Of a stretch of 57,984 nt of DNA, positions 1 through 57,984 are shown piece after piece. Every line of letters starts with the position of its first letter. Position 1 is the first letter of the stretch. Under the pieces are notes generated by a model. The model searched no databases, was not told where the DNA came from, and worked only from the letters and a program-made list of their open reading frames with translations. Made by a program: the position numbers and the translations under genes. Source of the DNA: Saprospirales bacterium (GTDB lineage Bacteria; Bacteroidota; Bacteroidia; Chitinophagales; Saprospiraceae); assembly GCA_947459365.1 (NCBI GenBank), contig CANHDG010000002.1, forward strand, positions 1 to 57,984. Reading direction: 5' to 3'.

Positions 1-11
1 AACGTTATATT

Positions 12-641
12 ATGTTTACCGGAATTATAGAAACGATTGGAACCGTCGTACAAATCGAACAAGAACAAACCAATGTGCACTTCTCCATCCAATCTGCCAT
101 TAGCCGAGAATTAAAAATTGACCAAAGCGTAAGCCATGATGGGGTTTGCCTTACGGTAACAGCAATAGAAGAAACGAGCGATGGCCCACCTATGCACAAA
201 GTAACTGCCATCGCCGAAACGTTAAAAAGAGCCAACCTAGGGCATTGGAGACTAGGATCTCAGGTAAATCTTGAGCGTTGCTTAGAACTGGGGGGGCGAT
301 TAGATGGCCATATGGTACAGGGACACGTGGATACAGTGGCAAAATGTATCGAAGTCACCGACCTTGGCGGCTCCTGGAAATACACGTTTGAATACGAGCC
401 AACTCCAGAGCACTTACTCGTTGATAAAGGCTCCGTCTGTCTGAATGGCGTTAGCCTGACCGTGGTTGAGCCCTCCGGCTCCCAATTCTCAGTGGCCATT
501 ATCCCCTACACTTGGCACCATACCAACTTTAGCAAAATCCAGATTGGGGATCTTGTAAACATCGAATTTGATATTATCGGAAAATATATTTCTAAGTACC
601 TTCTTCACTATGCACAAAATAGATTAGATAGCGTTTCTTAG
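12..641 (+). CDS. ribE: Riboflavin synthase, alpha chain
   Basis: Catalyses dismutation of two 6,7-dimethyl-8-ribityllumazine molecules to riboflavin plus the pyrimidinedione, the last step of riboflavin synthesis in the cytoplasm. The 209-residue protein shows the two tandem lumazine-binding repeats of the family. The first begins at residue 1 with the hallmark MFTGIIE start, and the second begins near residue 100 with MVQGHVDT. The length is normal for the family. Only 11 bases precede the ATG, so the promoter and any FMN riboswitch lie outside the window. It converges with the OmpA-type gene downstream. Identification is secure from the N-terminal motif alone. Confidence 0.96.
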   Translation: MFTGIIETIGTVVQIEQEQTNVHFSIQSAISRELKIDQSVSHDGVCLTVTAIEETSDGPPMHKVTAIAETLKRANLGHWRLGSQVNLERCLELGGRLDGHMVQGHVDTVAKCIEVTDLGGSWKYTFEYEPTPEHLLVDKGSVCLNGVSLTVVEPSGSQFSVAIIPYTWHHTNFSKIQIGDLVNIEFDIIGKYISKYLLHYAQNRLDSVS

Positions 642-654
642 AAATCCAAACACA

Positions 655-687
655 GATGCCTGAGAGACAGTAATTCTCTCAGGCATC
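655..687. terminator. Perfect 13-bp hairpin between convergent genes
   Basis: Arms 655-667 and 675-687 are perfectly complementary over 13 bp with a 7-base loop. It lies between the stop of ribE and the stop of the OmpA-type gene on the other strand. Neither strand has a proper U-run after the stem, so it is not a textbook intrinsic terminator. Position and symmetry still suggest a bidirectional terminator or an mRNA 3'-end stabiliser. Confidence 0.6.
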
Positions 688-701
688 CCAAAAACTCGAG
701 C

Positions 702-1889
702 TTACCCATTTACACTGAGCACCCGAATTTCTACCCGTTGATTCTTTTTTCGACCTTCTTCTGTAGTATTGGGCGCAATAGGAAGCGTTTTGCCATAACC
801 TTTAAACCGAAGTCGCTCTGCTGGAACCCCCTTACTCAAGAGCCACTCATACACCGCTTTTGCTCGATTAGAAGACAAATTATTAGCATAATTGTCGCTT
901 GCCCTGTTATTGGTATGTCCGGCGACTTCTACTACCAACCGAGGATTACGAACTAAAAATTGATAAACTTCATTCAATGTGCCCACACATTCCTGCTTAA
1001 TACTGTACTGATTGGCATCAAAATACAAATTCTGAATCTGAAGAATGTCGCCCTTCTTGATTTTATTCGGATCCGCCTCCGCTAAATTCTTTGTAGTCGC
1101 TTGCTCAGCTGCAGATGGAGCTGGCACACTTGCCGGACGAGGTTTGGACGGAGTTGTATTTTTATCCGGAACAGGCTTGCGCTTCTCCTCCACCTGAGCA
1201 ACAGGCTCTTCCTTTTTTTCATAACAATCAACTTCCTTTATCTGTTGTGCATTGTCTACCAATACATTCCCGTTGTAAGGGAATAAAAGAGGTGTCTTGA
1301 AAAATGCTTCAATAATGATAAATGAATAATTGCCTTTTTGTGGCTTCAAGGGAATCAAATACCCTAGCCAACGAGTATTCACCACATAAGGAGTAGTATA
1401 AAGCAATTCCGCGCGATCACAATATCCATTTCCACCCCAAATCCGTACCTGTACCGCAGAGGCAAAACTCATTTGCTTATCCGGATTAGCAGAGGTCGGA
1501 CTCGTATATTCCTCAGCACGACTAAGGTCAATCGACCAATCATAACATTTTCCTGCCATCAAAGGCTGACTCAATCGCTGTGCAACACTTTCGTAGGTTT
1601 CATTGTCCCGGACAACAAGGCCTAAAAAGGAGGAACCATGGCTTGGGGCCTTTAGCACCCCAAAAAAGCCTGGTTGGATATCCGGAGAAGTTTCAGTTGT
1701 CCCCCCACAATCATACCAACCCACAGGAGGCTTCCCACCCCTAAGTCCGGCACGCGGAGTATCCTCAAAAGAAGGATTCTCCAAGTTAATTACAGCTAAC
1801 TTGGCCTTCTGTGTGCTTGGAGAGGGTGATTGAGCATGCACAACCATCCCAACTAACACCAGACAAAGAAAGAAAAAAGGTTTAATCAT
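702..1889 (-). CDS. OmpA-family outer-membrane/peptidoglycan-binding protein
   Basis: Predicted 395-residue exported envelope protein. It has a signal peptide (hydrophobic residues about 4-18, cleavage near VVHAQ), then a roughly 190-residue N-terminal beta-rich region beginning NPSFEDTP that resembles a carbohydrate-binding jelly roll. A Lys/Pro/Glu-rich linker follows, then a C-terminal OmpA domain (about the last 110 residues) with the GHTNN and NLSSNRAKAV segments that hold peptidoglycan diaminopimelate. No beta-barrel precedes the OmpA domain, so it is probably a periplasmic or surface-attached adaptor. The start was placed at the ATG at 1889 because the frame upstream opens with TTG and a -7 box lies at 1935-1942. 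The ligand of the N-terminal module is unknown. Confidence 0.85.
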   Translation of the reverse strand: MIKPFFFLCLVLVGMVVHAQSPSPSTQKAKLAVINLENPSFEDTPRAGLRGGKPPVGWYDCGGTTETSPDIQPGFFGVLKAPSHGSSFLGLVVRDNETYESVAQRLSQPLMAGKCYDWSIDLSRAEEYTSPTSANPDKQMSFASAVQVRIWGGNGYCDRAELLYTTPYVVNTRWLGYLIPLKPQKGNYSFIIIEAFFKTPLLFPYNGNVLVDNAQQIKEVDCYEKKEEPVAQVEEKRKPVPDKNTTPSKPRPASVPAPSAAEQATTKNLAEADPNKIKKGDILQIQNLYFDANQYSIKQECVGTLNEVYQFLVRNPRLVVEVAGHTNNRASDNYANNLSSNRAKAVYEWLLSKGVPAERLRFKGYGKTLPIAPNTTEEGRKKNQRVEIRVLSVNG

Positions 1890-1934
1890 AGTCTTATTTT
1901 GAACCAATACCTTCAGAAAGATTGGATTTCAACA

Positions 1935-1942
1935 CAAAAGTA
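1935..1942 (-). promoter_or_regulatory. Bacteroidota -7 box for the OmpA-type gene
   Basis: TACTTTTG on the minus strand matches TAnnTTTG exactly, about 45 bases upstream of the ATG at 1889. No good TTG -33 element is visible at the usual spacing. Confidence 0.6.
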
Positions 1943-2103
1943 GCGTATTTAACGAATATGAGGGCCGCTGTGGTATAATCAAACAGTGGATAAACGTTAA
2001 TTTTAGCTCTCTCAACCTATTAAAGCCCCAAAATACAACCATATTCACCACCAAAACACTAAAAAAGAAAGTAATACAGCCGCAACCGACCTTTAACCTT
2101 ACC

Positions 2104-3075
2104 TTATAAAACAGCAATTGTACCCTCCACCCATATAGACATTGGCACTAATCCCTTGGTGGTGACCACCAAAAAGACCGGAACGGGATTGCCCTGAGAG
2201 GCACCTAACAAACTCAACAGGGTCTTTGTTGTAGAAAGATCGGTGAGGCGAACCACCTTTCTCTCCCTATCTACCAAGCACCAACCCTCCTCCATGCGAG
2301 CGACAGTAAGGTCCCCCACCCACATCGGAATAAAATCCATCCATGGAAAGTCAATTCGAGTATCGGATAAATGCACTTCCGCAGCGGTCCAGTCAGGTAA
2401 TACTTGAACCGATGCGATAGGGGAGGAACATTCCTCCAAATTTTCAGGAATGGCACGATCACTTTTTGGGAAAAAAACCATCGTTGCCCGATACATTTTT
2501 CCAGGTAAAAGGTTCGATTCAATTGGGCTGTTTCTAAATACGAAATAAAGCACTACAGCAAACTTCCCAGACTCCATCCCGTACAGCCAGTTTCGCTGAA
2601 CCGTAATATCCTCCACTTTTTCAACCTGGCGACCAACTACTATCCACAGGTCTGAAATACGCATTGCAGAGGTATCCGATTGAACTTCCTTTGGTGTGGC
2701 TCCCCAACCAGCAACGGCTAAGAGCTGTTGCTGAATCCCCATAGAGTGCTTTGTCATTTGTATAAAACCTTTTGTCAGGCTCCAAAGTTGAGTCGTCCAG
2801 TAGAGCGCCTCCTCTTGCCATTGATGGTCATCCGAGTAGCGTATGTCTCGTAATCGTCGCAGCATACCTGCCGCTCCAGATACTTGTGCATCTACCATCC
2901 TTGCGGCCGCATTTTCCCAAAATTGTCTTGGATAATCTGGATAGGCAATCACACCCTTCCGCATCAAATCACAAAGCCATCGCTCGAGCTCCAAAAAACC
3001 ATCCGTCATTTTAGCCATCCTTGCATCCTGACGCTTTATTCTATCCTTTGCCTTTTTTTCTGCAATTTTATCCAT
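2104..3075 (-). CDS. Protein related to the C-terminal part of SWIM zinc-finger proteins, SWIM motif absent
   Basis: A 323-residue soluble protein of unknown function. The segment FLELERWLCDLMRKG at about residues 27-41, then FWENAAARMVDAQVSG, resembles what normally follows the SWIM zinc finger in bacterial SWIM-family proteins (a basic Ala/Arg/Lys linker, a WL.DL.R.G segment, then F/W-E-x-AARxVDAQ). The CxC...CxH SWIM motif should precede this but is missing: the protein starts with a short basic helix (DKIAEKKAKDRIK). The start is the ATG at 3075, since a minus-strand -7 box at 3099-3106 leaves no room for more coding sequence. It is divergent from the small membrane protein and glycosyltransferase pair. 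The family link is from remembered sequence pattern and needs a profile search. Confidence 0.6.
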   Translation of the reverse strand: MDKIAEKKAKDRIKRQDARMAKMTDGFLELERWLCDLMRKGVIAYPDYPRQFWENAAARMVDAQVSGAAGMLRRLRDIRYSDDHQWQEEALYWTTQLWSLTKGFIQMTKHSMGIQQQLLAVAGWGATPKEVQSDTSAMRISDLWIVVGRQVEKVEDITVQRNWLYGMESGKFAVVLYFVFRNSPIESNLLPGKMYRATMVFFPKSDRAIPENLEECSSPIASVQVLPDWTAAEVHLSDTRIDFPWMDFIPMWVGDLTVARMEEGWCLVDRERKVVRLTDLSTTKTLLSLLGASQGNPVPVFLVVTTKGLVPMSIWVEGTIAVL

Positions 3076-3086
3076 GAACAACGTGG

Positions 3087-3114
3087 TTGAATAAAGGACA
3101 AAGATATACTTTTG
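3087..3114 (+). promoter_or_regulatory. Promoter of the small membrane protein/GT2 unit
   Basis: TTG at 3087-3089, a 17-base spacer and TACTTTTG at 3107-3114 form a full Bacteroidota sigma-ABfr type promoter. The expected transcription start near 3120 leaves a leader of only a few bases before the ATG at 3126. This rules out the longer frame starting at the TTG. Confidence 0.75.
3099..3106 (-). promoter_or_regulatory. -7 box of the SWIM-tail-like gene
   Basis: TATCTTTG on the minus strand, an exact TAnnTTTG match, about 24 bases upstream of the ATG at 3075. It directly abuts the opposite-strand -7 box at 3107-3114. Confidence 0.6.
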
Positions 3115-3125
3115 CCTTAATTACT

Positions 3126-3350
3126 ATGAAACATCTACTTTCCATCCTCATTCGAGCTGCCTTTACCTTCGTGGCATTTCTCGTGATACAGTACCAAGTC
3201 CCTTACTACATCCTTGCTGCTGGAGGCCTCGCAGCAGGCTTCTTTATGCTGAAAACAGGAGAAGATCGTACCCTGTCTATTGGTATTTTAACTGGTAGTG
3301 CGGCATTTGGTGTCTTCGCCTTTATAGTTGAACAGATGAAAATCGGTTAA
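3126..3350 (+). CDS. Small two-helix membrane protein
   Basis: A 74-residue hypothetical membrane protein. Two or three hydrophobic segments can be seen: about residues 5-20, 24-40 with a Gly/Ala-rich LAAGGLAAGFF stretch, and 52-68. Its stop overlaps the start of the glycosyltransferase (TAATG at 3348-3352), so the two genes are translationally coupled and the product may assist or anchor that enzyme. The start was moved from a TTG at 3087 to this ATG because the TTG is part of the promoter. I do not recognise a family. Confidence 0.75.
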   Translation: MKHLLSILIRAAFTFVAFLVIQYQVPYYILAAGGLAAGFFMLKTGEDRTLSIGILTGSAAFGVFAFIVEQMKIG

Positions 3351-4438
3351 TGGACTGGCTTACTTCTTCCGTCTGGCTGTTCGCTGCTGGATATACCATT
3401 ATCATGATCGTTTATTCAATCGGTTGGATAATGCAAAAGGAAGTCCCCCCCACAATCAACAACAGTTCTGTTACTCGCTTCTCCATCCTGATCCCCTGCA
3501 AAAATGAAGCTTCCAAAATCGAGGAATGCCTCCAGTCTATCTTGGCCCTGAAGTACCCTTCAACATTGTTTGAAGTGATGGTGATCGACGACGGTTCAGA
3601 AGACGCCACCGTGGCACTTGCAACAAACTGGATAAAGAGAGTAAGCCCCCCCTTTTCCGTACAAATTCTTCATAATTCCAGAGTAAAAGGGAAAAAACAC
3701 GCACTTACATTGGGAGTTGCACGGGCTTCAGGGACCCATATTGCTTGCACCGATGCAGACTGCATGGTCCCTCCATTGTGGCTTTCCCTACTGGATAGGG
3801 TATATCAAACAACTCCATCTATTCAAGCTGTTGCAGGCCCCGTTCTCTTTCACCGTGAAAAAGGTGTTTTACAATGGTTTCAATCACTCGACCTGATAGG
3901 ACTCATGGGTATTACTGGGGCGGGAATCCGATTAGGCTGGCAGCATATGGCCAATGGTGCTAATCTTTCGTATCAAAAAAACGCATTTGCATCGGTAGAG
4001 GGCTACCGTGATAATTTTGAAATCCCTTCTGGAGATGATTTCTTTCTAATTCAAAAAATTGCCGCCACATGGCCCAAAAGTATTTTCTTCCTTAAAAGCC
4101 CCGCAGCGGTTGTCAAAACAATGCCCGCTTCCGACTGGCGCTCTTTTTTTTACCAGCGACTCCGCTGGGGCAGTAAAAACGCAGCTTTGCCGGAATGGCC
4201 AGTAAAACTAACCTTGGCATGGGTGTTTCTTTTCTGTTGGTTACTCCTCCTAAGCCTGGACCCAATTGGATGGGCTATAAAAACCATAGTAGATTTTATT
4301 TTTCTAGGTTCAATGGCTCAGTTTTGGAAAAAAGAAAGCGCGCTTCGTTGGTTTTTTCCCGCACAAATACTGCACGTACTCTATGTGGCTATTCTAGGAA
4401 TTGCCAGCCTTTTCTTCAAAAAGTATCCCTGGAAATGA
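3350..4438 (+). CDS. Membrane-anchored family 2 glycosyltransferase
   Basis: Predicted inverting GT-A glycosyltransferase acting at the cytoplasmic face of the inner membrane on an unknown lipid or polysaccharide acceptor. An N-terminal membrane helix (about residues 8-28) is followed by the GT2 core: SILIPCKNEA, VIDDGSED, and the metal/nucleotide-sugar motif DAD in ACTDADCM. A YQRLRWGSK segment matches the QxxRW motif of processive or membrane-coupled GT2 enzymes. Two to three hydrophobic helices close the protein. The 362-residue length is usual for this class. Translation is coupled to the preceding small membrane protein by a 1-base stop/start overlap. Substrate cannot be read from the sequence. 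Confidence 0.88.
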   Translation: MDWLTSSVWLFAAGYTIIMIVYSIGWIMQKEVPPTINNSSVTRFSILIPCKNEASKIEECLQSILALKYPSTLFEVMVIDDGSEDATVALATNWIKRVSPPFSVQILHNSRVKGKKHALTLGVARASGTHIACTDADCMVPPLWLSLLDRVYQTTPSIQAVAGPVLFHREKGVLQWFQSLDLIGLMGITGAGIRLGWQHMANGANLSYQKNAFASVEGYRDNFEIPSGDDFFLIQKIAATWPKSIFFLKSPAAVVKTMPASDWRSFFYQRLRWGSKNAALPEWPVKLTLAWVFLFCWLLLLSLDPIGWAIKTIVDFIFLGSMAQFWKKESALRWFFPAQILHVLYVAILGIASLFFKKYPWK

Positions 4439-4448
4439 TAAATACCTT

Positions 4449-4456
4449 TACTTTTG
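4449..4456 (+). promoter_or_regulatory. -7 box upstream of the CBS protein
   Basis: TACTTTTG, an exact TAnnTTTG match starting 11 bases after the glycosyltransferase stop and ending 28 bases before the ATG at 4485. It supports the later start and independent transcription of the CBS gene. Confidence 0.65.
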
Positions 4457-4484
4457 CCTTCAAACAAGCTTAACAGCAACAACT

Positions 4485-5225
4485 ATGGACGACCCCTCCT
4501 CACGAAGTCGGTATTTTATTCTAAACTCCTATGTCGGAGGCCACTCGTATTTCTTTCTCTTCCTATTGGGCCTTAGCGCATTAATCGCTCACTGGTTCAT
4601 TCTGCCCTTCTATAGTTTCGTGTTCGGAACAGGATTTTTTTCCTTGTTAATCACTGGATTCACTGTTTTTGGATTGGTTATTCCTTTCAGAAAAAAAATA
4701 CTTAAACACCTTTTTGGAAAAGCCCCAGATGAAGGGGAAGCCGTTCTAATGGAGTATTTTGCTCAACAAAATCATCATTCCGGTTCCGCTCAAGAAGAAG
4801 ACGTGGCCGCAGAATTAATTGAAAATGCGCTGCACCTCCAAGAGGTATCCGCCGCCGCATGCATGACACCTAAAGAACAGATCGTTTACGTTCCAGTAAG
4901 CACTGAACTCTCAACTGTCCAGCAACTTTTTTCAACCACCCAACTATCCCGCATCCTGGTAACCAGCGATGAGCGCTTAGACCACATCCTTGGGTATATT
5001 CATGTTCAACAAATTTTTGAACAGCCCGAATCTATTCGCAAAATGACCATGCCAATTCGGTTTGTCCCTGCCGGTCTCCCCGTTAATGAGCTGCTGAATC
5101 GTTTCGTAAAAACCAGAACCAACATCGCCTGCGTTTCCGATGTAACCGGGCGCCTCGCAGGGATTATCACCTTAGAAGATGTCTTGGAAGAACTTTTTGG
5201 CGAAATTGAAGATGAGTTTGATTAA
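4485..5225 (+). CDS. Two-helix membrane protein with a CorC/HlyC-type CBS pair
   Basis: A 246-residue protein. Two hydrophobic helices (about residues 22-40 and 43-66) precede a cytoplasmic CBS pair: CBS1 about 123-180 with ACMTPKEQIVYV, SRILVTSDE and ILGYIHVQQIF, and CBS2 about 187-240 ending in GIITLEDVLEELFGEIEDEFD. That C-terminal signature is typical of the CorC/HlyC/CNNM magnesium-cobalt transporter family. The four-helix DUF21/CNNM transmembrane domain is replaced by two unrelated helices, and the C-terminal CorC_HlyC domain is absent. It may act as a nucleotide-sensing regulator rather than a transporter. The start at 4485 follows from the -7 box at 4449; the frame continues upstream into the glycosyltransferase. 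Confidence 0.82.
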   Translation: MDDPSSRSRYFILNSYVGGHSYFFLFLLGLSALIAHWFILPFYSFVFGTGFFSLLITGFTVFGLVIPFRKKILKHLFGKAPDEGEAVLMEYFAQQNHHSGSAQEEDVAAELIENALHLQEVSAAACMTPKEQIVYVPVSTELSTVQQLFSTTQLSRILVTSDERLDHILGYIHVQQIFEQPESIRKMTMPIRFVPAGLPVNELLNRFVKTRTNIACVSDVTGRLAGIITLEDVLEELFGEIEDEFD

Positions 5226-5344
5226 GAAAAAAAGCCAAGCATTTTTTTCAAATTACTTCTCTCAAAAAAATAGTAGCTTGCAGCCCCTAACTTCACCCTT
5301 AACCAAATAAGAGAGCTTTTCAACCAATTCCACAACCAATAATT

Positions 5345-6166
5345 ATGCTACGCGCAGCCCTTCTGGATATGTACAACGGTGAGGACAATCGTGGAATTCC
5401 TATGCTAAAAGGAATTTTAAACGATTATGCTTCAGAACTGACGTTTTCCCAGTTTGATGTCCGCGTCAACCATGAACTCCCAAGCCTTGAGTTTGATATA
5501 TACTTGTTTTCAGGGGGGCCAGGAGACCCACTAGAAGATGATAAGCCTTGGGTTCAACCCCTATATGACCTCATTCAGGCACTCTGGGACCACAATAAAT
5601 CGGCAGAACTTCACAATCAACCCAAGAAATATGTATTCTTTATTTGCCACTCTTTTCAAATCGCCTGTCACTGTTTCGGCCTAGGCGTGATTTCGGAACG
5701 CCGCCAAATGTCGTTCGGGACATACCCTGTTCATAAAACCCACGACGGAAAAGAGGAGCCTCTCTTCATGCCGCTCCCAGACCCCTTCTACATAGCTGAT
5801 TTTAGGAGATATCAAGTAACTCAACCCAATAAACAGCGTTTTCAACAAATGAACGCCCGAATCCTTTGCCTAGAAAAACTGCGACCCCATGTTCATGATG
5901 AGCGTGCCTTAATGGCAATCCGATTCAGCCCAGAAATAATTGGAACCCAATTCCACCCCGAAGCTAATCCAGAAGGAATGCTTGCTCACTTTCTCCAGCC
6001 TGAGCGACAAGCAACCATCGAAAACGAATACGGCCATGCACGTTACCAACGAATGATCAGAGACCTCGCTCATCCGAATAAGATAGAGCTAACCTTCAAA
6101 ACAATTATCCCCAAGTTCATGGAACAATCCATCGCGGCACTTCAAAAAAACTACGCCGTCGTTTAG
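5345..6166 (+). CDS. Class I glutamine amidotransferase-like protein
   Basis: A 273-residue stand-alone GATase1-fold protein. It shows the nucleophile elbow as FFICHSFQIA (Cys at about residue 100, in place of the usual GxCxGxQ) and the His-Glu pair in GTQFHPEANPEG. The oxyanion segment near residue 58 reads FSGGPGDPLED. The triad Cys, His and Glu is therefore present. In the elbow the glycines flanking the Cys are replaced, so the acceptor is not predictable. Related stand-alone GATases act on gamma-glutamyl compounds or supply ammonia to a partner; no synthetase partner lies nearby. The ATG is clear. A degenerate TAACTTCA box sits about 50 bases upstream. Confidence 0.8.
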   Translation: MLRAALLDMYNGEDNRGIPMLKGILNDYASELTFSQFDVRVNHELPSLEFDIYLFSGGPGDPLEDDKPWVQPLYDLIQALWDHNKSAELHNQPKKYVFFICHSFQIACHCFGLGVISERRQMSFGTYPVHKTHDGKEEPLFMPLPDPFYIADFRRYQVTQPNKQRFQQMNARILCLEKLRPHVHDERALMAIRFSPEIIGTQFHPEANPEGMLAHFLQPERQATIENEYGHARYQRMIRDLAHPNKIELTFKTIIPKFMEQSIAALQKNYAVV

Positions 6167-6284
6167 TTACTTATTCCTGTTTTTGTATAATATAGTCCAA
6201 ACAAAAAGTAAACCAGTAATTCCTTCCCTTTCTTATCCATTTTTAGTCCGACATTTACAGCTGAATGTTGTTATACCGTTTTTT

Positions 6285-9200
6285 ATGAAAAAAATACTTT
6301 TATTGCTCTTGTGTGCACCGTGGATGTTTTCCCTATCCGCACAATCCCCATTGGAGAAGTTTGATCCAACTCTACTGGAAAGATTTACTTCAAATCCCTC
6401 CAGCCACCAAGAAATTATCGTAGAATTATCAGATCAAGTTGATACTCGGGCATTATTGGCTCGGTATGAGTCTGAAAAAACATCCCTTTCCACTCGCTCT
6501 CAAGAAGTAATCACCCTCCTTCAAGCAACCGCTACTGCGACTCAGCCAGCTCTTTTGGAAGAATTGCGGAAAATGGAAGGAGTTGACCAATCATTGGTTT
6601 ATCCAGTTTGGGTCGTTAATGCCATTTTCGTCCGCGCTAACTATGATGCAGCTTTGAAAATAGCAAGCTTGCCAATCGTAGGAAGCCTTTCCTTTAACGC
6701 ACCGGTAGAAATAGTCGAACCCGTAAAAGTAACTGCAGCCGCCGCCACCCCAAATGGAACAGAGCCTGGCTTAAGGGCAATTAAAGCCCCATTTATGTGG
6801 AAACTAGGCTATACGGGATATGGAAGAAAAGCCCTTATTATTGATACAGGAGACGATGGGCAACACCCCGCCCTAATCGCTAACTTCTGGGGAAATAATG
6901 TTCCTACCAACCAAGCATGGAATGGAACCGGACTCCCAGAAGATTGTGCAGACCATGGAACACACGTAACCGGTACTGTCGTTGGACTTGATCGGAAGAC
7001 AAACGACACAATCGGTGTCGCCTTCAACGCACACTGGATGGGTGGACCTATGCAGTTCCCCATCGGAGAGGAATTAGGCTGCCAAAGAGCGTTCTCGCAA
7101 ACCGTCTTTAGCAATATACAAACGTTTCAGTGGGCACTTAACCCAGATGGAAACGCAGCTACCATAACCGACCAACCGGATGCAATCAACTGCTCTTGGA
7201 GCTCCGGTAACTTTGGATGCGGGAATAACGTTGCTATCAACTTACTTAATGCCACAGAAGCAGCAGGAGTCGCAGTTGTATTCGCTCAAGGGAATAATGG
7301 GCCAGATCCATCTACTGTTACATCCGGTGCTTCTATGAACATGGACCTAGTAAATACCTTCGCTGTAGGCGCTATTAACGGGGCAAATGCAAGTTTCCCC
7401 ATCGCTAGCTTTTCCAGCCGAGGCCCAACCCCCTGCGGTGGTACTGGATCCCTACTGATCAAACCAGAGGTAGTTGCACCAGGTGTGAGCGTCCGATCCG
7501 CCTTTAATGGTGGAGCTTATGCTTCAATTGATGGCACCTCTATGGCAGCACCTCATGCCGCTGGAGCAATCGTTCTATTAAAAGAAGCATTCCCCTACCT
7601 CTCCGGAATCCAACTGAAATTAGCCTTGTATAATTCCGCAATTGATCTTGGAGTAGTAGGAGAGGATAACGCTCACGGGAATGGCATGATCAGCCTCGAA
7701 GCTGCTTATAACTGGCTCCTGAACGAAGGTAATGTTCCAGTAACCCCCGTTACATGGGAGCGAGATGCCCTTATAATCGACACAAAAGTAGCAGGAATAT
7801 GCAAAGGCCCGGTAGTCCCTACGGTTACTGTAGAAAACGCTGGAACAGAAACTATCACCTCATTAGACTTTTCTTATGGGCTCTTGAACGGCACACAAAG
7901 TACCTACACCTGGAATGGTGGCTTGGCACCCAATGCATTTACCAACATCGTGCTCCCCGGGTTAACAGGGATCAACCCAGGTGAGTATGCCGTACAAGTA
8001 ACCATTACCTCCGTTAATGGCACCACCGATGTACGCCCTCTGAATAACTCGTTTAAAAGAGTATTCAAAATGGCAAACGAAGACTACATTGTGGGAAAAG
8101 TCAATGACCTGCAATCCAGTATCTGCGGTGGAAGCCGGGTTCTGCTCGAAGCAACTTCTAATATCGCAGCAAATGAACGCTTCCAGTGGTTCACCGCCCC
8201 TTTGACAGGTAATCCAGTGTCCGAAACCAATACATTCCTCACGCCCACCCTCACTCAAAACACTACTTACTACCTAAGTAAAATATCCAACTATAAAGTT
8301 GGCAAAACAGCCATTACCGGCAATTCTACAACCAGTACCGGTGCAGCATTGCAATTTAATGTATTCCAACCTATCGTGCTAAAAACAGTGAAGGTATACG
8401 CTGACGAAACCGGAAACCGCTTTATTCGTCTCCTAGACAGCGATGGAAACCAAATCACCCAAAAAATCGTCAACATCACCCAAACAGGAGAGCAAAGAAT
8501 TACCCTCAACTTATCAATCCCGGTAGGTAATGGGTATCGACTGGAACTCTCCGGTGGTAAAGAACTAAAACAAACTACCACCCAACCTGGATTCCCACAC
8601 ACTGTTTCAGGGGTGATGACCATTGTCAGAGGGATAACATCCGCTGGCAACAACACTACCCTCAACTACTACTACTTCTTTGACTGGGAAATAGACGTGC
8701 CATTTATATGCGGCCGAACTGCAGTGCCCGTGACAGTTAGTCCTTCCCCAACGGCTCCAGTTGTTTCAATTGGCACTTCTGCTGATACGATCGACTTGGC
8801 TACTACCAATACCATCACTTTCAACGACCAATCGGCCGATGTGATCAGTCGTTACTGGGATTTTGGCAATGGCCAGACCAGTACCGAAGCCAGTCCAGTT
8901 GCTACCTACTCCCAAATCGGGTCCTATAAAGTTGTCCTAGTCATTGTTACATCAAACGGCTGCTCTAATGTCACCGAAAAAACCGTGGTGGTAAAACAAA
9001 CGTCCTCTTCCTGGGAAGCTACTAACGGGATCACATCCAATATTTCCATTTTCCCCAATCCTAGCTCTGGAAATATTTTCTTGCGATTTGAGAGCAACAC
9101 TGCTCCTGAAAATGGAAGGCTCATTGTTACAGACTTACTCGGTCGCACTACCCAACTGCCTGAATTACAGTTGGCCGCTGGAGCAGATCTTGTACAGTTA

Positions 9201-9290
9201 AATGTTGGCAACTTGACAGCCGGCATCTATTTTGTCCGCCTGTATGAAGCAAACCAACTGGTCTGGTCCGGAAAGTTTATTAAACAATAA
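6285..9290 (+). CDS. Secreted subtilisin-like (S8) protease with PKD domain and T9SS sorting signal
   Basis: A 1001-residue extracellular serine protease. A signal peptide (residues 1-19, cleavage at SLSA-Q) is followed by a propeptide-like region to about 150. The S8 domain has Asp187 (ALIIDTGDDG), His224 (DHGTHVTG) and Ser419 (DGTSMAAPHAAG), so the triad is complete. Beta-rich repeats follow, then a PKD domain (YWDFGNGQTS near residue 865). A C-terminal type A T9SS sorting domain (IFPNPSSGNIFL ... AGIYFVRLY ... GKFIKQ) directs export through the type IX system and surface attachment or release. The start was set at 6285 because the signal peptide begins there; the frame upstream is junk. 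A strong terminator follows. Confidence 0.93.
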   Translation: MKKILLLLLCAPWMFSLSAQSPLEKFDPTLLERFTSNPSSHQEIIVELSDQVDTRALLARYESEKTSLSTRSQEVITLLQATATATQPALLEELRKMEGVDQSLVYPVWVVNAIFVRANYDAALKIASLPIVGSLSFNAPVEIVEPVKVTAAAATPNGTEPGLRAIKAPFMWKLGYTGYGRKALIIDTGDDGQHPALIANFWGNNVPTNQAWNGTGLPEDCADHGTHVTGTVVGLDRKTNDTIGVAFNAHWMGGPMQFPIGEELGCQRAFSQTVFSNIQTFQWALNPDGNAATITDQPDAINCSWSSGNFGCGNNVAINLLNATEAAGVAVVFAQGNNGPDPSTVTSGASMNMDLVNTFAVGAINGANASFPIASFSSRGPTPCGGTGSLLIKPEVVAPGVSVRSAFNGGAYASIDGTSMAAPHAAGAIVLLKEAFPYLSGIQLKLALYNSAIDLGVVGEDNAHGNGMISLEAAYNWLLNEGNVPVTPVTWERDALIIDTKVAGICKGPVVPTVTVENAGTETITSLDFSYGLLNGTQSTYTWNGGLAPNAFTNIVLPGLTGINPGEYAVQVTITSVNGTTDVRPLNNSFKRVFKMANEDYIVGKVNDLQSSICGGSRVLLEATSNIAANERFQWFTAPLTGNPVSETNTFLTPTLTQNTTYYLSKISNYKVGKTAITGNSTTSTGAALQFNVFQPIVLKTVKVYADETGNRFIRLLDSDGNQITQKIVNITQTGEQRITLNLSIPVGNGYRLELSGGKELKQTTTQPGFPHTVSGVMTIVRGITSAGNNTTLNYYYFFDWEIDVPFICGRTAVPVTVSPSPTAPVVSIGTSADTIDLATTNTITFNDQSADVISRYWDFGNGQTSTEASPVATYSQIGSYKVVLVIVTSNGCSNVTEKTVVVKQTSSSWEATNGITSNISIFPNPSSGNIFLRFESNTAPENGRLIVTDLLGRTTQLPELQLAAGADLVQLNVGNLTAGIYFVRLYEANQLVWSGKFIKQ

Positions 9291-9319
9291 ACCCTACAAG
9301 CAATAACAACTCTATGGAA

Positions 9320-9359
9320 GAGGCCGCACCCAGTTACCTGAGGGCGGCCTCTTTTTTTT
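9320..9359 (+). terminator. Intrinsic terminator of the subtilase gene
   Basis: An 8-bp GC-rich stem (9320-9327 with 9344-9351) is followed by an eight-T run at 9352-9359, 30 bases after the stop codon. Confidence 0.9.
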
Positions 9360-9373
9360 CCACCACCTCCACT

Positions 9374-10252
9374 TTAAATCAACTCATTAATGTGGCTGCG
9401 AATGGTTTTTGAAATTCGACCCAGTGGCAAATCATTCTCATCTCCTCCAAAAGGCTCTTCAATCTCCTCCGCAATCAATTCCAAACTGGCCAAAACATAA
9501 AATATGAATCCAACGATCGGCACTACAAAGTATCCTAGTGAAAAAACAAAGCCGAATGGAAGTGTAGCAACGTAAATAAGTATGAATTTCTTAATAAAAA
9601 CACTATACGAATAGGGTATAGGGGTATTCTTGATACGCTCACATGCTCCCGTTACATCCGTAAACGTCATCAAATCCTGGTTTAACGACAAGGCCTGCAA
9701 CTCCGTAAGGTGCTTCTGTCGTACCAACTCACCAATCCTGTGATGCATCACTGCTGCTATTTGATTGGGTAAATGCTTCTTCAGGTCGATCCGCTGAAGA
9801 GTGGCCTCCGGAACATCGTTAAACAATTCAATTCGGGTCTCCTCACTCCTTAAATGATGCTTTAGCGTATCCGCAAATAGAGGAATGATATTCCTGAAAA
9901 ACAACTTTTCCTCTTCTTGATCCTGTAATAAACTAGCCAATTTCATTGCAAAATTACGGCTGTTATTTACTAGTTGGCCCCACAGCTTCCGCCCCTCCCA
10001 CCAACGCTCATAAGCGGTGTTCGTCCTGAATACCAACAAAAAAGAAAGAACCACCCCCAGTAAGGTGTGCATAATGGAGACATTCCTGACCTTACTATTC
10101 TCTCCTAATTTCCAATACTCCAACTCAAGCCATGCCACTCCATAAGCGTACAAACAAACCAGTACAATAAACGGGAAAAGACGTCGAAGTGTATCTGATT
10201 TATGGAACCGAAAAGGCAATGAAAGCCAGTCTTTAGGGTTATATGAAAGCAT
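9374..10252 (-). CDS. Bestrophin-like (UPF0187) membrane channel
   Basis: A 292-residue inner-membrane protein of the bacterial bestrophin homologue family, pentameric anion or cation channels. Typical features are the N-terminal WLSLPFRFHKSDTLRRLFP, a first hydrophobic helix pair (about 24-42 and 60-78), the conserved FRTNTAYERWWEGRKLWG segment after the second helix, and another hydrophobic pair near residues 215-255. A conserved acidic C-terminal part (EEIEEPFGGDENDLPL) follows. It starts 10 bases after the stop of tex and is presumably co-transcribed. Ion selectivity and physiological role cannot be read from the sequence. Confidence 0.9.
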   Translation of the reverse strand: MLSYNPKDWLSLPFRFHKSDTLRRLFPFIVLVCLYAYGVAWLELEYWKLGENSKVRNVSIMHTLLGVVLSFLLVFRTNTAYERWWEGRKLWGQLVNNSRNFAMKLASLLQDQEEEKLFFRNIIPLFADTLKHHLRSEETRIELFNDVPEATLQRIDLKKHLPNQIAAVMHHRIGELVRQKHLTELQALSLNQDLMTFTDVTGACERIKNTPIPYSYSVFIKKFILIYVATLPFGFVFSLGYFVVPIVGFIFYVLASLELIAEEIEEPFGGDENDLPLGRISKTIRSHINELI

Positions 10253-10262
10253 AACTAATGAT

Positions 10263-12380
10263 TTATAATCCTTTCATGCTCAAGGCTACCCGCTTACGCT
10301 GAAGATCTACTTCAATCACTCGAACCGTAACCTGTTGGTTAAGAGAAACTACTTCTGAGGGCGTTTTTACAAACCGATCGGCCATTTGAGACAAGTGTAC
10401 GAGTCCAGAATCTTTAATACCAATGTCAACAAAAGCCCCAAAAGCAGTAATATTCGTAACAATCCCGGGCAGGATCATCCCTTCAGATAAATCCTCCATA
10501 CTCCTGACATTCCCATACTCAAATGGTTTTGCCGCCCCACGTGGATCAAGACCTGGTTTTTCAAGCTCCTTTAGGATGTCCTGTAGCGTTGGTAATCCCA
10601 CCTCTTTACTCACGTAGCGCTTTAAATCAATCTTCAGCCGAAGCTCGTTACTTTTAATCAGATCCTGAACCGTGCAACCAAGATCTTTTGCCATTTGATG
10701 AACTAAGTCGTAGCGCTCGGGATGCACAGCCGTATTATCTAAAGGGTTCTCAGCGTCACGAATCCGTAGAAAGCCAGCGCATTGCTCAAATGCCTTGTCC
10801 CCAAGTCTCGCTACCTTCTTTAAATCCACCCTTCTTTTGAAAGGTCCATTTTCACTACGAAAATGCACAATGTTCTGAGCAAGTGTAGGACCAAGGCCTG
10901 AAACGTAGGTTAATAAATGCTTACTAGCTGTATTAAGGTTAATCCCCACTGCATTCACACAACTTTCAACCGTTCTGTCTAGGCTTGCCTTGAGGTTCGT
11001 CTGATTAACATCGTATTGATATTGCCCCACTCCAATACTTTTCGGATCAATTTTTACCAGCTCCGCCAATGGGTCCATTAATCTACGACCAATACTGACC
11101 GCCCCGCGCACGGTTAAATCCTCCGTTGGGAATTCCTCCCGCGCCACCTCAGAGGCAGAATAAATAGAAGCACCCGCCTCATTGACTTGATAAATATCCA
11201 CAGAGCGGTTAAATCGCAACTGCCGCAAAAAATCCATTGTCTCTCGCCCTGCAGTACCATTGCCCACCGCAATCGCCTCAATCTGATAGCGCTCTACCAG
11301 ATCTTCCAATTCGGCCTGACTCTCCAATACGCGCCTCTGCGGTTCATGGGGATAGACCGCTGTGTTTTTCAATAAATTACCACTCGCATCCAAAATAACC
11401 ACTTTGCAGCCTGTCCTGAAACCGGGATCAATCCCCATTACCCGCTTCTCACCAATGGGCGCTGAAAGCAACAATTGACGAAGGTTCTCCGCAAAAACTT
11501 GGATTGCTTCAGCATCTGCTTTTTCCTTGGATGCATTCCTGAATTCTGTCTCAATTCCTGGCTGCAATAAACGCTTGTAACTATCGCGCACCGCTGTGCG
11601 AACCTCCTGAGCACTTTCTCCAGACCCTGTTAAAAACAGATCCTCTAGGTCACGAGTGGCCAGCTCCTCGTCCGGTGCAATTCCAACTCTAAGAAAACCC
11701 TCCTCTTCTCCTCTGCGCATCGCTAATAAGCGGTGGCTGGGACAGTTCTTTAAGGGCTCACTCCAATCAAAATAATCCCGGTATTTTGATGCTTCTGCCT
11801 CCTTCCCCTTCACCAACTTGGCCGCAACCACCGCATTCTTAGTAAAATGACGGCGAACCTTATCACGGGCCTTAATATCTTCACTCACCCACTCGGCAAT
11901 AATATCCCGCGCACCTTGAAGCGCCTCTTCAACACTTGAAACTTGATCCGTAAGAAAGGAGGCAGCAAAGGTAGAAACCTCCCGATCCTTCTGACTAAAA
12001 ATACGTTTTGCTAACGGCTCCAAGCCCTTTTCAATGGCCATGCTCGCACGTGTTTTTCGCTTGGGCCGGTAGGGAAGGTACAAATCCTCTAATTCTGTCA
12101 TCGTTGAAGCGGCATCAATTGCCTTTCGAAGCTCAGGGGTTAATTTACCCTGCTCCTCTATACTAGCCAGGATCGACTCTCGTCTCTTGTCCAGTTCCTG
12201 TAATTTTTTTAACCAATCCTGAATCTGGCCTATTTGAACCTCATCCAGCTCCCCAGTCGCCTCCTTCCGATAACGGGCAATGAAAGGGACCGTCGCGCCC
12301 CCCTCCAACAACTCAATCACAGATTGGATACGCCGGGAAGAAATACTTAATAATGGTGCAATGCGATCTGAATACGTCAT
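10263..12380 (-). CDS. tex: Tex RNA-binding transcription accessory protein
   Basis: A 705-residue cytoplasmic nucleic-acid-binding protein of the Tex/Spt6-core family. It has the expected order: N-terminal helical region (GGATVPFIARYRKEATGELDE, split here for length, is a family hallmark around residues 28-48), YqgF/RNase H-like domain (GIDPGFRTGCKVV near 315), and helix-hairpin-helix repeats (VGINLNTAS, GLGPTLAQNIV). The C-terminal S1 domain (GIVTNITAFGAFVDIG to the end) binds RNA. Length is slightly below the E. coli protein but complete. It forms a tight pair with the bestrophin gene downstream. Confidence 0.95.
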   Translation of the reverse strand: MTYSDRIAPLLSISSRRIQSVIELLEGGATVPFIARYRKEATGELDEVQIGQIQDWLKKLQELDKRRESILASIEEQGKLTPELRKAIDAASTMTELEDLYLPYRPKRKTRASMAIEKGLEPLAKRIFSQKDREVSTFAASFLTDQVSSVEEALQGARDIIAEWVSEDIKARDKVRRHFTKNAVVAAKLVKGKEAEASKYRDYFDWSEPLKNCPSHRLLAMRRGEEEGFLRVGIAPDEELATRDLEDLFLTGSGESAQEVRTAVRDSYKRLLQPGIETEFRNASKEKADAEAIQVFAENLRQLLLSAPIGEKRVMGIDPGFRTGCKVVILDASGNLLKNTAVYPHEPQRRVLESQAELEDLVERYQIEAIAVGNGTAGRETMDFLRQLRFNRSVDIYQVNEAGASIYSASEVAREEFPTEDLTVRGAVSIGRRLMDPLAELVKIDPKSIGVGQYQYDVNQTNLKASLDRTVESCVNAVGINLNTASKHLLTYVSGLGPTLAQNIVHFRSENGPFKRRVDLKKVARLGDKAFEQCAGFLRIRDAENPLDNTAVHPERYDLVHQMAKDLGCTVQDLIKSNELRLKIDLKRYVSKEVGLPTLQDILKELEKPGLDPRGAAKPFEYGNVRSMEDLSEGMILPGIVTNITAFGAFVDIGIKDSGLVHLSQMADRFVKTPSEVVSLNQQVTVRVIEVDLQRKRVALSMKGL

Positions 12381-12610
12381 ATTTTTAATTTTCCTTCTTT
12401 TTCAAAAAAGCAAATACCACTTTTGATACCCATAAATAGACAGCCAATTTTAGCCCCTTATAACCCCACTATCCATACCTTGATTTGTCATCTCAATTTT
12501 GATCCCTCTCTAAAAAGGCTTAAGCTAATCTGCTAGCTACTTCAGGAAGTATTATAATTTGAAGCCGTGAAGTTAAGGTCCCAACGGGTTTCTTAGTTTA
12601 ACTTTTTACC

Positions 12611-12618
12611 TATATTTG
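12611..12618 (+). promoter_or_regulatory. -7 box upstream of the acylase gene
   Basis: TATATTTG matches TAnnTTTG, 36 bases upstream of the ATG at 12655. A 6-bp palindromic element (12538-12543 with 12546-12551) lies about 60 bases further upstream and could be an operator. Confidence 0.6.
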
Positions 12619-12654
12619 CCAACATTCTGTTTTTTAGATACTTTTTGTTGAAAA

Positions 12655-14850
12655 ATGATTTCAAAACATTTCATATTCATCTCGTTTTTTCTTCTTTCGG
12701 CCCCCATCACGGCACAACATCCAACCGATAAGGAAGTCGACCGGTGGGAACAACAGTCAAAACGGGTAACCATAACCCGAGATCGCTGGGGGATTCCTCA
12801 TGTCTCCGGCCAATCAGATGCCGATGCGGTCTTTGGGCTTTTGTACGCTCAATGCGAAGATGACTTTCAAAGAGTTGAACTCAATTACATCGAAAAACTC
12901 GGCCGGCTCTCTGAAATATATGGAACCTCTAAACTCTACGATGACTTGCTCATCCGGGTATTACTAGATCCCTCCGATGCCAAAACCGATTATGATCAAG
13001 CCCCAAAATGGCTCAAAAAATTACTGAATGCCTATACAGATGGGATCAATTATTATCTCTACAAGCACCCCGAGGTAAAACCCCGCTTACTAACACGCTT
13101 TGAACCCTGGTTCCCTCTGCTCTGGACAGATGGAAGTATCGGCGCCATTAATACGGACACCTTTACTGCCGAAGATCTAAAGCGTCTGTTTGAAACGGGT
13201 AGTAATAATAGCACTAGCGCGATCTCTCCACCAACAGAGGCAGAAGTAGTAACAGGATCCAATGGTTTTGCAATCGCACCAACAAAAACCACTTCGGGAA
13301 ATGCCCTTTTATACATCAATCCGCATGTTACATTTTTCTTCCGCCCTGAGGTGCAAATGACCAGTGAAGAAGGTTTAAATGCGTATGGAGCCGTCACTTG
13401 GGGACAATTTTTTGTTTACCAAGGCTTCAATGAACACTGCGGATGGATGCATACCTCCAGCTTTGCGGATGTTGCAGACACCTATGAGGAACAGGTTAAC
13501 CTAAAAAACGGGAAGTGGTATTATGAATACGACCAAAAATGGCGCCCCGTGTCAGAACGGAAACTATCCCTTCAAGTTCTAATGAAAGACACGCTTGTAC
13601 AGCGCGTTTTCTCTGTCCAATATACCCACCATGGACCCGTGTTCGCAAAGAAAGGTTTTAAGTGGTACACCCTGAAGTCCAATAATCGCTCCATGGTTGG
13701 CCTGATTCAAAGCTGGAACCGAACAAAGGCACGCAACTTAAAAGATTTTAAAAAAACCATGCAGATACGGGCTAACACGTCCAACAACACGGTTTATGCA
13801 GACAAAGATGGAAATATTGCGTACTGGCACGGCAATTTCCATCCTATCCGAAATCAACAGTTCAATTGGTCTAGACCTGTACCCGGAAACGCTTCAAGCA
13901 CAGAATGGAAAGGATTACACCAGCTGGAGCAAACCATACAATTCATAAACCCCTCCAATGGCTGGCTACAAAACTGCAATTCTTCCCCTTTTACAGCGGC
14001 AGGAACCCAGGGGCCAATACTAGAGGACATCCCCGCCTACATGGCTCCGGACCATGAAAACTTTCGGGCATTAAACGCTATCCGGCTTTTAGATAATCGG
14101 GAAAATTGGGACCTTGACCAATTGATAGAGGCAGGTTACAATCGCAGAATGATCGCTTTTGAAGTGCTATTACCCGCACTCATCCGAGCATACGATCAAA
14201 ATCCAACCGCCTATCAACCTTTTTCCGCACCAATTGAAATACTTAGAAATTGGGATTACCATTGCAGTGAAACATCCATCGCAACTACTCTAGCGGTCGA
14301 ATGGGGACAAAGCCTTCTGCAGGAAATCCGAAAATGGGAAGTGCTCAACCTAGGAGAAGCTAATTTTATAGAAAAAACCAGCCATTTTGCTGATAAGGCA
14401 CCCAGTGTGCTTCTAATGCGAGGCTTGGCAGATGCCCTTAACAGTCTCCATGAAAAATTTGGCACCTGGGAGATACCCTGGGGAGAAATAAACCGTTTTC
14501 AACGATTATCTGGTGATGTCAATGCCCGCTTTGACGATACAAAAGCAAGTCTTCCAGTCGGATTTGCCTCTTCCATCTGGGGAACATTACCTTCCTATTC
14601 CTCTAAGTATTTTGATGGGTGTAAAAAACGGTACGGGGTCAATGGAAATAGTTTCGTTTGTGCAGTTGAATTTGGAGAGAAAATCCGCGCTAAGTCCATC
14701 CTGGCAGGTGGCAACAACGCTGACCCTTCTTCCAGCCACTTCTTCGACCAAGGGGAAATGTACTCAAAAGGAATCTTCAAACAAGTGTTGTTTTACCAAG
14801 AAGAGGTGGAACAAAACATGGAAAAAAGATACCACCCCGGACAAGAATAA
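12655..14850 (+). CDS. Penicillin-acylase-family N-terminal-nucleophile hydrolase (amidase)
   Basis: A 731-residue exported precursor (signal peptide 1-20, ITAQ cleavage) of the penicillin G / acyl-homoserine-lactone / aculeacin acylase superfamily. The alpha-chain part starts with ITRDRWGIPHVSGQSDADAVFG (shown in two pieces in the family: DRWGIPH and the ADAVFGLLYAQCEDD track). A linker of about 20 residues ends at VVTG, and the beta chain would begin at Ser202 (SNGFAIAP), the autoprocessing nucleophile. NEHCGWMHTSSFADV near 258 and the RANTSNNTVYAD segment carry the supporting oxyanion residues. It acts in the periplasm on an amide such as an acylated antibiotic or quorum-sensing lactone; the substrate is unknown. 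A bidirectional terminator follows. Confidence 0.88.
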   Translation: MISKHFIFISFFLLSAPITAQHPTDKEVDRWEQQSKRVTITRDRWGIPHVSGQSDADAVFGLLYAQCEDDFQRVELNYIEKLGRLSEIYGTSKLYDDLLIRVLLDPSDAKTDYDQAPKWLKKLLNAYTDGINYYLYKHPEVKPRLLTRFEPWFPLLWTDGSIGAINTDTFTAEDLKRLFETGSNNSTSAISPPTEAEVVTGSNGFAIAPTKTTSGNALLYINPHVTFFFRPEVQMTSEEGLNAYGAVTWGQFFVYQGFNEHCGWMHTSSFADVADTYEEQVNLKNGKWYYEYDQKWRPVSERKLSLQVLMKDTLVQRVFSVQYTHHGPVFAKKGFKWYTLKSNNRSMVGLIQSWNRTKARNLKDFKKTMQIRANTSNNTVYADKDGNIAYWHGNFHPIRNQQFNWSRPVPGNASSTEWKGLHQLEQTIQFINPSNGWLQNCNSSPFTAAGTQGPILEDIPAYMAPDHENFRALNAIRLLDNRENWDLDQLIEAGYNRRMIAFEVLLPALIRAYDQNPTAYQPFSAPIEILRNWDYHCSETSIATTLAVEWGQSLLQEIRKWEVLNLGEANFIEKTSHFADKAPSVLLMRGLADALNSLHEKFGTWEIPWGEINRFQRLSGDVNARFDDTKASLPVGFASSIWGTLPSYSSKYFDGCKKRYGVNGNSFVCAVEFGEKIRAKSILAGGNNADPSSSHFFDQGEMYSKGIFKQVLFYQEEVEQNMEKRYHPGQE

Positions 14851-14891
14851 AAAGTGCCCCTGCTGGACTCCTCCAACAGGGGCACTTTTTT
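14851..14891. terminator. Bidirectional terminator between the acylase gene and trpS
   Basis: A 12-bp stem (14851-14862 with 14877-14888) lies between two convergent genes. It is followed by T-runs on the plus strand and, reading the other way, on the minus strand. It serves both stop codons. Confidence 0.9.
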
Positions 14892-14901
14892 CTTTTTCAA
14901 T

Positions 14902-15906
14902 TTACCCTCTCAAAGAACCTAAACCAGTGAGCTCCCTTACCTCTTTCATCGTCCTCTGAGCACGCTGCCGGATCACAGCACTGCTGTCTTGTATTTGTTC
15001 CTTAACATTCCTCTTGTCAGCATTTAGTTCTGCCAAACGAAGCCGAAAAGGATTTATAAGTTCAAGAAGGGCATTGGCTGTCGCCTCTTTAAGGTCAGAA
15101 TACCGAAGTGATCCATTGGTGTAATCTGTCATCAAGCTATCGTGTGCCTCCATCGCACCACATGCCCGGATGATTTCGAAGAGATTTTTTACTCCGGAAC
15201 TCATTTCACCCGAATTATTTTCTCCTGTATCTGTTACCGCAGATTTGACTTGCTTTCGAATCCGTTCTTCTTCACCAAATAGATTGATATAATGCTTCTC
15301 TCCAAGGCTCTTACTCATTTTTCGAGCAGGGTCCGCTGTAGATAATATTTTGGGCGTTTCGGTGAATAAAGGTTGCGGAGCCACGAAGTATTCTTTCCCA
15401 AATTGATTATTGAACCGCTGCGCGATATTTCTAGAGAGCTCCAAGTGCTGCTCTTGATCCTTACCCACTGGTACATAGTCCGCGTGATAAATAAGGATAT
15501 CCGCTGCTTGCAATACAGGATAGCCAAAAAGTCCTACGCTAATAAAAGCATCACCATCCACTTCTCGCAGCTGGTCCGCTTTATCCTTGAACTGAGTCAT
15601 CCGTGTAAGTTCACCATAAGAAGAAACACAGCTAAGTATCCAATTGAGCTCAGTATGCTCTGGAACTAAGCTTTGTATAAAAAGAGTCTCTGGCTTTACA
15701 CCACACGCCAAAAGGTAAAAAACCATCTTCCATGTATTCTCTCTAAGCTGACTTGGTTTGTAAGGCATCGTCATTGAATGGTAGTCCACCACACAGAAAC
15801 GGCATTCATACTGCTCCTGAAGCTTTAACCAGTTCTGAACAGCTCCGAAATAGTTACCAATATGCAAATCACCTGTAGGTTGGACCCCAGAAAGAACACT
15901 CTTCAT
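14902..15906 (-). CDS. trpS: Tryptophanyl-tRNA synthetase
   Basis: Class I aminoacyl-tRNA synthetase charging tRNA-Trp. The 334-residue protein carries the adenylate-binding HIGN version of HIGH in VQPTGDLHIGNYFGA (residues 9-23) and the KMSKS loop in DPARKMSKSLGEKHYI. The sequence VPVGKDQEQHLELSR is typical of TrpS. Length and order agree with bacterial TrpS. It is followed upstream by ridA on the same strand with a 6-base gap, so the two are likely one transcript. Confidence 0.96.
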   Translation of the reverse strand: MKSVLSGVQPTGDLHIGNYFGAVQNWLKLQEQYECRFCVVDYHSMTMPYKPSQLRENTWKMVFYLLACGVKPETLFIQSLVPEHTELNWILSCVSSYGELTRMTQFKDKADQLREVDGDAFISVGLFGYPVLQAADILIYHADYVPVGKDQEQHLELSRNIAQRFNNQFGKEYFVAPQPLFTETPKILSTADPARKMSKSLGEKHYINLFGEEERIRKQVKSAVTDTGENNSGEMSSGVKNLFEIIRACGAMEAHDSLMTDYTNGSLRYSDLKEATANALLELINPFRLRLAELNADKRNVKEQIQDSSAVIRQRAQRTMKEVRELTGLGSLRG

Positions 15907-15912
15907 ACAATT

Positions 15913-16302
15913 TTAGGAATTTGGAAGGATACAGATAACAGAAATTTCTATATTAACAAACCGCGGCAGCTCCGCCACCTGAACAAGTTCACGGGCAGGG
16001 GCTGTGGACTCTTCAAAAAACTCCGCATAAACTGCGTTGATACGACCAAACATATTCATATCCTTGACAAAAACAGAAGCCTTAAGAACATGATGGAGAC
16101 TACTTCCCGCTTCTTCAACTATCGCCTTGACATTTTGAAGTACTTGACGAGTCTCTGACTCAATATCAGATAACACTAAATTGCCCGTCAGAGGATCAAG
16201 CGCAATTTGGCCTGATACAAACAACATTCCATTAAATGCAGTCGCCTGGTTGTAAGGACCTATCGGCAGAGGAGCTTTATCCGTTTTAATAATTTGTTTC
16301 AT
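15913..16302 (-). CDS. ridA: RidA family enamine/imine deaminase
   Basis: A 129-residue cytoplasmic protein that hydrolyses reactive 2-aminoacrylate and related enamines formed by pyridoxal-phosphate enzymes, protecting them from damage. It shows the family pattern APLPIGPYNQATAFNGMLFVSGQI at the N-terminus (in two motifs, PIGPYNQA and FVSGQIALDP), Asn in QVLQNVKAIVEEAGS, and the substrate-binding arginine in ESTAPARELVQVAELPR near residue 104. It forms a trimer in the family. Adjacent to trpS with a 6-base gap. Confidence 0.95.
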   Translation of the reverse strand: MKQIIKTDKAPLPIGPYNQATAFNGMLFVSGQIALDPLTGNLVLSDIESETRQVLQNVKAIVEEAGSSLHHVLKASVFVKDMNMFGRINAVYAEFFEESTAPARELVQVAELPRFVNIEISVICILPNS

Positions 16303-16360
16303 AACTGAACCATTGGAAGTAACTACAACCTAAGAATACCCTAGTTTGAAAAAATAAAAC

Positions 16361-16401
16361 AGAAAAAGCCCCAGATCATTCCGGCAATCGGAACTGGAGC
16401 C
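16361..16401 (-). terminator. Terminator downstream of rpmF
   Basis: On the minus strand an interrupted stem (16394-16401 with about 16368-16374, and an inner CGGAA/TTCCG pair) is followed by a T-run. It lies 35 bases past the rpmF stop. Confidence 0.75.
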
Positions 16402-16435
16402 TCTTCTAAATCATTTAAGAACGCAACAAGTGCTT

Positions 16436-16642
16436 TTAAGCTTCCGCTGCGCTTCCGGTTTCTTTCGCCGGGATCAATAACTGTCCACGGTAATACAAGT
16501 TGCCATCAATCTTATAAGCACGGTGCATAACGTGGCGTTCGCCAGTTACCGGGCAGGTTGTCAGCGCTGGCATAGCTGCTTTATCGTGTGTGCGGCGTGC
16601 ACGCTTGCGGCGTTTGGAGTGCCGCCATTTAGGATTTGGCAT
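16436..16642 (-). CDS. rpmF: 50S ribosomal protein L32
   Basis: A 68-residue ribosomal protein. The N-terminus MPNPKWRHSKRRKRARRTHD is diagnostic of L32, and CPVTGERHVMHRAYKIDGN agrees with Bacteroidota versions, which keep only one cysteine of the zinc-ribbon. It lies 50 bases downstream of the DUF177 gene on the same strand, the conserved arrangement in bacteria. Confidence 0.97.
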   Translation of the reverse strand: MPNPKWRHSKRRKRARRTHDKAAMPALTTCPVTGERHVMHRAYKIDGNLYYRGQLLIPAKETGSAAEA

Positions 16643-16692
16643 GGCTCAATTATTTTTTTGACAAAAATGTCGGTGGTATAAAATTCAAATTA

Positions 16693-17217
16693 CTATTTCA
16701 AATCTTTCAGAACATCCCAAACAGAGGAACCGCTTGAGTCATCCTTGTCTTCATTAGAACTATTTAGAAGAGCTAACACTTCCATATTACAGGGGCGAGG
16801 ATCTTCCTTTTCACAATCGTACGTACTCGAAATAGGAAGTGAAAGAACCACAAACTCATACAAATACTTAGCAAGATTTAATTCCGGGGCTTCCCGATGA
16901 ATAAAAATTACCTCGTCCTCTTCCTCTTCTTTTCCCTCACTGTACTTTACAAATAAAGTCTGCTCACTCGACATAGGCAAGTGGATGCTCGCACTGCAAC
17001 GATCACAATCCGATTGAATCCACCCTTCCATCCCAAAGTCCAAGATCATCATGTCGTATCGCTTGTCCAACGCTACTGAAACTATCAACTCGCTTTCTCC
17101 AATCAAAGAATCTTCAAAAAGCTTGAAGAAAGAAGCATCTAGCGTGTACTGATACTCATGTATCCCAACTTTGAGCCCCTGAATAGGCAGGGAAAATGCT
17201 GAAAAAACGCCCATCAT
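16693..17217 (-). CDS. DUF177 (YceD) family protein
   Basis: A 174-residue cytoplasmic protein of the DUF177/YceD family, implicated in 23S rRNA processing or accumulation together with L32. The central LDFGMEGWIQSDCDRCSASIHLPM segment (C-D-R-C at about 75-78) and the later Cys pair in TYDCEKEDPRPCNM give the conserved possible metal-binding cysteines. An acidic stretch (EGKEEEEDE) sits between them, and the C-terminus VWDVLKDLK is family-typical. Two adjacent ATG codons (17217, 17214) are possible. The promoter box TACCTTTG is at 17243-17250. Confidence 0.9.
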   Translation of the reverse strand: MMGVFSAFSLPIQGLKVGIHEYQYTLDASFFKLFEDSLIGESELIVSVALDKRYDMMILDFGMEGWIQSDCDRCSASIHLPMSSEQTLFVKYSEGKEEEEDEVIFIHREAPELNLAKYLYEFVVLSLPISSTYDCEKEDPRPCNMEVLALLNSSNEDKDDSSGSSVWDVLKDLK

Positions 17218-17242
17218 CCTATCCAGTTTTTATTTTGGCCGG

Positions 17243-17250
17243 CAAAGGTA
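17243..17250 (-). promoter_or_regulatory. -7 box of the DUF177-rpmF operon
   Basis: TACCTTTG on the minus strand, 25 bases upstream of the DUF177 ATG. Exact TAnnTTTG match; no clear -33 element. Confidence 0.6.
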
Positions 17251-17281
17251 CGACAATTTTACAAACTAAGAAAAAATCAGC

Positions 17282-17315
17282 AAAAAAAATCCCCGCACCG
17301 GGCGATTGCGGGGAT
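17282..17315 (-). terminator. Intrinsic terminator of mutY
   Basis: A 9-bp GC-rich stem (17307-17315 with 17288-17296) is followed on the minus strand by an eight-T run. It lies between mutY and the promoter of the DUF177-rpmF operon. Confidence 0.9.
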
Positions 17316-17377
17316 CATTACTATCATAGAATGGTTTAGTGTCGATCATTTGATTAGTATACACCAAGACAGGTTAA

Positions 17378-18472
17378 CTATTCGAAAAGGTTGGGTGCAC
17401 TTGAAATCATTTCTTTTTCCCTCCAGTACCATTCTAACATTCTGGGCAACGCGAGGGATGGCAAGCTCGTCGACCAGGGAATCGATACCCAATCCTCCGG
17501 AAGAGACACCGATTCATCTAAGAGCCGTACTTCAACAAAAAGACCCGAAACCTGCCGGTGAGAAAGGGTTTGACGATATACTCGGGACATCCTTAAAGCT
17601 TTTACAGGTAATAGACCCGGAAAATGATCCTCAATTAATTGACTGACTTCTTTTAGCTCGACCGGCAATACTTCTGGCTCTAGGCTAGGAAATTCATATA
17701 AGTGCCTCCAAAAGTCTTTTTCAAGCCGTTTTCGCAAGTATGTATCCCGTTCTCCCCGAAAAACCAAGTAGATAAAGGCACGCTCTTTCTTTGCCACCTT
17801 CTTAGACTTAACAGGCAGCCCTTCAACACGGCCCTCCAAGTACGCAGTGCAATGCGAACTGAAGGGACAACCAGTACACTTTGGCTTCTGCGGGGTACAC
17901 CAGGTTGCGCCAAAATCCATCATAGCCTGATTATGAGCCCCTGGTTGCTGGGCATCAAGAATAGAATTAGCAAATGCCAGAAAATACTGCTTCCCACCTG
18001 GGGTATCGATTGGGACATCCACTCCTGTCCACCTCGCAATCACCCTAAAAACATTCCCGTCTAAAACCGCATAGGGTTGATTGAAAGCAAAAGAGGCAAT
18101 CGCAGCAGCGGTGTAATCACCCACTCCTTTCAAGGCCCTGATTTGTTCATAACTAGACGGGAATACTCCGTCATGAAGTTCAACTATTGTTTTTGCGGCT
18201 GCATGCAAATTGCGTGCGCGAGAATAATAGCCAAGACCCTCCCAATGCTTCAATAATTCATCCTCAGAAGTATTAGCAAGATCCCGAACAGTAGGGTAGA
18301 TTGAGATGAATCGCTCATAATACGGAAGCCCCTGTTCAACTCGTGTTTGCTGAAGAATAATTTCAGAAAGCCAAATGAAATAGGGATTTGAAATGCCTTT
18401 CCAGGGCATTGGACGTGGATTTTCATGAGCCCAGTGCAACAATATCCGGCTGTATTCCTTTAATTCAAGCAT
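17378..18472 (-). CDS. mutY: A/G-specific adenine DNA glycosylase
   Basis: Removes adenine mispaired with 8-oxoguanine in base excision repair. The 364-residue protein has the catalytic Glu in SEIILQQTRVEQG (about residue 37), the helix-hairpin-helix with catalytic Asp (LKGVGDYTAAAIASFAF near 115-131) and the [4Fe-4S] loop C-x6-C-x2-C-x5-C in CTPQKPKCTGCPFSSHC. A C-terminal NUDIX-like domain for 8-oxoG recognition spans about 230-350. All key residues are intact. It ends before a strong terminator. Confidence 0.95.
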   Translation of the reverse strand: MLELKEYSRILLHWAHENPRPMPWKGISNPYFIWLSEIILQQTRVEQGLPYYERFISIYPTVRDLANTSEDELLKHWEGLGYYSRARNLHAAAKTIVELHDGVFPSSYEQIRALKGVGDYTAAAIASFAFNQPYAVLDGNVFRVIARWTGVDVPIDTPGGKQYFLAFANSILDAQQPGAHNQAMMDFGATWCTPQKPKCTGCPFSSHCTAYLEGRVEGLPVKSKKVAKKERAFIYLVFRGERDTYLRKRLEKDFWRHLYEFPSLEPEVLPVELKEVSQLIEDHFPGLLPVKALRMSRVYRQTLSHRQVSGLFVEVRLLDESVSLPEDWVSIPWSTSLPSLALPRMLEWYWREKEMISSAPNLFE

Positions 18473-18552
18473 GGTTTATCCCTAAAAGAACCCTTATTTA
18501 CTTCCACCATTACCTAAGATCCCATCCAGCCCAGTTCCATCATTTGTTTTAA

Positions 18553-20421
18553 TTATGCCTTTTCTGACAATTCAAGCCAGCGCATTTCTTTTTCATCTAA
18601 TGTTGATTGAATCACTCCTAACTCTGACGACAACGTTGAAATCTCCGCAGGTGTGATATCACCTGCCTGAAACCGTTCTTCTATTTCTTTTTTTCGCTGC
18701 TCTGCTTGAGCCATCTCTCGTTCCAGTTTCTTCATTTCATTGCGCTCCGTACTGGTCAGACCTGGTTTGGCAACAGTTGTTTCCACCTTTGCACTTGGTC
18801 GCTCGGCAGCAGCTTGCCGGCGCTGTAGCTCCTCCTGCCGCTTCAACAAGCGATACTCTACATGCGTGCCTAGAAAGTCGCGGATCTTACCTTCTCCTTC
18901 AAAGACAAAAAGGTGATCAACCAGTTTATCCATGAAATAACGGTCGTGCGTGACAACCAATAAACACCCTGGAAAATCCTCCAAAAAATCCTCCAACACC
19001 TGTAAGGTCATCACATCCAAGTCGTTGGTTGGCTCATCCAATATCAAAAAATTGGGATTGCGCATCAAAACGGTAATCAGGTATAGTCGACGGCGCTCCC
19101 CTCCTGATAATTGAGACACATAGACTTGCTGCTGGGCCCTGCTGAATAAAAAGCGCTCTAATAGTTGCGCGGCAGTCAGTTCTTTTCCTTTTTCAAGTGG
19201 AATCACCTCTGCAATATCCCGAACAACATCAATGACGCGCTTATCTTGAAGCAACTGAATTCCCTCTTGACGATAATGCCCAAAAACAACCGTATCACCC
19301 ACCACTACTTTACCAGTATCAGGATCAAGTGCTTGAGTTAGTAATTGCAAAAAAGTGGATTTGCCTGTACCATTTGGACCAATTATCCCAACTCGCTCTT
19401 TACGCTTAAACTTATAGGTGAATCCATCAATAACCTTTTTTGAACCATAGGATTTCCCGACATTATGTAACTCGACAATCTTGGTTCCCATTCTGTTCTC
19501 CTTAATCGAAATTGACATCTCTTCCTTCTTGGGCTTCAACGTGTCATTTGCCTCTTTTCGATCATAATAGGAATCGACCCTGGCCTTGGCTTTGGAGGTC
19601 CGAGCCGCGGGACTTTTTCGGACCCACTCCAACTCATTTTTAAGTAGCTTCTTCCGCCTATCGTACGTAACAGCCTCTACTTCTTCTTTTAATGCCTTCT
19701 TCTCAAGATAATCAGAGTAAGAACCCGAGTACCGCCAAAGCTGCCCATCTTCCAGTTCAATAATGCTATCGCATACATTCTCTAAAAAATAACGGTCGTG
19801 CGTAACCATGAACAAGGTGATATTCGGCTGACTTAAATATTCCTCCAACCATTCAATCATCTCTACATCCAAATGGTTCGTTGGCTCATCAAGAATCAAA
19901 AAATCCGGTTCTTCCAAGAGAATTTTAACCAATGCGATCCGTTTTTTCTGTCCACCAGATAGGGTGCCTACCTTTTGGTCCAGATTTTCCATTCTAAAAC
20001 GGTAAAGCGTTTCCTTGACTTTTGACTCAAATGACCAGGCGTTCAGCTCATCCATTTGGCTCATAGCCAACTGAAGCTGCTCTGTCTTTTCAGGATGAGC
20101 GAGTGCTTTTTCATAAGCTTTAACTACTCTTACCATCGGATTGGCTTCATCCAAGACGGCACTCAGCACATCAAGCTCTGGATGAAAATCCGGCTCCTGA
20201 TCCAGCCATCCAATCCGAATATCCTTTCTAAATGTAATTTTAGCATTTTCCCCTTCAGATCCTTCTTTGCCTGCAATGACCCGCATTAAGGTGGATTTAC
20301 CCGTACCGTTTTTTGCTATCAATCCAATTTTTTGGCCTTTATCAATATGAAGGTTTAAGTTTTTAAACAAGACCTTTTCACCGTAGGAACGGGTAACATT
20401 TTCGAGCGTGAGAAAATTCAT
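18553..20421 (-). CDS. ABC-F family ATPase, Uup-like
   Basis: A 622-residue soluble protein with two ATP-binding cassettes and no membrane domain, acting at the ribosome or in nucleic-acid metabolism. Walker A motifs are IAKNGTGKST (about 35) and IGPNGTGKST (about 345). Signatures are LSGGQKKR and LSGGERRR, and Walker B motifs end in ILDEPTNHLD and ILDEPTNDLD. The C-terminal coiled coil (about 555-622, rich in Glu/Lys/Arg) is the hallmark of the Uup branch. The start was placed at the ATG at 20421: a GTG at 20427 overlaps the -7 box TACCTTTG, so the mRNA probably begins at or within a base or two of the ATG. Confidence 0.92.
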   Translation of the reverse strand: MNFLTLENVTRSYGEKVLFKNLNLHIDKGQKIGLIAKNGTGKSTLMRVIAGKEGSEGENAKITFRKDIRIGWLDQEPDFHPELDVLSAVLDEANPMVRVVKAYEKALAHPEKTEQLQLAMSQMDELNAWSFESKVKETLYRFRMENLDQKVGTLSGGQKKRIALVKILLEEPDFLILDEPTNHLDVEMIEWLEEYLSQPNITLFMVTHDRYFLENVCDSIIELEDGQLWRYSGSYSDYLEKKALKEEVEAVTYDRRKKLLKNELEWVRKSPAARTSKAKARVDSYYDRKEANDTLKPKKEEMSISIKENRMGTKIVELHNVGKSYGSKKVIDGFTYKFKRKERVGIIGPNGTGKSTFLQLLTQALDPDTGKVVVGDTVVFGHYRQEGIQLLQDKRVIDVVRDIAEVIPLEKGKELTAAQLLERFLFSRAQQQVYVSQLSGGERRRLYLITVLMRNPNFLILDEPTNDLDVMTLQVLEDFLEDFPGCLLVVTHDRYFMDKLVDHLFVFEGEGKIRDFLGTHVEYRLLKRQEELQRRQAAAERPSAKVETTVAKPGLTSTERNEMKKLEREMAQAEQRKKEIEERFQAGDITPAEISTLSSELGVIQSTLDEKEMRWLELSEKA

Positions 20422-20426
20422 AACCA

Positions 20427-20434
20427 CAAAGGTA
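20427..20434 (-). promoter_or_regulatory. -7 box positioned for a leaderless ABC-F mRNA
   Basis: TACCTTTG on the minus strand ends 5 bases before the ATG at 20421. Given the usual -7 placement, transcription would start at about the ATG, leaving little or no 5' leader. Confidence 0.6.
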
Positions 20435-20574
20435 GGATAGAATACAGTATTTAGGTCGGCGTTTTCTTGAAAATAACTGAAAGCAATCGCATCTTATTTC
20501 TTCTAGTGCCCCTAAAAAACAAGCGCGCCCTGTTACTGACAACACGACGCGCTTGAATCTTAAAAAAGAGCAAC

Positions 20575-22848
20575 TTATTTTTTTACACCAAAATCAGCGC
20601 GAATCTTGTTGAGCGCAGAACCGTAACGGACCCATTCGATCTGTTGTTCATTATACGTGTGGTTCACCTGGAATTTATCCTGTGATCCATCCGCGTGATC
20701 CAGCACAACTGTAAGTGGCTTGCCTGGCGCAAAGGTGTCGAACCCAAGAATACTCACCTTGTCATCTTGACGGATCAAATCATAATCCGCAGGATTGGCA
20801 AAAGTAAGCGCTAACATACCCTGCTTTTTCAGATTGGTTTGGTGGATACGGGCAAATGATTTTACAATTACAGCCTTGACGCCTAGGAAACGCGGCTCCA
20901 TCGCTGCATGCTCACGGCTAGATCCTTCGCCATAGTTTTCTTCCCCAAATACAACCGTCGCAATCCCTTTCTTTTGATAGTGGCGAGCGGATACTGGCAC
21001 CTCCATATAATCGCCTTTCTCTACATTGAATACCTTGTTGCGCTCCCCATTGTAAAAGTTTTCCGCACCAATTAGACAGTTATTAGAAATGTTTTCCAAG
21101 TGCCCACGGTACTTCAACCAAGGTCCAGCCATGGAAATATGGTCAGTGGTACATTTGCCTTTCGCCTTAATCAATAAACGCATTCCTTGTAGTTCATCGT
21201 TGGAAATCGCTTGGAAGGGCTTGAGCAACTGAAGACGCTCCGACTTTTTATCAACGGCGATTTTAATACTACCTGACTTCTTTGAAGGAGCGATGTAACC
21301 AGCGTCCTCCACGGCAAACCCTGCTTTTGGAAGCTCGATCCCCTTTGGAGGATCCAGTTTTACCTTCTCTCCTTTTTCATTTACCAAGTAATCTTTCTTA
21401 GGGTTAAATGTCAAATCCCCAGCAATCGCAAAAGCAGTTACAATCTCCGGACTAGCAACAAAGGCATGGGTATTCGGATTGCCGTCGTTCCGACCCGTAA
21501 AATTACGGTTAAAAGAAGTCATAATGGAGTTTGGACGCTTCATGTCGTCCATGTGACGAGCCCATTGGCCAATACAAGGCCCACAAGCATTTGCCATCAC
21601 AACCCCACCAATAGAGGAGAACTGATCCAATAATCCGTCCCGCTCAGCAGTGTAACGAATCAATTCAGAACCAGGCGTAACGGTATATTCAGCCCGAACC
21701 AAAAGATTTTTATCCTTTGCCTGCCGCGCAACAGAGGCTGCACGGGTCAAGTCCTCATAGGAAGAGTTAGTGCAAGAGCCAATCAAGCCAACCTCCAACT
21801 GAACAGGATATTTATTTTTCTTAACGGCAGCTGCGAATTTGCTCAATGGCCAAGCCAAATCTGGTGTGAATGGGCCGTTAATGTGCGGCTCCAACTTGGA
21901 CAGATCAATCTCGATAACTTGATCAAAATACTTCTCTGGATTTGCATAGCACTCAGGATCACCTGTCAGGTAATCAGCTACCTTGTTCGCCATGTTTGCT
22001 ACTTTGGAACGCCCAGTCGCTTTCAGGTAACGAGCCATACTCTTGTCATACCCAAAAGTGGAAGTGGTTGCACCAATTTCTGCACCCATGTTACAAATCG
22101 TACCCTTACCTGTCGCACTCATGCTCTGTGCACCTGGACCAAAATATTCTACGATAGCCCCTGTACCACCCTTCACTGTCAGGATTCCAGCTACAGCCAA
22201 GATAACATCCTTGGGAGAGGTCCAACCACGAAGCTTACCAGTCAACTTCACCCCGATCAGCTTTGGCATCTGCAGCTCCCATGCCATTCCTGACATGGCA
22301 TCCACTGCATCAGCACCACCAACACCGATGGCCACCATGCCTAAACCTCCCGCATTAACGGTGTGAGAATCCGTTCCAATCATCATTCCACCAGGAAATG
22401 CGTAATTCTCCAATACAATTTGGTGAATAATACCTGCTCCGGGCTTCCAGAAACCAATGCCATACTTTTGAGACACGGACGAAAGAAAGTCAAATACCTC
22501 TTTGTTCTTTTCCAAAGCAACTTTCATATCTTCATCGGCCCCTACTTTCGCTTGAATCAAGTGATCACAGTGAACGGTACTAGGAACCGCTACCTTTTTA
22601 CGACCACAAGTCATAAACTGCAGCAGAGCCATTTGAGCAGTGGCATCTTGCATCGCCACCCGGTCTACCTGGAAAAAAACGTAGTCCGATCCTCGCTTGT
22701 GATCAGCAAGCGGACTGTCTGGATGAAGGTGGGCAAAAAGTATTTTCTCAGAAAGTGTGAGCGGCCTTTTGAACTGAGCCTTGGCGGCGTCCACACGGGC
22801 GGGAAGGTTTTGATAAAACTCCCGAATCATTTTCAAGTCAAAAATCAT
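20575..22848 (-). CDS. acn: Aconitate hydratase, mitochondrial type
   Basis: TCA-cycle enzyme interconverting citrate and isocitrate through a [4Fe-4S] cluster. The 757-residue protein contains the cluster cysteines in [14 protein letters not shown] and [10 protein letters not shown], the substrate-binding [14 protein letters not shown] and the [14 protein letters not shown] segment of the swivelling domain. The wording [18 protein letters not shown] matches the mitochondrial-type subgroup rather than AcnA/IRP or AcnB. The start was set at the ATG at 22848 ([13 protein letters not shown]). The frame continues upstream through a promoter into the divergent ABC gene, so those extra 71 codons are rejected. 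Confidence 0.95.
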
Positions 22849-22914
22849 TGCTACAAAGTCGATTTTAAATGATGGTGGCTTACAACCCTCGTTTCCTCGA
22901 TGATGTAAGCGCCG

Positions 22915-22922
22915 CAAATATA
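22915..22922 (-). promoter_or_regulatory. -7 box of the aconitase gene
   Basis: TATATTTG on the minus strand, exact TAnnTTTG, about 67 bases upstream of the ATG. A TTTG lies 15 bases further upstream, slightly too close for the usual -33 spacing. Confidence 0.6.
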
Positions 22923-23006
22923 CAGTTCTCCTCCTTCCAAAGGCTTGGAAATTACAAAAAAAACGCCGCTTTTTTCGCAATTTAAGAAGAATCGAACACC
23001 CTTTGT

Positions 23007-23014
23007 TATCTTCG
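23007..23014 (+). promoter_or_regulatory. -7 box of the C39-ABC exporter gene, leaderless arrangement
   Basis: TATCTTCG (one mismatch to TAnnTTTG) followed by CACC ends 4 bases before the GTG start at 23019. The expected transcription start coincides with the start codon. Confidence 0.5.
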
Positions 23015-23018
23015 CACC

Positions 23019-25214
23019 GTGTTTGGCGATAAATTTCCTTTTTATAAACAGTTAGACGCAACAGATTGTGGCGTTACCTGCCTTCGAATGGTCGCAAGGC
23101 ATTACGGTAAACACTATCCCCTGGAGCAGTTGAGAGAACTTGCACACCTAGATCGGGAGGGGGCTTCCTTAACCGGAATAGCCGACGCTGCAGAGCGGAT
23201 TGGCTTTCGTACACTGGGCGCTAAGTTACCGTTTTCCCGCCTGCAAGAGGACTTCCCATTGCCCTGCATTGTCCATTGGGATGAAAGACACTTTGTAGTG
23301 GTCTATGGCTTTGAAGAGCAGAAAGTATTGGTGGCGGATCCTGCCGTTGGTAAACTAAAAATGAAGTTTGCAGAGTTCAGAAAAGGCTGGGATAGAGATG
23401 TAAATGCTACAGAGCCGCAAGGAATTGCACTAGCCCTTGAACCTAGCCCGGCCTTTTACCAGTCAGAAGGATCCAGCACCCAAAAAGCAGGTTTCCACTT
23501 TTTGTGGAAATACATCTCCCGATACCAACCCCTCCTTCTCCAGCTTCTTTTAGGCTTGTTTTTAGGAAGCATCATACAGCTAGTATTCCCGTTTCTTATG
23601 CAAGCGCTGGTGGATAAGGGAGTACAACTCCGCGATTTTAACTTCGTGTGGCTCCTTCTACTAGCACAGGGAATGTTGTTTTTAGGCCAAATTTCCGTCG
23701 AATTATTGCGTAGTTGGATCCTCCTTCATATCGGCACTCGTGTCAACATTAACTTGGTCTCCGACTTTTTGATTAAACTCATGAGGCTGCCCATGGCGTT
23801 TTTTGACGCCAAAATGACTGGAGACTTGCTGCAACGGATCTACGACAATGAACGGGTGGAACGTTTTCTGACATCCTCTTCGCTGAATACCCTATTTAGC
23901 CTTTTTAGCCTAATCATTTTCCTTTTTGTACTCCTTTTTTACAACCCTCTCATCTGCGCCCTCTTTCTGATCGCCTCCCTCCTTTATTTTGGGTGGGTAT
24001 GGATGTTTATGCGGCAACGTCGAATGCTCGACTATCGCCGCTTCGAGCGAATGGCTGAAAATCAAAGTGCCCTCATCCAGATGATAAATGGAATGCAGGA
24101 ACTCAAGTTACACAATGCTGAGAAACAAAAAAGATGGGATTGGGAGCGTATTCAGGCAAAACTCTTCAGGGTAAACGTCAAATACCTGGCCACCAATCAA
24201 GCACAACGCACCGGTGCAGCCTTTATTAATGAAAGTAAAAATATCCTCATCGCATTTATCGCCGCCCGCGCCGTCATGCAAGGGGAAATGAGTTTGGGAA
24301 TGCTCCTCGCAACCCAATATATCATTGGGCAAATGAATGCCCCACTCGAAGCACTCGTGCAATTTATGATCTCCTGGCAAGAAGCGAGAATCAGCCTAGA
24401 ACGATTAAATGAAATCCATAACCGACCAGAAGAAGAACCCCTTGAAGTATCAAAAGTGACAATCCTGCCCGAAAACCGAAACCTTTTAATGGATCAAGTT
24501 TCATTCCGGTACGGTGGCCCAAATGACCCGCTCGTCTTGCGAAATATTCAGCTTACCTTCCCAGCAGGAAAAACAACCGCCATCGTTGGCTCCAGCGGAA
24601 GCGGTAAAACAACCCTACTCAAACTACTGCTAAACTACTACGAGCCCTCCTCCGGACAAGTTAAGTTAGGAGAAATCAGCCTAAGTAACCTCAATAGTCA
24701 TCTTTGGCGAGCAAACTGTGGGGTCGTTCTACAAGATGGCTTTATCTTTAGTGATAGTATCGCTCGAAACATTGCTCTCGGGGAAGACTATGTCAACACA
24801 GAACAACTCTATAGAGCCTGCGAATTAGCCAATATTCGATCTTTTATTGAAAGCCTACCTCTAGGGTACAATACTAAAATTGGACAAGAAGGAGTTGGTA
24901 TTAGCCAAGGTCAACGGCAGCGTATTTTGATTGCTCGAGCAATCTACAAAAGTCCAGAATTTTTCTTCTTTGACGAAGCCACCAATGCCCTGGACGCCAG
25001 CAACGAGCGAATTGTAATGGAAAACTTAGAGCGCATTTTTAGAGGAAAAACGGTCGTTGTTGTCGCTCACCGGCTCAGCACCGTCCGAAATGCTGATAAT
25101 ATCGTCGTACTGGAACGTGGAGAAATCGTCGAGCAAGGTACCCACGAGGAGCTAACCAACCTTCGCGGCACTTACTATCAGTTGGTAAAAAACCAACTAG
25201 AACTCGGCGCTTAA
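23019..25214 (+). CDS. Peptidase C39-domain ABC exporter
   Basis: A 731-residue inner-membrane exporter of the peptidase-containing (PCAT/LagD-like) type. The N-terminal C39 peptidase is intact: Gln11 and Cys17 in [13 protein letters not shown], His91 in ERHFVVVYG, and Asp107 in VADPAVG. A six-helix membrane domain spans about residues 165-440. The ATPase has Walker [11 protein letters not shown], the ISQGQRQRI signature typical of this subclass, and Walker [13 protein letters not shown]. The family cleaves double-glycine leader peptides and exports the product. No leader-peptide gene and no HlyD-type adaptor are nearby. The start is GTG, the only in-frame candidate before the conserved N-terminus. 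Confidence 0.92.
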
Positions 25215-25313
25215 GTCAGAACTTTTATCCCTAGTTTCTGTTCATTTCTATAGCAATAAACCCTCAGTAGTGCCCTTAACTTGCAGGTTGGCTAAGCTAG
25301 CTAATACACCAAT

Positions 25314-26057
25314 ATGAATTTACGCTTATTTACTACTTTACTTTTTCTGATTGGTATAGCCCCACTTTGGAGCCAAATCTCTCCCATCCTACACGAAATA
25401 AATAAAAATACAACCATGACAGTAGAAATCTGGTCAGATGTAATGTGTCCTTTCTGTTATATCGGCAAAAGAAAATGGGAGGCTGCCTTGTCCCAATTTT
25501 CCGAAAAAGAGCAAGTGGAGGTGATTTGGCGAAGCTTTCAATTAGATCCCAGCCTTCAAACAGAACCCTCAAAATCAGTGAAAAAATCCCTAGCAGAAAA
25601 AAAAGGTTGGTCTGAACAAGAAACAGATCAAATGTTTCACCATGTCACAGAAATGGCAAAAGCCGTAGGACTGGAGTATAACTTCGATCGAGCCGTCGTT
25701 GCTAACTCATTCGATGCACATCGGTTTACGCACTTGGCAAAATCAAAGGGCAAACAAGACGCTGCAGAGGAAGCGCTGTTTGAGGCATATTTCAAAAATG
25801 GGGTAAATACAGCAGATCACCAAGCACTCGCCCAATTGGGAAGCCAAATAGGCCTAGATACAAACGAAGTATTGGCTGTTCTATCAGGCAACCAATACGC
25901 AGAGGAAGTCCAAAAAGACATCCAACTAGCCAGAAAATTCGGAGTAACGGGCGTCCCCTTTTTTGTCTTTAATAGGGAATATGCCATCTCTGGAGCCCAG
26001 GAAGTGTCGGTTTTTTTGAATACCCTGCAACGGATTGCCAATGACAGCCAAAAATAA
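25314..26057 (+). CDS. DsbA/FrnE-family thioredoxin-fold oxidoreductase
   Basis: A 247-residue protein as drawn. From Met35 on it matches FrnE/2-hydroxychromene-2-carboxylate isomerase-like DsbA proteins: TVEIWSDVMCPFCYIGKRKW with the CPFC active site (Cys45 and Cys48), a helical insertion, and GVTGVPFFVFN with the cis-Pro near the end. Canonical family members start exactly at Met35 (25416). The 34 codons upstream are in frame and encode a signal-peptide-like hydrophobic N-terminus (LFTTLLFLIGIAPLWSQ). The longer start therefore predicts a periplasmic enzyme and the shorter a cytoplasmic one. I annotate the longer start but consider both possible. Confidence 0.85.
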   Translation: MNLRLFTTLLFLIGIAPLWSQISPILHEINKNTTMTVEIWSDVMCPFCYIGKRKWEAALSQFSEKEQVEVIWRSFQLDPSLQTEPSKSVKKSLAEKKGWSEQETDQMFHHVTEMAKAVGLEYNFDRAVVANSFDAHRFTHLAKSKGKQDAAEEALFEAYFKNGVNTADHQALAQLGSQIGLDTNEVLAVLSGNQYAEEVQKDIQLARKFGVTGVPFFVFNREYAISGAQEVSVFLNTLQRIANDSQK

Positions 26058-26060
26058 AAT

Positions 26061-26372
26061 TTATCCCCGCACTCGCTTTATTGGCACAACATAGCCATTT
26101 TCCAAACGAATAATCGGATAAAGACCGGAAGGGATTTCTAGGTCCATTCCAGGATAAATTCGGTTGGCAAAATCCGTTGAAAGTGTGTACGATTCTGTGA
26201 TTTCAAACTTGTCACCATCAAAAATTTCTCGCTCCATACAAGCAGGAATATCTTTTTTGGCAAAAAATAATTGCAAAGTCCCATCTTGACTAATGAGAAA
26301 AAGCGCACTAGAATCCCTACAGTAACGTTCGGAAAGCAGTGAATAAAAGGTTTGTTCGTTTGACACGTACAT
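26061..26372 (-). CDS. Hypothetical 103-residue protein
   Basis: A small soluble acidic protein that I do not recognise. It reads MYVSNEQTFYSLLSERY at the start, has a beta-strand-rich middle (SALFLISQDGTLQLFFAKK), and ends with PSGLYPIIRLENGYVVPIKR, suggesting a compact alpha/beta or beta fold. The start was placed at the ATG at 26372; the longer frame begins with TTG. Its stop lies 3 bases from the stop of the convergent DsbA-like gene. No helix-turn-helix, signal peptide or cysteine motif is visible. Confidence 0.65.
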   Translation of the reverse strand: MYVSNEQTFYSLLSERYCRDSSALFLISQDGTLQLFFAKKDIPACMEREIFDGDKFEITESYTLSTDFANRIYPGMDLEIPSGLYPIIRLENGYVVPIKRVRG

Positions 26373-26637
26373 GGCTGTTGATGAGAATGTCGCCAAGTGC
26401 CTAAGCCGGGGTGTGCTGATTAAAACAGGATTATTGTCGCTAAAAGGCTGAAATTATTCTACAAAATCACTCCAATGTAAAAGAGTATTTCGAACAAACA
26501 ATTCTCAACAAAAAGTTTGCCACTTTTTGCAAGGCATTACCTTTTTGGTGTAAAAAGCCAAAATTATATCATTAAAGTAGCCAATTCGCATCCCGCACTT
26601 AAGGTGACAAGAACTATTACTTTCCTAAATAAAAAAG

Positions 26638-27951
26638 CTATAAAAATCGATTAAGTAAGTTTTCGTACATCTCCTGACGGCCACTTCGTTGTTCCGGCTC
26701 ACCATTCCGTTTAGCAATGTTAAATAAATCACCTAACTGAAGTGCTCCTTGTTCAAAAAGCAGGCCCTCTCCTTCGTTGAAAGAAGCGTATCGCTCCTGT
26801 TTCCAAGTTGAATAGCTCGATTTCGTGAGGATAGCATCAGCAGTAAGCAGTGCGCGCGCAAAGGCATCAACTCCACCAATATGGGCATGAAATAAGTCCT
26901 CTAAATCAGTTGAATTCCGACGAGTTTTTGCATCAAAGTTGACCCCACCTCCTTGTAGACCTCCCGATTCCAATATAACTAACATTGCTTCTGTCAGCTC
27001 AAGCAAATTATTGGGAAACTGATCCGTATCCCACCCATTCTGATAATCACCCCGGTTTGCATCAATGCTGCCCAGCATTTGAGCATTTGCAGCAACCTGA
27101 AGCTCATGCTGAAAAGTATGAAGGGCCAACGTGGCGTGGTTGACCTCAATATTTATCTTAAAGTCTTGATCCAAGCCATACGATTGAAGAAAGCCAACTA
27201 CGGTCGAGGCATCAAAATCATACTGATGCTTACTTGGCTCCATGGGTTTGGGCTCAATGAAAAAATGACCTTTAAATCCGTTTTGGCGAGCATAGTCTTT
27301 TGCCATACCCAAAAAACGAGCTAAGTGATCCAATTCACGCTTCATCTGAGTGTTCAACAGGGTCTGATACCCTTCTCTTCCACCCCAAAACACGTAATTC
27401 TCACCCCCCAATTCCATCGTTATATCGAGCGCTATCTTCACTTGCGCTCCCGCATGTGCTACCACTGCAAAATCTGGATTGGTTGCCGCTCCATTCATGT
27501 ACCTTGGATGCCCAAACAGATTGGCCGTACCCCACAAAACCTTTACCCCGTTACTGGCCATTTGTGCCTTGGCATAGTCAGCAATCGCATGTAAGCGCCT
27601 TTCAGACTCCGCCAAGGACTCAGCCTCCTCCACTAAATCAAAATCGTGAAAACAAAAATAGGGTAGGCCAAGCTTGGTAATCAGCTCAAAGGCGGCATCC
27701 ATCTTATCCTTAGCACGTTGAATCGGATCAGATGCACTCAACCAAGGGAAAGCTTTGGTACCAGGTCCAAAAGGATCCCCGCCTGTATTACAAAGGGAAT
27801 GCCAGTAAGCAACCGCAAATTTAAAATGCTCCCGCATAGTCTTACCAGCCACAAGTCTATTCTCATCATAAAAGCGATACGCCAACGGATTGTCCGTCTC
27901 GGGTCCCTCAAAACGAATCCGACCAATAGATTGAAAGTAACTGGTACTCAT
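26638..27951 (-). CDS. xylA: Xylose isomerase
   Basis: Interconverts D-xylose and D-xylulose (and glucose/fructose) using two divalent metals. The 437-residue protein has the catalytic His/Asp in [10 protein letters not shown], the substrate-binding segment [33 protein letters not shown], and metal ligands in [28 protein letters not shown] and [20 protein letters not shown]. The length equals that of class II XylA. It is the last gene of a three-gene transcript, 7 bases downstream of the transketolase C-terminal half, linking xylose entry to the pentose phosphate pathway. No xylulokinase gene is in the window. Confidence 0.97.
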
Positions 27952-27958
27952 AATATAT

Positions 27959-28918
27959 TTAACGTTTACGTGTCAGAACATTTTTCACAGCCTCCAGTAC
28001 ATCTTTCTTCCCTAGGCCGTATTTTTCAAGCAATTCAGCTGGCTTTCCACTCTCTCCAAACGAATCATTGACACCAACCAACGATACAGGCAACGGCTCA
28101 TGCTGTGCTAGAACACTAGAGATAGCTTCTCCCAATCCACCAAAGCGCTGGTGCTCTTCCGCTACCACCACAGCCTTTGTTTTACGCACAGACTTCAGTA
28201 CAGCTTCGGTATCCAATGGCTTGATTGTATGAATGTTAATGACTTCGCAGGAAATACCTTGTTTGTCAAGCTCCTGAGCAGCCTCAATACAGGTCCAAAC
28301 TAAATGGCCTGTGGCAAACAAGGTAACATCAGTCCCGGGGGCCAACAACAACGCTTTACCGATTTCAAATGGCATACCCTCGGTAAACATTGGCCAAGCT
28401 GGACGACCAAAGCGCAAGTAAACAGGTCCATAATGCGCAGCGATGGCCTTGGTCGCTGCCACCGTTTGATGGTAATCGCATGGATTAATAACGGTCATAC
28501 CTGGAAGCATACGCATCATGCCCATATCCTCCAAGATTTGGTGGGTTGCACCATCCTCACCCAGTGTCAATCCAGCATGGGAAGCACAGATTTTCACATT
28601 TTTATGCGAATAGGCCACTCCCTGCCTAATTTGATCATAAACCCTACCCGTACTAAAGTTGGCAAACGTTCCAGTAAAAGGAATTTTACCTGCAGTCGCT
28701 AGTCCAGCTGCAATACTAATCATATTGGCCTCCGCAATCCCCACTTGAAAAAACCGTTCGGGAAATGCAGCCTTAAAATGTTGCATTTGAAGGGATTCTA
28801 ATAAGTCGGCGGTGAGTCCAACCACATTAGGGTTATCTCGGCCGGCCTCCAAAAGCCCTTGCCCAAATCCGTCTCGAGTAGCCTTGTTTCCCTTAGAAGT
28901 AATATCGTGAATATTCAT
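27959..28918 (-). CDS. Transketolase, C-terminal half (split enzyme)
   Basis: A 319-residue subunit carrying the pyrimidine-binding and C-terminal domains of transketolase. The TPP-activating Glu lies in [20 protein letters not shown] (about residues 55-74). [20 protein letters not shown] and [18 protein letters not shown] match transketolase. It pairs with the N-terminal half 4 bases upstream to form a heteromeric enzyme that moves two-carbon units between sugar phosphates. Split transketolases are common outside the proteobacterial type. A related split enzyme acting on branched pentose phosphates cannot be excluded. Confidence 0.93.
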
Positions 28919-28922
28919 AATG

Positions 28923-29774
28923 TTAGAAATCTCCTAGTTCAGTGACAGGTAATTGGTTCATTGCAAGGTCAAACTGCTCTTGATTGGGTGATTTCCCGTG
29001 CCATTTATGGGTTCCTTGCATATAATCAACCCCATAGCCCATCTCTGTCTTCATCAAAACAACAACCGGCTTACCTTTTCCGGTACGCCGCTTCGCGCGG
29101 CGATGCATTGCAATGACCGCCTCCAGATTATTTCCTTCTTCTAAGATAAGTACATCCCAACCAAAAGCCTTCCACTTGGCGGGTAAATTACCTAAAGAAA
29201 GCACTTCCTCGTTCGATCCATCAATTTGTTGACCATTCCAATCAACGGTAACCACTAGGTTATCTATTTTATGATGTGCTGCAAACATAATAGCCTCCCA
29301 GCATTGGCCTTCTTGTAATTCTCCATCACCAGTCAAACAAAAAACGGTGCGATCATCACCATCCAGTCGCTTTGCCAGCGCTGCACCAATCGCCACAGAA
29401 ATCCCTTGTCCAAGGGAGCCAGAAGCAATCCGTATACCTGGAAGCCCCTCATGGGTGGCAGGGTGTCCCTGCAAACGGGTGTTTAGCTTCCGGAATGTGC
29501 TTAATTCGTTCACTGGAAAATACCCGGAACGGGCCAAAACACTGTACCACACCGGAGAAATGTGTCCATTAGACAAAAAGAACAAATCCTGCCCTTTACC
29601 ATCCATCTTGAATGGTTTTGCCTTGTGTTTCATTACAGCACCATAAAGCGCTACGAAATATTCGGTACAGCCCAATGAGCCCCCCGGGTGTCCACTCTGG
29701 ACATTAAACACCATGCGCACAATGTCACGACGGACTTGTGCGCATAGTTGGTTGAGACTTTGTAAATCAGCCAT
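28923..29774 (-). CDS. Transketolase, N-terminal half (split enzyme)
   Basis: A 283-residue subunit with the thiamine-diphosphate diphosphate-binding domain. The [20 protein letters not shown] motif carries the metal/TPP-binding GDG...N track, ending with [33 protein letters not shown] near the N-terminus and [22 protein letters not shown] (in two parts: [24 protein letters not shown]) are transketolase signatures. It is the first gene of the tktN-tktC-xylA transcript. Confidence 0.94.
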
Positions 29775-29880
29775 TATGTGTGGATAATAATTCAGCTAAT
29801 AGAACAAGCGCTTACTCTAAAAAGAAGACCAGTAGCTAAGCAGCGCCTTGTTAACTATATGTTGTTAGTCAATTAGGCCA

Positions 29881-29888
29881 TAAAGGTA
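29881..29888 (-). promoter_or_regulatory. Possible -7 box of the transketolase-xylA operon
   Basis: TACCTTTA on the minus strand, one mismatch from TAnnTTTG, about 107 bases upstream of the tktN ATG. No -33 element is evident. Confidence 0.35.
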
Positions 29889-29977
29889 TTGTTTATCTGC
29901 TACTGCTAGTTCTGTTTTTAAAAAAAAGCTGAAAAAAGCCTCGAACTAGCTCAAATCCACAGGGTTATTACCAATAA

Positions 29978-31462
29978 TTACTCCACAATAGTTACCTTCA
30001 ACATGTTCGTGCGCTGGCGGCGCTCCAAAGGCATGGATCCAGTATTGATCATCAAATCACCCGAGTCGATAAAGCCTTTAGACTTCAGGATGTCGATAGA
30101 ATCTTGGATAGAATCATCCGTAGTAGTATACCGATCATAATAAAAACAAGAGACCCCCCAGACAAGATTTAACGTATTCAACATGTGACGCTGATCGCTA
30201 AAAATGTAGATATGAGCATTTGGTCTGAAACTACTGACCTTAAACGCTGTGTAACCAGAACGTGTCATGCCAATGATTCCCTTAGCGCCCAATTCTTCCG
30301 CTACTCTGCAAGCATTGAAGCAGATCACATCAGAGTGAAAAAGACGCGACTTCTCCACCGCATGTGGACGCTTTAGATTGATATGCGGCCAATAATGTTT
30401 CTCTGTTTCACAGATGATACGGGTCATGGCCTCCAGCACGAGCGTGGGATGAGCCCCCACCGAAGTTTCTCCAGATAACATCACTGCATCTGCACCATCA
30501 AACACGGCATTGGCAACGTCCGTAATCTCTGCCCGGGTTGGGGAGGGATTCGTAATCATAGAATCCATCATCTGGGTAGCTACAATTACAGGTCGGCCAA
30601 ACTGCATGCATTGACGAATAATCTCCTTCTGGGTAATTGGCAACTGCTCAATGGGCATTTCTACACCAAGGTCACCTCGAGCGACCATAATTCCATTGCT
30701 CGCCTTAATGATCTCCCGAAGATTCTTAATGGCCTCAGGCTTCTCAATCTTAGAAATTACTTTGGCCGGATGGCCCGCCGCTTGAATGCGCTCTGTTAAA
30801 TCAGTAATGTCCGCTTCCCGGCGAACAAAAGAGAGCGCAATCCAATTCACTGGCTGGGTTAAGATATAGGCTAAATCTTCAATGTCCTTCTCTGTAAGCG
30901 CTGGAAGACTCACCTGCGTATCAGGCAAATTAACCCCTTTGTTACTGCTCAAAATACCTCCATGCAAACATTTCAAACGAACAGTATCTTTCTTGTTGGT
31001 CTCAACCACCTCAAACACTAGCTTGCCATCATCCATCAAAATGCGCTCCCCAACATTACAATCCTGGGCAAATTGCTCATAACTCATGTATATTTTCTCC
31101 ATATCTCCCAACACCTTTTCATTCACTAGCGTAATAATATCCCCCTCCTTAAGTGGCAATGCGTTGTCTTTTATCTTACCAACCCTCAACTTTGGCCCTT
31201 GTAAATCCGCTAATATAGCAACGTGTGAATTTAACTCTTCATTAATCCCACAAATATGATCAATTACCAACTGGTGCTCAGCATGTGTCCCATGACTGAA
31301 ATTAAGACGAAAGACATCCACCCCAGCGATTACCAACTCCTTTAACTTATCGTATGTATTGCAAGCAGGACCAACCGTCGCTACAATTTTGGTGTTCTGC
31401 CAGCCTGCCTTGCGAAGGTGGATCGGATTCTTAGAGGTCGCTTTTCCTGCGTTGTCGGCCAT
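29978..31462 (-). CDS. pyk: Pyruvate kinase
   Basis: Final glycolytic step: phosphoenolpyruvate plus ADP to pyruvate plus ATP. The 494-residue protein shows TKIVATVGPACNTYDKL, FRLNFSHGTHAEH, LADLQGPKLRVG, the KIEKPEAIKNL active-site lysine region, ARGDLGVEMPIEQLP and MLSGETSVGAHP. A C-terminal allosteric domain is present. The longer frame starts with a TTG four codons earlier; the ATG at 31462 is preferred. A full consensus promoter precedes it (31512-31541). Confidence 0.96.
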   Translation of the reverse strand: MADNAGKATSKNPIHLRKAGWQNTKIVATVGPACNTYDKLKELVIAGVDVFRLNFSHGTHAEHQLVIDHICGINEELNSHVAILADLQGPKLRVGKIKDNALPLKEGDIITLVNEKVLGDMEKIYMSYEQFAQDCNVGERILMDDGKLVFEVVETNKKDTVRLKCLHGGILSSNKGVNLPDTQVSLPALTEKDIEDLAYILTQPVNWIALSFVRREADITDLTERIQAAGHPAKVISKIEKPEAIKNLREIIKASNGIMVARGDLGVEMPIEQLPITQKEIIRQCMQFGRPVIVATQMMDSMITNPSPTRAEITDVANAVFDGADAVMLSGETSVGAHPTLVLEAMTRIICETEKHYWPHINLKRPHAVEKSRLFHSDVICFNACRVAEELGAKGIIGMTRSGYTAFKVSSFRPNAHIYIFSDQRHMLNTLNLVWGVSCFYYDRYTTTDDSIQDSIDILKSKGFIDSGDLMINTGSMPLERRQRTNMLKVTIVE

Positions 31463-31511
31463 ATCAATAATCAAATTAATAAGTGTAAAAAATACAATTA
31501 GAATAGAGCCT

Positions 31512-31541
31512 CAAAAGTACGGTATACCAATGATAATGCAA
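31512..31541 (-). promoter_or_regulatory. Promoter of pyk
   Basis: On the minus strand a TTG at 31539-31541, a 19-base spacer and TACTTTTG at 31512-31519 form a complete Bacteroidota promoter. The leader would be about 45 bases. Confidence 0.75.
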
Positions 31542-31603
31542 TTAATACCCAATGAAGTTTTAAAAAAAACGAAAAAAACTTTTTTTAAAAGGGAAGTTAG
31601 TCG

Positions 31604-31611
31604 TTTCTTTG
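31604..31611 (+). promoter_or_regulatory. Possible -7 box of acpP
   Basis: TTTCTTTG (one mismatch) preceded by long A- and T-tracts at 31560-31590, which may act as an UP-like element for this highly expressed gene. It lies 54 bases before the ATG. Confidence 0.35.
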
Positions 31612-31665
31612 CAGCTGAAAAATGCATCTTTTTCAATTTTCAAAATTAACAACTTTTAAAAAAAC

Positions 31666-31914
31666 ATGGCAGACACTGCTTCTGTTGCCGAACGCGTAAA
31701 GGCAATTATCGTTGACAAATTGGGTGTGGATGGAGCCGAAGTTACAAACGAGGCCAATTTCATTCAAGACTTGGGCGCTGACTCATTGGACACTGTAGAA
31801 TTAATTATGGAATTCGAAAAAGAATTCGAAGTGTCCATCCCTGATGAGCAGGCCGAAAAAATCACCACAGTTGGTCAGGCGATCGATTATATCGTTGCTA
31901 ATATCAACTCCTAA
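31666..31914 (+). CDS. acpP: Acyl carrier protein
   Basis: An 82-residue carrier of fatty-acid intermediates. The 4'-phosphopantetheine attachment serine is Ser40 in [17 protein letters not shown]. The protein is acidic, with the four-helix ACP pattern along the whole length, and ends [12 protein letters not shown]. The usual fabF partner is not downstream: a terminator follows instead, so the gene is monocistronic here. Confidence 0.96.
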
Positions 31915-31952
31915 GGCGAATCCTTAGCTGGTACTCCAGCTCTGCGCGCGAA

Positions 31953-31992
31953 AAAGCTTAAAATACTCCGTCGAGTGTTTTAGGCTTTTTTT
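31953..31992 (+). terminator. Intrinsic terminator of acpP
   Basis: A 16-bp stem with two G-U pairs (31953-31968 with 31973-31988) and a 4-base loop is followed by a T-run, about 40 bases after the acpP stop. Confidence 0.92.
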
Positions 31993-32020
31993 ATTGGAAT
32001 TTTAAGGCTTTTTTAAAGAG

Positions 32021-32047
32021 TTGTCAACAGCATACTGATTACATTTG
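32021..32047 (+). promoter_or_regulatory. Promoter of meaB
   Basis: TTG at 32021-32023, a 16-base spacer and TACATTTG at 32040-32047. The longer frame would start at the TTG inside this -7 box (32045), so the real start is the ATG at 32072. Confidence 0.65.
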
Positions 32048-32071
32048 CAACCATTCCGAAATTCAGCTAGT

Positions 32072-33103
32072 ATGACGCGTGGAAAATTACTTTCTGTTGA
32101 TGAGTATGCAAAGGGTGTCCTAGAGGGAGACAGAATCACGTTAGCCCGCGCAATTACCCTTATAGAAAGTGTAAATCCTACACATAACCTCCTTGCAGAA
32201 CAATTGCTCGACCGAGTAATTAAAGAAGCTGAAACCCGTAACACCTACAGAATCGCCATTACCGGCGCCCCGGGTGTTGGTAAAAGCACCTTCATTGAAT
32301 CATTCGGCTATTGGCTAACCCAACAAAATAAAAAGGTGGCAGTCCTAGCTATCGACCCTTCCAGCGCCCTCAGCAAGGGGAGTATACTAGGAGATAAAAC
32401 CCGAATGGAAAAATTATCAACTTCCAATGCAGCCTTTATTCGCCCCTCCCCCGCAGGAGAAACACTCGGAGGTGTAGCTCGAAAAACTAGAGAAACCATT
32501 GCACTCATCGAAGCAGCAGGATTCGACTTCATCCTAATTGAAACCGTCGGCGTCGGTCAATCCGAAATAGCCGCGCGCCGAATGTGTGACCTCTTTATGC
32601 TGCTTCTACTGCCCGGTGCTGGGGATGACCTGCAAGGAATCAAACGAGGGATCGTTGAAATGGCTGACCTTCTGGTCGTTAATAAAGCAGATGGAGATCG
32701 AAAAAAATTAGCAGCACAAGCAGTAAACCACTATCAATCAGCCGTCCACCTGCTTTCTGCTCACCCAGGAGGCTGGACCCCAGAGGTGATCACAGCAAGT
32801 GCCCTCGAAAACACCGGCATCGAAAAAATATGGAATGCCATTCTTCGATACCAACATCAAACTAAAACATCCGGTTTCTGGGTTAAACAACGCCAAAAAC
32901 AAGCCCATCACTGGCTCTATAATACCATTCAAGAAGGACTAAATACACTTTTCTTCGAACACCCTGAAGTTAAAACCTTACTCAAACAACTCGAACCCCA
33001 GATAATCCGCGGAGAAAAATCGCCTTTTGCCGCTGCAAAAAATATACTCGACGCATTCACGGCTAACCCACTTGATAATACCAGTAAAACAACTACCATT
33101 TAA
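32072..33103 (+). CDS. meaB: MeaB/ArgK-type G3E GTPase (methylmalonyl-CoA mutase chaperone)
   Basis: A 343-residue cytoplasmic GTPase that gates cobalamin transfer to, and protects, methylmalonyl-CoA mutase. Walker A is ITGAPGVGKSTFIES. The family segment VAVLAIDPSSALSKGSILGDKTRM follows (in order AIDPSS, then GDKTRM), then ETVGVGQSE and the base-recognition NKADGDRK. C-terminal helices provide dimerisation. The mutase genes are not adjacent, which is common for this gene. It is followed after 33 bases by the haloperoxidase-like gene on the same strand. Confidence 0.93.
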   Translation: MTRGKLLSVDEYAKGVLEGDRITLARAITLIESVNPTHNLLAEQLLDRVIKEAETRNTYRIAITGAPGVGKSTFIESFGYWLTQQNKKVAVLAIDPSSALSKGSILGDKTRMEKLSTSNAAFIRPSPAGETLGGVARKTRETIALIEAAGFDFILIETVGVGQSEIAARRMCDLFMLLLLPGAGDDLQGIKRGIVEMADLLVVNKADGDRKKLAAQAVNHYQSAVHLLSAHPGGWTPEVITASALENTGIEKIWNAILRYQHQTKTSGFWVKQRQKQAHHWLYNTIQEGLNTLFFEHPEVKTLLKQLEPQIIRGEKSPFAAAKNILDAFTANPLDNTSKTTTI

Positions 33104-33136
33104 ACTCCATCCACCCACTCATTCTATATTTTCTCT

Positions 33137-34486
33137 ATGATTATGATGAAAAAATACACCTTATTGCTAACCACATTACTGGCCGTCATCTCTGCCTGCC
33201 AAGCCCCAACCACCTATAGCACCGATTTTCAACAAAAAGCAAACAACCCGGAATACCTCCACGCAGGGATCAGGCGAACCGTTGATATCATCCGATATGA
33301 TATTTTCGCACCCCCCATCGCCTCCCGTATTCTCGCCTACTCCACAATTGCTGGTTATGAAGCCATGGTACCAGGCTTTCCTGAATACCGAACCCTGAGC
33401 GGACTCTTAAATGACCTCCCAGAAGCGCCACAACCCGAACCCGGGAAAGAATACTGCTTCCCACTAGCAGGCGTTAATGCAATGCTTATCACCAGCAAAG
33501 CACTGGTTTTCTCAGAAGGAGAGGTTGAAGACCTTAAAGAAGACATCTTTGACCAATTCAAAGCAATGAATATGCCACCAGAAGTATACGAAAGATCCAT
33601 GAAATATGGAGAAATGGTAGCACAACATGTCATTACATGGTCTAAAAAAGATAACTACGCACAAACACGAAGCGCACCAAAGTTTACCATTGAAACCAAA
33701 TACCCCGAAAGATGGCGCCCTACTCCTCCCATGTACGCCGATGCGCTCGAACCACATTGGGATAAAATACGCCCTTGGGTGCTAGACTCCGCCAGCCAAT
33801 TCAAATGTGAACCTCCCGTCGAATTTAGCACTAAAAAAGGCAGCCCATTCTATAAGCAAGCCTACGAGGTGTACAACATCGTCAATACCCTCAGCCCACA
33901 AGATTCCGCCACCGCCTGGTACTGGGACGACAACCCATTCGCTATGGAAGTGAGTGGACACCTTTCCTTCGCTCGAAAAAAAATTAGCCCAGGTGGCCAC
34001 TGGATGCTTATTACATCCACTGCCTGCAGGGACCAAAAGGCAGATATCATGCGCTCGGCAGAAACATACGTCCGCGTCGCATGTGCCATCACAGACGCCT
34101 TTATCTCCAGCTGGCACGAAAAATACGTATCCAACCTCATTCGACCCGAATCTTATATCAATCAATACATCGACCCTAATTGGGTCCCCCTTATTCAAAC
34201 GCCTCCTTTCCCAGAACATACTAGCGGTCACAGTACCGTTTCCGCAGCCGCAGCAACCGCACTTACTCTTTCGTTTGGAGAGCAAGTTGCATTTACCGAT
34301 AGCACAGAAGTAGAATTCGGAATCCCTCCTCGCACCTTCTCTTCTTTTAAAGCGGCCGCTGAGGAGGTCGGAATGAGTCGGTTATATGGTGGAATTCACT
34401 ACAGACAAGGGAATGTGGCAGGCCTCAAAAATGGCGATCAAATCGGAACCTATGTCTGCGAACAACTCCAATTGAAAAAGAAATAA
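33137..34486 (+). CDS. Vanadium-dependent haloperoxidase/PAP2-like lipoprotein
   Basis: A 449-residue predicted lipoprotein (signal to residue 20, lipobox VISAC, Cys21) of the vanadium chloroperoxidase/PAP2 phosphatase superfamily. The three phosphate/vanadate-binding signatures are present in order: K-x-RP in KYVSNLIRPESY, PSGH-like HTSGHST in PPFPEHTSGHS, and SR-x-H in SRLYGGIHYRQG. It could be a phosphatase or a haloperoxidase. The histidine next to the second motif does not settle which. A possible -7 box (TATATTTT, 33125-33132) just before the start suggests its own promoter. A perfect terminator follows. Confidence 0.85.
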   Translation: MIMMKKYTLLLTTLLAVISACQAPTTYSTDFQQKANNPEYLHAGIRRTVDIIRYDIFAPPIASRILAYSTIAGYEAMVPGFPEYRTLSGLLNDLPEAPQPEPGKEYCFPLAGVNAMLITSKALVFSEGEVEDLKEDIFDQFKAMNMPPEVYERSMKYGEMVAQHVITWSKKDNYAQTRSAPKFTIETKYPERWRPTPPMYADALEPHWDKIRPWVLDSASQFKCEPPVEFSTKKGSPFYKQAYEVYNIVNTLSPQDSATAWYWDDNPFAMEVSGHLSFARKKISPGGHWMLITSTACRDQKADIMRSAETYVRVACAITDAFISSWHEKYVSNLIRPESYINQYIDPNWVPLIQTPPFPEHTSGHSTVSAAAATALTLSFGEQVAFTDSTEVEFGIPPRTFSSFKAAAEEVGMSRLYGGIHYRQGNVAGLKNGDQIGTYVCEQLQLKKK

Positions 34487-34549
34487 CTGCGCCAGAATTC
34501 GAATTGGTAATGGAAACTACTATCACCCTTTACCAGCCCCTCTCTTTTG

Positions 34550-34595
34550 CACAATCAGCACACCAGGAGTCCCTAAGTGTGCTGATTGTGTTTTT
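34550..34595 (+). terminator. Intrinsic terminator with 14-bp perfect stem
   Basis: Arms 34550-34563 and 34577-34590 pair perfectly and are followed by five Ts. It ends only 24 bases before the ATG of the next gene, so that gene's promoter lies in or just after the stem. Confidence 0.92.
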
Positions 34596-34618
34596 CAACC
34601 TCTTTATATTGTACTAGT

Positions 34619-35068
34619 ATGCGCTCATTCTTGATTGCCTCCTTACTCTTCTGCTCACTGCCCATTATAGCAACCGCCCAGGAAGACACCACTATCAAAT
34701 CCGTTATCCAAACTTTCTTCACCGCAATGCATAATGGTGACACCACGCTACTAAAGCAAACCTGTACAAATTTCCCCCTGTTCCAAACGGTCACCCAAGA
34801 TAAAGCTGGAAACTGGAAGGTCATTTCGCAACCCTTCTCCTCTATCCTAGAATTCGTAGGACTCCAACACAAAGACAAATATGAAGAAAAAATCACGTTT
34901 CAATCCATTCTCATAGAACCCAACCTGGCAAGTGTATGGACGCCCTACACCTTTTTCATCAATGAACAAATTAGTCACTGTGGAATAAATTCATTCCAAT
35001 TGGTAAAACTCGATTCTACTTGGAAAATTCAATATATTATAGATACCCGAAGGAGGGGGTGTAATTAA
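34619..35068 (+). CDS. Exported NTF2-like (lumazine-binding-like) protein
   Basis: A 149-residue protein with a clear signal peptide (LIASLLFCSLPIIATAQ) followed by an NTF2/SnoaL-type cone fold: VIQTFFTAMHNGDTTLLKQTC at the start and SFQLVKLDSTWKIQYIIDTRR at the end are typical of the Lumazine_bd_2/DUF4440-like subgroup. No catalytic residues are evident; family members are small-molecule-binding or orphan proteins. The longer frame begins inside the preceding terminator, so the ATG at 34619 is the start. It is followed closely by the promoter of the dehydrogenase pair. Confidence 0.75.
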   Translation: MRSFLIASLLFCSLPIIATAQEDTTIKSVIQTFFTAMHNGDTTLLKQTCTNFPLFQTVTQDKAGNWKVISQPFSSILEFVGLQHKDKYEEKITFQSILIEPNLASVWTPYTFFINEQISHCGINSFQLVKLDSTWKIQYIIDTRRRGCN

Positions 35069-35072
35069 TCTC

Positions 35073-35080
35073 TATCTTTG
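35073..35080 (+). promoter_or_regulatory. -7 box of the dehydrogenase pair
   Basis: TATCTTTG, exact TAnnTTTG, starting 5 bases after the NTF2-like stop. It ends 39 bases upstream of the ATG at 35120 and excludes the longer frame, which would start at 35078 inside the box. Confidence 0.65.
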
Positions 35081-35119
35081 TGGCATAATGAGCTGAATAG
35101 TTCCAAACAAAGTGCTACC

Positions 35120-36073
35120 ATGATAAAAATCCTTGCAAATGACGGCATACATCCTGATGGACGCCTACTACTAGAAGAGGCCAACTATGTCGTTGACGAA
35201 AATAAAATCCCTCAGGAACACCTGATAGACAAAATCGGAGAATACGATGTACTCATCGTCCGAAGCGCCACCAAAGTAACTAAGGAAATTATTGAGGCAG
35301 GTACTAAACTAAAAGTAATCGCCAGAGGCGGAGTAGGGATGGACAATATCGATCTCGACTTCGCTCGTAGTAAGGGAATTCAAGTCTATAATACCCCAAT
35401 GGCCTCTAGTAGGGCCGTGGCCGAACTTACAATAGGCCATATTTTCGCACTAGCACGGAAAATACACCTCTCTAACAGGGAAATGCCTGCAGGGGACTTT
35501 AGAAAACTCAAAAAAAGCTACGAAACAGGTACCCAACTCAGAGGAAAAACCCTCGGTATTGTAGGCTTCGGCAGAATCGGCCAAGAAGTAGCAAGATTAG
35601 GTTTTGGTGTGGGAATGAATGTGCTGGCACACGATCCTTTCGTGACAGACGCTTCCATCGGTATTCGATTAAATATGTTCGAAGACCTATCTCTGGAAGT
35701 CAAAGTGCGGACAGAGTCTATTGAGAGAATCCTTCGCGATGCTGATATCATTACCTTCCACTTGCCCGGAGGCAACTCTCCACTTATCGGTAAATCGGAA
35801 ATCGCCGCCATGAAAAATGGAGTAGTACTCATTAATACAGCTAGAGGAGGCGTAATCGATGAAGAACTGCTAATCGAAGGCCTTAATAGCGGCAAGATCG
35901 GTGGCGCCGGTCTAGATGTGTTCGAAAATGAACCAACTCCAAAAGAAGCCCTTCTCAACCACCCAAATGTATCGGTGACCCCTCACATTGGAGCCAGTAC
36001 CGTTGAGGCGCAATCATATATTGGAATGGAATTAGCAGACAAAATTATTGCTTTCTTTGGTGACGATAAATAA
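35120..36073 (+). CDS. D-2-hydroxyacid dehydrogenase, SerA-like
   Basis: A 317-residue NAD-dependent dehydrogenase resembling the catalytic core of 3-phosphoglycerate dehydrogenase (serine biosynthesis). It has GGVGMDNIDLD in the substrate domain, the Rossmann motif GIVGFGRIGQEVARLG, NTARGGVIDEELL with the catalytic Arg, and the catalytic His in PHIGASTVEAQ. It is the short form without the C-terminal ACT domain. Translation of the aldehyde dehydrogenase starts inside its 3' end. SerA is the likeliest assignment, but a related D-hydroxyacid dehydrogenase is possible. Confidence 0.85.
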   Translation: MIKILANDGIHPDGRLLLEEANYVVDENKIPQEHLIDKIGEYDVLIVRSATKVTKEIIEAGTKLKVIARGGVGMDNIDLDFARSKGIQVYNTPMASSRAVAELTIGHIFALARKIHLSNREMPAGDFRKLKKSYETGTQLRGKTLGIVGFGRIGQEVARLGFGVGMNVLAHDPFVTDASIGIRLNMFEDLSLEVKVRTESIERILRDADIITFHLPGGNSPLIGKSEIAAMKNGVVLINTARGGVIDEELLIEGLNSGKIGGAGLDVFENEPTPKEALLNHPNVSVTPHIGASTVEAQSYIGMELADKIIAFFGDDK

Positions 36074-37499
36074 TTATATCAACGGCATAGATACCCCGCC
36101 TGTTCATGGCAGGTACATAGATGGTATTAACCCGGCAACCGGCAAAATATTTGCCCAAGTGGCAGCCTCCGACGCAGCCGATGTTGAGCTGGCTGTGCAA
36201 GCAGCAAAAAAAGCCTTCCCTTCCTGGTCTACAATGCCTCCCGAACAACGGTTCAATATCCTAAATGGCATAGCAGAGCGAATCCTCCAAAAACTGGATG
36301 TATTGGCCGAAGCAGAAAGCCTCGATTCAGGGAAAACGATCAAAACCGCCCGAACCATCGATATTCCAAGGTCAGCCCTAAACTTCCGTTTCTTCGCAAC
36401 CGCATTGCTTCATTTCGCCAGTGAAAGCCATTATACCCAAGGCCAATCATTATCCGTTACCCTACGCCAACCTCTGGGTATCGTAGGCTGTATATCGCCT
36501 TGGAACCTACCTCTTTACCTATTTTCCTGGAAAATCGTCCCCGCACTGGCAGCTGGAAACTGTGTGATTGGAAAACCTTCCGAAGTAACTCCTTATACCG
36601 CCTCCCTCCTCGCAGAAATCTGCCAAGATGCAGGATTGCCTCCAGGGGTCTTAACTATTTTACACGGACTGGGCCATGAAGTTGGAGCTGCAATCGTAGC
36701 CCACCCCGAAATAAAAGCAATCTCCTTTACGGGAAGTACGCGAGCAGGCGCAGAAATCGCCCGAATCGCTGCTCCTATGTTTAAAAAACTGTCGCTAGAA
36801 CTAGGGGGGAAAAACCCAAACCTCATCTTTGCAGACTGCAACTATGAGGAAATGTTGGCTACCACCGTGCGTTCCTCCTTCAATAACCAAGGACAAATAT
36901 GCCTCTGCGGCTCCAGAATTTATGTCGAAGCATCCATTTATGATCGCTTTAAACAAGACTTCGTCAGCAGAGTAAGCGCCCTTAAAGTGGGGCTCCCAAC
37001 CAACGATAACAGTGATTTGGGTGCTGTGGTCAGCCAAACTCACTACGATAAAATACTGGAGCGAATTGACATCGCCCGCCAAGAAGGAGGCATAATCCTT
37101 TGCGGAGGCACAAAAGTTGAAGTTGAAGGAGAAGGATCCAAAGGCTACTACATTGCACCAACCGTAATCGAAGGCTTACCACTCAACTGTCGAACCAATC
37201 AGGAGGAAATCTTCGGCCCCGTCGTAACCATCCAGCCCTTCTCCACAGAGGAAGAAGCATTGAGCCTAGCAAATGGAACCTCTTACGGACTAAGCGCAAC
37301 CGTTTGGACAAACAACCTGAGCAGAGCACAGCGATTCTCCATTGAACTTCAAGCAGGCATCGTATGGTTCAACACCTGGATGATGCGCGACTTAAGAACC
37401 CCCTTCGGAGGCGTAAAGGATTCAGGAATAGGCAGAGAAGGAGGTTGGGAAGCCCTCCGGTTCTTCTCCGATACTAAAAATATCACTTTCCGCATCTAA
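36060..37499 (+). CDS. NAD-dependent aldehyde dehydrogenase (muconic-semialdehyde type)
   Basis: A 479-residue ALDH-superfamily enzyme. Key elements are SPWNLPLYLFSWK, GKPSEVTPYTA, FTGSTRAGAEIA, the general base Glu in LELGGKNPNLIF, the catalytic Cys in NNQGQICLCGSRIYV, and EEIFGPVVTIQPF. The pattern (PLYLFSWKIVPALAAGN, and the SYGLSATVWT and FGGVKDSGIGREGG tail) resembles 2-hydroxymuconic or 2-aminomuconic semialdehyde dehydrogenases, enzymes of aromatic and tryptophan breakdown. The start is uncertain: no ATG exists, and candidates are GTG at 36060 (used here), TTG at 36057 and TTG at 36048, all inside the preceding dehydrogenase gene. Confidence 0.85.
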   Translation: MTINNYINGIDTPPVHGRYIDGINPATGKIFAQVAASDAADVELAVQAAKKAFPSWSTMPPEQRFNILNGIAERILQKLDVLAEAESLDSGKTIKTARTIDIPRSALNFRFFATALLHFASESHYTQGQSLSVTLRQPLGIVGCISPWNLPLYLFSWKIVPALAAGNCVIGKPSEVTPYTASLLAEICQDAGLPPGVLTILHGLGHEVGAAIVAHPEIKAISFTGSTRAGAEIARIAAPMFKKLSLELGGKNPNLIFADCNYEEMLATTVRSSFNNQGQICLCGSRIYVEASIYDRFKQDFVSRVSALKVGLPTNDNSDLGAVVSQTHYDKILERIDIARQEGGIILCGGTKVEVEGEGSKGYYIAPTVIEGLPLNCRTNQEEIFGPVVTIQPFSTEEEALSLANGTSYGLSATVWTNNLSRAQRFSIELQAGIVWFNTWMMRDLRTPFGGVKDSGIGREGGWEALRFFSDTKNITFRI

Positions 37500-38363
37500 T
37501 AAACTACCTACTTAGCCCATACCTCAGCAGTCCAAATCGATGTCAATCGATTTAGGCTGATAATCTCCCATGCCCAGCCCATTTAACTCCTACCTCTTGT
37601 TCAACCTACTTTCCGAACTGCGTCAAATTGGCACAAACGCTTAAATACTATCTTATCGACGAGATTAAGTAGATCAAAGCATTCAACATTCCCCACTTCC
37701 AGAATCAACCTATTGACAAATTTAAGGCCTGCCATAGATCCTGTAAAAAAGGAGATTTAAGGATGCTTTTACTTCGTTTTTCACACTATAGTACACCCAA
37801 AACCAACTTTGAAACAAAAGCAATACTGGCTTTTCCAACCCATCCTACTGGTATGTTTATTAAGTCAATTTACAAATTATATTTTGCCTCAAATTCAAAG
37901 ATTAAAATACAATAGACCTGTTTACATTTGCCCTCAGTCAGTTGTAATTAATCACCTACAATTCGACAAAAAACAATCTTTGAACGCTGCTAATCGCCTA
38001 AAGCTTCTAGCCATCAGCAGATTTTAACGCACTTTCTTCACTAACATTCAGATCAATTATGACAATTCTTCTTTCTTTTCGAACCACTTATCGAAGTACC
38101 AAACCTACTTTTTACACTTTAAAATTATCTCCTGTAATTGCTCCAGGCGAAACAGCCCTCCTCCGAACAAACAAGTCTTCACAACCTGTTCTTCTCAAAT
38201 ACTAGCAAAGCACGTTTACCTAAATTTATAAGCACACTAATTTACTCTCCCCTTTGATTACTCAATCTTATTTTTTCACTCGTATCAATAAGAGGGGTTA
38301 GGAAAACAATCGCAATACGCAACCGTCCATTGCACTATCCCGTGCAGTTAAAACAGCAGTTCT

Positions 38364-38371
38364 TACGTTTG
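38364..38371 (+). promoter_or_regulatory. -7 box of the AraC-type regulator
   Basis: TACGTTTG, an exact TAnnTTTG match, 47 bases upstream of the ATG at 38419. The -33 element is not clear. Confidence 0.5.
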
Positions 38372-38385
38372 TTCTACCAAACCTG

Positions 38386-38405
38386 CCTTGAATTGATATA
38401 CAAGG
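38386..38405. promoter_or_regulatory. Short inverted repeat just downstream of the predicted start of transcription
   Basis: CCTTG (38386-38390) and CAAGG (38401-38405) with a 10-base spacer, one helical turn plus apart. It sits between the -7 box and the ATG, and could be an autoregulatory operator. The half-sites are short, so the evidence is weak. Confidence 0.25.
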
Positions 38406-38418
38406 TAAAATTAAATCT

Positions 38419-39771
38419 ATGGCAAAAGCAATGCGAAATCCTCGCCCTCTCCACCTAGGGAATATGGTTAAAGGTATCATTGTTGAATTCCAACAACACC
38501 CTGTAAATGTCAACAAGCCTCAAATTGACCTATATTATTCGAAAACAATACCAATTACGTACCTCGATGAACTCTTAGTAAAAACATCCTTAGAAAGCAT
38601 TCTACTACTCGCATGCGTAACTGCCCGCCCGTATTCCCGACTTCAAGTCGATATTCAGGCAGTACCAAATGAAATACACGTCCAAATAATCCAGATAAAA
38701 TCTAATCAACCTGCCTCTATTACGGATCCTCAGCAAATTGACTCAAAACTACAACCACAAACCCCGGAAATCTATTCAGTTCTGTTAAAGCAAGCTTGCC
38801 AACTAGCGGCCTATAGTCGCGGAAACTTAATCTCTACCATCGATGAAAACCTCGATACCACCTTTGTCTATTCCCTACCAATCCTTAGTATAACTGATAA
38901 CTTAACCAATGAAATGCCAGCCAATTATTTACGAAAAAAATACCACTCATTCCCCTTCGATACGCCTCCAGCTAAATCAAAAATATTAATTATTGATGAA
39001 TGTTATGACCAATCCGGAATACTATATCATACGCTCATCCCAGAATTTGAAGTGTTCGTCGCAAGAGGAGCCAAGGAGGGCATTGAAAAAACAATAAAAT
39101 ACATGCCCAACATCATCATTATCGGCCAAATCGAATCAACGCTGGAACCCGATTACATCTTTAAGTTTATTACTGAAGACTCAAAAGCAGGTCACATCCC
39201 CATTATCAAACTAGTACCCCCAGAGGAGAAATCATCACCCCAAAATGCGCCCATCAACGCTCATTTCATTGGAAGTAAAAATATGAACGAACGCACCCTG
39301 ATTAGCCTGATAAAGACCATTCTTAAGTTGTCAGAACAAATAAAAAGACGCCTATTAGAGCACCTCGGCCGCCAAGGTAGAGTATCCTTCCAAGAAAATA
39401 TTGAACACTTATTACGGGTAGAAGAAAATGAATTCATTATAAATACCCGCAGACTAATCGAAAAACACCATATGGAAGAAAGCTTGAACGTCGAGCGATT
39501 AGCAGAACTATCGTTCATGAGTAAATCTAGATTCCAACGGAAAATAATTGCCCTGGCAGGTGAAACTGCAAGCTCTATGATTCGAACATTTCGACTTAGA
39601 AAAGCTCGGCACCTGCTAATCAGCATGCCCGAACATTCCATACACACCATATCCGCCAATTGTGGATTCTCCGATCCTAATTATTTCTCAACCGTGTTTA
39701 GTCGAGAATACGGAATTGCCCCAATCCGTTACCGTCAGCAAGTATTGTTTAATAGATCTCTCGATCATTAA
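38419..39771 (+). CDS. AraC-family regulator with pseudo-HATPase and pseudo-receiver domains
   Basis: A 450-residue soluble protein. Residues 337-443 form an AraC-type double helix-turn-helix (LNVERLAELSFMSKSRFQRKI ... SIHTISANCGFSDPNYFSTVF in family wording, then EYGIAPIRYRQ). Residues about 187-305 look like a receiver: the acidic pair is D193/E194 in ILIIDECYDQ, but the phospho-acceptor position reads G236 in NIIIIGQIES. Residues 1-155 follow the hydrophobic pattern of a histidine-kinase ATPase domain (LESILLLACVTARPYSR, then a DTTFVYSLPIL end) but lack the N and G boxes. It resembles the output end of a Bacteroidota hybrid two-component regulator without sensor, membrane helices, HisKA or phosphorylation site. 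A palindromic hairpin follows the stop. Confidence 0.82.
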   Translation: MAKAMRNPRPLHLGNMVKGIIVEFQQHPVNVNKPQIDLYYSKTIPITYLDELLVKTSLESILLLACVTARPYSRLQVDIQAVPNEIHVQIIQIKSNQPASITDPQQIDSKLQPQTPEIYSVLLKQACQLAAYSRGNLISTIDENLDTTFVYSLPILSITDNLTNEMPANYLRKKYHSFPFDTPPAKSKILIIDECYDQSGILYHTLIPEFEVFVARGAKEGIEKTIKYMPNIIIIGQIESTLEPDYIFKFITEDSKAGHIPIIKLVPPEEKSSPQNAPINAHFIGSKNMNERTLISLIKTILKLSEQIKRRLLEHLGRQGRVSFQENIEHLLRVEENEFIINTRRLIEKHHMEESLNVERLAELSFMSKSRFQRKIIALAGETASSMIRTFRLRKARHLLISMPEHSIHTISANCGFSDPNYFSTVFSREYGIAPIRYRQQVLFNRSLDH

Positions 39772-40108
39772 ACTTCTCTAATCGTTGCCAGCGGTTTTGG
39801 AAAGCCGCTGGCAACCCTTTCCTACCGTAAAAAACCTACCAATTCCGCCAAAATAGCTCCGTCAATGATTATATAAAAACCAAACTATAAGATTGTTTAT
39901 TAACCCAATACTAGCTAAAACAATTATTTATTTTAAAACTACAAACAAATATCCAAATATAAATGTTTAAGACCCATCAGTGACATTTCCGAGATCTGAA
40001 GCCCAGCCTATAGCCCTATTTCAATACCATACCAATAGTGGAATCCAGTACTTACACAGACCATCGGGTCAGTTATTCTCCTTCATCATTATCCTCGCCA
40101 TTGAAAGT
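39772..40108. other. AT-rich intergenic region before the lycopene cyclase/Blh fusion
   Basis: It starts with a hairpin (39784-39815) and continues as AT-rich sequence with many A- and T-tracts (39850-39970). A degenerate -7 box TATCCTCG at 40090-40097 lies 11 bases before the ATG. The fusion frame extends upstream to a GTG at 39980, but that stretch is not protein-like. Confidence 0.5.
39784..39815 (+). terminator. Terminator-like hairpin after the regulator
   Basis: An 11-bp perfect GC-rich stem (39784-39794 with 39805-39815) and 10-base loop lie 12 bases after the regulator stop. A U-run is missing (CCTTTCC follows), so termination may be partial and read-through into the fusion gene is possible. 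Confidence 0.6.
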
Positions 40109-42133
40109 ATGCCTGATAAAGCGCAACACACTGAGATTGATTTCCTTTTCATTGGTGCAGGGGCAGGCGCATCCTTACTGTTGATGCAGCTGGAAAAAGC
40201 AGATCTGCTTCAAGGAAAAAACATCCTGATAATAGACCCCGAACTACAGCAATTAACTGAAAGGACGTTCTGCTTCTGGGCCGAACCAAAAGAACCGATC
40301 GCATCGGAACTAAAACGCCTCATTAACCACCAATGGATCTCCATCAATACGCCCAAGCATCAACCCCAGTCAATCGCCCCACTGAACTATTTTCACCTTT
40401 CTGGCAAATCCTTGCAAGAAGAACGAACGAGGCTCATTCACTCCTATCAGATTAAATGTCACTCCAACTTTGTCTCCAATATATACTCCACACCCGAAGG
40501 CGTACGAGTGCAGGCCGAAAAGGAAACATGGATAGCCAAGATCGTTTTCGATAGTCGACCACCCAATTTTTTACCTCCCCGACCAAACGAATCATGCCTC
40601 TACCAATCATTCTATGGATACTTTATACAGTTAGAAAACCCACTAAAAAACGCATCCTCCATCGACCTCATGGACTTTGAGATAGATCAAATGGGGAACA
40701 CCCAGTTTATGTATGTCCTTACTTTTACGACCAATCAATTGTTAGTAGAAGTAACTCGATTTGGCCAAGCTATTTTATCTAAAGACGAGGGGATACCGCT
40801 ACTTGAGAAATACATTCGTCAGCGATTTGGCGAATTTAAACTCCTTCGAACAGAATTTGGGTGCATCCCCATGAGTAGTACCCAACTGAATAAACAGACC
40901 TTACCTGGGGTAATAAAACTGGGAGGAGCCGCAGGGGCAATCAAACCAAGCACCGGTTATGCGTTTAAAAGAATGTTTAACCAAGCTAAACAGATTGTAC
41001 AACACCTATCACAGCAGCAACCCATCTCCCCTCCATTTCCTAATAATAGGTTCAAGTTTTATGATCGATTGCTACTACTCATCCTGAAAAGAGAACCGCA
41101 ACATGGAAAAAGAATTTTTCAAAACCTGTTTACTAAAAACAGAACTCAAAAAGTCCTCTCATTTCTGGATGAACAAACAACCCTTACACAAGATCTCAAA
41201 CTATTTGCAAGCCTACCCTTGAAGCCTTTTTTAGTTGCTAGCTTGCTGGATATTAGAACGCGATTTAGGCACCTTCAAAAACCTGTTCTACTATTACTCC
41301 TCACATTAGGCCTTCTTCTCCTACAATACTTGTCAGACAACTCCTTCCAGACCATTCAGCTACTACTGGGAGGAGTTGGATTATTATTAGTTGGAATACC
41401 ACACGGAGCCATTGATCATCTATTAAAACAGGGATCTCTCCATTGGAAAATAGACCTGTTTTTTATTGCAAAGTACCTGGGGACTGCAGCTTTTTACCTA
41501 CTATTTTGGCTTTTCTCACCACAGTTGGCGCTGGCTCTTTTTCTTCTGTACTCCGCTTGGCATTTTGGACAAACAGATATTCAAGAGTGGCAGCCAAGCT
41601 CCTATAAGCCAGCAAAAAGTTTGATTTGGGGGAGTACACTTCTAGCTATTCTTTTATTAGGCCATGCATCTGAAAGCAATAATATTCTTCAAAATATGAG
41701 CACGCTCCAGATCTCTCTTTCAGATACAAAAGGCGTATTTGTGGCGGTGACCCTAGCCTCTCTAAGTGCCCTCTGGGGAATACTGGAAAAGCGACCGGCC
41801 ATTGTTCTGAGCGCTGGCACGCTACTTCTCAGTACACAACTTCCTTTGCTCACTGCATTTGGACTATATTTTATTGGACAACACAGTCTTAACGGGTGGT
41901 CACATCTCCAAAAGGGCTTAAACGCCTCCTCAAAATCCCTTTTCCTGCACGCACTGCCCTTCACATCAGGCGCCATATTCTTGTTTGTAACACTCCTTCT
42001 TTGCCTAGAAAAAGGCTGGATAGCAGCATTTAACCAGCATTGGGTAACTGCTTTTTTTGTTTTTATTTCCTGTATCAGTTTCCCCCACGTCTTGGCCATG
42101 AACCAATATTATGCTGAAAAAGGACCTTTTTGA
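40109..42133 (+). CDS. Fused lycopene cyclase (CrtY-type) and Brp/Blh beta-carotene dioxygenase
   Basis: A 674-residue bifunctional protein. Residues 1 to about 388 are a CrtY-type lycopene beta-cyclase: FAD-binding IDFLFIGAGAGASLLL, ERTFCFWAEP, and GGAAGAIKPSTGYAF near 272-286. Residues about 390-674 are a Brp/Blh-type membrane dioxygenase with several hydrophobic helices and the expected iron-ligand histidines: H432 and H437 in GIPHGAIDHLL, H485 in YSAWHFGQTD, H592 in IGQHSLNGW, and H660 in SFPHVLAMN. Together they would turn lycopene into beta-carotene and then retinal. In most genomes these are two genes. The reading frame runs through the junction (380-395) with no stop. Start at the ATG at 40109. 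No rhodopsin, crtE, crtB or crtI is in the window. Confidence 0.9.
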   Translation: MPDKAQHTEIDFLFIGAGAGASLLLMQLEKADLLQGKNILIIDPELQQLTERTFCFWAEPKEPIASELKRLINHQWISINTPKHQPQSIAPLNYFHLSGKSLQEERTRLIHSYQIKCHSNFVSNIYSTPEGVRVQAEKETWIAKIVFDSRPPNFLPPRPNESCLYQSFYGYFIQLENPLKNASSIDLMDFEIDQMGNTQFMYVLTFTTNQLLVEVTRFGQAILSKDEGIPLLEKYIRQRFGEFKLLRTEFGCIPMSSTQLNKQTLPGVIKLGGAAGAIKPSTGYAFKRMFNQAKQIVQHLSQQQPISPPFPNNRFKFYDRLLLLILKREPQHGKRIFQNLFTKNRTQKVLSFLDEQTTLTQDLKLFASLPLKPFLVASLLDIRTRFRHLQKPVLLLLLTLGLLLLQYLSDNSFQTIQLLLGGVGLLLVGIPHGAIDHLLKQGSLHWKIDLFFIAKYLGTAAFYLLFWLFSPQLALALFLLYSAWHFGQTDIQEWQPSSYKPAKSLIWGSTLLAILLLGHASESNNILQNMSTLQISLSDTKGVFVAVTLASLSALWGILEKRPAIVLSAGTLLLSTQLPLLTAFGLYFIGQHSLNGWSHLQKGLNASSKSLFLHALPFTSGAIFLFVTLLLCLEKGWIAAFNQHWVTAFFVFISCISFPHVLAMNQYYAEKGPF

Positions 42134-42370
42134 ACACTATCTCTTAAGCACAAGCTTAATGGACACCAGCAGGATAGTTGGCTAAATAAAAAGGACTCAA
42201 AACCATCCAGGCTTCAATAATTTTGAGATAGACGATGGAATACCCTAGGCCCTTTCAAGTTGGTTTTACCTGGAATAACAATTCCAAAAAATAACTAACT
42301 GTTTGAACAATGACCTTTTTACCCTCAAATGCCAGGCTAAAGTGCCCACGCTATTGTCCATTAATATAGA

Positions 42371-43135
42371 CTACAAAACAATCACCTTTCCAGTCTGGAA
42401 TAATTCATGTTCACGCAGCTGAACATACCCTAATTGATTGGTTATTAATTGAGTATTTCCAATACAAAAATCAGGGATATTATTGTGATGATGCCCATAA
42501 CCCCAATAGGCAATTCCTGACAAGGCTATAAAATCATAAAGCTCCGTGGCAAACGCTTCATTTAATACATCCCCCTTATACTCCTCCGAAAAATTTAAAA
42601 AAGTAGGACAATGATGTGAGAAGACAACCACCTTTTCCATATTCAAATCCCTAATTGCACCCTTTATAAAATCCAAACACTCGAAATGGAGCGAATTGTA
42701 CTGTTGCGTTGTAAAACGCGAGCCATTGAAATGAATGAGATGAAAATCATTCATACTTCTCTCTACCTGCCATTGATTAGCTATACTAATTTGGCTCCAA
42801 AGCGTAGAAAAAAGCAGGGTTACACCGCCATGAATAGCAGAGGTATTATTTACTAGAAAAACATTCTCTCTAATTTTTTCATTGATCACACCGCACTTAA
42901 CAGCAAGATCAAAGTCGTAGTACTCGTGATTCCCGGGTAACCAGTAGGCATACTCAAAATGATCTGCTACATAACTAAAAAAGTCCTCGTACTTCCTCAA
43001 TACCGTAAACGGAACAATATCTCCAGCTAACACCAAGATATCCCCAACCGGTTGTATTGGATTATTTTTTAAGTAGGATCTGTTTTGTGGAAACTCCAAA
43101 TGAAGATCAGATGCATATTGAATTCTTAGTGCCAT
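42371..43135 (-). CDS. Calcineurin-like metallophosphoesterase
   Basis: A 254-residue cytoplasmic phosphoesterase with the full dimetal motif set in order: D-x-H in YASDLHLEF, GD in LVLAGDIVPF, GNHE in LPGNHEYYD, H in VFSHHCPT, and G-x-H in WGYGHHHNN. The substrate is unknown; such small enzymes act on phosphodiesters or nucleotides. It lies 69 bases downstream of mnmE on the same strand and may be co-transcribed. About 235 bases of AT-rich non-coding DNA separate it from the carotenoid gene. Confidence 0.88.
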   Translation of the reverse strand: MALRIQYASDLHLEFPQNRSYLKNNPIQPVGDILVLAGDIVPFTVLRKYEDFFSYVADHFEYAYWLPGNHEYYDFDLAVKCGVINEKIRENVFLVNNTSAIHGGVTLLFSTLWSQISIANQWQVERSMNDFHLIHFNGSRFTTQQYNSLHFECLDFIKGAIRDLNMEKVVVFSHHCPTFLNFSEEYKGDVLNEAFATELYDFIALSGIAYWGYGHHHNNIPDFCIGNTQLITNQLGYVQLREHELFQTGKVIVL

Positions 43136-43204
43136 TCAAATATAAGTTCTACGCAAAGGATTATAAAGCAACGATTATAAAATTGAAGAATTAAACGCCA
43201 AACC

Positions 43205-44656
43205 CTATTTTCCAATACAAAACTTGCCAAAAATAGATCCCAACAAGTCTTCTACCCCAATCTCCCCTGTAATCTCCCCTAGAAAGTTCAGTGACCTCCG
43301 AATATCCTGCGCAATAAAATCACCAGTCAGCCCAGAATCCAACCCTTGAAGCACTTCCTCCAAAGCCCCCTCCGCTCGACGCAGCGCATCGTAGTGACGG
43401 GCATTTGTCACCACCGTGCCTTCCAGCCGAATAGAATCACCTAATGCAGCCCTATACAACTCTTCTTTTAAATAATCAATATTCATCTGGTTACTGGCAG
43501 ATACCGGTACTACTACCAAGTCAGATAATACCAGGGTCTCCGGAACCAACACAGGAGCGGAAGGAAGTAGGTAGGGATGAATGGCGGGATCGGCTGGGTT
43601 TAACACCCAACCTACATCGAATAAAGGGTTACGGTCCATCTTGTTACATACCACCAAACAATGAACCGGGTTAACAAGCAGCTGCGCTAAATCATTGTAC
43701 AATTCCTGAAGCGTCATGCCACTCGTGATATCCCAGACATAGATCAACAAAGACGCTTCCCGTACCTTTTCAAAGGTCTTCCGCACACCAATTGCCTCAA
43801 TTTGATCATGCGCTTCTCGAATCCCCGCCGTGTCAATTAGACGAAACTGAACACCATGAATGTTAAGTACCTCCTCGATCGTATCACGGGTAGTACCCGC
43901 AATATCACTCACAATTGCGCGCTCCTCGTTCAGCAAAGCGTTGAGTAGCGTACTTTTACCAGCATTCGGCCTACCCGCAATCACCGTCGAAACGCCTGTT
44001 TTAATGGCATTTCCAAGTTGAAATGAACTCAATAGGGAACTAATATGCCGCTTTAACTCTAAAACAAGCGCTTTTAGTTGCTTCCTATCCGCAAATTCAA
44101 CATCCTCTTCCGAAAAATCAAGCTCTAACTCTATTAAACTAGCAAATTCAATCAGCCGCTCCCTTAATCGGACAATCTCTTTCTTAAAACCACCACGAAG
44201 CTGCTTTAAAGCTAATTCCGCTGACGCGGAGCTCTCACTGGCAATCAAATCCGCCACAGCCTCCGCCTGTGAAAGATCCATTTTACCATTCAAATAGGCC
44301 CGCAAAGTAAATTCCCCCGGTTGAGCCATACGCGCACCCGCTCTTAAACAGGTCTGGATCAACTCCTGCTGCAGGTACGTAGACCCGTGACAGCTAATTT
44401 CTACCACATCTTCTCCAGTGTAAGAACGCGGACTGCGAAATACCGTAGCCACCACCTCGTCTACCGTCGAACCATCTTCCCTCACAATCCGACCAAAATG
44501 AGCAGTATGACTGGGGCAGTCTACCAGCCTTCGCCCCCGAAATAGCCCGTCCGCTAATCGAACTGCCAAAGACCCTGAAAGGCGCACCACAGCAATAGCA
44601 CCCGCACCAGGAGGGGTAGCCAACGCTACAATCGTATCATTTGTTTCCAATATCAT
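43205..44656 (-). CDS. mnmE: tRNA modification GTPase MnmE
   Basis: GTPase that works with MnmG to make the 5-carboxymethylaminomethyl group on wobble uridine 34. The 483-residue protein has the N-terminal tetrahydrofolate-binding domain (TPPGAGAIAVVRLSG), a helical domain with the inserted Ras-like G domain (GRPNAGKSTLLNAL, DIAGTTRDT, DTAG in LIDTAGIRE, NKMD) and the invariant C-terminal FCIGK with its functional cysteine. The longest frame adds one TTG codon before the ATG at 44656. It is the third gene of the fadD-dapA-like-mnmE transcript. Confidence 0.97.
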   Translation of the reverse strand: MILETNDTIVALATPPGAGAIAVVRLSGSLAVRLADGLFRGRRLVDCPSHTAHFGRIVREDGSTVDEVVATVFRSPRSYTGEDVVEISCHGSTYLQQELIQTCLRAGARMAQPGEFTLRAYLNGKMDLSQAEAVADLIASESSASAELALKQLRGGFKKEIVRLRERLIEFASLIELELDFSEEDVEFADRKQLKALVLELKRHISSLLSSFQLGNAIKTGVSTVIAGRPNAGKSTLLNALLNEERAIVSDIAGTTRDTIEEVLNIHGVQFRLIDTAGIREAHDQIEAIGVRKTFEKVREASLLIYVWDITSGMTLQELYNDLAQLLVNPVHCLVVCNKMDRNPLFDVGWVLNPADPAIHPYLLPSAPVLVPETLVLSDLVVVPVSASNQMNIDYLKEELYRAALGDSIRLEGTVVTNARHYDALRRAEGALEEVLQGLDSGLTGDFIAQDIRRSLNFLGEITGEIGVEDLLGSIFGKFCIGK

Positions 44657-44683
44657 CAACTTCTAATCCAAATCAATAACCAC

Positions 44684-45580
44684 TTAAAAATCCATTAATA
44701 CCGGCCTACTATCCATTCCCCTCTGTACAATCCCCATTACCCGGGTCCGCTCCTCGCCCTCTAATATCAATCGAGGCGCCCGAACATGTTCCGAACCTAA
44801 GCCATTCATCTGCTCTGCCAGCTTAATGTACTGAACTAATTTTGGGTGAATATCTAATTCCAACAGAGGCAAAAACCAACGGTAAATGGTTAATGCCTCA
44901 TCGATTCGACCAGCTTTAATCAATCGATATATAGCAACCGTCTCTCTCGGGAAAGCACAAACTAAGCCTGCTACCCAACCATCAGCACCCATTACCAACT
45001 CCTCCATTGCTAACGTATCTACTCCACAAAGAATTTTAAATCGATCGCCAAAATGATTTTTCATCCTAGTCACGTTGGAAATATCACGGGTGCTTTCCTT
45101 GACGGCCACTATTGTTGGCCAATCAGCCATCGCCTCAAACATCGCAAGACTTACCTCTATTTTGTAATCAACCGGATTATTATAGATCATAATTGGTAAA
45201 TCCGTAGACTCTGCCACCGCTTTAAAAAAAGATAGCGTCTCGCGATCATCACTGCGATACCGCATTGGTGGCAACAACATAAAGCCAGATGCACCAGCTT
45301 CCGCACCAGCCTTTGCCAAAGCAACCGCCTGCCGAGTGGAACCTTCCGCAATGTTCATTACAACAGGAACTCGGCCTGAAACTCGATCACAAGCAAACCG
45401 AACTAAATCCAGCTTTTCCGAGTTCTCTAACGTGCTGGCCTCCCCCAAAGACCCCCCTAGAATGACCCCATCTGCCCCAGCAGAAAGCTGAGCATCTAAA
45501 TTCAAACCAAAAAGAGCAAAATCCAATTGATCATCGGCCGTAAACTTTGTAGTCAGGGCCGGATATACACCTTGCATCAT
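44684..45580 (-). CDS. DapA/NAL-superfamily lyase, not a true DapA
   Basis: A 298-residue TIM-barrel enzyme of the dihydrodipicolinate synthase/N-acetylneuraminate lyase superfamily. The Schiff-base lysine is K161 in IVAVKESTRD and the tyrosine is Y133 in MIYNNPVDY. The usual Thr-Thr pair of DapA (GTTGES) reads GSLGEA (S44, L45), which argues against lysine biosynthesis and for a keto-acid aldolase or a pyrroline-carboxylate deaminase-type role. It sits 6 bases downstream of fadD and 27 bases before the mnmE ATG, with no other catabolic gene to define the substrate. Confidence 0.82.
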   Translation of the reverse strand: MMQGVYPALTTKFTADDQLDFALFGLNLDAQLSAGADGVILGGSLGEASTLENSEKLDLVRFACDRVSGRVPVVMNIAEGSTRQAVALAKAGAEAGASGFMLLPPMRYRSDDRETLSFFKAVAESTDLPIMIYNNPVDYKIEVSLAMFEAMADWPTIVAVKESTRDISNVTRMKNHFGDRFKILCGVDTLAMEELVMGADGWVAGLVCAFPRETVAIYRLIKAGRIDEALTIYRWFLPLLELDIHPKLVQYIKLAEQMNGLGSEHVRAPRLILEGEERTRVMGIVQRGMDSRPVLMDF

Positions 45581-45586
45581 AGCTAA

Positions 45587-47239
45587 TTATTGATCACGCA
45601 ATTCCCTGCGCAGGATTTTTCCAACATTCGTTTTAGGAAGCTCCGACTTGAATACCACATGCTTTGGAACCTTGTAGCCCGTTAGATTGGCTCTACAATG
45701 CGCCAAAACTTCTTCCTCCGTCAGGCTGGAATCTTTTTTTACGATAAACACCTTGACAACCTCGCCTGACTTTTCATCCGGAACACCCACCGCTGCTGCC
45801 TCCAAAATTTTGGGATGCATAGCAAGCACGTCCTCCACCTCATTAGGATATACATTAAACCCTGAAACCAATATCATATCCTTTTTACGATCCACAATCT
45901 GGAAAAATCCATCTACATGCATAAACCCTAAATCACCCGTACACAACCACCCATCCTTGATAGTATTGGCAGTCTCCTCCGGCCGTTGCCAATATCCCTT
46001 CATAATCTGTGGCCCCTTTGCCTGAATCTCTCCAACCTCTCCAGCTGCCAAAACTTGACCATTATCATCCACTATACGAACATCAGTGGAGGGCGCAGGA
46101 ACCCCAATACTGCCTAACCGAGCAGGTTCATTAACAGGATTACAGGTAATCACAGGACTAGACTCGGTCATGCCAAAGCCTTCGGTCAACTGTACGCCTG
46201 TGGTCTGCTGCCATTTCTCCGCTACCGCCCTCTGAACCGCCATACCTCCACCGCAGGCAATTTGTAAAGCGCTAAAATCCAACTTACCAAATTCCGGGTT
46301 ATTCAACAAGGCATTGAACAACGTATTAATTCCAGTTACCACCGTAGGTTTATAAGTACGCCATTCTTTAATAAGGGCCGGTAAATCACGAGCATTCACG
46401 ATTAGCACGTTACTTCCCCCCACACTCATTATAGCTAGGCAATTAACCGTGAAAGCAAAAATATGATACAAGGGAAGTGGACATAAAGCAACCTCCTCTG
46501 CCGCTTGCAGCTTGGGGGACATTATCCCTCGAATCTGCTGCATATTTGCCACCAAATTTCGATTGGTTAACATCGCACCTTTGGAAATCCCAGTTGTTCC
46601 CCCTGTATATTGCAGGATAATTGTATCGTCACCACTTCCCTCCGAACGCTTAAGAGTGAATTTTTTACCCTGACGAAGCGCTTCCGTAAAGGAGACCGTG
46701 TTGGCCAAATGGTGCTTCGGCACCATTTTCTTCACCTTTCGAACAACAAAATTTACGATTTTACCTTTGAAGCCCAGCAGCTCACCAATACTCGTCAATA
46801 ATATAGTCTTGATCGATGTATCACCAAGTATTTGCTCCAAATTGGCTGCAAAATTTTCTGCAATCAAAATAGCTTTGGCTCCAGAATCTACAAATTGATG
46901 CCGCATTTCCCGTGGGGTATACAACGGATTCGTATTCACAATAATCAGACCCGCCTTGAGCGCTCCAAACAAAGCAATCGGATACTGAATCATATTCGGC
47001 ATCATCAAGGCAATACGATCACCAGGGTTCAATCCTCGACTTTGTAAATAAGCTCCGAAGTCATTGGACAACTCGTCTACCTGCCGGAAGGTCAACATTT
47101 TACCCATAAAATAAAAAGCCGGCAGATCCGCATATTTTTGAAACGTCTCGTCCAACATTGCTATCAATGATGGGTAAGCATCTGGATCAATATTGGCAGG
47201 AACTCCTTTGGGATAATTATTAAGCCATGGTTTCTCCAT
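45587..47239 (-). CDS. fadD: Long-chain fatty acid-CoA ligase
   Basis: Activates fatty acids to acyl-CoA via an acyl-adenylate. The 550-residue protein carries the AMP-binding P-loop LQYTGGTTGISKGAMLTNRN, the TEGFGMTESSPV motif, GYWQRPEETANTI with DGWLCTGDLG, and the C-terminal lysine in KTNVGKILRREL. Length and motif spacing agree with FadD. First gene of a minus-strand unit; a weak -7 box (CACATTTG, minus strand, 47326-47333) lies about 87 bases upstream of its ATG. Confidence 0.92.
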   Translation of the reverse strand: MEKPWLNNYPKGVPANIDPDAYPSLIAMLDETFQKYADLPAFYFMGKMLTFRQVDELSNDFGAYLQSRGLNPGDRIALMMPNMIQYPIALFGALKAGLIIVNTNPLYTPREMRHQFVDSGAKAILIAENFAANLEQILGDTSIKTILLTSIGELLGFKGKIVNFVVRKVKKMVPKHHLANTVSFTEALRQGKKFTLKRSEGSGDDTIILQYTGGTTGISKGAMLTNRNLVANMQQIRGIMSPKLQAAEEVALCPLPLYHIFAFTVNCLAIMSVGGSNVLIVNARDLPALIKEWRTYKPTVVTGINTLFNALLNNPEFGKLDFSALQIACGGGMAVQRAVAEKWQQTTGVQLTEGFGMTESSPVITCNPVNEPARLGSIGVPAPSTDVRIVDDNGQVLAAGEVGEIQAKGPQIMKGYWQRPEETANTIKDGWLCTGDLGFMHVDGFFQIVDRKKDMILVSGFNVYPNEVEDVLAMHPKILEAAAVGVPDEKSGEVVKVFIVKKDSSLTEEEVLAHCRANLTGYKVPKHVVFKSELPKTNVGKILRRELRDQ

Positions 47240-47622
47240 AAGAATGACAATTAATCGTCGAACACTTCGACGTCTAGTTGAACTGTTTAATTATATAAGG
47301 AACACCCAGTCTGTCTCCACTGCACCAAATGTGATTATAAACCATCAATGCCCAAGAGTAACAAAACCGAATTCGCAGCAAGTTTAAAACGAATTTTACG
47401 AAAGCCCGCATTCAACCCCGTATTTTTTGTGAAAATCACTTGATATGGGATTTTCCGAAGCAGCACAACAGCCCCAAAAAATCATAACAGGTCTTCTCCA
47501 ATTTTTTTTTTGAATTCCCCACAACTTAGGCACAATATTTGTCGTACTCGCCACACTCAACCATTTTATAACCAAGTCTTTTACAATTAGACAGACACTG
47601 AAAGGGCTAAAAAACCCTCTTT

Positions 47623-47662
47623 ATACTGGTCATTTACACCCGTAAACCAGTATTTCGGGTGC
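47623..47662 (+). ncRNA. Possible pseudoknot-forming element
   Basis: Arms 47623-47629 and 47647-47653 pair (7 bp). Inside, 47633-47637 pairs with 47642-47646 leaving an ACCC loop, and that loop (47637-47642, CACCCG) is complementary to 47656-47661 (CGGGTG) downstream. The interlocked pairing is pseudoknot-like. Function unknown; it could be part of an RNA leader or a DNA-binding site. Confidence 0.35.
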
Positions 47663-47682
47663 TTATTTTGCTTGTTTCGTCT

Positions 47683-47706
47683 TTTGTACCCCATTTTTGG
47701 TACAAA
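47683..47706. repeat. 8-bp perfect inverted repeat
   Basis: TTTGTACC (47683-47690) and GGTACAAA (47699-47706) with an 8-base spacer. It overlaps the possible -33 of the esterase promoter, so it may be an operator. Confidence 0.4.
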
Positions 47707-47731
47707 TAACCAATCAAACGCCTTATTTTTG
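47697..47731 (+). promoter_or_regulatory. Candidate promoter of the secreted esterase
   Basis: TTG at 47697-47699, a 24-base spacer and TATTTTTG at 47724-47731 (exact -7 match). It predicts a leader of about 170 bases. Confidence 0.4.
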
Positions 47732-47907
47732 TCATTCTTTCCGCAGCATTTAAAGGTCAATTCTGCTGCTCTTATAATCCTACTTACGCATTCTACAGTC
47801 TCAATCTACCTTATTAAAGGTTTTTTAAATCTAAAACAAGGTAAAATATTCGAACTAACAGCTTGGTCATCACCCCCGTTTAGGTGGGCCTTAAACCGTC
47901 TCAAGGA

Positions 47908-49398
47908 ATGAAACATATAAGCCATTCGCACGCTTCGAGCGGGTATGTTTTTCAATCCTACCAGCTAATCAATCGCTTGCAATCGTTCCTAACGCTTGCA
48001 TTCCTTGTTGTTGGCTTCCATACGGTAAGCGCCCAGCTAACGATCAAGGTCACCGCGGTTCCTGCCAATACTCCTGCAGGAGCAAGTATCTTTCTGACAG
48101 GCCCCTTTAACGGGTGGAATATGGCCGACCCCCTAAGAAAGCTTACACCGGTTGGAAATGGCGTCTACATGATCACGTTCAACCCAACTCCCGGGGTCCT
48201 AGAATACAAGTTCTCCCGTGGAAGCCTAGCCTCTCTCGAAGGCAATATCAACGGCGCTCCCCAACCTAATCATCTCATTTTTTACAATGGGCAACCTAAA
48301 ACCGTGGAAGTGGTCATTCTTTCATGGCCAGATCTGTTAAACGGTGGTGGAACAATTACCCCTACCGAAGGAACCGTCTCCATTGTCAGTAGCAACTACT
48401 TTATTCCAGAACTATCTAGAACTAGAAGAATTTGGATTTACCTCCCGCCAAGCTATGGCATAAATCCAGGTAGACGCTACCCAGTACTATACATGCAAGA
48501 TGGCCAAAACCTGTTTGACCCCAACGCAATTGATACTGGAGACTGGATGATCGATGAATCCATGGATGAAATGGCGCAAGACGGAATAGGAGAGTGCATC
48601 ATTGTCGGAATCGACCACGGTGGTGTACATAGAATAAATGAATACGCCCCTTGGATCAATCCAATATACGGAGGCGGAGAAGGTATAAGCTACATCAACT
48701 TCATAGTGAACACCCTCAAACCCTACATCGATAACAACTACTTGACCGTACCCGGTAGAGAACATACCGGTATTATGGGAAGTGCCATGGGCGGACTTAT
48801 TTCAATGTATGCCCTCATTGAACATCAACACATCTTTTCAAAAGCGGGGGTTTTCTCTCCTTCCTTCTGGTTCAACGGCTTCAAAACGGTTGAACACATT
48901 CTCAGCAAAGGCAAACTAACTGACGTCCGCGTTTACTTCCTAGCAGGTGGTCAAGAACCTCCTTATATCGCCAATGATATGGAGGCTGCAGTAGAAGCAA
49001 TGCTCGCCGCAGGATTCTCTCTAAACGAAATAAATGTCCAAACACCTAGCAATGGACAAGCATCTGAATGGTTTTGGGCACAAGAATTCCCAGCTGCCTA
49101 TCAGTGGCTATTCGGTGGCCTCCAACCAGTAGTGTCCAACTTAGATTTACCTGAAGAGGAAAAGATAAACCTACGTGCTTATCCAAACCCAACCACAGAC
49201 TGGATTCGTTTGCTAGGCACTGACCCAACGGAGCGCTACCAGGTCGAAATATCCGATCTACGAGGAAATACCTGCTTTGTAGGCTCTTACCTAGGGGAGG
49301 AACCCATCTGGACGGGGAATTGGAATGCAGGCATTTACCTCGTCCAATTAATAAGTCAAAACGGAATACGCCATACCACCAAGCTAATTCACCTCTAG
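47908..49398 (+). CDS. Secreted esterase with N-terminal beta-sandwich module and T9SS sorting signal
   Basis: A 496-residue extracellular protein. A long signal region ends at TVSAQ (cleavage near 42). An immunoglobulin-like/CBM48-type module spans about 45-140 (IFLTGPFNGW ... GVLEYKFSRGS). An alpha/beta-hydrolase domain of the Esterase D/Fes type spans about 158-400, with VLYMQDGQNLFD and the nucleophile Ser292 in GIMGSAMGGLISM. A T9SS type A sorting domain (AYPNPTTDWIRL ... AGIYLVQLISQNG ... TKLIHL) ends the protein. The likely substrate is an ester on a carbohydrate, or a siderophore-like ester. The ATG at 47908 with AAGGA just upstream is preferred to a GTG eight codons earlier. Confidence 0.87.
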   Translation: MKHISHSHASSGYVFQSYQLINRLQSFLTLAFLVVGFHTVSAQLTIKVTAVPANTPAGASIFLTGPFNGWNMADPLRKLTPVGNGVYMITFNPTPGVLEYKFSRGSLASLEGNINGAPQPNHLIFYNGQPKTVEVVILSWPDLLNGGGTITPTEGTVSIVSSNYFIPELSRTRRIWIYLPPSYGINPGRRYPVLYMQDGQNLFDPNAIDTGDWMIDESMDEMAQDGIGECIIVGIDHGGVHRINEYAPWINPIYGGGEGISYINFIVNTLKPYIDNNYLTVPGREHTGIMGSAMGGLISMYALIEHQHIFSKAGVFSPSFWFNGFKTVEHILSKGKLTDVRVYFLAGGQEPPYIANDMEAAVEAMLAAGFSLNEINVQTPSNGQASEWFWAQEFPAAYQWLFGGLQPVVSNLDLPEEEKINLRAYPNPTTDWIRLLGTDPTERYQVEISDLRGNTCFVGSYLGEEPIWTGNWNAGIYLVQLISQNGIRHTTKLIHL

Positions 49399-49464
49399 AC
49401 GACGACGTTCCTACCCTGCCAAAGAAATAATTCGAAATAAACCAAATAAGTTAAGTTGAGGATC

Positions 49465-49497
49465 AAAGCCGTTCTAATTAATTAGGACGGCTTTTTT
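49465..49497. terminator. Bidirectional terminator
   Basis: A hairpin with arms AAGCCG... and ...CGGCTT (49466-49478 with 49481-49493) and a T-run on the plus strand lies after the esterase stop. The stop codon of the opposite gene (49482-49484) lies inside the stem. Confidence 0.85.
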
Positions 49498-49952
49498 GTT
49501 GTCTTTAATACTCCATGAAAGCGAAGTAAATGGTTCTCAACCTGCTCGTTGTACAAACACAACACTAATGCATTTCGCATCCTAGAATCCGTATGGAACA
49601 ATATTTTAATGGGATTATGAACATAACCCCGCTCCGGAAATAGCTGTAACTGAGGTGTCCGCTGCCTCCGAAAAAGCTTCAATGCTTCTGCGTCCAACGG
49701 TATCGGAACATCCTCGTATCCGTGCTCCCTCAAAAAAGAAACTACCATCTCATAAGAGGTTGACAACCGACCTCCTGCAAAAACAGTCCGATACTCCCAT
49801 CCATCACTCTTTCCACCCAAATACTCTACACCCGCAGCAGGGAACGCACTGCGAATTGGAACCAGCGGCTCTGATTCAAGTTCGGGGCCTACAGAAATAC
49901 TTGTCGCAGGCACCTCGATAATAAATCCAAATTCGTCGTATTCGATAGACAT
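49482..49952 (-). CDS. Hypothetical 156-residue protein
   Basis: A soluble protein that I cannot assign. It starts MSIEYDEFGFIIEVP and contains a run rich in Pro/Glu/Ser (about 15-45), a helical segment (TSYEMVVSFLREHGYEDVPIP) and a basic tail with FRRQRTPQLQLFPERGYVHNPI and QVENHLLRFHGVLK. The start was set at the ATG at 49952 because a -7 box lies at 49970-49977, inside the longer frame. Its 3' end runs into the terminator it shares with the esterase gene. Confidence 0.65.
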   Translation of the reverse strand: MSIEYDEFGFIIEVPATSISVGPELESEPLVPIRSAFPAAGVEYLGGKSDGWEYRTVFAGGRLSTSYEMVVSFLREHGYEDVPIPLDAEALKLFRRQRTPQLQLFPERGYVHNPIKILFHTDSRMRNALVLCLYNEQVENHLLRFHGVLKTTKKPS

Positions 49953-49969
49953 AAAACTTAATACGCCCG

Positions 49970-49977
49970 CAAATTTA
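49970..49977 (-). promoter_or_regulatory. -7 box of the 156-residue protein gene
   Basis: TAAATTTG on the minus strand, exact TAnnTTTG, 17 bases upstream of the ATG at 49952. Confidence 0.6.
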
Positions 49978-50119
49978 CAATTTCTCCCCTGCACGCTTCA
50001 TTAAAAACAACACTGTGCAATTTTTTATTGAATAACTCATTCTAACATTGAACAAAGCGCTAACTTTATAAGTTCAAACCCAGATAGTATTCCATACATT
50101 TTCAATTCTTAATCAAATA

Positions 50120-50506
50120 ATGGTAACAAGTACAACCAACGGCATCACGGTAAGCGTCGAATCGCAGTACCTGCCTGAACACTCTAACCCACGTGCAAGA
50201 AAATATATTTTTGGTTATCATATTTCAATTGAAAATGGATCCCCAAGTACAATTCAACTCCTTCGAAGAAAATGGTACATCACAGATGGCACCGGCACAA
50301 TGAGAGAAGTAGAGGGAGATGGGGTAGTAGGAAGGCAACCCATCATCGCCCCTGGAGACAGCCACGAATACTTGTCATTTTGTAACCTTCCAACTGAAGT
50401 GGGAAAAATGAGCGGCTATTACACGATGATTCGAACTTCTGATGGCACGGAACTGGTCGTTGAAATACCCGAATTCCAAATGTTTACCCCTTCCTTATTT
50501 AACTGA
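50120..50506 (+). CDS. apaG: ApaG domain protein
   Basis: A 128-residue fibronectin-type-III-like protein of the ApaG family, associated with cobalt/magnesium resistance and diadenosine-tetraphosphate phenotypes in other bacteria. It shows SRNPRARK-like SNPRARKYIFGYHISIENGS, LLRRKWYITDGTG, VEGDGVVGRQPIIAPG and SGYYTMIRTSDG, the complete family pattern at normal length. A TAACTTTA box (50061-50068) may be its -7 element. No apaH or ksgA partner is adjacent. Confidence 0.93.
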   Translation: MVTSTTNGITVSVESQYLPEHSNPRARKYIFGYHISIENGSPSTIQLLRRKWYITDGTGTMREVEGDGVVGRQPIIAPGDSHEYLSFCNLPTEVGKMSGYYTMIRTSDGTELVVEIPEFQMFTPSLFN

Positions 50507-50693
50507 TATTTTCTGTAAACTTGGCATCTAATATAGTCTGTCACTATCTACCAAGCTAAGATGAAATACCCTTATGCTTTGTACTGTGCCAGAAATGAAC
50601 TTAAAGAAGCATAGACATACCTTCAAGGCAACTTACCTAGGGCTGCCGTTATTAAGCAAAGCTACCCACCTAAAGTTAGCTTCCCAACCTTTA

Positions 50694-51026
50694 CTAACAG
50701 CAAGAAAAATCAGGCTTTGTAGTATCGAAAAAAATATCCATCATCTGCTCAAATCGCTTGAACGCCTCCCAGTTAATACAATAACAAGACCGGGCTCCGT
50801 CAACCGTCCCTTTGATTAGCCCAGCTTGAAGCAACTCTCGCAAATGCTGCGAAACAGTACTCTGAGCTAAAGGCAATACCTCCACAATTTCACCACAAAT
50901 ACAGGACTGCCTTTTTGCCAACTCCTTCAGTATTACAATTCGTGCAGGGTGTGCCAACGCCTTAGCAAAATCAGCCATCTGCCGGTCCTCAAGAGTGAAT
51001 TGATCACGCTTATTCGTTACTGCCAT
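50694..51026 (-). CDS. ArsR-family winged-helix regulator with three cysteine pairs
   Basis: A 110-residue dimeric DNA-binding repressor. The winged helix is clear: ALAHPARIVILKELAKRQ, then LPLAQSTVSQHLRELLQAGLI as recognition helix, then the wing. Cysteines occur as three pairs: C42/C44 at the ArsR metal-site position (SCICGEIV), C81/C83 (SCYCINW) and C109/C110 (FSCC at the C-terminus). This suggests sensing of a soft metal/metalloid or a thiol-redox signal. The regulated genes are not obvious: apaG is convergent, and the pyrophosphatase gene lies upstream on the same strand. Confidence 0.9.
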   Translation of the reverse strand: MAVTNKRDQFTLEDRQMADFAKALAHPARIVILKELAKRQSCICGEIVEVLPLAQSTVSQHLRELLQAGLIKGTVDGARSCYCINWEAFKRFEQMMDIFFDTTKPDFSCC

Positions 51027-51361
51027 AATGATATTTTTATTTGGAAGGCATGGCCACTCTCCTGAAATGAATTAACCTTGGAGTCATTTCCACACAAACA
51101 GAAAGAGAGAAATCATCCATCGCCTCCAAAATACCCAAAAAAACGATCTAAAAAAAATGCCGCCGGAACACTTACGTGACCGACGGCTAAACCCCAAAAA
51201 ACCAAATGAAAACTTCTTTATCAAAACTCAACCATTATAAGCTGAGGCGATCTATCAAAATTGTAACGCAAAGATAAAGGCGTCATCAAACTATTGCAAA
51301 TTTTTTTATATTTTTTTAGTAAATAAAAAATACTCGCAAGACACTTTACGTAAGGACAACA
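51027..51361. other. Intergenic region between hppA and the ArsR gene
   Basis: 335 bases, AT-rich at 51290-51345, holding the hppA terminator (51151-51187) and presumably the ArsR promoter. No gene is visible. Confidence 0.6.
51151..51187 (-). terminator. Terminator of hppA
   Basis: On the minus strand an 8-bp stem with one mismatch (51180-51187 with 51159-51166) is followed by a T-run at 51151-51157. It lies about 175 bases past the hppA stop. Confidence 0.75.
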
Positions 51362-53608
51362 CTAACGAAGAGGAGCTGCCTCCGTACCCTGCGCTGGCGC
51401 TTGACTATCCATCTTCATCTCCATCGCGTCAGGTGCCACACCTTTACTATGGTTGTCTGAAGAATGACCTCCCAAAATAGGAGCAATGGCCAAACCCATC
51501 AAACAAGATAACTTGATCAAAATGTTCATGGACGGACCAGAAGTATCCTTGAACGGGTCGCCAACGGTGTCACCCGTCACTGCAGCCTTATGCGGATCAG
51601 AACCCTTGTAGTACGTTGTGCCATTAATATCAACTCCCTTCTCAAAGGATTTTTTTGCGTTGTCCCATGCACCACCCGCGTTTGATTGGAAAATCGCCCA
51701 AAGCACACCACTGACAGTAACACCAGCCATATAGCCACCTAATGCTTCTGGCCCCATCAAGAAACCAATCACAATTGGGGTAATAATAGTGATCAAACCA
51801 GGAGGCATCATCTCACGTAAGGCCGCGCGAGTTGAAATCTCAACACAACGACCATATTCTGCCTTACCAGTACCTTCCAACAAACCTGGAATCTCCCGGA
51901 ACTGGCGACGTACTTCTTGTACCATATCCATAGCAGCACGGCCCACACTCTGCATCGCAAAAGCAGAAAATACTACCGGAATCATACCCCCAATAAATAA
52001 AGCAGCCAATACATCCGCCTTGAAAATATTGATACCATCAATACCCGTGAAATTTACATAAGCAGCAAAAATAGCCAAAGCCGTCAACGCAGCTGATGCA
52101 ATGGCAAAGCCCTTACCAATCGCCGCCGTCGTATTACCCACTGAATCCAAGACATCCGTGTTTTCACGAACCTCCTTAGGCAATTCACTCATCTCCGCAA
52201 TACCACCCGCATTATCCGCAATCGGACCAAACGCATCAATCGCTAACTGCATCGCAGTAGTAGCCATCATCGCTGAAGCAGCAATCGCCACACCGTAAAA
52301 ACCAGCCAACTCATAAGCGCTCCAAATCGCACCCGCAAAAAGTACAATAGGCATCCATGTGGACATCATACCTGTCGCTAAGCCAGCAATAACATTCGTA
52401 GCATGACCAGTGGCAGACTGCCGTACAATATCCAAAATCGGCTTCTTACCCAATCCTGTGTAATATTCCGTAATCATTGAAATCAACGCACCAACAACCA
52501 AACCTACCAACACAGCATAAAATACGCTCATGTTCGTAACAATCTCTGTACCACGTCCAAAGAAATTCATGGACATTGTCTCAGGCAGCATCATTGTAAT
52601 CACAAAATAACTTGCAATACCTGTTAAAATGATGCTAGACCAGTTTCCACGGTTAAGCGCCGCTTGTACAGTGTCCGTATTCGCCTGACTGTTTTTGCTG
52701 ATCCGAACCATCAACATGCCGACAATTGAGAAAATAATACCCAAACCCGCAATCAGCATAGGTAACAAGATCGGTGCAATTCCTCCAAAACCAAAATGCC
52801 CGCTCGCATTATCATTGATCAGTGAATTACCCAATACCATACTTGCTAATACTGTCGCAACATAGGAGCCAAATAAATCTGCACCCATACCGGCTACGTC
52901 TCCTACATTATCCCCTACGTTGTCTGCAATTGTAGCTGGATTCCGTGGATCATCTTCTGGGATACCAGCCTCTACCTTACCTACAAGGTCAGCTCCTACG
53001 TCGGCTGCTTTTGTGTAAATACCACCCCCTACACGAGCAAACAAGGCAATCGACTCCGCTCCAAGCGAAAATCCAGTTAACACCTCTAATACCCGCGTCA
53101 TCTGAACATGACCGTCAGCTCCATAAACACCCCCCATGAATAAGGAGTAAAACAAAATAAATAAGGCACTCAAACCAAGAACCGCCAAACCAGCAACCCC
53201 CAAACCCATAACAGATCCTCCATTAAAAGACACCTTTAAGGCATGAGAAAGACTGGTACGAGCCGCCTGAGTAGTGCGAACATTCGCCTTGGTAGCAATC
53301 CGCATCCCCAAAAAGCCCGCAAGTACTGAAAACAGCGCCCCAATGATAAAAGCAACTACAATCAAGGGGTGACTTGTTTTTACCTGCATGCTCAACCAGC
53401 CTAAGGCTGCGCTGGCAATCAAAACAAATATAGAAAGAACGCGATACTCCGCCTTCAAAAATGCCATCGCGCCATCCGCAATGTGATTGGCAATCGAGCG
53501 CATTTTCTCGTCGCCCGCGTCCTGCTTAACTACCCAACTTTGTAGAATTGCCATATACAAAAGACCTGCAACTCCAAATAAGGGAAGGATGTAAACTAAG
53601 CTGCTCAT
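51362..53608 (-). CDS. hppA: Membrane-bound ion-pumping pyrophosphatase
   Basis: A 748-residue protein with about 16 membrane helices that couples pyrophosphate hydrolysis to H+ or Na+ pumping. The pyrophosphate/Mg-binding track GGIYTKAADVGADLVGKVEAG, then EDDPRNPATIADNVGDNVGDVAGMGADLFGSY (shown here as consecutive motifs DDPRNP, DNVGDNVGD), is intact, as are the C-terminal GDTVGDPFKDTSGP. In GNTTAAIGKGFA the diagnostic positions read Ala and Gly, the pattern of K+-dependent enzymes. That leaves both H+ and Na+ pumping possible. A hydrophilic tail ends at residue 748. Confidence 0.96.
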   Translation of the reverse strand: MSSLVYILPLFGVAGLLYMAILQSWVVKQDAGDEKMRSIANHIADGAMAFLKAEYRVLSIFVLIASAALGWLSMQVKTSHPLIVVAFIIGALFSVLAGFLGMRIATKANVRTTQAARTSLSHALKVSFNGGSVMGLGVAGLAVLGLSALFILFYSLFMGGVYGADGHVQMTRVLEVLTGFSLGAESIALFARVGGGIYTKAADVGADLVGKVEAGIPEDDPRNPATIADNVGDNVGDVAGMGADLFGSYVATVLASMVLGNSLINDNASGHFGFGGIAPILLPMLIAGLGIIFSIVGMLMVRISKNSQANTDTVQAALNRGNWSSIILTGIASYFVITMMLPETMSMNFFGRGTEIVTNMSVFYAVLVGLVVGALISMITEYYTGLGKKPILDIVRQSATGHATNVIAGLATGMMSTWMPIVLFAGAIWSAYELAGFYGVAIAASAMMATTAMQLAIDAFGPIADNAGGIAEMSELPKEVRENTDVLDSVGNTTAAIGKGFAIASAALTALAIFAAYVNFTGIDGINIFKADVLAALFIGGMIPVVFSAFAMQSVGRAAMDMVQEVRRQFREIPGLLEGTGKAEYGRCVEISTRAALREMMPPGLITIITPIVIGFLMGPEALGGYMAGVTVSGVLWAIFQSNAGGAWDNAKKSFEKGVDINGTTYYKGSDPHKAAVTGDTVGDPFKDTSGPSMNILIKLSCLMGLAIAPILGGHSSDNHSKGVAPDAMEMKMDSQAPAQGTEAAPLR

Positions 53609-53655
53609 CCGTAATGTTTCTTGTTTTAAATGATGTGAAATGTTAAAAAGTGGCG

Positions 53656-53663
53656 CAAAAGTA
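53656..53663 (-). promoter_or_regulatory. -7 box of hppA
   Basis: TACTTTTG on the minus strand, exact TAnnTTTG, 47 bases upstream of the ATG at 53608. Confidence 0.6.
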
Positions 53664-53787
53664 GATAATTCTACCGTAAATCTAAGCTATTACTTACTTT
53701 TTTAGATTTTCTAATTTATAACCAAGGTGTTTATCCTCCCAAATACAAAACCCCACCCCAATTTTTGCTGGAAACATACTCCCTAGC

Positions 53788-54558
53788 TTATTGACAATAA
53801 AGACTAACACCAGAAACATATTTGTTAACAACCCCAATCAAAACAGCTGTTTCCGCCCCTTTAAAGCCCGTAATATCCTCATCCCGTACCTCTTTTATGT
53901 ACTGAGCCCGATATTGCTTCGCAAGGGGTAAGTAAGACCAATGCCACTTTTCCTCATTGTATCCGTATGGCCGAGCTGGACCTTTTTCTGTGTAAGGCTG
54001 ACCAAATCCAAACAACGAAGCATTCTTTACCATCCACTCATATACTGCACGGTGCTCACCCTTACCTACAAAAGAAGCATCGTTCAAATCATTAATATCT
54101 AAATCCGTACCCCAATGATGTCTAGAGGTGCCTGGCATAGAGGAATACTCCAAAATCCGAAGCGCTCTTTCCTCCGAATCCGGTGTCTCTTTGGCAAAAC
54201 GCTCCCATTTGCCCTCCCATATTTTCTTCTGCTGTTCAAAATTCCTGGTAGAAGAGAGGATAGTTAATGTGATATTCTCTTTTCTCGCAGCTTGCCACAT
54301 CTTCTTGAATGCCTCATAAACCTCCCTCCTCAACAACATCCCAGCACGCGCTGTGTAAGGGGCCTCCACTCTGACAAAGTTACTGTCCACCGCTGGATCA
54401 AACTGGCCCATCAACTGTTCTTTCGTAAGCATATTAAGTGAAGAATCACTCAAAGGCGAAGATACAGAAGCAGATACCGCCCTCGCCTCTGGAGAACAGG
54501 TTGACTGAATACCAATCACAGCCGTTAAAAAGCAAGAAAATAAAACCAATGATTTCAT
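53788..54558 (-). CDS. M15-family D-alanyl-D-alanine carboxypeptidase (VanY-like)
   Basis: A 256-residue exported metallopeptidase trimming peptidoglycan stem peptides. A signal peptide spans residues 1-20 and Cys21 follows QST, but the lipobox is poor. The catalytic domain carries SSTRNFEQQKKIW, the zinc ligands His and Asp in SRHHWGTDLDIN, and the catalytic Glu and third zinc ligand His in EEKWHWSYLP. Its ATG overlaps the stop of the upstream rfaE2 (ATGA at 54555-54558), the last step of a six-gene envelope transcript. Confidence 0.9.
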   Translation of the reverse strand: MKSLVLFSCFLTAVIGIQSTCSPEARAVSASVSSPLSDSSLNMLTKEQLMGQFDPAVDSNFVRVEAPYTARAGMLLRREVYEAFKKMWQAARKENITLTILSSTRNFEQQKKIWEGKWERFAKETPDSEERALRILEYSSMPGTSRHHWGTDLDINDLNDASFVGKGEHRAVYEWMVKNASLFGFGQPYTEKGPARPYGYNEEKWHWSYLPLAKQYRAQYIKEVRDEDITGFKGAETAVLIGVVNKYVSGVSLYCQ

Positions 54559-55055
54559 CTTAGCCCAGCATTTTGTATGATTTTCTGCTCAATATTAGTA
54601 GTGGAGTACCCATCAGCAAATGGCAAACTGATCACCTTACCCCCTTTTGACAAAACCAAGTCACTCCCCACAATCTGCTCCGGACGCCAATCACCGCCTT
54701 TTACTAAAAAATCCGGCCGAATAAGCTGAATAAGTTCGTAAGGTGTATCCTCCTCGAATACCACCACCAAGTCTACTACCTCTAGAGCTGCCAAAACCAT
54801 CGATCGGGTACGCTCATCATTAATCGGACGATGAGGCCCCTTCAACCTACTCACAGAGGAAGAAGCGTTTAACCCTACCACCAATCGCCCGCCCAAATCC
54901 CGGGCCTCCGCCAAATACTGAATGTGCCCATAATGCAATAAATCAAAACATCCATTCGTAAACACAATAGAAATCCCCAAAGCCCTCCATCCCTCCACCG
55001 TTTCAGCAGCACACTCCCAGGTCTGAACCTTTGATTTTATCTTTTCTACAAACAT
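54555..55055 (-). CDS. rfaE2: D-glycero-beta-D-manno-heptose 1-phosphate adenylyltransferase
   Basis: A 166-residue nucleotidyltransferase making ADP-heptose for lipopolysaccharide, equivalent to the C-terminal domain of HldE. The nucleotide-binding HxGH is in TNGCFDLLHYGHIQYLAEA. LVVGLNASSSVSRLKG and DGYSTTNIEQKI match RfaE2. The kinase half (HldA/RfaE1) is not in this window. It lies 11 bases downstream of recR and overlaps the M15 peptidase gene by 4 bases. Confidence 0.93.
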   Translation of the reverse strand: MFVEKIKSKVQTWECAAETVEGWRALGISIVFTNGCFDLLHYGHIQYLAEARDLGGRLVVGLNASSSVSRLKGPHRPINDERTRSMVLAALEVVDLVVVFEEDTPYELIQLIRPDFLVKGGDWRPEQIVGSDLVLSKGGKVISLPFADGYSTTNIEQKIIQNAGLR

Positions 55056-55066
55056 ACCTTTCCTCT

Positions 55067-55672
55067 TTATTCCCCGTACGGGGTTCGAGCAATAATGGAT
55101 CTTCCAAGTGTTATCTCATCCGCATACTCCAAATCACCACCAAAGGCTACACCCCTAGCTATACTACTGACCTGTACCCCCAATGGCTTAATCTTTTTTG
55201 CTAAATAAAAAACAGTCGTCTCCCCCTCAATTGTCGGACTAATAGCCATAATCGCCTCCTTGACATCTCCTCGTTCACACCGATCAACCAAACTGTCTAT
55301 CGTAAGCTCATCTGGCCCAATCCCATCAATGGGAGAAATTACGCCTCCCAACACGTGGTATACTCCCCTAAACTGCCCCGTATCCTCAATAGCCATTAAG
55401 TCTCTAATGTTCTCTACTACGCAGACTAAACCCTGATCCCTCCTCTGATCCGTACAAATCCGGCAAATCGGGTCATCTGATAAATTATGGCACCGCTCAC
55501 AAGTCCTGATCTCCCGACGCATCTTATACAACGCCTCCGAAAAACGCTCGGTAAACTCCTTGTCCTGCTTCAATAAATGCAGTACCAACCGTAAAGCAGT
55601 CTTCTTTCCTATTCCTGGCAAAGATGAAAAAGCTTCAACGCCTTTCTCAATTAATATGGAGGAAAAATGCAT
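55067..55672 (-). CDS. recR: Recombination mediator RecR
   Basis: A 201-residue ring-forming protein that, with RecO/RecF, loads RecA at gaps. It has an N-terminal helix-hairpin-helix (FSSLPGIGKKTALRLVLHLL), the C4 zinc finger CERCHNLSDDPICRIC, a Toprim domain (VCVVENIRDLMAIEDTG to GPDELTIDSL) and the C-terminal Walker-B-like region ending RTPYGE. Normal length. It sits between uppP and rfaE2 with 6- and 11-base gaps. Confidence 0.96.
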   Translation of the reverse strand: MHFSSILIEKGVEAFSSLPGIGKKTALRLVLHLLKQDKEFTERFSEALYKMRREIRTCERCHNLSDDPICRICTDQRRDQGLVCVVENIRDLMAIEDTGQFRGVYHVLGGVISPIDGIGPDELTIDSLVDRCERGDVKEAIMAISPTIEGETTVFYLAKKIKPLGVQVSSIARGVAFGGDLEYADEITLGRSIIARTPYGE

Positions 55673-55678
55673 AAATCT

Positions 55679-56494
55679 CTAAAAATTAGATAATTCTACT
55701 CCTTCAAAATAGCCTATTGCCCATAATAATAATATCAAAACTCCTAATACAATGCGGTAGTAACCAAATACCTTAAACCCATGCCTGGTTAAATAAGTAA
55801 TTAATGCTTTTATCGCGGCCAACGCTACCAAAAATGCTACCACATTCCCAACTCCAAGCAGTAACCACTCCTTAGAGTTTAATGCCCCCCCCTCCTCTGC
55901 AAAATAATCAATCAACGTTTTGGCTGTCGCCGCAAACATAGTCGGAACCGCCAAAAAAAAGGAAAACTCCGCAGCTGTTGTCGGCGAAAGCCCTTGTGTC
56001 AATCCCCCAATTATCGTAGCCGCAGAACGACTCACTCCAGGAACCATAGACACCACCTGAAACAAGCCTATTTTCAAAGCACGAGGATATGAAACATCCT
56101 CCATCGAGGTGCTCTTCCGACTGCGCCGCTCAAAATAACCATCCAAAAACAAAAAAAGAACACCCCCAGCAATCAAACTACTGGCAACTACTACGATGTT
56201 CTCTAGCAACTGGTCTACCTGCTTTTTCAAAAAAAGACCAAAAACAACAGCAGGCAAAAAAGCGAACCCTATCTTGAAGTAAAATACCCAGCTTTGAAAA
56301 AATCGCTTCCAGTATAATACAACGACCGCCATAATACCTCCCAATTGAATGGAAACCGTAAAAACTTTCACAAACGGATCCGATGCAATCCCCATAAAAG
56401 TAGATGCAATCACCATGTGCCCCGTTGAAGAAACAGGAAGAAACTCCGTTAACCCTTCTATGATCGCTAGAAGAATGGCTTGTAAAATACTCAT
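55679..56494 (-). CDS. uppP: Undecaprenyl-diphosphatase
   Basis: A 271-residue inner-membrane enzyme (BacA type) that recycles undecaprenyl diphosphate for peptidoglycan and polysaccharide synthesis. Diagnostic motifs are [17 protein letters not shown] at residues 13-29 and the phosphate-binding [16 protein letters not shown]. Eight hydrophobic helices are visible. Its start overlaps the stop of DUF3098 by 4 bases, giving translational coupling. Confidence 0.96.
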
Positions 56495-56817
56495 TTCTTG
56501 AAAATGCCTACAATTACAGCCACAAATCCACTCACAATCAAAATAGGAGCCAAGGTAATCCGGACTGGACTGTAAATAATACTCTCATCCCAAGTATTAG
56601 GGTCTGGCTGCTGCCCTCCACTCATCGCTGCTAGACCTAGTAATACCAGCAGTAACCCCACACCAAAAAATATAAAATTCATACGCGTGAAAATAAAGGT
56701 ATCCCGACCTTCCGCAAAAATGGATGTCTTGGAAGTGGTTGCCGGACGAACCGGAGCAGTCTTCGTACCAGGAGTGCCCGATGCAGACTCCGTACCTCTT
56801 GATTGTTGTTTTGCCAT
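56491..56817 (-). CDS. DUF3098 membrane protein
   Basis: A 108-residue protein with a Ser/Thr/Pro-rich cytoplasmic N-terminus (about 1-40) and two hydrophobic helices (about 47-66 and 85-105), the DUF3098 pattern. The segment [25 protein letters not shown] between the helices (split in family wording as QPDPNTW and [10 protein letters not shown]) is conserved in Bacteroidota. Its constant position between ftsX and uppP suggests an envelope or division-linked role. Function unknown. Confidence 0.88.
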
Positions 56818-56823
56818 AATAGA

Positions 56824-57678
56824 TTAATACAGTTCTTCAATACGCATTTTTAAAAACTTATTGACCACCAGCCAGCTGCTTAGACCGCCAATAATCGCCC
56901 CAAGCATAACTAAAAAAAGCCCCAACAATACAAGCGTATCCGGTGTATGAATACTGCCAAAATCGGGAATCGCCTGAAGGCCTAACTCCACAAGGACACT
57001 TAACCCCACCACAGCTACCACTCCACTTGCCACCCCATTCAAAATGCCTCGCCTTATGTAAGGGCCTGAAATAAACCCCCATGACGCCCCCACTAATTGT
57101 TGATTTTTTATCAAAAAACGATTGGCATATAAAGCTAATCGTATAGTATTATGAATTAAAGCTATCGCACCAATAATCAATAAAAAGGCTAAGCCTAAAA
57201 CTAAAAACCTTATCTTCTGCACATTTGCCTCCGTGTTACCCAACGAAATTGCTTCAAAAAAAACATCCGCTACCGCTGTATCCCGCCGGATTTCCGCCCG
57301 CCAGCTCGCAAGACTATCAGAAGTCAAAAAGGCTGACTTAACGTTAAAACGAACCACATTTCGCATCAAATTGGGCAAATCCTCCAACAAACTTTCGTCA
57401 CCCAAATCTTTCCGCATCGTAGCCGCCGCTTGCTCCTTTGTAATAAAGGTTAAGGTCTCCTTCTTCACAAAGGGCTGAGCCCGCACATTACCCACCACTC
57501 GCGCAACCTCCGAATCAGCAATATCAGGCTTTAATTCCAACCAAATATCCACCTTCTCCTTGTACAAAGCTACTAACCGATTGCCATAAGCCGCCGTTAA
57601 TACGAAAATGCCAATCAACAACAACACCAACGCAACACTCAAAATAACCGACAAATAGTTTGGCCTTGAACTCGCCAT
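56824..57678 (-). CDS. ftsX: Cell-division protein FtsX
   Basis: A 284-residue inner-membrane protein of the FtsX/permease family that, with FtsE, activates peptidoglycan hydrolases at the septum. It has an N-terminal helix (about 10-30), an extracytoplasmic domain with PDIADSEVARVVGNVRAQP and the conserved FITKEQAA, and three C-terminal helices in the FtsX domain (about 155-275). ftsE is not adjacent, the usual arrangement in Bacteroidota. First gene of the ftsX-DUF3098-uppP-recR-rfaE2-M15 transcript. Confidence 0.92.
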   Translation of the reverse strand: MASSRPNYLSVILSVALVLLLIGIFVLTAAYGNRLVALYKEKVDIWLELKPDIADSEVARVVGNVRAQPFVKKETLTFITKEQAAATMRKDLGDESLLEDLPNLMRNVVRFNVKSAFLTSDSLASWRAEIRRDTAVADVFFEAISLGNTEANVQKIRFLVLGLAFLLIIGAIALIHNTIRLALYANRFLIKNQQLVGASWGFISGPYIRRGILNGVASGVVAVVGLSVLVELGLQAIPDFGSIHTPDTLVLLGLFLVMLGAIIGGLSSWLVVNKFLKMRIEELY

Positions 57679-57706
57679 TGAGCAGTTTTGTTTCTAGTTA
57701 AAGTGG

Positions 57707-57714
57707 CAAAGTTA
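57707..57714 (-). promoter_or_regulatory. -7 box of the ftsX operon
   Basis: TAACTTTG on the minus strand, exact TAnnTTTG, 28 bases upstream of the ftsX ATG. Confidence 0.6.
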
Positions 57715-57865
57715 GCGAATAACTTTAAGTAGAAACGCACTTTCCCGATTAGTATTCCCTTTTTCACGCAGATAATCATCCTCTAACCACCGCCTTCCAA
57801 TGAAAAAACAAACCTGCCTACCCGCACTATCCAACTTGCAATTCAAAAATTAGTAGATTTCTCAA

Positions 57866-57882
57866 TAAAATTGTCAATTTTA
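57866..57882. repeat. 17-base perfect palindrome
   Basis: TAAAATTG and CAATTTTA are separated by a single T. The odd-length perfect symmetry suggests a binding site for a dimeric protein, but AT-richness makes chance occurrence possible. Confidence 0.35.
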
Positions 57883-57984
57883 ACATTTACTTATTTGCCT
57901 AATAATCATAAAATTATGTTTATAATATTTTTTAATATACAAAATTTTCAGCCCAAAAGTCAGAAAAGCCGTAAAATTGGCCTC

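Follow-up and report, generated by a model that had tools for sequence, protein, structure and literature searches.

Light-driven rhodopsin pumps use retinal as their pigment, which is made from lycopene in two consecutive steps with beta-carotene as the intermediate. In the window, i.e., the whole stretch of 57,984 nucleotides from a Saprospirales bacterium that was analysed here, one gene on the forward strand appeared to carry the enzymes of both steps, a lycopene cyclase (CrtY) and a Brp/Blh dioxygenase (Blh). This raises the questions of whether the two genes are joined, how far such a fusion has spread, how the host came by it and what use the cell makes of it. Our results make it very probable that the gene encodes a bifunctional enzyme that originated once, through the end-to-end joining of crtY and blh, and spread in the Bacteroidota, often in company with a rhodopsin gene.

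Architecture and active sites of the CrtY-Blh protein

The features of the locus, with the basis of each, are as follows.

40109..42133 (+): crtY-blh fusion gene, 674 aa (open frame, profile matches, alignment of relatives)
40139..41230 (+): lycopene cyclase half (CrtY-type, FAD-binding), residues 11-374 (PF05834; GxG at residues 16-18)
40748..40750 (+): codon of Glu214, counterpart of the LIEDT glutamate in Pantoea CrtY (alignment)
41231..41392 (+): junction, residues 375-428, linker-free, with the end of the cyclase and the beginning of Blh (spacing comparison)
41375..42103 (+): Blh dioxygenase half, residues 423-665 (PF15461 and TIGR03753 matches)
41402..41404 (+): codon of His432 (PHGAxDH), putative iron ligand (conservation)
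41561..41563 (+): codon of His485 (WHFG), putative iron ligand (conservation)
41882..41884 (+): codon of His592 (QHS), putative iron ligand (conservation)
42086..42088 (+): codon of His660 (PH), putative iron ligand (conservation)

The frame runs from the ATG at 40109 to the TGA at 42133 through 674 codons, with no internal stop in the window sequence. A GTG at 39980 in the same frame offers a longer alternative start. The first possible start is no more than about 15 residues away from 40109 in 26 of 28 aligned relatives, and comes later than the equivalent position in L051 and L057. The N-terminal half matched nearly the whole Pfam Lycopene_cycl profile (PF05834, residues 11-374) at 137.6 bits against a cut-off of 23.4, and the C-terminal half nearly the whole BCD profile (PF15461, residues 423-665) at 125.3 bits against 28, while the NCBIfam Brp/Blh model (TIGR03753) gave 135 bits against 95. 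The single-frame fusion proposed in an earlier note on this DNA is thus confirmed, as is its Blh assignment, for which the note had suggested the PF15461 search. Both Pfam families were also matched by all 29 fused proteins scanned, and chance is not an issue, because a frame of 674 codons carries two strong family matches.

The NCBIfam CrtY models matched the cyclase half below their cut-offs (TIGR01790, 87 vs. 209.5 bits). The unfused cyclase of the host likewise fell below the NCBIfam CrtY cut-off (71 bits), suggesting that the low score reflects the reach of these models rather than a broken enzyme. Since TIGR03753 was the sole NCBIfam model over its cut-off, annotation by the Blh name alone would hide the cyclase half. 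An AlphaFold2 model of the fusion from a two-row alignment had a pLDDT of 37.5, too low to be of use, and the search for relatives of solved structure gave one weak match, to 2-polyprenyl-6-methoxyphenol 4-hydroxylase (E 0.088).

In the cyclase half, Glu214 was conserved in 35/35 fused and 25/25 unfused cyclases, and its counterpart in Pantoea CrtY, Glu196 of the LIEDT motif, is presumably the catalytic acid. The FAD-motif glycines Gly16 and Gly18 were found in 32/35 and 33/35 fused rows, respectively, the remaining rows being gaps (all CrtY counts omit L097). In the Blh half, His432, His485, His592, and His660 were present in 34/34 fused proteins, and the putative histidine ligands are intact, as the earlier note had read them; among unfused Blh proteins the last three occurred in 25/25 and His432 in 24/25, with one gap (histidine counts omit the truncated L069 as well as L026 and L097-L099). 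The published iron ligands of the 66A03 Blh enzyme are reportedly His21, His78, His188, and His192, two of them four residues apart. A counterpart of the second histidine of that pair, expected at 596, was absent in all 34 fused and 25 unfused proteins compared. Judged by conservation, the four histidines are compatible with a four-His iron site that differs in one ligand from the list just given, and both halves of the fusion look catalytic.

Several residues set the fused proteins apart from the unfused ones, namely Trp597 (34/34 fused vs. 0/25 unfused) and His519 (34/34 vs. 11/25) in Blh, and Arg217 (35/35 vs. 2/25) and Gln199 (35/35 vs. 3/25) in CrtY. These fused-specific residues may come from common descent or from contact between the halves. 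As the fused Blh is a distinct clade with its own signature, its chemistry could differ, and one half might be a non-catalytic remnant in a protein that performs one reaction only; with Glu214, the four histidines, Gly16, and Gly18 retained in the fused rows, we consider this very unlikely.

The junction was compared in 29 of the 35 fused frames, from 12 family codes and one named genome, and all 29 aligned proteins run through it in one frame. From the last conserved cyclase Phe to the first conserved Blh Gly they have 47-54 residues (median 51). The corresponding medians are 11 residues for the unfused cyclase tail (n = 25) and 42 for the unfused Blh head (n = 24), and the two proteins are therefore joined end to end. 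An unfused crtY lies beside 7 of 26 unfused Blh loci in the class sample (L005, L008, L017, L018, L019, L022, and L030) and beside 8 of 10 Blh loci in the host's own family (L100-L105, L107, and L108), and crtY comes first in all 15 pairs. Counted from the first possible starts, the overlap is 4 to 29 bases in the class-sample pairs; in the own-family pairs the two frames share 4 to 11 bases or are separated by 2-3 bases. The cyclase-first order and the near-zero linker, which the earlier note had thought noteworthy, are thus explained, because both copy the order and the spacing of unfused crtY-blh pairs.

The same closeness means that a lost stop could, on paper, have fused two neighbouring genes by a frameshift or an assembly error at the junction, an objection that the earlier note had itself raised. 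No such error was found. The fusion occurs as 33 one-frame copies in separate assemblies, with the alignment continuous across the junction and one clade for each half, and an artefact is so improbable that it was rejected.

Distribution and origin of the fusion

A BCD match was present in 72 of 395 genomes of the host's class, and the genome search that the earlier note had advised, based on an open frame and BLAST with each half, found the fusion in one frame in 33 of these 72, host included. Of 396 genomes from the host's order, 70 had a BCD match and only four a full fused frame (the host G000, G730, G709, and G439); a further, 5'-cut fusion is likely in G471, with 52% identity to fused Blh. 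The fusion is therefore unusual within the host's own order and common across the class.

Among the 33 genomes, G208 has lost the first residues of the protein at a contig end, and in three genomes of family f13 the first ATG/GTG/TTG comes 14-27 residues late. In these three (L051, L057, and L061) that codon follows the FAD-motif region and the frame is open further upstream; translation may begin at a rarer start codon or further downstream. A 34th fusion (G371) has its Blh half cut by a contig end, and another was found in a named genome, a Sediminibacterium MAG (L034), with 36% identity to the window protein. The 113 pattern matches on viral contigs contained no relative of the fusion. Of 34 matching plasmid records, the 20 listed all matched on the cyclase half, and none covers 80% of the query.

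Two pairs of trees were compared. When all rows were included, the fused label required 2 changes on the CrtY tree and 5 on the Blh tree, and four unfused rows fell inside the fused clade. L097 (1057-3167, contig C30 of G291, a fragmented assembly) is a fusion with a frameshift inside its cyclase half, due to either sequencing error or recent decay, and L098 and L099 are copies cut by contig ends. L026 (1477-2325, contig C146 of G224) is a solitary Blh that branches inside the fused clade; no cyclase lies upstream of it, and the cyclase half has apparently been lost secondarily. Another Blh adjoins the rhodopsin gene of G224.

The second pair of trees left out these four rows and the truncated L069, and added relatives from the host's family (six CrtY, ten Blh) and three more fusions. 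The 37 fused rows, from 14 family codes and the Sediminibacterium MAG, then formed one side of a branch in the Blh tree (100/99, 100% of 200 bootstrap trees) and in the CrtY tree (93/85, 93% bootstrap), a single-clade result that depends on the omission of those five rows. The distance matrices of the two halves agreed among the 37 fusions (Mantel r 0.87, with 0/5000 permutations as high). The fusion arose once and then spread through 14 family codes. The unfused cyclases closest to the fused clade, from the crtY-blh pairs L019, L022, and L030, joined it at 100/97, and the Blh proteins of these pairs do not adjoin fused Blh in the tree.

The host's fusion grouped with the fusions of families f12, f21, f22, f61, and f2, and not with the unfused genes found in the host's family. 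The host's rhodopsin, in contrast, resembles the rhodopsins of its own family, as read by eye from the motifs. The simplest reading is that the host gained the fusion horizontally; an old retention would be the less simple one. The contig itself fits the host genome (3.15 Mb, 311 contigs, 89.66% complete), since full-length relatives of the window MnmE, with 62-70% identity, occur in 17 of 20 other genomes of the genus searched. An AraC-type regulator lies upstream of the fusion; a phosphoesterase gene, mnmE, a DHDPS-family gene, and an acyl-CoA synthetase-like gene lie downstream on the opposite strand. The eight window neighbours scanned included no carotenoid or rhodopsin gene, and one window protein carries a type IX secretion tail, which, like the Sediminibacterium homologue, points to Bacteroidota. 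The insertion site of the fusion was not traceable, only mnmE being matched when its surroundings in seven genus genomes were compared with 11 window ORFs.

Rhodopsin and the supply of retinal

A rhodopsin gene was present in 32 of the 33 fused genomes, the exception (G236) being 84% complete in about 320 contigs. Four further fused genomes included three with a rhodopsin; in the fourth, a member of the host's family (G709; fusion on contig C123, L117), no rhodopsin match was found in a genome 97% complete. Rhodopsin presence is uninformative for the fusion as such, because nearly all genomes with unfused Blh have one too (68 of the 72 Blh genomes overall). The position of the gene is more informative. 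Rhodopsin adjoins the fusion in 20 of 33 genomes (upstream in 17 and downstream in 2, in both cases on the strand of the fusion, and divergent in 1; the distances are approximate, as they assume a cyclase part of 1250 bases), and the two are on different contigs in 12 of 33, host included. Around the 33 fused loci other than the window, L034 included, with up to four ORFs taken per locus, rhodopsins made up 21 of 127 nearest-neighbour ORFs and any other family at most 4, and the families matched by 3 or more of these ORFs included no carotenoid enzyme. The usual module thus consists of two genes, for rhodopsin and the retinal enzyme.

The earlier note had predicted a rhodopsin elsewhere in the host, and this proved correct. 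The host rhodopsin (C97:69-725; L002, 51-788) has 245 aa and lies on a contig other than that of the fusion, which speaks against the explanation preferred here insofar as the two do not adjoin in the host. Read by eye, it has a D-T-E motif, typical of proton pumps, and the helix-G lysine. Helix E has the pattern W-G-x-x-S-T, the Gly of which, as aligned by eye, would be the position (Gly156) linked to carotenoid antennas (PMC13043013). Contig C97 stops 50 bases beyond this gene. A closely similar rhodopsin gene in the congeneric genome G635 (L119) has an unfused blh 108 bases downstream, and the host may therefore own a second blh, hidden in the assembly gap beside its rhodopsin, a possibility that also tells against the explanation preferred here. 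Such a coexistence is already seen in G063, which has, on contigs C1 and C2, the fusion and a second, unfused BCD match, shorter and divergent (79 bits), that adjoins rhodopsin.

From family knowledge, we infer both enzymatic activities of the fusion. At the membrane, lycopene would be cyclised to beta-carotene by the N-terminal, flavin-dependent half; the C-terminal half, an iron dioxygenase embedded in the membrane, would then cleave this product to retinal, which would serve as the chromophore of the cell's rhodopsin. The protein very probably arose from a crtY followed by a blh with overlapping or nearly touching ends, and spread among the Bacteroidota often (20/33 genomes) as a two-gene cassette with rhodopsin. 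Fusion would set a 1:1 ratio of the activities and hold both active sites together. A cell that makes lycopene would need two genes instead of three to become a rhodopsin phototroph, and the single gene may be convenient for engineered retinal production.

Direct passage of beta-carotene between the halves, which the earlier note had expected of the fusion, is a hypothesis. The fusion was the only PF05834 match above 100 bits in 27 of 34 fused genomes (the 33 one-frame genomes and G371), and beta-carotene must then be able to leave the enzyme if cyclic xanthophylls are made with it. This argues for the view that fusion brings co-expression and co-location in the membrane only, with beta-carotene leaving freely and the fused cyclase also feeding other carotenoids; in those 27 genomes it would have to serve every CrtY-made one. 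The lone Blh of L026 also suggests that the halves are separable. We regard this view, which departs from the preferred explanation on channelling alone, as evenly balanced between right and wrong. On the other side, 7 of the 34, including the host, have a second PF05834 cyclase (G000, G391, G115, G108, G097, G243, and G371). These separate cyclases fall outside the fused clade in the all-row trees, and six plus the host's do so again in the pruned CrtY tree, which would let the fused cyclase be dedicated. A dedicated retinal branch is plausible in such genomes. A portable cassette of rhodopsin and a lycopene-to-retinal enzyme that channels its intermediate, run by hosts with a second cyclase as an insulated retinal branch, is a tentative and rather doubtful extension of this idea. 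With this gene, it could readily be tested whether joining two enzymes channels an intermediate dissolved in the membrane.

The carotenoid genes of the host touch on the same point. The host genome had one BCD match (the fusion), one rhodopsin, and two PF05834 matches, the fusion and the separate cyclase on contig C3. CrtD was over its cut-off (619 vs. 500 bits), which would point to acyclic-end carotenoids made in parallel. CrtI is cut by a contig end, and phytoene synthase was not found in this 89.66% complete genome, a point against the preferred explanation; the missing gene may lie in the assembly gap into which the CrtI frame runs. For four PF04116 proteins, the match to an ornithine-lipid hydroxylase model stayed under the cut-off, and no carotenoid hydroxylase model matched at E 1e-5.

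Comparison with known systems

The earlier note had considered that the same fusion might already be well described in related genomes. It is indeed frequent there, and no description of a bacterial CrtY-Blh fusion appeared among the matches listed from the open-licence literature. The closest systems described among those matches are a four-domain protein of the protist T. trahens and the CrtIB fusion. The T. trahens protein unites a lycopene cyclase with a Blh at its C-terminus, similar to the fusion here, and has been proposed to make retinal directly; it differs in being eukaryotic, in having a cyclase of the CrtYc/d type and in carrying two more domains. CrtIB was found in rhodopsin operons of Verrucomicrobiota and is called a first report by its authors (PMC10284914). 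It is similar in that carotenoid enzymes are fused in a rhodopsin gene cluster, but it joins phytoene desaturase and synthase, whereas the fusion here joins cyclase and Blh (PMC10284914). Bacteroidota rhodopsin clusters with crtY and blh as separate genes contain the same families in the same order, presumably for the same task; the ends of the two genes overlap or leave 2-3 bases between them, in place of one fused frame, and the unfused cyclases of three such pairs (L019, L022, and L030) are the sister group of the fused cyclases.
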